Source of the DNA: Thermoplasmatota archaeon
Lineage (GTDB): Archaea; Thermoplasmatota; Thermoplasmata; Halarchaeoplasmatales; Halarchaeoplasmataceae
Direction: 5' to 3'
Length of the DNA: 35,930 nt
Assembly: GCA_018334755.1 (NCBI GenBank)
Contig: JAGXLI010000015.1
Location: forward strand, 1-35,930
The first letter of the stretch is position 1, and every line of letters begins with the position of its first letter. Positions 1 to 35,930 of the stretch are shown in pieces. A program made the translations under genes and the position numbers. The notes under the pieces were generated by a model, which searched no databases, was not told the origin of the DNA, and saw only the letters and a program-made list of their open reading frames with translations.

Positions 1-659
1 GTATAATCTCCGGCGGAATGTAACCGGTACCTAGAAGTACCTCCGCCCGGCAGCTCGGTGAAGTTGCCGTCCTCTTCTCTATCATACATCATCCCCAGAT
101 CCTCGTGCCAGTCCAATATCTTTGGGGCGTCCATTGTCAGTGCTTTGACGAGGTCCGGCTCGTTGGTGAAATGTCCTCCTCCGATCGCATCTAGATAATG
201 CCTTACAGGAGAATCATCTTCTTTATCGGCAGCTTGTATGCCGCCCTGAGCCATCATGCTGTTAGCATCGCCGTGCCTTAATTTCGTAGATATCAATATC
301 TCTTCCGGGTCTATGCCCTCTTCGACGGCCCAAAGAGCCGCGACCGTGCCGGCTCCTCCTCCGCCGATGATCAGAACATCTACATCATAATCGATCTGGT
401 TCAGGTCTATCTCCGATGGATCGATCAGGCTGTGAGCTTCTAACATCTCTGTAACTTCGTTCGGAGCTTTCCTACCCTGGCTCGGGCCTATCTCTATCTC
501 TTTCTTGCCCTCGGGCCTGTAATCGGGATGGAAGTTGTTTAGTACCTCGTCGGCCTGGTCGGGATCCATCCTGTCAGGTATCTTATCGATACGCTCGGAA
601 CGGGACTCCTCGACTTTCTTTATACTCTCTTCCATATAATCAGGATATCCTTCCGACAT
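1..659 (-). CDS. Fumarate reductase/succinate dehydrogenase (TfrA-like) flavoprotein, N-terminal part; runs off the left edge
   Basis: Open minus-strand frame from ATG at 659 (MSEGYPDYMEESIKKVEE...) with FAD dinucleotide-binding motif VLIIGGGGAGTVAALWAVEEG and ISTKLRHGDANSMMAQGGIQAA typical of the FrdA/SdhA/NadB family. No stop within the window. Confidence 0.8.
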   Translation of the reverse strand, partial: MSEGYPDYMEESIKKVEESRSERIDKIPDRMDPDQADEVLNNFHPDYRPEGKKEIEIGPSQGRKAPNEVTEMLEAHSLIDPSEIDLNQIDYDVDVLIIGGGGAGTVAALWAVEEGIDPEEILISTKLRHGDANSMMAQGGIQAADKEDDSPVRHYLDAIGGGHFTNEPDLVKALTMDAPKILDWHEDLGMMYDREEDGNFTELPGGGTSRYRLHSAGDY

Positions 660-661
660 GT

Positions 662-1378
662 TTATCCCTCCTCCACTATATCTCTTTCATCATATCTCTT
701 CTTGAGTTCTTCTTCAGCCATGTTTGCCAGTTCCTCCATCTCTTCATCATACTTTCCTTCTTCGATCTCTTTGACCCGTTTCGCTAATTCGTCGCTATCG
801 GGTTGTTCGTACTTAGAGTAAATCCTTCTGGCCATCTGGGCCATATGATACTGCTTGATATCAGCGGGACACCTGATCGAGCAGAGACCGCACTGGATAC
901 AATCGAAAGATAATTCGGCGGTCCTTTCGATGTCACCTCTCAAAGCCGCCTGAACATAATCCATCACTTCTATATCCTGTGGGCAGGATTTTGTACAGGT
1001 GTTGCAGGATACGCATCGAGCGACCTCTGGATAATGATCTAAAAGAACGTTATCGTGTTCTTCGGGATCCACTTTTTCTATTTCATATTCCTCCCTTACC
1101 GCCGGCATGAACGGTAACTGTACAAGGAACATGCCGTCTTCGACCGCTGTTTGGCATGCAAGGTCCATCTTCAGTTTGTAGTCCTCTTCGGTCCTGTAGA
1201 CCGTTGAACAGGCGCCGCAAAAACCCCCTCTACAGCCGCATCCACGGGTGAACTTGTAACCAGCATATTCGAGTGCGGTCATTATCGTAAGGCCTTCCGG
1301 TACCTCATAGCGCTTTCCCATCACGAAGATCTCGACCATCTCTTGTTCTTCATCCTCTTCGTTTTTGTCTTCATTCAT
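662..1378 (-). CDS. Iron-sulfur subunit of fumarate reductase/succinate dehydrogenase type (TfrB N-terminal-like; 2Fe-2S plus two 4Fe-4S motifs)
   Basis: GCGCRGGFCGAC 2Fe-2S motif, CVSCNTCTKSCP and CIQCGLCSIRCP cluster motifs; adjacent to the flavoprotein gene. Confidence 0.8.
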   Translation of the reverse strand: MNEDKNEEDEEQEMVEIFVMGKRYEVPEGLTIMTALEYAGYKFTRGCGCRGGFCGACSTVYRTEEDYKLKMDLACQTAVEDGMFLVQLPFMPAVREEYEIEKVDPEEHDNVLLDHYPEVARCVSCNTCTKSCPQDIEVMDYVQAALRGDIERTAELSFDCIQCGLCSIRCPADIKQYHMAQMARRIYSKYEQPDSDELAKRVKEIEEGKYDEEMEELANMAEEELKKRYDERDIVEEG

Positions 1379-1384
1379 ATAATC

Positions 1385-2236
1385 TCACTCCTTGATTCCT
1401 TTCTCTTCAAGTAAAGATATCGGATCGATCTTATGATTCTCCATCTCTATGTCCAATCCTAGAGCTAGAGCGATCAATTCAGTTATGTAAAACACGGGGA
1501 GCTCAAACTCAGTAGCCCTCTGGTGAAAATCTAGATTGAACTGGCACAGGGGACAAGAAAGTACTATAGCGTCGGCCCCTTCATTTACGGCATAAGAAAC
1601 TATGTCCTCTACTCGTTTTTCCACAATATCAGATCTATTTACGGTATGGTAAGATCCACAGCATTCCGTCCTTTTCGGATTCTCTATAACTTCGGCCCCC
1701 AACGATCCCAGAATCTCTTCCATCATCTCGGGATCTTCGGTTTCATCTATTGCAACATTATCGGGCCTCAAAAGCATGCAGCCGTAATACGGAGCTATGT
1801 TCAGATCGTCCAGCGAGTTAGTGACAGCATCTTCGATCTCGTCTTTCATCTCGAGCAAGATCTCTAATAGGTGATGGACCTCGACCTCTCCTTCATAATC
1901 TGGATCTTCATCTAAAAAATCATTCATGGTCTCAAGATCGTCTTCGTTCTCCTTCATCCTCTCGTTTGCCTGTTTCAGAACGTTGTAACACATGTCGCAG
2001 AGCGTAACAACTTTTTCTTCGCCCTGCTCCTGGGCGCAGCACATAGTTCTTATGGGAGCTATCTGGTGCATTATGTCATCTTCCGTCAGGGACTGCATGG
2101 CTCCGCAGCAGTACCAATCGTCCATCTCGACCAGAGGTCTGCCGAGTTCTTCCATCACCTTCATCGCACTGCTCTCATAATCTTTAGCTTTGGTTTTAAG
2201 CGTGCAGCCCGGATAATAAAGATAACTATCCTCCAT
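1385..2236 (-). CDS. hdrB: Heterodisulfide reductase subunit B-like protein (two CCG domains)
   Basis: YYPGCTLKTKAKDYESS...DDWYCCGAM and YYGCMLLRP...RTECCGSYHTV CCG-type motifs. Confidence 0.85.
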   Translation of the reverse strand: MEDSYLYYPGCTLKTKAKDYESSAMKVMEELGRPLVEMDDWYCCGAMQSLTEDDIMHQIAPIRTMCCAQEQGEEKVVTLCDMCYNVLKQANERMKENEDDLETMNDFLDEDPDYEGEVEVHHLLEILLEMKDEIEDAVTNSLDDLNIAPYYGCMLLRPDNVAIDETEDPEMMEEILGSLGAEVIENPKRTECCGSYHTVNRSDIVEKRVEDIVSYAVNEGADAIVLSCPLCQFNLDFHQRATEFELPVFYITELIALALGLDIEMENHKIDPISLLEEKGIKE

Positions 2237-2240
2237 TTTA

Positions 2241-2636
2241 TCATCCCGTCTCCTTCCTGAAGCAGCCCACTACGGCTAACTGGGGCAGTTCTTCCATATT
2301 ATCAACTTCATCGACTTCGGCCCTATCTATATTTGCTCTCAGGACTATCTGCCTGACCGCCTCCATTATCTTGGCTATATCGATATCTCTAGGACATCGA
2401 ACGCTGCACGTATAACACGCGGCGCAGATCCACATCGTGTTGTGCTCCAGAACCTTTTCGATATCACCTAAAATTATGTGCTTGAAAACTCTCTCCGGCA
2501 GTATATCCATGTCTTCAACAAAAGGACAGCCAGCGGCGCAAGTTCCACACTGTATACAGGCGTTCAAAGACTGACCTGAAAGCTCTTCGACTTTGTCCGC
2601 AAAATCGATATCTCTGGTCAATTTTTTTAGATTCAT
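2241..2636 (-). CDS. hdrC: Heterodisulfide reductase subunit C-like ferredoxin
   Basis: CIQCGTCAAGCP and CAACYTCSVRCP motifs in a ~131-aa protein next to hdrB. Confidence 0.85.
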   Translation of the reverse strand: MNLKKLTRDIDFADKVEELSGQSLNACIQCGTCAAGCPFVEDMDILPERVFKHIILGDIEKVLEHNTMWICAACYTCSVRCPRDIDIAKIMEAVRQIVLRANIDRAEVDEVDNMEELPQLAVVGCFRKETG

Positions 2637-4114
2637 TCTTTATCACCTATCCCCTGTTGGACCTCTTTATACTTCTCCCCCTCAGAATCGTAGATGTTCA
2701 CTTTGAGCGGGGTATCGCCCATCGCCGAATGAGTCGCACAAGCCAGACAGGGATCGTAGGCCCTGAACGCTCTCTCGACCTTGTTCAGCATGCCCTCCTG
2801 GATATCTCCCCCGTCTATGTATTTTTTAGCGGCATCCCTAACGCTCATCGAGATGACCGAAGCGTTGTGATTGGTCGCCACTATAAGGTTGGCGTTCTCT
2901 ATCTGACCGTCTTCGTCAAGATCGTAATCATGTATCAAAGTTCCACGAGCAGCTTCAACTATTCCGATTCCGCTTCCAGGTTCGCCTGGTTCGTTCCTGA
3001 TGTTATCGCTCTCCAGGTCTTCATCTTTGGCTAGTTCCTCTAAAATCTCCGCCGCCTGAAGTACTTCTATCAGGCGGGCCCAGTGGTAGGCCATCGTGGA
3101 GTGTACCGGGTAACCCAAAGCGTCGAACATCTCCTCATATTCCTCTTGCGCCAGCTCAGTCTTCATGCCTTCCGCTGCATTGATCCTTCCCAGGGTCCCC
3201 ACACGATATATTCCGGAAGCTTCTCCCTCTTCAAAGCCCTTCCATCCTATATCTTTGAGGTACGGGAACTTCATGTAACTCCATGGTTCCGTATGTTCTC
3301 TTATAACGTCCGTGTAATCCGTTCCGCTGAAGGAATCAAAATCTGCTCCGTCGGGATCTACGATATTTACTATTCCTCCAGTATGGCTCAATTCCCCGTC
3401 CTCGGTCAAACCCATGCTGTATGTTTCGAGCCTATCCTCTTTTATCACGTCTTCGTATTCCTTCAGAACTTCGTCTTTGAACAGGTCTAGAGTGAATTGA
3501 GCGAAGTCCACCATATCGCTGGTCAGTTCGATCAATTCCTCCCTCTCTTCGCTGCTCAAAGATTTGGTGACTCCTCCGGGTAAACCAAACGCTGGATGGA
3601 CTGACTTACCGGCTAACATCCTGACTATCTTCTGTCCTTTACCTCTCTGTTTGATTACTTTTTTACCTATGTCCTCGCCGACCTCTTTTATGACTCCGAG
3701 TATGTTTCTAGCGTCCCGCGGGGCATCCACCCCTACCAGAAAATCGGGGCTGGCGAGGTAATAAAAATGCAGTATATGATCGGCAAAGATGTAAGCGTTG
3801 TAGAATACCTCTCTCAGTTTTTTAGCGGCCTCCGTCGGTTCGACATCGTAGGCATCGTCAAGGGCTTTTGAAGAGGCAAGATGATGAGCTTCCGGACAGA
3901 CTCCACAGATCCTATTGGTTATGTTCGGCATGTCCTCCGCTCTTCTTCCCTCGCAGAACTTCTCGAATCCCTTGTACTCAGGAACTTGAAGATACGCGTT
4001 CTCAACTTCTTCTTCGTCATCTAGGAAGATCTCTATCTTACCGTGTCCTTCCAAACGGGTGATCGGGTCTATAGATATCTTGTTCTCATCCTTTTCAACT
4101 TTCTCTTCACTCAT
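2633..4114 (-). CDS. mvhA: F420-non-reducing [NiFe]-hydrogenase large subunit
   Basis: ITRLEGHGKIEIF, RICGVCPEAHH (N-terminal NiFe ligands) and DPCLACATHSAMG (C-terminal ligands). Confidence 0.9.
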   Translation of the reverse strand: MSEEKVEKDENKISIDPITRLEGHGKIEIFLDDEEEVENAYLQVPEYKGFEKFCEGRRAEDMPNITNRICGVCPEAHHLASSKALDDAYDVEPTEAAKKLREVFYNAYIFADHILHFYYLASPDFLVGVDAPRDARNILGVIKEVGEDIGKKVIKQRGKGQKIVRMLAGKSVHPAFGLPGGVTKSLSSEEREELIELTSDMVDFAQFTLDLFKDEVLKEYEDVIKEDRLETYSMGLTEDGELSHTGGIVNIVDPDGADFDSFSGTDYTDVIREHTEPWSYMKFPYLKDIGWKGFEEGEASGIYRVGTLGRINAAEGMKTELAQEEYEEMFDALGYPVHSTMAYHWARLIEVLQAAEILEELAKDEDLESDNIRNEPGEPGSGIGIVEAARGTLIHDYDLDEDGQIENANLIVATNHNASVISMSVRDAAKKYIDGGDIQEGMLNKVERAFRAYDPCLACATHSAMGDTPLKVNIYDSEGEKYKEVQQGIGDKE

Positions 4115-5084
4115 CTAGATCACCTCTCTTGAAACCCATTATGCTGCTGGGTAAACTGAACATGTAGAAAGATCCGGTAGGATCTCTAACGCTCTTCATG
4201 GTCTCGAGGATCTCATCTTCCGTCTTCTTCTCTTCTCCTTCGATACCGATCACGGAAGCTAAGGCAGAGGCCATCCTGCTTCCCTGATCCTTTACGTCTT
4301 TTACGGGGCCGTTACAGCCGACGCAGGGATGACCCACTTCGGTACACGGGGCATCGCACATCCCCGCCGTTGCAGGTCCCATACAGAGTACGCCCTGATC
4401 CAATAAACACTCCTCTGGGTCAAGATCATCGGCCTCCTGTATCGGCTTCAATTCCTCTATCTTCTTCTCTTCCCTTTCCATCGGACATACGTCACAGACA
4501 CTCTTGTCCGAGATCAGGTCGTACTTTCCTACTTCAGTTTCATCGTCCAATAGAGCCGGAAAGGCTTCTTCCAACTGATTAGGCAAAGGAGGACAGCCCG
4601 GCAGGTAGTAATCAACATCTATTATATCTTCTAAAGGCACGATATGTTCCATCAAATCAGGCAGTTCTAGTTCACCTTCTTCAACCTCGCTCTTCTTTTG
4701 CGGGATCGGACCTTCATCGGTAGTTTTAGTATTGTAACCCGTCTCCAGAAGTTCATCTTTTTCACTCAGATTACCCAGGCCGAAAAGGCCGCCGTTGACG
4801 GAACAAGAACCGTAAGCCACCACTTCCTTCGCCTTTTCTCTGAGAAGTTCAGCCATCTCTATATTCTCTTCCAGGCGCATGGCTCCGTTGATGAACATTA
4901 TGTCTATCTCATCATCTCCCATCTCCTCGACATCTTCATATTTAGGATCCATCGCACAGGGCCAGAAAACTATATCTGCCTGTTCGACCACATCCAATAT
5001 CATCTCGTCGATATCAAGAACGCTGACCTGACAGCCACCGCAGGCCCCACACCAGTAAAAACCGATCTTCTTCTTTTCACTCAT
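4107..5084 (-). CDS. mvhG: F420-non-reducing hydrogenase small subunit
   Basis: GFYWCGACGGCQVSVLD, YGSCSVNGGLFGLGN, CVGCNGPV cluster ligands; overlaps mvhA start. Confidence 0.9.
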   Translation of the reverse strand: MSEKKKIGFYWCGACGGCQVSVLDIDEMILDVVEQADIVFWPCAMDPKYEDVEEMGDDEIDIMFINGAMRLEENIEMAELLREKAKEVVAYGSCSVNGGLFGLGNLSEKDELLETGYNTKTTDEGPIPQKKSEVEEGELELPDLMEHIVPLEDIIDVDYYLPGCPPLPNQLEEAFPALLDDETEVGKYDLISDKSVCDVCPMEREEKKIEELKPIQEADDLDPEECLLDQGVLCMGPATAGMCDAPCTEVGHPCVGCNGPVKDVKDQGSRMASALASVIGIEGEEKKTEDEILETMKSVRDPTGSFYMFSLPSSIMGFKRGDLDE

Positions 5085-5520
5085 CTTGATCTCCTCCTAT
5101 CGAAGAGCCGTCCAGATCTAAAGGACCCAGCTCTCTGATCTCTTCCGTCATGTCCTTCATCACTTCAGCAAATTTGCCGCCCTCCGCGGATGAGATCCAT
5201 TCTAACCTTAACCTTTCAGGATTCACCCCGAAATCCCTCATCATCTTCTTTATCATATCCGCTTTTCTTATGGTCTTATAATTGCCGTTGATATAATGGC
5301 AGTCACCGGGATGACACCCCGCGATAAGTACGCCGTCGGCACCTTCCTGCAGAGATTCGAAAACATGTTCAGGGGAAACTCTCGAGGAACACATCACCTT
5401 TATGTTCAAGATATTGGGAGGATACTGTTCTCTGCTCACACCGGCTAGATCCGCACCGGCGTAGCTGCACCAGTTGCAGAGAAATGCGATGATCTTGGGT
5501 TCAAAATCTTCTTCGCTCAT
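5077..5520 (-). CDS. mvhD: Hydrogenase iron-sulfur subunit MvhD (2Fe-2S)
   Basis: FEPKIIAFLCNWCSYAGADLAGVSREQYPPNILNIKVMCSSRVSPEHV...GADGVLIAGCHPGDCHYINGNYKT is characteristic of MvhD. Start chosen at internal ATG (MSEEDFEPK) rather than the longer ORF start at 5631, which overlaps hdrA. Confidence 0.88.
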   Translation of the reverse strand: MSEEDFEPKIIAFLCNWCSYAGADLAGVSREQYPPNILNIKVMCSSRVSPEHVFESLQEGADGVLIAGCHPGDCHYINGNYKTIRKADMIKKMMRDFGVNPERLRLEWISSAEGGKFAEVMKDMTEEIRELGPLDLDGSSIGGDQDE

Positions 5521-8500
5521 CAGACCACCTCGTCGAGTAAGGCAGATTTTATCATCGCCGACAGCTGATCGTTTTCGAATCCCTTCTGTGTTATAGCTTC
5601 CGTAGGACAAACACTGGCACAGGAACCGCATCCTTTACAGAGCACGTCCGTTATCTCGGCTATCTCATCCTCTTCGTTGAAATCTATGGCGCCGTAGGGA
5701 CATACTGATATACACATCTTACAGCCGCTGCATCTATCATCGTCTATCTCCGCTATTATCCCTTCGCTTTTCGTGTAACCCCTCATCATCGGGACTTCCG
5801 CTTTAGAGGCCGCTCCATCCGCCTGGGATAGCGTATCGGAGATGTTCTTCGGATAGTGTGCTCCACCGGCCAGGTAAACACCTTCGGAGGGGAACTCCAG
5901 CGGCCTGAGTTTGGCGTGGGCTTCCATGAAAAAACCCGAAGGGTTGGACGATAGTTTTAACATCTGCTGAAGCTTACCCGCGCTCGGATCACCTTTAAGC
6001 TGCATCGCCAGTACGAGATAATCGGTATCTATATCTATGTCTTCGTCTAGAAGATTATCGTGTACGTTCACGTGCAGTTTTTCTCCCTCTCTGGTGACTT
6101 CTGGCTTATTGTCGGTTGAATACCTGACAAAGATCACGCCGTTCTCTTCCTGGACCTCGGCATAGTACTCTTCTTCTTTTTTACCGAAAACCCTCATATC
6201 CTTGTATAGTACGTAAACATTTGAATCTGGATACTTTTCTTTTATGGCCTTCGCGTTCTTGAGCGAGTTGCCACAGCCGACACGGCAGCACCAGGGCCGT
6301 TCTTCTTCCATAGCACCGACACAGTTGATGAACACCACGTTCTCGGGTTCATCCAGCTCGTCATCGGCCAGGGCCTCGTCCAGCTCCAGCTGCGTCAACA
6401 CTCTCTCTTCGTCTTCGTACATATAATACTCGTCAGGATCGATCTCTTCGAAGCCTGTCGTTAAAACTATCGTATCGCTCTCTATCACTTCGCCGGTGTC
6501 TAAAGTTAATTCATAATTTCCGATGTAGCCATCTACATCTTCGACTTCCGTTGAGGTTTTTACCGTTATATTATCTTGATTTTCGATCTGGTTCGACAAC
6601 TGGTCGGACAGCTCATCGGCATCCATATCTGAAGGGAATAAAGTGTTCAATCTGTTGAGCTTACCTCCGAGGTCGTCTTTCTTCTCTATCAGGGTCACCT
6701 GCTGACCCGCATCTGCCATGCTGAGAGCGGTCTTCATTCCCGCGGGACCCCCACCGATTATCACAGTGCTGTCCCCAACATCTATCTCTTTCTCTTCTAA
6801 TGCCGCTAGACGTTTTGCCTTTGCCACGGCCATCTTCGTCAATCTCTTCGCCTTTTCCGTCGCCTTCTCGGGTTCGTCGCTGTGGACCCAGCTGCACTGA
6901 TTCCTTATGTTCGCCATCTCCAGCAGATAGCGGTTCAATCCGACCTCTTCTAAAGTATCTTTGAAAAGGTCGGCGTGAGTTCGCGGGGAACAGGCCGAGA
7001 TTACAAACCTGTTAAGGTCGTGTTCTTCGATGGCTTCCTTCAGTTCAGACTGTGCATCTTCAGAACAGGCGAACATCGGATCATCGACATATTTCACTTC
7101 CGGGATATCCTCCACGCTTTCCTTGACGGTGTCGATATCGAGATAATTCGCGATGTTCTTACCACAGTGGCAGACGAAGATGCCTATCCTCGGCTCCTCT
7201 TCAGTTATATCTCTCTCTTCCGGTTTTTCGGGCTTACCTTTCCTCTCTCTATCTTTTATCGTTTCCACGGCCCTCGCGGCCGCACCACTAGCCTGGGCCA
7301 CGCTGTCCGGAATATCTTTAGGAGATTGAGAGCAGCCCGCAAGATATATCCCGTCTCGAGTGGAGTCCATAGGAGCCGTCAACACGTCCTTCGATTCGAA
7401 GAAACCGTTCTCATCTACTTCCACGCCGAGAAGGTCCGCCAATTCTTTATTCCCTTCTGACGGAACTATCGCCGAAGATAGAACCACCATATCGACTTCG
7501 TTCGTTTTTACCTCGCCCTCTTCAGTATCTTCATATTCGATCGCTAGTTTACCTTCCTCTGTCTTGTAGACTCGAGAGGGTCTACCTCTCTTGTAATTAA
7601 CTCCCTTTTCCTTTGCGCTCTGGTAATACTGCTGGAAATCTTTTCCATAAGCACGAAGGTCCATATAATGAACGGAAGCGTCGATATCGGGATTATCTCC
7701 TATGGTGATGGAAGCTTCTTTTGTGGCGTACATACAGCATACCCTTGAACAGTACGGCATCCCTTTCTGTTTGCATCTTGAGCCAACGCACTGTATCCAT
7801 GCCACTTCCTCGGGTGCTTCTCCGTCGGATGGTTTCAGAACTTCTCCTTCGGTCGGCCCCGAAGAAGATAGAAGTCTCTCGTACTCCAACGCCGTCATAA
7901 CATCTTCATGCTGGTCGTACCCGTATTCTTCCCTCCATTCGTCGGGCTCCATCATCTCGTAACCTGTCGCGACTATGATACTACCGACGTCAAGTTTGAC
8001 CTGCTTGGACTTTTCCAGGAAATGGATGGCTTCCGCATCGCAGACGCTCTCGCATGCGCCGCACCCCACGCAGTTATCATAATCTATCGTATAACTTAAA
8101 GGAACGGATTGGGGATACTCGACATAGATCGCCTTTCTGCTCGATAGGTCCTCGTCAAATTCGTTGGGGACCTCTACGGGGCAGACCTCGGCACAATCCG
8201 CACATGCGGTACACTCCTCTGGATCCACGTACTTCGATCTTTTCCATATATCCACGGTGAACTCACCAGCACTCCCACTCACATCCTTTATCTCAGAATA
8301 TGTAAGAAGCTCTATATTTTCATGTCTGCTGGTCTCCACCAGTTTTGGAGCGGATATACAGATAGAACAATCATCGGTGGGAAAGGTCTTATCCAATTTT
8401 ACCATGTTCCCGCCGATACTCGGCTTTATATCGACTATGACTACTTCATAGCCTTTATCAGCTAGATCCAATGCGGACTGTACCCCTGATATGCCCCCAC

Positions 8501-8534
8501 CTATTACCAAAACATCTTTTTCCTTTTCTTTCAT
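5520..8534 (-). CDS. hdrA: Heterodisulfide reductase subunit A, double-length (two FAD/HdrA cores plus ferredoxin domains)
   Basis: Two FAD motifs (VLVIGGGISGVQSALDLAD and TVIIGGGPAGMKTALSMAD), HdrA-type GIFVCHCGKNIANYLD motif, and C-terminal CSGCKMCISVCP / CKGCGSCASVCP 4Fe-4S pairs; 1004 aa. Confidence 0.88.
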   Translation of the reverse strand: MKEKEKDVLVIGGGISGVQSALDLADKGYEVVIVDIKPSIGGNMVKLDKTFPTDDCSICISAPKLVETSRHENIELLTYSEIKDVSGSAGEFTVDIWKRSKYVDPEECTACADCAEVCPVEVPNEFDEDLSSRKAIYVEYPQSVPLSYTIDYDNCVGCGACESVCDAEAIHFLEKSKQVKLDVGSIIVATGYEMMEPDEWREEYGYDQHEDVMTALEYERLLSSSGPTEGEVLKPSDGEAPEEVAWIQCVGSRCKQKGMPYCSRVCCMYATKEASITIGDNPDIDASVHYMDLRAYGKDFQQYYQSAKEKGVNYKRGRPSRVYKTEEGKLAIEYEDTEEGEVKTNEVDMVVLSSAIVPSEGNKELADLLGVEVDENGFFESKDVLTAPMDSTRDGIYLAGCSQSPKDIPDSVAQASGAAARAVETIKDRERKGKPEKPEERDITEEEPRIGIFVCHCGKNIANYLDIDTVKESVEDIPEVKYVDDPMFACSEDAQSELKEAIEEHDLNRFVISACSPRTHADLFKDTLEEVGLNRYLLEMANIRNQCSWVHSDEPEKATEKAKRLTKMAVAKAKRLAALEEKEIDVGDSTVIIGGGPAGMKTALSMADAGQQVTLIEKKDDLGGKLNRLNTLFPSDMDADELSDQLSNQIENQDNITVKTSTEVEDVDGYIGNYELTLDTGEVIESDTIVLTTGFEEIDPDEYYMYEDEERVLTQLELDEALADDELDEPENVVFINCVGAMEEERPWCCRVGCGNSLKNAKAIKEKYPDSNVYVLYKDMRVFGKKEEEYYAEVQEENGVIFVRYSTDNKPEVTREGEKLHVNVHDNLLDEDIDIDTDYLVLAMQLKGDPSAGKLQQMLKLSSNPSGFFMEAHAKLRPLEFPSEGVYLAGGAHYPKNISDTLSQADGAASKAEVPMMRGYTKSEGIIAEIDDDRCSGCKMCISVCPYGAIDFNEEDEIAEITDVLCKGCGSCASVCPTEAITQKGFENDQLSAMIKSALLDEVV

Positions 8535-8650
8535 ATTAACTACCTTTTTTGGGTGTGATTATAGGGAGATTTTACGACGGGACAAGAGAGGGGATTAATA
8601 AATCCTTGGTCCATCTACTCAACTCCTCTCTCCAGCCCCGGTTTTAGCCC

Positions 8651-8676
8651 TTTATAAACACTTTAGAGTGTATAAA
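8651..8676. promoter_or_regulatory. Near-perfect inverted repeat overlapping TATA-like sequences in the hdrA / cyclophilin-like divergent intergenic region
   Basis: tttataaACACTttagAGTGTataaa read directly; the palindrome places TATA-like TTTATA/TATAAA on both strands. Confidence 0.5.
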
Positions 8677-8753
8677 GTATTTAAAAATTTCCTTTTCATA
8701 GTTGACTGAAAAATCGGCGAAAAACTGATAAACATTTACGTCATTTCTGAGGT

Positions 8754-9125
8754 ATGGCTCAGGAGATAAAGATCTCGGTAGGAGATGTCGAGTTGAAGGG
8801 CAACTTAAAAGAGAACAAGTGCGCTAAAAGGATATTAAAGATGATGCCTATCGAATCAGATTTCAATACCTGGGGTGATGAATTTTACTTCTCTATCGGG
8901 CTAGAGATGGGTCTGGATGAAACGGCTAAAAGAGAAGTCGAAGTGGGGACCATCGGATACTGGCCTTCCGACGAGGCACTGGCCATCTTTTTCGGCCCTA
9001 CCCCGGCTTCTACTAGAGAAAGACCGGTGGCGGCGAGCGATGTAAACATTGTCGGAGAGGTCAAGGAGGCAGAGAAATTGAAAGACGTGAAAGATGCGGA
9101 AAAGATCAGGATCGAACTCGCCTGA
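8754..9125 (+). CDS. Cyclophilin-like fold protein (TM1367/DUF369-like)
   Basis: ~123 aa; FYFSIGLEMGLDETAKREVEVGTIGYWPSDEALAIFFGPTPAS resembles the archaeal cyclophilin-like small protein family. Confidence 0.6.
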   Translation: MAQEIKISVGDVELKGNLKENKCAKRILKMMPIESDFNTWGDEFYFSIGLEMGLDETAKREVEVGTIGYWPSDEALAIFFGPTPASTRERPVAASDVNIVGEVKEAEKLKDVKDAEKIRIELA

Positions 9126-9172
9126 GAAGACTAACCCGTAAAAATAATAATGCCCCTTTTCAATCCCTCAAC

Positions 9173-9979
9173 ATGTCCCAAAAGCTAAGCGGAATGGAAG
9201 AAAATATCAAGTTGATAAGGGAGTTCATCTCGGACAAGGTGGAGAAGACCGGAGCCGATGGCGTTACCTTAGGATTGAGCGGTGGTCTTGATTCCACCAC
9301 CGTTCTCAAGCTTTCTATAGACGCTCTTGGAGAGGAAAGGGTTCACGGAATCATAATGCCCGAGAGCGCAAGCCCTGAAGAGGACATGAAGGACGCGCGA
9401 TGGATAGCTGAGAAGTGGGATATCGAATATGACGAGATAGATATCGATCCTATAATGGAAAGCTTTCCCGCGGGTCCAGAGGAAAAACTACCCTATGCGA
9501 ACTTGAAAGCCAGGACTAGAGCCTGTATAGAATATTATATCGCAAATGTGGAGCACAAACTGGTCGTCGGAACGGGCAACAAGAGCGAACTTCTGCTGGG
9601 ATACACCACGAAATACGGTGATAGTGCGGCCGACTTTTTACCTATAGGTGATATCTACAAGTCCGATCTGAGAGACCTAGCTGAAAAGATAGGTGTGCCC
9701 GAACGCTTTTTAGACAAAGTTCCGAGAGCGGGTCTCTGGGAAGGACAGACCGATGAAGAAGAATTGGGACATACCTACGAAGAGATAGATGAAGTCCTCA
9801 AAGGGATAGAAAAACAAGAACCTCTCAAAAAGATCGCCGAAAAGAACGGCGTGTCTAAAGAGACAGTTGAAGATGTAAAAGAGATGATCGATAAGACGGC
9901 ACATAAAAGAAAATTCCCTACGGTCCTAAAGCTGAGAAGCAGAACTGTAGGAAATGACTGGAGAGAATTTTCCCGGTGA
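9173..9979 (+). CDS. nadE: NH3-dependent NAD+ synthetase
   Basis: GLSGGLDSTTVLKL P-loop (SGGxDS), VGTGNKSELLLGYTTKYGDSAADFLPIGDIYKSDL, LWEGQTDEEELGHTYEEID. Confidence 0.95.
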   Translation: MSQKLSGMEENIKLIREFISDKVEKTGADGVTLGLSGGLDSTTVLKLSIDALGEERVHGIIMPESASPEEDMKDARWIAEKWDIEYDEIDIDPIMESFPAGPEEKLPYANLKARTRACIEYYIANVEHKLVVGTGNKSELLLGYTTKYGDSAADFLPIGDIYKSDLRDLAEKIGVPERFLDKVPRAGLWEGQTDEEELGHTYEEIDEVLKGIEKQEPLKKIAEKNGVSKETVEDVKEMIDKTAHKRKFPTVLKLRSRTVGNDWREFSR

Positions 9980-9988
9980 GGAAAGATC

Positions 9989-10531
9989 ATGTTGATATTA
10001 CTTGCGGGCATGCCGGGGGCAGGTAAAGAAGAATTTTTGAAGATCGCTAGGAAAGAAGAGTACGATATCGTCAGGATGGGAGACGTGGTGAGGAGAAGGG
10101 CGGAAAAGAAGGGCATCTCCGAGAAGGACATAGGAACTTTTGCTAACAGGGAGAGAGAAGAACATCATGGAGGTATCTGGGCAGATAGAACTTTGAGTGT
10201 TTTAAAAGAAGATAGAACGGTGATCGACGGCATAAGGAGTCAGAGCGAGGTCAGCATCTTCAAGTCGGAATTGGACCGAGAGGCAAATATAGTCGCAATC
10301 CACGCATCACCTGAGACGAGATTCGAAAGATTGAAGGAACGGGGCCGGGAAGATCTACCTCAGACCTGGGAGGAGTTCAGAGATAGAGACAAAAGGGAGC
10401 TCGACTGGGGTCTCGGAAAGGTCATCGCGAGAGCGGATCATATGATAGTGAATGAAGGTTCTCTGAAAGAGATGCACGAGAAGAGCAGAGAGTTATTAGA
10501 GAAGTTGGAATTGGAATATGAGGATGACTAG
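9989..10531 (+). CDS. UPF0200-type P-loop kinase (dephospho-CoA kinase-like, archaeal)
   Basis: LLAGMPGAGKEEFLKIA Walker A, VRMGDVVRRRAEKKGIS, VIDGIRSQSEVSIFK. Confidence 0.75.
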   Translation: MLILLAGMPGAGKEEFLKIARKEEYDIVRMGDVVRRRAEKKGISEKDIGTFANREREEHHGGIWADRTLSVLKEDRTVIDGIRSQSEVSIFKSELDREANIVAIHASPETRFERLKERGREDLPQTWEEFRDRDKRELDWGLGKVIARADHMIVNEGSLKEMHEKSRELLEKLELEYEDD

Positions 10532-10601
10532 GAAGATCTCTGTTTGAAAAATACAAAAAGTTTATTATACGACTGTGCATTAAAACGGAGCGGTGAAAAA
10601 T

Positions 10602-10769
10602 ATGGTCGTAGAAGTAGATGAAGACACGTGTATAGCCTGCGGAATGTGTGAGGAGGAATGTCCGATAGATGCGATAGTGGTCAATGAAGTCGCGGTTCCC
10701 GATGAGGAGAAATGTGAAGATATAGGTAAATGTGTTGAGATCTGTCCAGTCGATGCTTTGTCCCTTTAA
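10602..10769 (+). CDS. 55-aa ferredoxin; second cluster motif lacks one Cys (Ile instead)
   Basis: Hand translation MVVEVDEDTCIACGMCEEECPIDAIVVNEVAVPDEEKCEDIGKCVEICPVDALSL*. Confidence 0.88.
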   Translation: MVVEVDEDTCIACGMCEEECPIDAIVVNEVAVPDEEKCEDIGKCVEICPVDALSL

Positions 10770-10808
10770 AGTGAGTGCTCCCTAGGCTAAAGCCTAGGGC
10801 ATCCTCAC

Positions 10809-11362
10809 TTATCGGCCAGCAAAGTCTTGTAGAGATGTCTGAGGAGTCGCCGATGAATGGTGTGAATCTTTTTGTATAGCTTCCGTTTCATCAGACTTGT
10901 TAGTGTAGTGATGAGATTGAGATTCTCGAATATAATGTTCCACCTTTTCAGGTGTAATCTCACCAATTGGTCTAAAGTATTTACCTGCTGACCACAGATG
11001 GTTTTCATCATACCCTTTCATTACCTGGAATAACATTCCAGGAATCGAATGAATTTTTTCAAATTCATGTAGAATTCAGGGAAGACCTTCCTTAGTTTTC
11101 TAGAACTTGCGCCCTTCAGATATTGTATAATTTCAGCTATCGATTGTGAAGGGTGGTGACTCAAAAAGATATGAACATGGTCTTCCTCTATACTCATCTC
11201 ATAGATCTGAAAACCGTGTCTCTCGGCAATTTCTAACAAAATGTTCTCCAGTTCTTTTCGAATGTCAGGTCTTTGGAACATCCGAAAACGTTTATAGGGG
11301 CTTAACACTACATGATACAGGCTTTGGCCAAAGCCGTAGCTATATGATTGCATTTGCGTCAT
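10809..11362 (-). pseudogene. tnpA: IS200-like transposase TnpA, frame disrupted near 11020-11070
   Basis: N-part: YGFGQSLYHVVLSPYKRFRMF...EEDHVHIFLSHHPSQSIAEIIQYLKG (HUH = HVH); C-part in another frame: YDENHLWSAGKYFRPIGEITPEKVEHYIRESQSHH (catalytic Tyr region). Confidence 0.75.
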
Positions 11363-11366
11363 TTTT

Positions 11367-11420
11367 CTCGACTCCTGGCGGTTCTTAAAGCGCCCCGCAG
11401 GGGCGCGCCGCCAAGTCGAG
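11367..11420 (-). promoter_or_regulatory. Nested 5'-leader hairpin overlapping the putative tnpA ribosome-binding site
   Basis: ctcgact(11367-11373)/agtcgag(11414-11420), ggcgg(11377-11381)/ccgcc(11408-11412), gcgcccc(11390-11396)/ggggcgc(11400-11406); on the minus strand AGGAG (11376-11372) partly lies in the outer stem, 9 nt before ATG at 11362. Confidence 0.6.
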
Positions 11421-11574
11421 AATGGTTTCATTCACTAAAAGATTTGCTAGAACAGATATTCATCGCCCTGTATCCCGCGACCTCAAAGGTCGGGGAATTA
11501 GGGCTCATGCGTGACTATTAAAAGATAAGAGTAAATTTTTTATACGCTCTCTTCTTCACCCAACCTGTGGTAAA

Positions 11575-11742
11575 ATGGTAGTCGAGATAGATGAAGATAC
11601 CTGCATAGCTTGCGGTCAGTGTGAAGAAGAATGTCCAGTCGACGCACTAACGGTCGAAGAAGTAGCGGTGGTCGATGAAGACGCTTGTATAGATTGCGGA
11701 AACTGTGTCGAAGTCTGTCCCGTCGATGCGATGAGTCTGTAG
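11575..11742 (+). CDS. 55-aa 2[4Fe-4S] ferredoxin, paralog of 10602-10769
   Basis: Hand translation MVVEIDEDTCIACGQCEEECPVDALTVEEVAVVDEDACIDCGNCVEVCPVDAMSL*; both CxxCxxCxxxCP motifs complete. Confidence 0.9.
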   Translation: MVVEIDEDTCIACGQCEEECPVDALTVEEVAVVDEDACIDCGNCVEVCPVDAMSL

Positions 11743-11787
11743 AAGTCTTGGAGGACCTTATCTCTTTTATCTTTTTTATTTTTATCT

Positions 11788-12411
11788 TCATTTATCTGGA
11801 TCTTGGTCTTTCTCTTTGATATACTCTGCTAGTGTTTCCTGTACCTCCACCTTTTCCCCCTCAAATCTTTTCACATCTATTTCGCTCTGGTTTAACATGT
11901 TTTCAGAGAGGGGATCCTTGTATTCTCCATCGTAGATTATCTCATCGATCTCCGAGTTGATGAGCATCTTGCCGCAGACGACACACGGGTAAGTGGTACA
12001 GTACAGCTTACTCCCCTTTATGCTGACGCCTGATACCGCGGCCTGAACGATAGCGTTCTGCTCGGCATGAGCGGCTCTGCACAGCTCATGCCTTCTGCCG
12101 GATTTTACACCCTCACCTTTTTTTGGATAAAAATCTATCTCCTCCAGCATCTCTTCCCTGTCGATATCCTCTTCGCCCTCATACTGGTCAAAGAATATAT
12201 CCATATATGGAGGGTCTATATCACCTCTTCTCATACAGCCCCCCAACTCTTTGCAGTGTGGCAAGTTCTTCGGGGCTCCGTTGTAGCCCGTACTCAGGAC
12301 CTGCTTGTTTTTCACTATCACCGCGCCCACTTTTCTGCGGAGACAGGTAGATCTTTCTGATACCAGATAAGCCATGGCCATGAAATATTCATCTACACTA
12401 GGACGGTTCAT
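11788..12411 (-). CDS. Deoxycytidylate (dCMP) deaminase family protein
   Basis: HAEQNAIVQAAVSG and TYPCVVCGKMLINSEIDEIIY zinc-binding motifs; CLRRKVGAVIVKNKQVLSTGYNGAP. Confidence 0.85.
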   Translation of the reverse strand: MNRPSVDEYFMAMAYLVSERSTCLRRKVGAVIVKNKQVLSTGYNGAPKNLPHCKELGGCMRRGDIDPPYMDIFFDQYEGEEDIDREEMLEEIDFYPKKGEGVKSGRRHELCRAAHAEQNAIVQAAVSGVSIKGSKLYCTTYPCVVCGKMLINSEIDEIIYDGEYKDPLSENMLNQSEIDVKRFEGEKVEVQETLAEYIKEKDQDPDK

Positions 12412-12522
12412 ATGTTAAGGGAAACAAATCCTCATTTATTTTATTTTCGTGACCTACAAATCCGAATCCCAAAAAGATTTATAACTGAATTCACTTTCAA
12501 TTTTTAGTGGAGGAATAAATAT

Positions 12523-15500
12523 ATGCAAACGCCCCGCTCAATTTTGGCTTTCTTCATGGCTATGATATTGGTCCTATCTGCTTTAGGTGTTGGGGGAGCT
12601 TTTTCCCCGGAAGAAGCAGAGGGCTCCGAAATAGTTCTGGTTAGAATGAAAGATCCAAGTGACATACAAAAGATAAACGATTTAGGACTAGAGATTCTGG
12701 AAAGATACGGTACATCCATGCTTGTTAAAAGTGATAGACAGGTAAAAGAATTGTCTGCGGCCGGACTAGATGTGAATCCTTTAGAAAAAAGGACCGTGTT
12801 ATCGGTGAAAGGCCATACATTCGATTTTGAAAAAGAGGAACCACCAGTAAAAGAAGATATGAAGATAGACGAATATGCAGAAGGAACAGAAGGGACTTAC
12901 ATAGTCCATCTATTGGGCCCGGTCGATCCTGATTGGAGAGCACAACTTGAAGATCTAGGTGTGGATGTAATAAATTACGTACCTAATTATGCGTACGAAG
13001 TCAGGATGACTCCGGAAAAGAAAGATCGTGTCGATTCCCTTGACTTCGTCGATTGGACCGGCATATATCATCCAGGATACAAGATAGCGGAGGAGGTGGA
13101 GCGAAAAGCCGAAAAGGTCGACTCTGGAAGTGTTCGGGTAAAACTTGTTGAAGATCCTGATTTTGAAAATCTTAAGGAGATCCAAGATATAGATCCCGAT
13201 GCTGATTTCAGAGAATCAGGTTCTAAGATAGAAACTATACTTGAAGTCCATGATTTCTCTTCGATCGTGAAGATGGCGAAGTTGAAAGACGTTTATTACA
13301 TCTCTCCCTACTATGAACCTCAGCTTTTCTCCGAGGTCGACTCCCAGATCATGGGCGGTGGCGCCTGGGAGATGGACAACGATGATGATCCTGCGACCGC
13401 CTATCGCGAATACGGCGATCACGGCGCTTACATCAACCAATTAGGATATACCGGTAATGATGTCACCGTCACTCCGGCGGATACCGGTCTTGGAGATGGA
13501 AGTACCCCTAACGCCGGTCATCCGGACTTCACGGGTAGAGTGAAAGGAGGACATTCGATGAACCAGAGTTCTCCAGATGACTGGTCGGACGGTCAAAGTC
13601 ACGGCACCCATACTGCTGGTTCCATAACGGGAGATACGTACGACGGAACCGGCACGCAGTACGAAGGTCTAGACGGTAATTATTACGCGGCTCAAGGCCT
13701 CGCTTATGATTCCGACATCTATGCCGTGAAGATATTTGATGACGGGGGCAGTTTCCTAGCGGACGGTCGAGAATACGAGATAGTAGAAGTGGCCAAACAA
13801 AAAGGAGGAACCTATGTACATTCCAATTCGTGGGGCGCCCGAGGAGGCGGAGCCTATGATGAAACGTGCGCCAAGTACGATAGAGCGGTCAGAGATGCTG
13901 ACAGCGATAAAGATGGAAACCAGCCCATGGTGATTACCGTAGCCGCGGGGAACGACGGCCCAGATAAGGAAACCGTAGCTCCTCCATCGGTCGGCAAAAA
14001 CGTCATAGGGATAGGAGCGACCCAGACCTACATGCCCAACTCCGATGATTACGGGGCCCGGGGAGGTTTCGACAATCCAGATAAAGTTGCCAACTTCAGT
14101 TCTCGTGGATATGCAAAGGACGGCAGGGTCAAACCGGATGTTTCTGCACCCGGTCAGGAGATCCTCTCTACCATGACACCCGAGGATACGGGCGGAACAA
14201 GAGGAGGCGCTTCGGTCAAAAGATCTAGCCCGTCAGATGCGGAAACCTCCGACGGATATTCCCCGAGCAGCTTCGGTGGAGGATATGAACCTGACGGCAG
14301 ATATGAATGGATGCAGGGAACTTCGATGGCAAATCCGGCCGCTGCAGGAGCCGCATCGGTCGTAGTGGATTGGTACAAGCAGAATTATCTCTTCAGGCCT
14401 AGCCCCGCGATGGTCAAGGCTCTGATGGTAAATACAGCCCAACCGTTGGAGTACGATCAAGACAGCAACGGAGAGATCGATTACATTCCAAATCTACATG
14501 AAGGTTGGGGAAGGATAGAACTTTCAAAGCTCGAATATCCAAAGGATAATCCGGTCCCATTGAAGGTCGAAGATCAGTCGAGTTTATTACAGACCGGGGA
14601 GGTTGATGAGTATAATATAACTGCTGCGAGAGATGGAAAACCTCTCAATATAACATTGACTTGGACCGATAAGAAAGCGGCGGGCGGTGACGATCCGACC
14701 TTGAAAAACGATCTGAACCTTGAGGTCGTATCCCCGAGCGGAGATATCTACCGCGGCAATGGATTCCCGGTAGATGCCAATGGAAACAGCACCAGCTCTT
14801 ATACGGAACCGAACATCGGAGCTATGCCGCGTTTCGATAATAACAGCGACGATGCGGATGATTTAAACACTGTAGAGAACGTATTTATTCCAGCCTCTGC
14901 CGTCGAAACCGGGGAGTATACAGTAAGGGTCAGGGGATTCAACATCCCAGAAGATGCCAATAATGACGGTACAGCGAATCAAGATTACGCTCTGGCGATA
15001 TACAATGCAAACAATGCCCCAGCAGGAACTCCGCCAGACATCAAGGTCACCACTCCAAATGGAGGCGAAGAATGGAAGGCAAAAACGACAGAAGAGATCA
15101 CTTGGAACACTCAGCCTGGTGACGATCCTATAGATAGTATAGGCCTCTGGTACAGCCTCGATAACGGAGGTACTTGGACCACGCTGGCTACTCTATCCCA
15201 GGACACGGGGAACTACAGTTGGGATATACCCAATGTAGACAGTACTGAATGTTTGATAAAAGCGGGCGTCTCAGATAGCGCCGGCCGGATCACCGTCGAT
15301 ACCAGCGATAGTACCTTTACGATAAATGGGATACCGCCAGCGCCACCAGAGGGTTTATCTGTCGAGCACTCCGGCTCAAATCTTGAGAATAATCGGGTGA
15401 GCTGGAACGCTAGTGCCGTCGATCCTGAGGAAGTAGCACAGTACAACCTTTATCAATCAAAATTCATGAATACCTCCTGGAATAAAATAAAAAGTATAGA

Positions 15501-16155
15501 TGCCAACGGTTCATCTAGTTATGAGTTTGTAGACCAGGGAAGAGGTGATCTAGACGGTACTATCTGGAAATACATGGTCAGAGCTGTAGGCGAGAACGGA
15601 CTTGAAGAAAGTAACAACCTAACAGAGATCGAACCTTCCTCTACGGATATAGAGCTTGACAAAGGCTGGAACTTTGTTTCCTTCGATATCCACTCTTCAC
15701 AGACGGATCTTAACTCAATCTTAGAGGACGATCAGATGGGTATCTCCGGTAACTATGATAAAGTGATGTATTATAACGCTGATGAGGGCGGATGGCAGAG
15801 TTATAGACCTGGCAGGTACGGCCGCTATAATGACCTAGAATTCTGGGACAACACTAGAGGGGTATGGATAAACATGACCCAGGCAGATACGTTGAAAATA
15901 AAAGGAGAGCGGCCGACGACCACTGAGATAACTCTACAGCCCGGCTGGAACATGGTAGGTTATCCCAGCGAAACCGCCGCGGTCGGGGACGTACCTAGTG
16001 AAGTCACGAAGGTCGGATACTTCGATTCGTCTAAAGACAGTAACATAGCCTATGACAGCGATCCTCAGAATTTCGAATTCCAACCTTTGAACGGTTACTG
16101 GCTGTACAACGGCAAAGAGACTACGGTGACTTGGACGGTTAACTATACTGGTTAG
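12523..16155 (+). CDS. Secreted subtilisin-like (S8) serine protease with propeptide-like N-terminus and C-terminal beta/FnIII-like domains
   Basis: Signal peptide; catalytic regions VTPADTGLGDG, SHGTHTAGSITGD, GTSMANPAAAG; C-terminal TPNGGEEWKAKTTEEITWN and LDKGWNFVSF / LQPGWNMVGYP segments. Confidence 0.92.
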   Translation: MQTPRSILAFFMAMILVLSALGVGGAFSPEEAEGSEIVLVRMKDPSDIQKINDLGLEILERYGTSMLVKSDRQVKELSAAGLDVNPLEKRTVLSVKGHTFDFEKEEPPVKEDMKIDEYAEGTEGTYIVHLLGPVDPDWRAQLEDLGVDVINYVPNYAYEVRMTPEKKDRVDSLDFVDWTGIYHPGYKIAEEVERKAEKVDSGSVRVKLVEDPDFENLKEIQDIDPDADFRESGSKIETILEVHDFSSIVKMAKLKDVYYISPYYEPQLFSEVDSQIMGGGAWEMDNDDDPATAYREYGDHGAYINQLGYTGNDVTVTPADTGLGDGSTPNAGHPDFTGRVKGGHSMNQSSPDDWSDGQSHGTHTAGSITGDTYDGTGTQYEGLDGNYYAAQGLAYDSDIYAVKIFDDGGSFLADGREYEIVEVAKQKGGTYVHSNSWGARGGGAYDETCAKYDRAVRDADSDKDGNQPMVITVAAGNDGPDKETVAPPSVGKNVIGIGATQTYMPNSDDYGARGGFDNPDKVANFSSRGYAKDGRVKPDVSAPGQEILSTMTPEDTGGTRGGASVKRSSPSDAETSDGYSPSSFGGGYEPDGRYEWMQGTSMANPAAAGAASVVVDWYKQNYLFRPSPAMVKALMVNTAQPLEYDQDSNGEIDYIPNLHEGWGRIELSKLEYPKDNPVPLKVEDQSSLLQTGEVDEYNITAARDGKPLNITLTWTDKKAAGGDDPTLKNDLNLEVVSPSGDIYRGNGFPVDANGNSTSSYTEPNIGAMPRFDNNSDDADDLNTVENVFIPASAVETGEYTVRVRGFNIPEDANNDGTANQDYALAIYNANNAPAGTPPDIKVTTPNGGEEWKAKTTEEITWNTQPGDDPIDSIGLWYSLDNGGTWTTLATLSQDTGNYSWDIPNVDSTECLIKAGVSDSAGRITVDTSDSTFTINGIPPAPPEGLSVEHSGSNLENNRVSWNASAVDPEEVAQYNLYQSKFMNTSWNKIKSIDANGSSSYEFVDQGRGDLDGTIWKYMVRAVGENGLEESNNLTEIEPSSTDIELDKGWNFVSFDIHSSQTDLNSILEDDQMGISGNYDKVMYYNADEGGWQSYRPGRYGRYNDLEFWDNTRGVWINMTQADTLKIKGERPTTTEITLQPGWNMVGYPSETAAVGDVPSEVTKVGYFDSSKDSNIAYDSDPQNFEFQPLNGYWLYNGKETTVTWTVNYTG

Positions 16156-16241
16156 ACGGACTTGTTGAAAACGGTCCGATCAAAACCCCTTTATGATCTC
16201 TTTTTCTATCTTTTTCCTTCTAATACAGAAGATTCAGGCAT

Positions 16242-16247
16242 AAAAAA
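16242..16247 (-). terminator. T6 tract following tRNA-Arg
   Basis: aaaaaa on the plus strand is TTTTTT 3' of the minus-strand tRNA. Confidence 0.45.
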
Positions 16248-16249
16248 GC

Positions 16250-16323
16250 GGGCGTAGAGGGATTCGAACCCTCGATTTACAGCTTAGGAAGCTGTCGCCT
16301 TATCCAGACTAGGCCACACGCCC
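16250..16323 (-). tRNA. tRNA-Arg (anticodon CCU)
   Basis: Minus strand GGGCGTGTGGCCTAGTCTGGATAAGGCGACAGCTTCCTAAGCTGTAAATCGAGGGTTCGAATCCCTCTACGCCC; acceptor, D (GCCT/AGGC), anticodon (ACAGC-TTCCTAA-GCTGT) and T arms (GAGGG/CCCTC) all form; CCA not encoded. Confidence 0.93.
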
Positions 16324-16343
16324 TTATCGTTTCTTTAGTGGCT

Positions 16344-16473
16344 CGATCTGGCAAAAGTAGGAATCTTTTATTCCTCGCATTTCCAGACTATATTCAAGGG
16401 CATCTCGATGACCTTGAATGTGAGGGGATGATGTCCTTTTTCATCTTCCCCGCTAGGCCACACGCCCAGATCG
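16344..16473 (-). ncRNA. Candidate structured, tRNA-derived multibranched RNA element upstream of tRNA-Arg
   Basis: Closing stem cgatctgg (16344-16351)/ccagatcg (16466-16473) encloses three hairpins: 16359-16364/16370-16375, 16392-16399/16412-16419 (plus 16401-16404/16407-16410), 16424-16433/16442-16451 (one mismatch); contains a 15-nt copy of the tRNA 5' end (16453-16467). Confidence 0.5.
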
Positions 16474-16574
16474 TCTAATCAAATAAAGAGACCCATTAAT
16501 TAAAATTTCTACTTGAACTATCCTTTCTAAGGAAAATACTTACTAAACCCTTCTAACATACTATCAATTGGGTT

Positions 16575-16742
16575 ATGGTAGAACTCGATGAGGACAAAAT
16601 AGGTACTCAAATGGAAAATCTGACCTGTCCTGACTGTGGTAAAGGATGGATGGTCCGCGATTGGGGGGATATGATGGTGTGTCAAAACTGCGGATCGAAA
16701 TTTGAGATAGAGGAACTGATCAAGAATATTTCAGGAGGTTAA
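16575..16742 (+). CDS. 55-aa zinc-ribbon protein
   Basis: Hand translation MVELDEDKIGTQMENLTCPDCGKGWMVRDWGDMMVCQNCGSKFEIEELIKNISGG* with CPDC/CQNC. Confidence 0.7.
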   Translation: MVELDEDKIGTQMENLTCPDCGKGWMVRDWGDMMVCQNCGSKFEIEELIKNISGG

Positions 16743-16894
16743 AAGAGATAAGCCCGCTCCTGATGTCGATGAAGAATCTATCTATATCCTCCGAACGAAA
16801 GACCTAAAAGATCAGATGGATACCTCTACCGACTAAGACTAAAGATAATCTGAAAAAAATAGAAGAGGGTAGCGAGCATTCACGGGTAGATAAC

Positions 16895-17251
16895 TTGGAT
16901 GAAGATAAAAACTGGAAGAGTATAAAAAACAAAGATATAGTCAAATGTTTAGAAGATGAGGATGAGGAGGAACTGGGTGAAGAAGAGAAAGAAAAAAAGA
17001 TGCTCGCTTTAGAAGTCCTGATGAATCTCTATAAGGACGATATAGATTCTAACCAAGATAGCTTTAAAGCGTTTTTTGCCCAGGAACTAGTTTCTCACGT
17101 GGAGGATATGTACGATGAAGATATTCTAGCATCAAGTCTCAGGAACTTGATAAGAGAGAAGGCAGAGCAGGAAAGGTTTTTTGAAAAGCTAGAGAAACGT
17201 GTGAGAGAAAGAGCGGTAAAAAGGATCGAGGATGGATCAGATAAGGGCTGA
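16895..17251 (+). CDS. Hypothetical acidic/charged protein
   Basis: Uninterrupted 118-aa ORF with composition similar to neighbours; start uncertain. Confidence 0.5.
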   Translation: MDEDKNWKSIKNKDIVKCLEDEDEEELGEEEKEKKMLALEVLMNLYKDDIDSNQDSFKAFFAQELVSHVEDMYDEDILASSLRNLIREKAEQERFFEKLEKRVRERAVKRIEDGSDKG

Positions 17252-17277
17252 TCCTTTCATCCTTCTTTCACCTCCTT

Positions 17278-18027
17278 CTAATCCTTAAGATCTTCCTCCT
17301 CTCTAATCTCTTCAAGATCCTCTATATCCCTTAATCCGTTCTTATTCTTTTCTTCAACGTCATGTTCGATCATCTCACCGGTTTCCATGTAAACTATCCT
17401 CTCAGCTATATTACAGGCATGGTCAGCGATCCTTTCAAGATAACGTATAACGAGGACATATTGGGTTCCCTGAGTTATCTTAGAGCTATCCTCTATCATG
17501 TAGGTCAAGACCTCCCTAAAGATCTCATCATACAAGGCATCCACGCTCTCCTCTTTTTCATAGATCTCATCTATGAGCGTTTCGTCCTCCTCCATGAAGG
17601 CCTGAACAGCGAGATCCACCATCTCTATAGTCAATTCTGCCATCCGAGGGATGGAGACCAATTTTTTCATATGTTCCTGGTCTAACATCCTCTTAGATAC
17701 TTTAGCGATATCTCCTGAATATCTTCCGATCCTGTCTAGGTCCGTGATAATTTTAAGGCAAGTGCCTATGATGCGAAGGTCTTTAGCTACAGGTGCCTGA
17801 AGGGCTATCAGTTTCAATCCTTTCCTCTCTATATGCCTATCATAGGCATAAATTTTCTTGTCGAGTTCCTGAACCCGCTCTATCTTGTCTTCGTCCAGAT
17901 CTACCAGGCTATCGATCGCCAGTGAGATGGCTTGAGAGGAAAGATCGCCCATCTCTTCAACCATCTCCTTGAGTTCATCTAGCTCGTGATGATATGATTT
18001 TCGCGTTTTTTGTCCCATCTTTCTCAC
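17278..18027 (-). CDS. phoU: Phosphate uptake regulator PhoU
   Basis: [34 protein letters not shown]..., [36 protein letters not shown]; next to pstB. Confidence 0.92.
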
Positions 18028-18839
18028 CCGAATCTTCCTGTTATGTATTTTTCAGTATTTTCTTTCTGTGGATTCTCAAATATCTGTTCCGTCTCTCCAA
18101 ACTCGATCAACTCTCCGAGGTACATGTAAGCGGTATAATCGCTTATCCTAGCAGCTTGCTGCATATTATGAGTTACGATCACTACTGTATAATCTTCTTT
18201 CAGTTCCTCCAGCAGGTCCTCTATTTTAGATGTAGCTATAGGATCAAGCGCGGAACAGGGTTCGTCAAGCAGTATCACTTCCGGTTCGATGGCCAGTGCT
18301 CTTGCTATACACAAGCGCTGCTGCTGACCTCCGGATAGATCCAATGCGTTCTTTTCCAGCCTGTCCTTGACTTCGTCCCATAACGCCGCGTCTTTCAGAC
18401 TTTTTTCCACTATATCGTCCAATTCGTCTTTGTCCTTCACCCCGTGTATCTTGGGGCCGTAGGCGATGTTATCATATATCGATTTCGGAAAGGGATTCGG
18501 TTTCTGGAAGACCATACCGATCTTCTCCCGTAATATCACGGGATCGACCTCATCGCTCAGTAGTTTATGACCGCGCCAGTGGATATCGCCTTCCATCCTA
18601 CAATTGCTTATCTCGTCGTTCATCCTGTTGATCGCCCGGAGGATCGTACTCTTTCCACAGCCGCTGGGTCCGATGAAAGCGGTGATCTTGTACGGGGAAA
18701 TATCTAGAGAGACGTCCTTGATGGCGTGGTTATCTCCATAATATACATCTAAATTCTTTATAGAGATCGTTTCTTCTGTCGTCTCCTTCTTACCTTTTTC
18801 TAAAGTCTTTATCTCTCTTTTTGCAGCTGTTGCAGACAT
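18024..18839 (-). CDS. pstB: Phosphate ABC transporter ATP-binding protein PstB
   Basis: [54 protein letters not shown]. Confidence 0.95.
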
Positions 18840-20726
18840 CTACCATCTCCTCCTTTTTTGAGTTCTGTATCTTATATAAATTGCGATCCCATTCATGGTT
18901 AAAAGTATCGCGAGCAACACGATTATGGTAGTGGCGGCCAAGACCTGAAATTCTTCCTTCATGTGTGTTGTCCAGTAAAATATCATCGTCGGCATGGCCA
19001 TGAACTGATCGAATATTCCACCGGGTGGGTTTTTCGCGAACATGGTCGTGATGAAAAGGATAGGTGCGGTCTCACCCAGTGCGCGTGATAAAGACAGTAT
19101 CGAACCGGTCATTATTCCTGGTAACGCGTTAGGCAGGACGTTGTTCTTGACTGTCTCCCACTTGGTAGCTCCCAATCCTCTAGCCGCATCCCTAAACGAA
19201 TCCGGGACCGACTCCAACGCCTCCTCGGTTGAGACCTCTATGATGGGGAGAGCCATGAAAGCAAGGATAATACTTCCCGATAGGAGGTTTCCTCCCACGC
19301 TGAACATCTCGACCAGGATTATGTAACCTATGAATCCAAACACGATGGAGGGAACTCCCGCCAGGTTATGGATGATCCTTCTCAAGAAGCGGCTGTAGAA
19401 CTTATCCGGGGCGAACTCCTTTAAGTAAATAGCTGCACCGACACCTATGGGGACAGCAATGACCATCGTTAGACTTATCAGATAGATAGATCCCATGATC
19501 ACCGGAAAGATACCCGCTTTATCGGGGAATCTGCTGGGATAAGACGTTAGAAAGGTGATACTCATGCCCGGGAGGCCTTTCCTCAATATATTGAATATAA
19601 AATAAGAGAGAAATAGTAGAGGACCTATCATGCAGAGGAAAGTGATAACCTTCCCCATCTTCTGCTTCCGGTATCTGTTTTTCAGTGCCGCTACCTTGTC
19701 CCTCTCAGTTGAAAGGATACTTTTCACTCTCCACCATCCCCGTTCCAGTCTCTCCTTGGCCCTTCTCACGAAAGGATGGCTTTTTTTCTCCTTCCCCCCG
19801 GTGAAGTGTTCGGTGATCAACTCTCCACCTAATCTTATCAAGTAGGTTATGATGAAGAGTAAGAGACCAACTGCGAATGCCGCTTGGATCGCCGCTCCAG
19901 GTGGTATGTCACCCTTCGCGACCTGGGCCATGTAGGCCGTCATCGTCTGTCCCTCTTCCAGAGGACTAAAAGTGAGATTTGCCACGGATCCTGCGACCAG
20001 AGTGGCGACCATGGTCTCCCCTACCGCTCTTGCCAGTCCCAACAAGACCGAGCCTATTATCCCGCTGGAAGCTGAGGGGACGATCACATTCTTTGTCGTC
20101 TCCCATCGTGTGGTTCCTAAAGCCAAACTTCCGTCCTCCAGCTCGCTGCTCACCGCGGTTATGGCATCGTCCGAGATGCTGACAATGATGGGGATGACCA
20201 TTATCGAGATAACTATCATCGCGCTAGCCATGTTGAAATAACTCGCACCGAAATGGACCCTGAAAAGGGGACTTATCGTGAAGAGGGCAAAATAAGCAAG
20301 AGCTATGGAAGGGATGCCTGCAAGCATCTCTATTAACGGTTTAACGATATTTCTGACCTTGTCTCCCGCGAACTCGGCAAGATAGATCGAGGCTGCCAAT
20401 CCTATAGGTGTGGCTATCAAGGTGGCTCCTCCACCCACTACTAGAGTGGCCATGAGCAGCGGTAACACTCCAAAACTTGGATCCCCTCCACTGGGCATCC
20501 AGTTGGTTCCGAAAAAGAATTCTAACATGCTTCCTTCCGGCCCTAGAAAAAAATTGAAGCTCCCCTCAAGCAGCGTAAAGATGATCAGTGCACTCACTAT
20601 GACAGCGAGGCTAGCGAATATGAAAAGAACCGATCTAATCAACTTTTCTTTTATATTTCGGCCCTTTTGGAAAGGGTTCTCGTCATCTTTTTGCGAAGAA
20701 CTTTTCAAGGAGACCATGGGGAGCAC
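18840..20726 (-). CDS. Fused PstC-PstA phosphate permease
   Basis: Single 628-aa ORF with two permease modules, each with an EAA-type segment (DGSLALGTTRWETTKNVIVPSASSGI and DAARGLGATKWETVKNNVLPNALPGI). Confidence 0.9.
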   Translation of the reverse strand: MLPMVSLKSSSQKDDENPFQKGRNIKEKLIRSVLFIFASLAVIVSALIIFTLLEGSFNFFLGPEGSMLEFFFGTNWMPSGGDPSFGVLPLLMATLVVGGGATLIATPIGLAASIYLAEFAGDKVRNIVKPLIEMLAGIPSIALAYFALFTISPLFRVHFGASYFNMASAMIVISIMVIPIIVSISDDAITAVSSELEDGSLALGTTRWETTKNVIVPSASSGIIGSVLLGLARAVGETMVATLVAGSVANLTFSPLEEGQTMTAYMAQVAKGDIPPGAAIQAAFAVGLLLFIITYLIRLGGELITEHFTGGKEKKSHPFVRRAKERLERGWWRVKSILSTERDKVAALKNRYRKQKMGKVITFLCMIGPLLFLSYFIFNILRKGLPGMSITFLTSYPSRFPDKAGIFPVIMGSIYLISLTMVIAVPIGVGAAIYLKEFAPDKFYSRFLRRIIHNLAGVPSIVFGFIGYIILVEMFSVGGNLLSGSIILAFMALPIIEVSTEEALESVPDSFRDAARGLGATKWETVKNNVLPNALPGIMTGSILSLSRALGETAPILFITTMFAKNPPGGIFDQFMAMPTMIFYWTTHMKEEFQVLAATTIIVLLAILLTMNGIAIYIRYRTQKRRRW

Positions 20727-20769
20727 ACCTTATCATTGAATTAATAATAGTAGAAGGGGTTTTCAGAGT

Positions 20770-21780
20770 TCATCCTCCGAGTCTGTCCAGCTGGTGTTGA
20801 AGTAGACCGGGACTCACATCACCCACCTTGATGTATCCCACTCCTGGAACTATGCTCTGTCCTTCCTCGGAGAGGACATATCTCAGGTAGTCGTTGATAG
20901 TAGACCCCTCTTCTGGAACACCGTCTGTGTATATATGTAAAGGTCTAGAAAGTGGATAGTCCGCGACATTTTCAGTAGTCGGAGGAACAGCCTCTTCATC
21001 TTCCTCAGCTATCGATAATGCGTTTACTTTCTCCGTGTTCTGCTTGTAGTAAGCGTACCCGAAGTAGCCTATAGCGTACTCGTTGTTCTTTATGGCATCT
21101 AAGATCACGTTATCGTCGGCGCTAGGATGGTAATCTTTCTTTCCGTCTTTGTCTACATCATGACCTAGACGCGAATTATCAAGTCCCCCTATACTTTCGA
21201 AGAAGTAATCATAAGTTCCACTCGCTTCATCTGGAGCATAGATTCTGATCTTTTTGTGGGGTGCGTCATCCAAGCCTGAAACGTCGTCCCAGTAAATCGA
21301 TGTGTCATCGGTGGTGAATATATGGTACAGTTGGGTGTAGTTCAATTCATCCACCCAATCATTTTGGTTATTTACAACCACGGTCAGAACATCGTGGGCG
21401 ACCACCCACTTGGTCGGCTCGACCTCTCTGCCGTTCACCTTGATGGGTCCGGTAACCGTACCGTTGTCAGTGACCTTCGAGGGGTCTCCTCCAACTTTTT
21501 CGATATCTTCGGGCTTTAATTGCCTGCTGGCGTCTGCTAGATCAGCTTCACCTTTTAGAAGAGCGCTTATACCGTGGCTTGAGCCGCCCCCGGAAACCGA
21601 TATCTGTGCCCCGTCGTACTCTTCCGCCCACGCTTTGGCTAGAGGTAGAACGGTACTAGAACCGGTCTGATTCAATTGATTGTCATCGCTTCCGGTACAT
21701 CCAGACATCACTAGGGTTCCCGCGATCAGCAAACCAAAAACGGCCACGACCGTTAGCTTCTTGTTCCATCTCATTCTCAT
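20770..21780 (-). CDS. pstS: Phosphate-binding lipoprotein PstS
   Basis: Lipobox VMSGCTGS; GSSTVLPLAKAWAEEYDGAQISVSGGGSSHGISALLKGEADLADASR. Confidence 0.93.
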   Translation of the reverse strand: MRMRWNKKLTVVAVFGLLIAGTLVMSGCTGSDDNQLNQTGSSTVLPLAKAWAEEYDGAQISVSGGGSSHGISALLKGEADLADASRQLKPEDIEKVGGDPSKVTDNGTVTGPIKVNGREVEPTKWVVAHDVLTVVVNNQNDWVDELNYTQLYHIFTTDDTSIYWDDVSGLDDAPHKKIRIYAPDEASGTYDYFFESIGGLDNSRLGHDVDKDGKKDYHPSADDNVILDAIKNNEYAIGYFGYAYYKQNTEKVNALSIAEEDEEAVPPTTENVADYPLSRPLHIYTDGVPEEGSTINDYLRYVLSEEGQSIVPGVGYIKVGDVSPGLLQHQLDRLGG

Positions 21781-21881
21781 CGGGATACTAAGAAAAAACT
21801 ATCGTATATATTTTATCTGTATATTTTATATGCTACTATATCCTCTATATACTCATATATAGAAGGTGATTTTGTGAAAAA
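21764..21881. promoter_or_regulatory. AT-rich divergent promoter region between pstS and the thioredoxin gene
   Basis: Many TATA-like segments (gtatatattttatctgtatattttatatgctactatatcctctatatactcatatatag); identical in the second repeat copy. Confidence 0.55.
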
Positions 21882-21918
21882 GGACAAAAACATAATTAGG
21901 GGGTGGTTATGTTTTTAT

Positions 21919-22404
21919 ATGCATAAACATTTAACCCGGTTATCGGTGCACCTGGTCATTGTAGTCCTTTCCGTCTTTTTGATCCTGTCGGCCATATCAT
22001 TTCCCTCACAGCTCGCTTCTAGGAAAGAGATCGATTGGAATACCTACGCGGAAGGAACAGACAAAGCCCAAAGAGATAACAAAAAGATATTGATAGATTT
22101 CATGACAGATTGGTGCGGTGCCTGTGAAAAGATGGAAAACGACACTTACACTGATCCCCGTATCCAGGAAAGAACGGATGACATCGTTTTTATAGAAGTC
22201 AATGCGGAAGAACGGGGTGATCTCGCCTCGGAATATGAGATAAGTTCAGTACCGACACTTGTTCTCGAGAGCCCCGACCGAGAGGAGATCGATAGAGAGG
22301 TAGGTTTCCTCAGCGCATCAGAGCTGGTCGAAGAATTAGACGCTCTGAGTGATGAATTTGGAGGAGGACAGGATGAAAAGAGCAGTAATGAATATCTGGA
22401 CTAA
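21919..22404 (+). CDS. Secreted thioredoxin-fold protein, lacking the C-terminal membrane anchor of its paralog
   Basis: Signal peptide; LIDFMTDWCGACEKMENDTYTDP (CGAC active site); near-identical to 28048-28656 but stops at ...SSNEYLD*. Confidence 0.75.
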   Translation: MHKHLTRLSVHLVIVVLSVFLILSAISFPSQLASRKEIDWNTYAEGTDKAQRDNKKILIDFMTDWCGACEKMENDTYTDPRIQERTDDIVFIEVNAEERGDLASEYEISSVPTLVLESPDREEIDREVGFLSASELVEELDALSDEFGGGQDEKSSNEYLD

Positions 22405-22522
22405 GGCGTCGACGAGGAGACTCCCTTTTGGACCCCATATAAGGTAGAAAAGGAAAAATAGACCACATATAACTGAAACTGTTATCATCAGATTTTGTAT
22501 TCTTTTTTTGACTCTTATATTT

Positions 22523-23000
22523 CTATCGAAAATTTAGGTAGGTATGAAAAAACAAGACCAGACCTTCGTCACTGTTCCTAGACCAGTCGTTAAGGAACCT
22601 AACTTTTCTTTTCCCTTGATCAAAATAAAAATAGTTAATATTATGATGAAAGCTATCACACTTTCGTCTTGAATAATCGTGGTGAGCGATATAGGATTTA
22701 TTATATACAATATGGACAATGCAAAGGCCTCTCTTCGCCCCACTCTTTGAACGTATGGAACAACAATATACCGCCAAGCAGTATGAAGAGCGAAAAATAG
22801 AGATAGAATGAGAGGTAGTAACCTCCCCAGGATACGGGAGAGGAGAACAATTTAGGAGGGATGAAAACAAAATTTATCAAAGGAGGTGGACCCGTTCTGG
22901 TCTCCTCGTATAGATTCCCCTTTTCATCAAGACCGATGCTCTTCGATGAAATCTAGCTATATCCCTCTGGTCCACTCTATAATAAAAATAAACGTCTCCA
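22523..23000 (-). pseudogene. Fragment of a multi-spanning membrane protein, possibly GT87/DUF2029-like glycosyltransferase; approximate bounds
   Basis: Interrupted minus-strand frames with ILGRLLPLILSLFFALHTAWRYIVVPYVQR and REAFALSILYIINPISLTTIIQDESVIAFIIILTIFILIKG. Confidence 0.4.
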
Positions 23001-23092
23001 GCTTCTTGAAATGTTTTTTCTCTTTCTTAGGTCTCGTTTCCCCCTCCGCTCTTTTCGTAGTTTTTCTCTAATATCACCACTCCTTCTTCACC

Positions 23093-23482
23093 CTAGGTGG
23101 TGTTGTAATTGACGGTGACCTGCCCTATATGAAGGTCCGCTGTATCGGAGAGATTGAAATTTTCCGGCCGCCATACGAAATTTATACTTTCATCTTCATC
23201 CAAAGTGACCACATACCTATCTCCGGAGTCAGATAAATTTGCTTTAGAATTATTAGCCGGAGGTGAGAGCTTGACATCCCAATCCTTATTTTCTTTGTCA
23301 AAGGGGGACGATGATTCAGGATAGTGAGAGAACATCTTACTTTTTTGTGTTGAATTGTAGACCATAACAGCGGGGAGAAATATCAAGGCCTAAACTACGA
23401 TCAGAATCAACAATTTTTTTTGGGTAGACCATGCTTTGATGGCCTTAATCGCCTTTCTAGGCAGATCCTTATTAAATTCCAT
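23093..23482 (-). pseudogene. Membrane-anchored surface protein remnant with in-frame TAG in the predicted TM segment
   Basis: Hand translation MEFNKDLPRKAIKAIKAWSTQKKLLILIVV*ALIFLPAVMVYNSTQKSKMFSHYPE...VTVNYNTT*. Confidence 0.5.
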
Positions 23483-23689
23483 CGGGCTGATTTATAATTT
23501 AGTTGATTATAATCTTTTTTGTTAACTGGATGAGTTATCTGACTGATCGTATGACTGAACGGAAAATAACTGAGATAATTAACCTCCGTAAATATTTAAA
23601 TAGTAATCTCCTATACCATTTCCTATGAGTTCGTATCACGGATCATCTGCTTCATCGATCTTTGGATATTGAGTTATGGTAGATAACGC

Positions 23690-24484
23690 ATGATATATTG
23701 GATCGTGGTATTGTTTCTAGCTGGATGGGGTGCCGGGGTAATCACCGGACTGATAGGTGCTAGCGCGGTCGCGCTGGTCGTACCCGCCCTGATGATCTTT
23801 TTGAATTACGAGGCCTATGTGGCTATCGGCATAGCCTTGGCGATAGACGTATTCGCCTCTTCAGTGGCCGCATACACTTATGGAGAGCATGGAAATACTA
23901 ATCTGAGAGCTGGACTGCAGATGGCGGCCGCCTCGGTCACCGGTGCGTTTCTAGGAAGTTGGCTTTCCACACCGATCCCCTCCACCAGCCTCGGAGGGAC
24001 GAGTGGTTTTATAACTCTATGTATCGGAATCGCCTTCCTTGTCGAACCCAGTACGGACACCGGGAAAAACTTCCAGGAGATAAAAATAGTAAAAGCGGTG
24101 AAAAAAAGGCTTCAAAAGAGAAAACATTTATCATCTATCTTTCTGGGACTGGGCATCGGGATCGTAGCCGGTGTGATAGGAGCTGGAGGTGGATTGATGT
24201 TCCTGATCGCTCTCGTTGTAGCTCTGGATTTCCCCATCCATAAAGCCGTTGGTACGTCGGTCATAATAATGATATTCACCGCCTCGTCAGGAGCTATCGG
24301 CCACATACTTTACGGGGATATCATGTTGACAGCTATCATCATAGGCAGCATCGGTGGAGTGATCGGATCTAGATCCGCTTCTACATTTGCAAATCTCGCC
24401 ACTGAAGAACGATTGAAAAGGACGGTAGGAGTTGTCTTCATGCTGATGGGAGGAGCATTGTTCGTAGCGGAGGTTGTATTGTAG
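23690..24484 (+). CDS. TauE/SafE-family anion/sulfite exporter-like membrane protein
   Basis: GVITGLIGASAVALVVPALM and GIVAGVIGAGGGLMFLIALVVALDFPIHKAVGTSVIIM repeats typical of TauE/SafE. Confidence 0.88.
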   Translation: MIYWIVVLFLAGWGAGVITGLIGASAVALVVPALMIFLNYEAYVAIGIALAIDVFASSVAAYTYGEHGNTNLRAGLQMAAASVTGAFLGSWLSTPIPSTSLGGTSGFITLCIGIAFLVEPSTDTGKNFQEIKIVKAVKKRLQKRKHLSSIFLGLGIGIVAGVIGAGGGLMFLIALVVALDFPIHKAVGTSVIIMIFTASSGAIGHILYGDIMLTAIIIGSIGGVIGSRSASTFANLATEERLKRTVGVVFMLMGGALFVAEVVL

Positions 24485-24487
24485 AAT

Positions 24488-25645
24488 TCAGCTTATCCTT
24501 TCCTTTTTTATCTGGATAGCGCTTTCATAAACTTCCTCTAATTTCTTTCCACATTCTAAATTATCGAGAGGTGTATCCTTTATGAAATTATTATTTATCT
24601 CTTTCTCGGATCGCAATACCTTGAGAGTTTTCTCAGCACAATCTTTAGGATCCTCTTGGAAGAGTAATCCGTTGTTCCCCTGATTTATTATATTCGGGAT
24701 CACCCCGTGATCCAATCCAATCACCGGTGTACCGGTCGCTAGAGCCTCCAGCATCACCAGCCCTAAAGTTTCAAAGGTCGATGCGATAAGAAAAGCATCG
24801 GCAGCACCGTAGTAATTTGGTAGTTCCTTTTCGGGAACAAAACCGGTGAAGGTAATTATATCATTCAAACCTTTCTCGGCAGCGAGGGATTCATAGTAGG
24901 ATTTTGCTGGCCCATCGCCGACGACGAAAAGCCTCACGTCCGGTCTTTCTTTTTTTATGTAGGGAAGGGCATCGATGATCAGCTCTAGATTTTTTTCTCT
25001 AGCTATTCTGCCCACGTGGAGAAGCATAGTTTCGTCTTCTAGATCCCATTTTTTTCGGATGGAACTCCCGTCAACGTCCTTGTTGTATCGACTCCTATCG
25101 ATCGGCGGAGCAACAACGGTGGAGTTATGCATGTTCGAGCATTTTCCTTTTAAATCGTTCAAAGTCTTTTCGCTCGGAGCGATGACCGTGTCGCTCCTTC
25201 TCAATAGATATCGTAAATATATCCAAGCTAACCGCTCCAATAGATTATCGGATAAATGCACCGGGGAATAATGTAGAGCGTCAGTAACCCAGGTGTGAAA
25301 GTTGAATACGCAGGGTAATTCTAAAAATTTTGAGGCTACCATGGCTCTTACAGCCATAAAGCCCATACCATGGTTATGAATAACGTCGATATTTTTTTCC
25401 AAAAGTAGTTCTTGAGTTCTCCCAGTAGGATAGATAGCCATCCTATAATCGGGATATGGTCTAAATTTTTTAGATTTGAAAAAGAAAACGTTGTCATCTT
25501 TTTTGGAAACTTTATTCTCTTTTCCGGGGGCAAAAACGTAGACTTGATGCCCTAATTTTTCTAGACTTTTTCTGAACTGTATGATAGAATTGACGACGCC
25601 ATCTTTCGTGGGCAGCCATGTATCAGTAACCATCGCGATATTCAT
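24488..25645 (-). CDS. Glycosyltransferase family 4 protein
   Basis: MNIAMVTDTWLPTKDGVVNSIIQFRKSLEKLGHQVYVFAPG; LLHVGRIAREKNLELIIDALPYIKKERPDVRLFVVGDGP; EALATGTPVIGLDHG. Confidence 0.92.
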   Translation of the reverse strand: MNIAMVTDTWLPTKDGVVNSIIQFRKSLEKLGHQVYVFAPGKENKVSKKDDNVFFFKSKKFRPYPDYRMAIYPTGRTQELLLEKNIDVIHNHGMGFMAVRAMVASKFLELPCVFNFHTWVTDALHYSPVHLSDNLLERLAWIYLRYLLRRSDTVIAPSEKTLNDLKGKCSNMHNSTVVAPPIDRSRYNKDVDGSSIRKKWDLEDETMLLHVGRIAREKNLELIIDALPYIKKERPDVRLFVVGDGPAKSYYESLAAEKGLNDIITFTGFVPEKELPNYYGAADAFLIASTFETLGLVMLEALATGTPVIGLDHGVIPNIINQGNNGLLFQEDPKDCAEKTLKVLRSEKEINNNFIKDTPLDNLECGKKLEEVYESAIQIKKERIS

Positions 25646-25880
25646 CTTCGAACTCCAGGTAGTAAAAATATTGGGGGAGTGATCTTCCCGGGCTGTGGAT
25701 TTAAGGGCGGATCATTTTTCATAGACTTTTAAAAGGTTTATATATATAAAGATGTTGGATGATTGTGTAAAGCCTATCAGTTAATCGGCACAGGGAAATC
25801 AAAAGGGATGCCCAACTCGAATAACCCACTCGCAGGATGAACCGCTATCTTTTTCATCTTTACGCGGCAAATTTTTAAGG

Positions 25881-26534
25881 GTGAGTTTTACATTAAGCTT
25901 CTCGAGAAAAGAGAGCGAAAGAAAAGGAGAAACGATGATGGCCGGAAAAAATCATAAAGTTTTCTGCGTAGGTCTATCTAAGACAGGCACCACTAGTCTT
26001 ACTAAAGCTCTCAAAATATTGGGTTATAAGGCAAATCATTTTCCTATGAGGCTGTTGGAATATAATGAAGAGGGTTTAGGATTAGACTTTTCAGGAGCCG
26101 ATAAGTATGACGCCCTCTCCGATCTACCTGTTGTGAGATTTTACAAAGAATTGGATAGAACCTTCCCTGAATCCAAGTTCATACTCACCACGAGAGAGTT
26201 GGAGGAATGGTTGGATTCCTGCAGCCGTCATTTTTGGCCTGGACAGATACTCAAAGGGGACTTCTGGTTCAATCGCCTTCACGAGGAGATTTATGGAGCT
26301 ATTGATTACGACGAGGAAAAATTTAGAAAGGCTTACAAAGAACATAAAGAAGATGTTATCTCGTATTTCTCGGGAAGAGAGGACGACCTTTTGATCATGG
26401 ATATAACCGACGGAGAAGGTTGGGAAAAGTTATGTCCCTTCCTGGGAGAACCGATACCGGATAGAGACCTTCCAGAGGAAGATTGTTTCTACAGTCAAAT
26501 ATTCAAAGCTATTAACATACAGCGCTTTAGATGA
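25881..26534 (+). CDS. Sulfotransferase-family protein
   Basis: KVFCVGLSKTGTTSLTKALKILGYKANHFP (PAPS-binding P-loop-like), FPESKFILTTRELEEWLDSCSRHF; likely start at MAGKNHK or upstream. Confidence 0.8.
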   Translation: MSFTLSFSRKESERKGETMMAGKNHKVFCVGLSKTGTTSLTKALKILGYKANHFPMRLLEYNEEGLGLDFSGADKYDALSDLPVVRFYKELDRTFPESKFILTTRELEEWLDSCSRHFWPGQILKGDFWFNRLHEEIYGAIDYDEEKFRKAYKEHKEDVISYFSGREDDLLIMDITDGEGWEKLCPFLGEPIPDRDLPEEDCFYSQIFKAINIQRFR

Positions 26535-26646
26535 TGTGAGAGGGAAAATAGTAGAGAGTCTACTCAGGATATTTTATTCATCGAGCTATTAAAAACTAAT
26601 CGATTACTCATCATTAAATAACTCTTCTTTAATTATGACCTAGGTC

Positions 26647-27582
26647 ATGAAAAAGAAGAGAAAAGACAGGATAAAAACGATCGTAAAAATAATAGTAAGT
26701 GTCTCCCTGATATCCTACGTTATTTATTCTGCCGGCCCCTAAAAGATATGGAACGAGATAAAAAATATAAATCTATTATTTTTTCTCATCGTAATAGTCA
26801 TCACGATCCTTAAAGTAGGTATAAGTGCAAAAAAATGGCAGATTTTATTAAAAGCAAAAAGTGAGATCAAAGATTCCCTTCACGTCTAGAAGATATATTA
26901 CATCGGGACTTTTTTCAACCTATTTCTACCTACGAACGTGGGAGGCGACATCGTAAAAGCTCATAAGATGTCAAAGGTAACTAAAAAATCGATAGAAGCC
27001 TATTCCTCAGTCTTCATGGAGAGGTTTACCGGGCTTATAGCTATCTTGAGTCTAGCTATCGCGGCTTCAACACTGTATTTCAGTGAACTACCGATCGACA
27101 TAATCTCTACAATATATGTCGTCTTCCTAACGCTGATAGTCCTCTCTTTCATAATGAGTTTGAATAAAAGATTGTTTAAAAATTTCAATCCGTTCTCTAT
27201 AAGAGAGAAGCTGCTCAAGCTTTACAGCTCGATAAGCCTTTACACCAAGAAGAAAAGAACGCTAGGACACGCTCTGCTTGTTTCCTTTGCATTCCACACG
27301 ATACTAATCCTCACGAACTATATCCTAGCTCTTTCTATCGGAATAAACGTGCCCATACAATACTTCTTCATATTCATCCCTATCACAGCTGTCTTACTTT
27401 TCTTACCTATCTCGATCAGAGGGTTTGGAGTCAGAGAAGTCCTGTACGTCTATTTCTTCACCCAGGTAGGCGCTACAACTGCACAAGCGGTATCGTTATC
27501 ATTTCTAGTACAGCTATTCGGGATCGTCAGCTCCCTAATAGGCGGTTTTGTTTACCTATCCTCCCAAACCAAAAATATCTAG
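26647..27582 (+). pseudogene. LPG synthase TM/AglD-like (UPF0104) flippase-type membrane protein with two in-frame stops
   Basis: A single frame from ATG 26647 reads ...YSAGP*KIWNEIKNINLLFFLIVIVITILKVGISAKKWQILLKAKSEIKDSLHV*KIYYIGTFFNLFLPTNVGGDIVKAHKMSK...; PTNVGGD motif is typical. Confidence 0.75.
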
Positions 27583-27674
27583 AAGTCAAAGCGTTTCCAT
27601 CTCGAACCAGGGGACATCGTTCAGAGCCAAGTGTTTAGGCAGATAGGAATGGCCGTAAAATCTGTTTTCGAGAG

Positions 27675-27905
27675 CCTTTCAAAAGAGCTTTCAGTCCGTG
27701 GCTTGAGCCGCCTCTAGAAACGGATACCTGGGCACCATTGTATTCTTCCGCCCACGCCTTAGCTAGAGGTAGAACAGTACTGGAACCGGTCTGATTCAAC
27801 TATTTATCATCGCTTCCGGTACATCTAGACATCACCAGGGTTCCCGCGATCAGCAAACCGAAAACGGCCACGACCGTTAGCTTCTTTTTCCATCTCATTC
27901 TCATC
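27675..27905 (-). pseudogene. pstS: pstS 5' fragment (truncated, in-frame stop)
   Basis: Minus strand MRMRWKKKLTVVAVFGLLIAGTLVMSRCTGSDDK*LNQTGSSTVLPLAKAWAEEYNGAQVSVSRGGSSHGLKALLKGS then divergence. Confidence 0.88.
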
Positions 27906-28561
27906 GGGATACTAAGAAAAAACTATCGTATATATTTTATCTGTATATTTTATATGCTACTATATCCTCTATATACTCATATATAGAAGGTGATTTTGTG
28001 AAAAAAGGACAAAAACATTATTAGGGAGAACCTGGTTATGTTTTAATATGCATAAACGTTTAACCCGATTATCGGTCCACCTGGTCATTGTAGTCCTTTC
28101 CGTCTTTTTGATTCTGTCAGCCATACCATTTCCCTCTCAGCTTGCTTCTGGGGAAGAGATCGATTGGAATACCTACGAGGAAGGAACAGACAAAGCCCAA
28201 AGAGATAACAAACCGATATTGATAGATTTCATGACAGATTGGTGTGGTGCCTGTGAAAAGATGGAAAACGACACTTACACTGATCCACGGGTCCAAGAAA
28301 GAACGGATGACATCGTTTTTATAGAAGTCAATGCGGAAGAACGGGGTGATCTCGCCTCGGAATATGAGATAAGTTCAGTACCGACACTTGTTTTCGAGAG
28401 CCCCGACCGAGAGGAGATCGATAGAGAGGTGGGTTTCCTCAGCGCATCAGAGCTGGTCGAAGAATTAGACGCTCTGAGTGATGAATTTGGAGGAGGACAG
28501 GATGAAAAGAGCAGTAATGAAAATCTGGACCAAGGCGTGGACGAGGAGACTCCCCTTTGGA
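27675..28561. repeat. Direct repeat copy 2 of 21551-22432
   Basis: See copy 1. Confidence 0.92.
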
Positions 28562-28656
28562 AGGATATGATCTTCCTAAATGTTGTTATCTCGACTATCG
28601 TTGCGGTGGCTATAATCCTGGTCCTTAAACGCAGAGGAGAAGATGAGGAAACTTGA
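28048..28656 (+). CDS. Secreted, C-terminally membrane-anchored thioredoxin-fold protein
   Basis: CGAC active site, signal peptide, C-terminal TM MIFLNVVISTIVAVAIILVLKRRG. Confidence 0.85.
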   Translation: MHKRLTRLSVHLVIVVLSVFLILSAIPFPSQLASGEEIDWNTYEEGTDKAQRDNKPILIDFMTDWCGACEKMENDTYTDPRVQERTDDIVFIEVNAEERGDLASEYEISSVPTLVFESPDREEIDREVGFLSASELVEELDALSDEFGGGQDEKSSNENLDQGVDEETPLWKDMIFLNVVISTIVAVAIILVLKRRGEDEET

Positions 28657-28712
28657 AAGCCCTATTCCCCTGGTATCCGTTTCCTCAGTAGTCATCGATT
28701 CAGCCTGATCAC

Positions 28713-29972
28713 GTGATGAAGATGAAAAAATATCTGAAGTCCTTTAGAAGAAGATCGCTGCTTATCCTAGTTCTGATACTCATCTTTCTCTCATTTTCTG
28801 TTCCAAGCTCAAAAGCATTTAAAACAGCTCCAGATTTTACAGTAGAAACTTCTGCCGGGGAAGAATTCACCCTCTCTGAGCAGGATGATCCCATTATCAT
28901 AGAATTCATGAGTCCTTTATGCATAGAATGCAAGGAGATGGAGGATAGGCTTCAAAATCTTCATCCAAACTACAAGGAAGATCTCATCTTTTTGAGTATA
29001 GATATAAGTGATCCTTCACCGGAAGAACTACTGGAATTGAAAAAAGAAAGAGACATCCCTTGGGATCTCGCTAGTGGAGATGCAGAAATGTTCTCCGAAT
29101 ATCAAGGTACTTCCGTACCTAAGCTGGTGATAATCGATTCAGAAGGTTATCTCACCTTTGAAGAAAACGGACTCGTCGAACAGGACAAGATAAAAGAAGA
29201 GATGGAAGATGTTATCGAGGGGACGGCCGAACGACAGGGTTTGAAGGAATACAGTATATATGGGATAGCTATTTTAGGCGGTATAACCTCATTCTTTTCG
29301 CCCTGTTCATTCCCGCTTTTACCGTCCTATATAGCTTATTATATCCGGCCTGAGGGAGGTACGAACAGAGAAAGGAAAAAGAAGGAGAGAAAGGGTAAAG
29401 AGGCACTAGAGGGAATAAAGATGGGTCTTAAAACCTCACTGGGTATAGTCATCGTTTTTGGCATCGTAGGCATCTTCGTCATAAGTGGAGGTCGATGGGT
29501 CAATGAATATATTCCTTATCTTCAACTCTTAGTCGGAGGAATAATAGCGTTACTCGGTATTTTGCTTCTGATCGATATTGAGATAAATCCCTACATCGAC
29601 TTTCTAAAGATGAAATTGAAGAAAGCTTTACCCTCTAAAACAGATAACAAAAGAGAAAAAGAGGATGGCTCTACGGATCCCTTCTATTATGGGTTGGGTT
29701 ACGGAGCTAGCTCAGTGGGATGTACCGCTCCTGTATTTGCCGCTGTTCTATTGGCTTCCTGGCTCTCTAACGGAGTAGTTGGAGCTTTCACCATACTATT
29801 CCTTTATCTGATAACCATGGTCATTTTGATGGTGAGCCTCTCGATCCTTATCGTTTACATGAAGAAAGAGATCACTAAAGAGCTGAACAAAGTGATCAGG
29901 CCCCTGAATTATATCTCTGGGGCTGTTCTTTTGATCGGTGGAATCTATCTGATCTATACATTTCACTTTTAG
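28713..29972 (+). CDS. Thioredoxin-like / CcdA (DsbD-type) fusion thiol-disulfide membrane protein
   Basis: N-terminal EFMSPLCIECKEMEDRL redox motif; C-terminal GGITSFFSPCSFPLLPSYIAYY and YGLGYGASSVGCTAPVFAAVLLASWL CcdA motifs. Confidence 0.88.
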   Translation: MMKMKKYLKSFRRRSLLILVLILIFLSFSVPSSKAFKTAPDFTVETSAGEEFTLSEQDDPIIIEFMSPLCIECKEMEDRLQNLHPNYKEDLIFLSIDISDPSPEELLELKKERDIPWDLASGDAEMFSEYQGTSVPKLVIIDSEGYLTFEENGLVEQDKIKEEMEDVIEGTAERQGLKEYSIYGIAILGGITSFFSPCSFPLLPSYIAYYIRPEGGTNRERKKKERKGKEALEGIKMGLKTSLGIVIVFGIVGIFVISGGRWVNEYIPYLQLLVGGIIALLGILLLIDIEINPYIDFLKMKLKKALPSKTDNKREKEDGSTDPFYYGLGYGASSVGCTAPVFAAVLLASWLSNGVVGAFTILFLYLITMVILMVSLSILIVYMKKEITKELNKVIRPLNYISGAVLLIGGIYLIYTFHF

Positions 29973-30049
29973 GAACATATGTTTAGATCCAATTTTAAAA
30001 AAGGAAAAATAAAAAGAAAAGGTTTGTAGGGTATTGTAGTTTCCTAGTT

Positions 30050-31018
30050 CTATTCAAGCGTCACTGACATGAGTTCAACTTCATAGTAAGAATAGTGCTG
30101 TTGATCTCCTCCTCCTACTTTCAGATAGATCGGAACCGGTAAAGAGGTTGAGAATGTGCCTTCTAACGAGCCACCACCCTCGAATGTCACCGCACTACAA
30201 CTAACATCCCAGGCCGTGAACTCGTAGCCACTTACATTCTCTGTGGTTTTCTCTACGGAATACGAATAAGAGCCAGGACCGGTAGAAACGGAGGCCTCTC
30301 CTTCCGAGAATTGTGTATCTTCCGCAAAAGGTCTGAACCATGTCCAAGCCCAACCGTACATGCCGTGGAGTACCCAGTTGTCATATTGATGGGATTCTCC
30401 CTCAGTATAGGGAGAATAATATGCCTCCTGGTTCTGTTGTTTTTCCTTCATCTCTTCGGTCAGATGATAGCTCCACATACCTTCATTTCCATCTGAATCC
30501 TCGTAGTCCATCCGGGAGTATATCCCAAAATAGGGACTTGCATCGGAGGAGTCGTACTCGTCTACGGGGATGTATACCGTAACTTCTGCCCAATCAGGAT
30601 GGTCTAACCCTTCATCGTCCTGAAGTACCTCGATATGGTGTTCTAACTTGTAACAGTTCAGAGTTTGATCTATTTTTTCTGATTGCCCTGTAGTCGGATC
30701 TATCTTTTCCACAGGCATGTTTGCTTCTTCTTTACCTAGAACCGTTACCTGGACTTCGAATCTCTTTATAGTACCATTTTCGTTATAGGTTTCCTCAAAA
30801 GTATATTCTTTCAATTCTCCTGAGTCTCCCTCTGCCGGTTCTACAGTCCCTTCGAATTCATAAGCATTCCAAGTAGATCCATCTTCCTCCCCGTCATTAC
30901 TGCCATCACCTGAATCATTGATACAGCCGCTCAGCGATGTCAACAGTATGATTGAAACTGCTATTACTACTACAATACGGACTTTCTTGAGGTTGTTTGG
31001 TTTTTCGATATTATTCAC
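30050..31018 (-). CDS. Secreted lipoprotein of unknown function
   Basis: Signal peptide with lipobox LTSLSGC, acidic linker NDSGDGSNDGEEDGS, then beta-rich sequence. Confidence 0.7.
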   Translation of the reverse strand: MNNIEKPNNLKKVRIVVVIAVSIILLTSLSGCINDSGDGSNDGEEDGSTWNAYEFEGTVEPAEGDSGELKEYTFEETYNENGTIKRFEVQVTVLGKEEANMPVEKIDPTTGQSEKIDQTLNCYKLEHHIEVLQDDEGLDHPDWAEVTVYIPVDEYDSSDASPYFGIYSRMDYEDSDGNEGMWSYHLTEEMKEKQQNQEAYYSPYTEGESHQYDNWVLHGMYGWAWTWFRPFAEDTQFSEGEASVSTGPGSYSYSVEKTTENVSGYEFTAWDVSCSAVTFEGGGSLEGTFSTSLPVPIYLKVGGGDQQHYSYYEVELMSVTLE

Positions 31019-31428
31019 CAGATGGTTATTTATCCTCTAGTATTTAACGATTATCCAATCTCGTCTGAAGTCAGGTCAAGTCAGGTCTTCTCTTTTTAAT
31101 GTTGTCAAGGCAGATTATAGATGTGAGATTCACAGCACTTAAGACATATTCTACTCACGAAGTCTTAATCATTCTAGCTTTTTACTCACTGCATCGTCTG
31201 ACGTATCGGCGGTTTATCACGTCGATCACAGGGATCTGTCTGACAGAGATAAAACGGATATTTTTATGTCATCATAAAAGGAGAATCATAGATTTACTAT
31301 CTATTAAAAATTAAAATTTACTTCATCCAGAAATTTATATTTCCAATTAAAACACTGATTTCTTTTGACTCTTAGAGAAAGATTTTCGAAGAAAGATAAG
31401 TTATGATAAAACATAAATAGTATGACAA

Positions 31429-31725
31429 ATGATAATTATCTCCATGAAAGGCAAAGAAGACCTTGAAAGATATATAAATCTGATCAATCAAGGCGATTTC
31501 GACGACTGGGCTAAAGGAAATAGATCTCTAGCAGACCTCGTAAGAGAGCACCATTTTCTTGCTTGTTTGTACAAATCCAAGATAGAAAACGCAATCCACG
31601 AACACTCGCCTCACGAATTCTTAGAGATCTTTGAAGAAGAAAGACCAGATATCGACTTTGGCGAGGAAAAAAAGGTAGAACAGAGGATCAAGAGAGAGAT
31701 GAATGAGATCGAAAATGCTTTATAG
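31429..31725 (+). CDS. Hypothetical charged protein
   Basis: 98-aa ORF in a tandem set with 31752-32093; weak support. Confidence 0.45.
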   Translation: MIIISMKGKEDLERYINLINQGDFDDWAKGNRSLADLVREHHFLACLYKSKIENAIHEHSPHEFLEIFEEERPDIDFGEEKKVEQRIKREMNEIENAL

Positions 31726-31751
31726 GGTATGACAGAAAGAGAAAGACATAC

Positions 31752-32093
31752 ATGCTAGAGGACACGCTAGAGAACATCGATTATTTCGTATCCGCAGTGA
31801 AATACGATATCTCGGATACAAAGATAAAGAGAGTAACGACCCATGAGAAAAAGGATCAATATGGAGTAGGTAACCCGTACGAGGAAGCTAGGGAAGATCT
31901 GGTCGAGAATATCAAAAAAGGCGCCGTTTATTACACCCTGGTAAAAAATTCAGACGGCGAATTCGACTATAATGTCGGGAAGAAGATTGAAATGATCGAA
32001 GTCGACGGCGAGGATTTCTTGCGAACCGACAGTAAAGAGATGAATGAGGACTTTTTAGAGGACTTACAGAAGATAAACAGATTGGACTTCTAA
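31752..32093 (+). CDS. DUF3892-like hypothetical protein
   Basis: IKRVTTHEK...EEAREDLVENIKKGAVYYTLV...DGEDFLRTDSKEMNEDFLEDL resembles the DUF3892 layout, including the FLRT block; by eye only. Confidence 0.5.
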   Translation: MLEDTLENIDYFVSAVKYDISDTKIKRVTTHEKKDQYGVGNPYEEAREDLVENIKKGAVYYTLVKNSDGEFDYNVGKKIEMIEVDGEDFLRTDSKEMNEDFLEDLQKINRLDF

Positions 32094-32163
32094 AACGGTA
32101 ATAAGGCAACTTTACCGGCTCACCTCTCCCAGACCTTAGATCTAAATATCACTCACGAGTATC

Positions 32164-32364
32164 GTGATAAAGATGGAAGTGGAAGTAGAAGATGAAGGCA
32201 AAGTCTGCGTTTCCGATAACAGCGACGTTTCCACGCTGCTGGAGAAGCTCGATTATCATCTTGATTCAGTGATCGTACTTTCTGACGATGAACCGGTACC
32301 GTTAGATCATCCATTGAAAGAAGATATGAAACTAAAGATCGTCTCGGTGGTATCCGGCGGTTAA
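32164..32364 (+). CDS. Ubiquitin-like / SAMP-ThiS-MoaD-type small protein ending in Gly-Gly
   Basis: MIKMEVEVEDEGKVCVSDNSDVSTLLEKLDYHLDSVIVLSDDEPVPLDHPLKEDMKLKIVSVVSGG*; beta-grasp spacing and C-terminal GG. Confidence 0.75.
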   Translation: MIKMEVEVEDEGKVCVSDNSDVSTLLEKLDYHLDSVIVLSDDEPVPLDHPLKEDMKLKIVSVVSGG

Positions 32365-32388
32365 CCCTTTTGAACTAGTCTTGGAAAA

Positions 32389-32398
32389 CTTATAAATA
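32389..32398 (+). promoter_or_regulatory. TATA box of the 5S rRNA gene
   Basis: cttataaata ~30 nt upstream of the inferred 5S 5' end. Confidence 0.65.
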
Positions 32399-32422
32399 GA
32401 ACTTGGCATTAAGAAATTCAAC

Positions 32423-32654
32423 GAGCAACTGACGGCCAGAGCGGTGGGGTAACACCTGGTCCCATTCCGAACCCAGAAGTTAAGTCCACCAGCGTGCTCT
32501 GTGGTACTGTGGTGCGCGAGCCCACGGGACGCTTAGGTCCCATAGTGTGGACCCCTGGAACGACGGCTTAGGCCCGGAGTCTTGCTCTCTTCGGGGAGCA
32601 AGATAAACCGGACTGTTTGAAGGTCACCGTTCCCTGGCCCGCTGTCAGTTGCTC
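32423..32654 (+). rRNA. 5S rRNA with ~100-nt internal expansion (approximately 32530-32631)
   Basis: Canonical 5S core GGCCAGAGCGGTGGGGTAACACCTGGTCCCATTCCGAACCCAGAAGTTAAGTCCACCAGCG...GTACTGTGGTGCGCGAGCCCACGGGA; terminal helix gagcaactgacggc (32423-32436)/gctgtcagttgctc (32641-32654) spans 232 nt. Confidence 0.85.
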
Positions 32655-32759
32655 ACTTAATGATACTTCATCATATTCCCAATATTTAGATGGATATAGC
32701 TGAATCTGCTTGATAAAAAAAACAGCTATTAAATTCAGAAAAAATCTAAAGCTTTCTTT

Positions 32760-34001
32760 TCAGTCCTTGATCACACCGTGGCCGATCAGGTGCCACTTAC
32801 CCTTTATCCTTCTGCTTATGGCTATCCGCTGACCTCCTTCAGCACAGACCGACCGTTTCAACCTTACTTCCGCTTCATCGCCTCGCGCTGAAGAGACCAC
32901 CCCTACAGTCGAGGATGAACCTACGGTCAGCATCAGTGGTTCTCTGGTCTTGATCTTTTCAACGTTCTTCTCCTTCTCCATCCCTACAACCTTATTGAAC
33001 AGATTGACCTCCATCACGAATTCATCTTTGATCGGCGGTAGATCACCGGGATAGCCGGCCACCTTACCAGACAGTGAGTCCGATTTAGATATGCTGGGAT
33101 CCAATTTAGTCCCGACCCCGATCAATCCTCCCGGAGTTACTTCATCCACTTCTAGTGAACCAGAACTCAAAGTTTCTACAGTAGTGGTCAATTCTTCCCA
33201 TTTCTTTTCTCCGCCCTCTTCGATCTCCGTGCCGGGCCTGATCTCTATCTCGTCGCCGGCCTCCAGTTTTCCCTCTATCAGAGAGCCTCCGACAACCCCT
33301 CCTTCTAATTCCGATATGGGTGTTCCGGGCTTATTGATATCGAAAGACCTCGCTATCGGTAATTTTGGGCTTCCATCTCCCTCTGCATCTCTATCAGGGG
33401 TCTTGATCTCCTTCTCGATCGCTTCTATCAGTATATTTATATTGACATCGTGATGAGCAGAAACGGGTATGATCGGCGCATCTTCGGCCACTGTACCTTT
33501 ACTGAACTCTTTGATCTGGCGATAATTCTCCTTCGCCTTTTCGGTACTGACCAGGTCTATCTTGTTCTGGACTATGACAATATTCTCTACATCAGATATA
33601 TCCAAACCCATCAAGTGCTCTTGGGTTTGAGGCTGTGGACACTCCTCATTGGCCGCGATCACAAGAACCGCTCCGTCCATTATAGAAGCGCCAGTAAGCA
33701 TGGTAGCCATCAACGTTTCGTGACCGGGAGAATCTACAAAAGATACGGCTCTCTGAAATTCCGCTTCCTCTCCACAGTTGGGACAGGTGGGTTTTGAAGT
33801 ATAAGCCTCGCTGCCTTCACAATTAGGACATCTGTAGAAAGCGGTATCGGCATAACCCAACCTTATGCTTATGCCTCTTTTAGTCTCCTCAGAATGTCTA
33901 TCGGTCCACTCCCCGCTCAAAGCTTCAGTCAACGTCGTCTTTCCGTGATCAACATGGCCGACCATGCCTATATTGATCTCGGGCTGCTCAGGGACTTTCA
34001 T
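32760..34001 (-). CDS. Translation initiation factor aIF2 gamma subunit
   Basis: [21 protein letters not shown], zinc knuckle [44 protein letters not shown]. Confidence 0.95.
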
Positions 34002-34409
34002 CTATTCTTCTCCCTCTCCTTCTTCTTCTTCTTCCTCGAATAGTTTAGGTATCTCTTTCGGACCGTGTTCTATAACTTTCAAGTTGATCTGGTTCAGTTG
34101 ATCCGATACTGTATTCCCCCTAACCGTCTTTTTCTTCCTGACGCCTTGTCCCTGAGAACGGAAACCTACGCCACCTTTACCTAGGACTTTTTTCCTGCCG
34201 GGCCCCGGTATGTTATTCTTCATCGGAAAACCGTCTATATCGCTCCCTCCCGTTATCTGTAATTTATATCCGGGTAGTCCTACAAATATCCCGTCGACTT
34301 CGTCACCGATGAGCTTACCGATGATCCTGTTAGCGTGCTGACCGTCGACTTCTCTTTGATAGCTGTTTCCATCCTTAGGATCTGAAATTACCACTTCAAA
34401 CTCTGCCAT
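34002..34409 (-). CDS. rps6e: Ribosomal protein S6e
   Basis: MAEFEVVISDPKDGNSYQREVDGQHANRIIGKLIGDEVDGIFVGLPGYKLQITGGSDIDGFPMKNNIPGPGRKKVL; start at internal Met of the longer ORF. Confidence 0.93.
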   Translation of the reverse strand: MAEFEVVISDPKDGNSYQREVDGQHANRIIGKLIGDEVDGIFVGLPGYKLQITGGSDIDGFPMKNNIPGPGRKKVLGKGGVGFRSQGQGVRKKKTVRGNTVSDQLNQINLKVIEHGPKEIPKLFEEEEEEGEGEE

Positions 34410-34554
34410 ATCTATCACTCGAACGTGTTTTCTCCTACTACATTCTCCTCCTATAAAACTTTGATGGCCCATCTCCCGGGATATTTTAAGGCCAAATAAT
34501 CTTCAATCAATAAACTTTATATATCAGGGTAAAATCCAAAAATGAGGTGGATAG

Positions 34555-34722
34555 ATGGAAGAAACTTTGGTATCCATTGAGATAGTAAAAGATAACGGGT
34601 CCTATACGGCGAAGATACAGAGTGGGCTAGGAAGATACGTTGAGTACGAGAACGACGACTTCGAGAACCTACTGCAGCAGGTCTACGAAGACGTACAAGA
34701 GGAGCTAGGACCGACCATATAA
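34555..34722 (+). CDS. 55-aa hypothetical protein
   Basis: Hand translation MEETLVSIEIVKDNGSYTAKIQSGLGRYVEYENDDFENLLQQVYEDVQEELGPTI*; good coding character. Confidence 0.55.
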   Translation: MEETLVSIEIVKDNGSYTAKIQSGLGRYVEYENDDFENLLQQVYEDVQEELGPTI

Positions 34723-34756
34723 AGAAAAATATCATAAACACTAGAGAGGAAAGAAG

Positions 34757-35101
34757 ATGATAAAAGTAGAGAACGAAGAAGAGTATGAGGAAGTCCTATC
34801 GAGCTATTACGAGGGAAGAGGCGTAAGCTCCTTGATCTCTCTAGAGATCGATACGAAGGAAGCTGACGGAGTCGCTAAAGATCTAGCCGACTTCGATAAC
34901 GTAGAAGACGTGCTCTTGGTCACGGGAGACGTTGACCTGATCGTGAAGGCTCGATTCAAGGATTATGATCACATGAAAACGTTCCTGACCAACGAGGTCT
35001 CTCATTTTGATGGGGTCGAGGACGTAAGTTCCATGATGATCGTCACCACATATAAAGAAAGAGGAAAGTTGATAGAGGTCGAAGAGGACGAAGAAGAGTG
35101 A
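34757..35101 (+). CDS. Stand-alone Lrp/AsnC-type ligand-binding (RAM) domain protein
   Basis: SLISLEIDTKEADGVAKDLADFDNVEDVLLVTGDVDLIVKARFKDYDHMKTFLTNEVSHFDGVEDVSSMMIVTTYKE; no HTH. Confidence 0.75.
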   Translation: MIKVENEEEYEEVLSSYYEGRGVSSLISLEIDTKEADGVAKDLADFDNVEDVLLVTGDVDLIVKARFKDYDHMKTFLTNEVSHFDGVEDVSSMMIVTTYKERGKLIEVEEDEEE

Positions 35102-35268
35102 AGTCCAAAAAGATCATATTCAGATAAGGGGGCAGATGAAGCCCTTAAAGCCAGTTTCGTCTACTCCTTTTCGGCTTTTCTTTTGTTCCTCTCTACTCTA
35201 GAATTTTCTTCTAGAAACCGATCATTTACGTTCGGTTTTCGATCTCTTACCTGATCTTTCATCTAAAA

Positions 35269-35930
35269 TCAATGGATCTCATCCATCTCCCAATCCTCCC
35301 ATTCTCTCTCCCCTAAAGCTATCTTAAATTCATTCGGGGTCAGTATCGTCGTTCTGAAGTTCTCGTTATCGTCTAACGCTATCCGCGGACATGCAGTGTT
35401 GACTGCACAGCCCCATCTAAAATCATCCACCAGAACTGGGTCGATCTCATCGAATTTTACCACGTCTATCTCTTTTCCGGCCTCCCTTCCCAACTCTCTC
35501 ATCTCATCAGCCAATTTCATCCTTCTTTGACCCTTCTTTGTAGAGGTCATGACCATGATCCTCTCACTTCCTTCAACTTGAGTGATAGAACCGAACCTCT
35601 TTCTGAGGAAATCGTCTCTCTCTTCTTCTCCTATCTCAGTAAGTTCTCCGGTCACTGGATTGTAGACCTTAACATCATCTCGCAAAGAGAAGGAAAGCCC
35701 GAACGGATGGAATCTACCCGTTCCGATATACAGATGATGAACGGCATCTTCCACTTTTACCGAATAATTACATCCCAGGACCTGCCCGGGATACTTGATC
35801 CTATCGTCGCCCTCGCCTATTACGGGCTCAATACCTCTTTCTTCAAGTTCTTCTGCGGCTTTTTCGAGATGATGAAGATGCTGGACCGGGCCATAAAGCG
35901 CCACTTTACCTTCGATCTGTTCGTAGAGGT
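35269..35930 (-). CDS. dph2: Diphthamide biosynthesis enzyme Dph2 (2-(3-amino-3-carboxypropyl)histidine synthase), C-terminal part; runs off the right edge
   Basis: VALYGPVQHLHHLEKAAEELEERGIEPVIG...GQVLGCNYS...YIGTGRFHPFGLSF...WGCAVNTACPRIALDD. Confidence 0.85.
   Translation of the reverse strand, partial: LYEQIEGKVALYGPVQHLHHLEKAAEELEERGIEPVIGEGDDRIKYPGQVLGCNYSVKVEDAVHHLYIGTGRFHPFGLSFSLRDDVKVYNPVTGELTEIGEEERDDFLRKRFGSITQVEGSERIMVMTSTKKGQRRMKLADEMRELGREAGKEIDVVKFDEIDPVLVDDFRWGCAVNTACPRIALDDNENFRTTILTPNEFKIALGEREWEDWEMDEIH

Follow-up and report, generated by a model that had tools for sequence, protein, structure and literature searches.

The 5S rRNA is a textbook invariant of the ribosome, normally about 120 bases long. 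The window analysed here, a stretch of 35,930 nucleotides from the Thermoplasmatota contig JAGXLI010000015.1, carries a 5S gene whose two helix I strands are separated by 204 nt (Table 1). The gene is solitary, with a gene for a SAMP2-like protein on one side and convergent aIF2-gamma and eS6 genes on the other. The SAMP2/ThiS-like product, encoded just 5' of the 5S at 32164-32364, is a small ubiquitin-fold protein with a C-terminal GG; elsewhere in the window, at 28713-29972, an AhpC/thioredoxin-like domain is joined to a DsbD/CcdA-type membrane region in one protein. Direct reading places the TATA box at 32390-32398, and each of the 12 family members compared has an A/T-rich TATA-like box at that spacing, the rest of the upstream DNA being dissimilar. 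An earlier note, made from the window alone, had described a 5S core, a 14-bp helix I, an insert and a TATA box, and all four were found at the positions it gave.

Table 1 Features of the expanded 5S rRNA locus (window coordinates).
Feature	Position	Strand	Description
Promoter	32383..32398	+	purine-rich BRE-like GGAAAAC and TATA box TTATAAATA; ~25-33 nt upstream of 5S start
Expanded 5S rRNA gene	32423..32654	+	232 nt; RF00001 match and helix I complementarity
Helix I, 5' strand	32423..32436	+	14 bp with 32641-32654, complementary except one G.U
Helix V outer segment, 5' strand	32494..32498	+	pairs with 32636-32640; 32495.32639 mismatched in window
Unperturbed core: helix V inner end, loop E, helix IV	32501..32532	+	G32501-C32532; helix IV 32507-32515 with 32520-32527
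Expansion segment	32533..32636	+	~104 nt; matched by insert-only covariance models
P1 hairpin	32536..32553	+	stem 32536-32540 with 32549-32553, GGUCC/GGACC
P2 stem of long arm	32557..32633	+	32557-32567 with 32623-32633; two mismatches in window
P2/P3 internal loop, 5' side (UAG)	32569..32571	+	A and G identical in 71/71 aligned copies
P3 stem	32571..32614	+	32571-32577 with 32608-32614; one mismatch in window
P4 distal stem	32581..32602	+	32581-32589 with 32594-32602; UUCG loop 32590-32593
P2/P3 internal loop, 3' side (GUUUGAA)	32615..32621	+	G 100%, U 99%, A 99%, A 97%
Helix V outer segment, 3' strand	32636..32640	+	immediately 3' of insert
Helix I, 3' strand	32641..32654	+	GCTGTCAG motif also ends normal and expanded relatives

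The RF00001 search that the earlier note had proposed matched the 5S at 32428-32547 with 68 bits (E 4e-13, above the gathering score of 38), but the model built the helix I 3' strand from insert bases and thus misplaced the end of the gene. The same misannotation has been described for all archaeal expanded 5S genes (PMC7812874). Comparative alignment revealed helix IV to be paired in 100% of cells and the outer segment of helix V in 86%, with one pair of the latter varying between U-A, G-C and A-U. This outer segment is weaker in the window's family than elsewhere, two of its five pairs being mismatched in most members. Helix I has 14 bp in this family, more than in those relatives with an ordinary 5S whose sequences were read by eye. 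The fold of the 232-nt RNA has an energy of -109.9 kcal/mol (z = -4.5 against shuffles).

The insert interrupts helix V in its 3' strand, at a point lying between loop E and the three-way junction; numbered by hand with normal relatives as reference, exact to 1-2 nt, it falls between C102 and ~104.1. An insert-only covariance model built from 25 sequences (R1) scored the window insert at 69 bits, and a wider model (R3) at 74.8 bits, the window sequence being in both training sets. Overall, the consensus fold consists of the outer segment of helix V, a four-way junction, inner helix V with loop E and helix IV, the hairpin P1, and a long arm made up of P2, an internal loop, P3, a further internal loop and P4. 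RNAalifold on 33 sequences yielded 34 pairs, and 23 of these show compensatory changes; with outer helix V added, there were 39 pairs, 94% of cells were paired, and 242 compensatory cells were counted against 79 in shuffled data. An initial MAFFT alignment of the inserts put P2 and P4 of the window's family in the wrong place, and a model-fitted alignment was therefore used. Across its 70 distinct inserts, 91.2% of the cells in 29 pairs were paired, with 553 compensatory cells; shuffles gave 184 ± 13, and sliding the structure no more than 128. This alignment was fitted to the structure; the unfitted alignment of 39 pairs agrees with it.

Support extends to the individual stems. P1 is 94% paired with compensatory changes in all 5 pairs, every pair of P2 varies, nearly all with compensatory changes, and P3 is 97.6% paired with compensatory changes in 5 of its 6 pairs. 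P4 is frequently capped by UUCG, and both it and the length of the arm are variable among carriers. Three stems that had been read in the window alone, ccgg/ccgg (P3), CUUGCUCUC-UUCG-GGGAGCAAG (P4) and ggaacg/cgttcc (P2), are thereby supported by comparative evidence. A fourth, gggac-gcttag-gtccc, was rejected for want of conservation: nearly all relatives have GGGAAGC there, and P1 takes its place. The P2/P3 internal loop has the consensus UAG/YGYUNNAA, in which A, G and G are at 100% and the other U, A and A at 97-99%. These unpaired bases rank among the most conserved positions of the insert, while the stems flanking them vary.

Only one 5S match was found in the window's genome assembly, and no second 5S was found in this draft (112 contigs, 93% complete), which agrees with the gene being the only 5S. 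Assembly error, which the earlier note had listed as a possible refutation, is ruled out, since all congeners and family members with a recovered 5S have the insert. Re-examination of 76 genomes of the class showed the expanded 5S to be practically always the sole 5S, the exceptions being G010 and G124 (contamination), G162 (two expanded copies) and G065 (a second match at a contig end). In both G010 and G124 the extra normal 5S comes after the end of a bacterial 23S rRNA and was set aside as a contaminant. In G069 and G139 the 5S and the insert are on separate contigs, both at contig ends, so that the gene had been broken by assembly. A free-standing insert in G451, detected as a second R1 match, was rejected as a truncated duplicate of the 5S 3' half with downstream DNA; this 5S remnant, made by duplication, lies at L161:8430-8560, ~2.5 kb past the rRNA operon.

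To establish the distribution of the insert, 5S genes were searched in 60 relatives and aligned by eye. The same insert occupies the same place in all of the window's congeners and family members with a recovered 5S, and further families of the class have it too. Related Thermoplasmata families (f4-f6, f9-f13, f15-f17 and f20) have an ordinary 5S of ~122 nt, which shares the core, loop E, helix IV and the helix I 3' motif with the window gene but has no insert and a continuous helix V. In tests on held-out sequences, R1 found members of the window's family and of two other families with E of 1e-8 to 1e-15, and L039 more weakly (E 6e-4). Within the class it matched 75 of 400 genomes, in families f1, f3, f8, f14, f18, f19, f21, f23, f24 and f27. 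Outside the class it matched 22 genomes of families f48 and f60, which have one 5S each, save for one genome without a 5S match. In the three of these that were inspected, the insert lies inside the 5S; in the remainder with a 5S match, its coordinates directly adjoin it. R3 adds one genome, for a total of 98 surveyed Thermoplasmatota genomes. Twelve families were identified by model, with f2 and f7 added by eye (f2 reaching only E 5e-4). A weak second R3 match at L089:132-218 on the minus strand (15.5 bits, E 0.05), ~1.6 kb from the expanded 5S of the same contig, is probably due to chance.

A DNA pattern scan of named genomes revealed further carriers, including Ca. Sysuiplasma superficiale, many MAGs labelled 'Euryarchaeota archaeon' or 'Thermoplasmata archaeon', and Ca. 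Saliniplasma halalkaliphilum (order Ca. Halarchaeoplasmatales), which belongs to the window's family. The Great Salt Lake MAG GSL3510_9 and the sediment MAG T1Sed10_119m, also carriers, are congeners of the window genome (G004 and G001). The expanded 5S is thus a feature common to at least 12 families of Thermoplasmatota and is not peculiar to the window genome. No earlier report of an expanded 5S in Thermoplasmatota was found in the open-licence literature, to which our search was confined; others cannot be excluded.

We mapped the expanded and normal states onto a tree of EF-2, RpoA1 and RpoB from 30 genomes, built by a quick method; a tree of EF-2 alone was discarded, being poorly resolved and containing one wrong ORF. 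In L198 (G022), the EF-2 match lies in an open frame of 1053 aa and is split after roughly residue 44, as it would be by an intein. The 30-genome tree requires at least six changes of state, three of them forced by well supported branches, and the normal families f6 and f20 are nested inside expanded ones. As one homologous insert is present in all carriers, an old gain followed by repeated loss is the simplest account, although transfer is not excluded. The basal position of the window's family may reflect composition.

The anatomy of the gene, its single copy in the assembly, its conserved secondary structure and promoter, and its wide distribution are all observed. We consider it highly probable that this is a sole 5S bearing a retained rRNA expansion segment, an outward arm with a docking motif; retention, protrusion and docking are inferences. 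In size and structure the insert fits the definition of a prokaryotic 5S expansion segment, namely 13-109 nt with extensive internal pairing on an intact core; retention in the mature 5S, which also belongs to that definition, is here an inference (Stepanov and Fox 2021). In the mechanism we propose, the gene would be transcribed alone from the TATA box at 32390, and the core would fold normally with the four-way junction opening helix V. P1 and the long arm P2-P3-P4 would then point away from the large subunit, judging by the same site in Halococcus. As this is the only 5S in the genome, its incorporation into the large subunit is to be expected. The insert presumably stays in the mature ribosome, an inference made without RNA data from the Halococcus analogy, the single-copy status and the conservation. 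The P2/P3 loop most likely forms a fixed 3D motif with a docking partner, which could be a ribosomal protein, part of the 23S rRNA or a factor associated with the ribosome; this is unproven, no partner is known, and the invariant loop is its sole basis. The arm must be dispensable in principle, because many relatives have a normal 5S, having either lost it or never acquired it.

We weighed retention against excision, in which the insert would be removed from the precursor as an intron or intervening sequence to leave a normal 5S. Archaeal rRNA introns do exist, and retention has been proven only for Halococcus and Thermoanaerobacterium, a warning given in PMC7812874. However, the equivalent Halococcus insert is itself retained, and constant size and structure in 12 families, covarying stems and an invariant loop all speak against excision, as does a consensus structure with a four-way junction and not a bulge-helix-bulge (no formal scan was made). 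Removal of the insert would moreover leave GGGAAGC+GGAAC where normal relatives have GGGAAGCAGGGAUC, a helix V 3' strand about 2 residues short, so this is not a clean insertion; we therefore regard an intron as very unlikely. Harder still to credit, and close to negligible in our estimate, is that the gene is a 5S pseudogene or an assembly artefact with a working 5S elsewhere. The draft (112 contigs, 93% complete) could have missed another copy, and a truncated 5S remnant does exist in the relative G451. Yet the same gene occurs in four congeners and many independent assemblies with one 5S each, the extra normal genes of G010 and G124 are bacterial contamination, and the window copy, with promoter and core intact and both helix I strands present, has none of the marks of a pseudogene or remnant.

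The arm could also be a neutral structural passenger, folded enough to spare the 5S and without a function of its own. Many related families do without it, well supported branches of the tree demand three or more switches between the two states, and arm length and P4 vary, all of which such a passenger would allow. What it would not lead one to expect are unpaired bases that are invariant across families and beyond the window's class, or compensatory changes in nearly every pair, and we consider it rather unlikely, though a good deal less so than excision. The last exhaustive survey doubted that archaeal 5S expansions are of general adaptive value (PMC7812874). That at least 12 families, in and out of one class, have kept an arm whose unpaired motif is invariant speaks for a genuine role in the ribosome, and the motif names the bases to mutate. 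The feature has escaped notice because 5S models place the gene's end within the insert and most carriers are uncultured. Taken together, this analysis describes a ~100-nt arm of the 5S in a large, mostly uncultured archaeal group outside Halobacteriales, whose function and in vivo retention are unproven.

The supersized expansion segments of Asgard archaea are known from the large rRNAs and are not known from 5S. Like the present arm, they are a case of archaeal rRNA that has grown in a lineage-specific way (Penev et al. 2020, cited in PMC12918454). The Thermoanaerobacterium insert is likewise folded within a working 5S, but is bacterial, shorter (41-46 nt), located at positions 52-53 in helix III, and unrelated (PMC7812874). 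In archaea, 5S expansions have been described only from 15 Halobacteriales strains of four genera, and are limited to taxa of subfamily rank; their inserts are 108 nt long, lie between 104.1 and 105, and form an asymmetric V of a hairpin and a long unbranched arm, and horizontal transfer among haloarchaea has been suggested for them (PMC7812874). In Halococcus, the insert is retained in total RNA, and cryo-EM revealed a four-way junction and a flexible protrusion from the subunit (PMC7530397, PMC7812874), with faint density toward helix 38 of 23S rRNA that the authors could not distinguish from noise (PMC7530397).

The window gene resembles this Halococcus/Halalkalicoccus type in having a nearly equal size (231 vs 232 nt in total), a four-way junction, a short hairpin with a long unbranched arm, and the status of sole 5S type in the cell. 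The earlier note had correctly recognised an expanded 5S in an organism other than Halococcus, and the insert is indeed of a different sequence family. Its suggestion of a different position was not upheld, the site matching that of Halobacteriales (104.1/105) to within 1-2 nt. The most conserved part is the distal stem-loop in the Halococcus/Halalkalicoccus type, whereas it is the P2/P3 internal loop in Thermoplasmatota, and the former is known from 15 strains of four genera, the latter from at least 98 genomes in 12 or more families.

Models linked the two types only weakly. R1 scored the insert of L070 (Halalkalicoccus) at 14.7 bits (E 0.04, not significant) and had no match in 298 genomes of the Halobacteria phylum, though the set includes a carrier of the other type. 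For L070, L077, L075 and L095, R3 picked out the insert as the best place in each locus, but with E of 0.17-2.9; in L070 the internal loop was aligned, GUUACAA against GUUUGAA. Its scores on other-type inserts were 9.3-13.6 bits, the best structured-rRNA control region reaching 8.9, and in L072 and L081 the insert was not the best site of the locus. The reverse model R2 gave the L026 insert 10.8 bits (E 1.9) and did not significantly find Thermoplasmatota inserts. L081, a contig labelled 'Bacteroidetes bacterium QS_9_68_14', bears a haloarchaeal expanded 5S and is probably mis-binned.

Halococcus-type inserts are also carried by the Hikarchaeia L075 and L077 (Marine Group IV, HikBin4 and HikBin5) and by the nearly identical L095. 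As Hikarchaeia are the sister class, this type is probably more ancient than Halobacteria and independent of high salt, and the origin of the Halococcus insert has become testable. For the Thermoplasmatota and Halococcus types, the evidence for common descent is suggestive and no proof; the two could also have converged on that site of archaeal 5S which is least hindered. It is conceivable, although we lean against it, that the inserts of Thermoplasmatota and of Halobacteria and Hikarchaeia are one ancient 5S arm, which predated the split of the phyla or was passed between them and was lost many times. If so, the large subunit of archaea would once have had, over a wide range, a conserved part that bears a docking motif of its own, as opposed to scattered accidental expansions.
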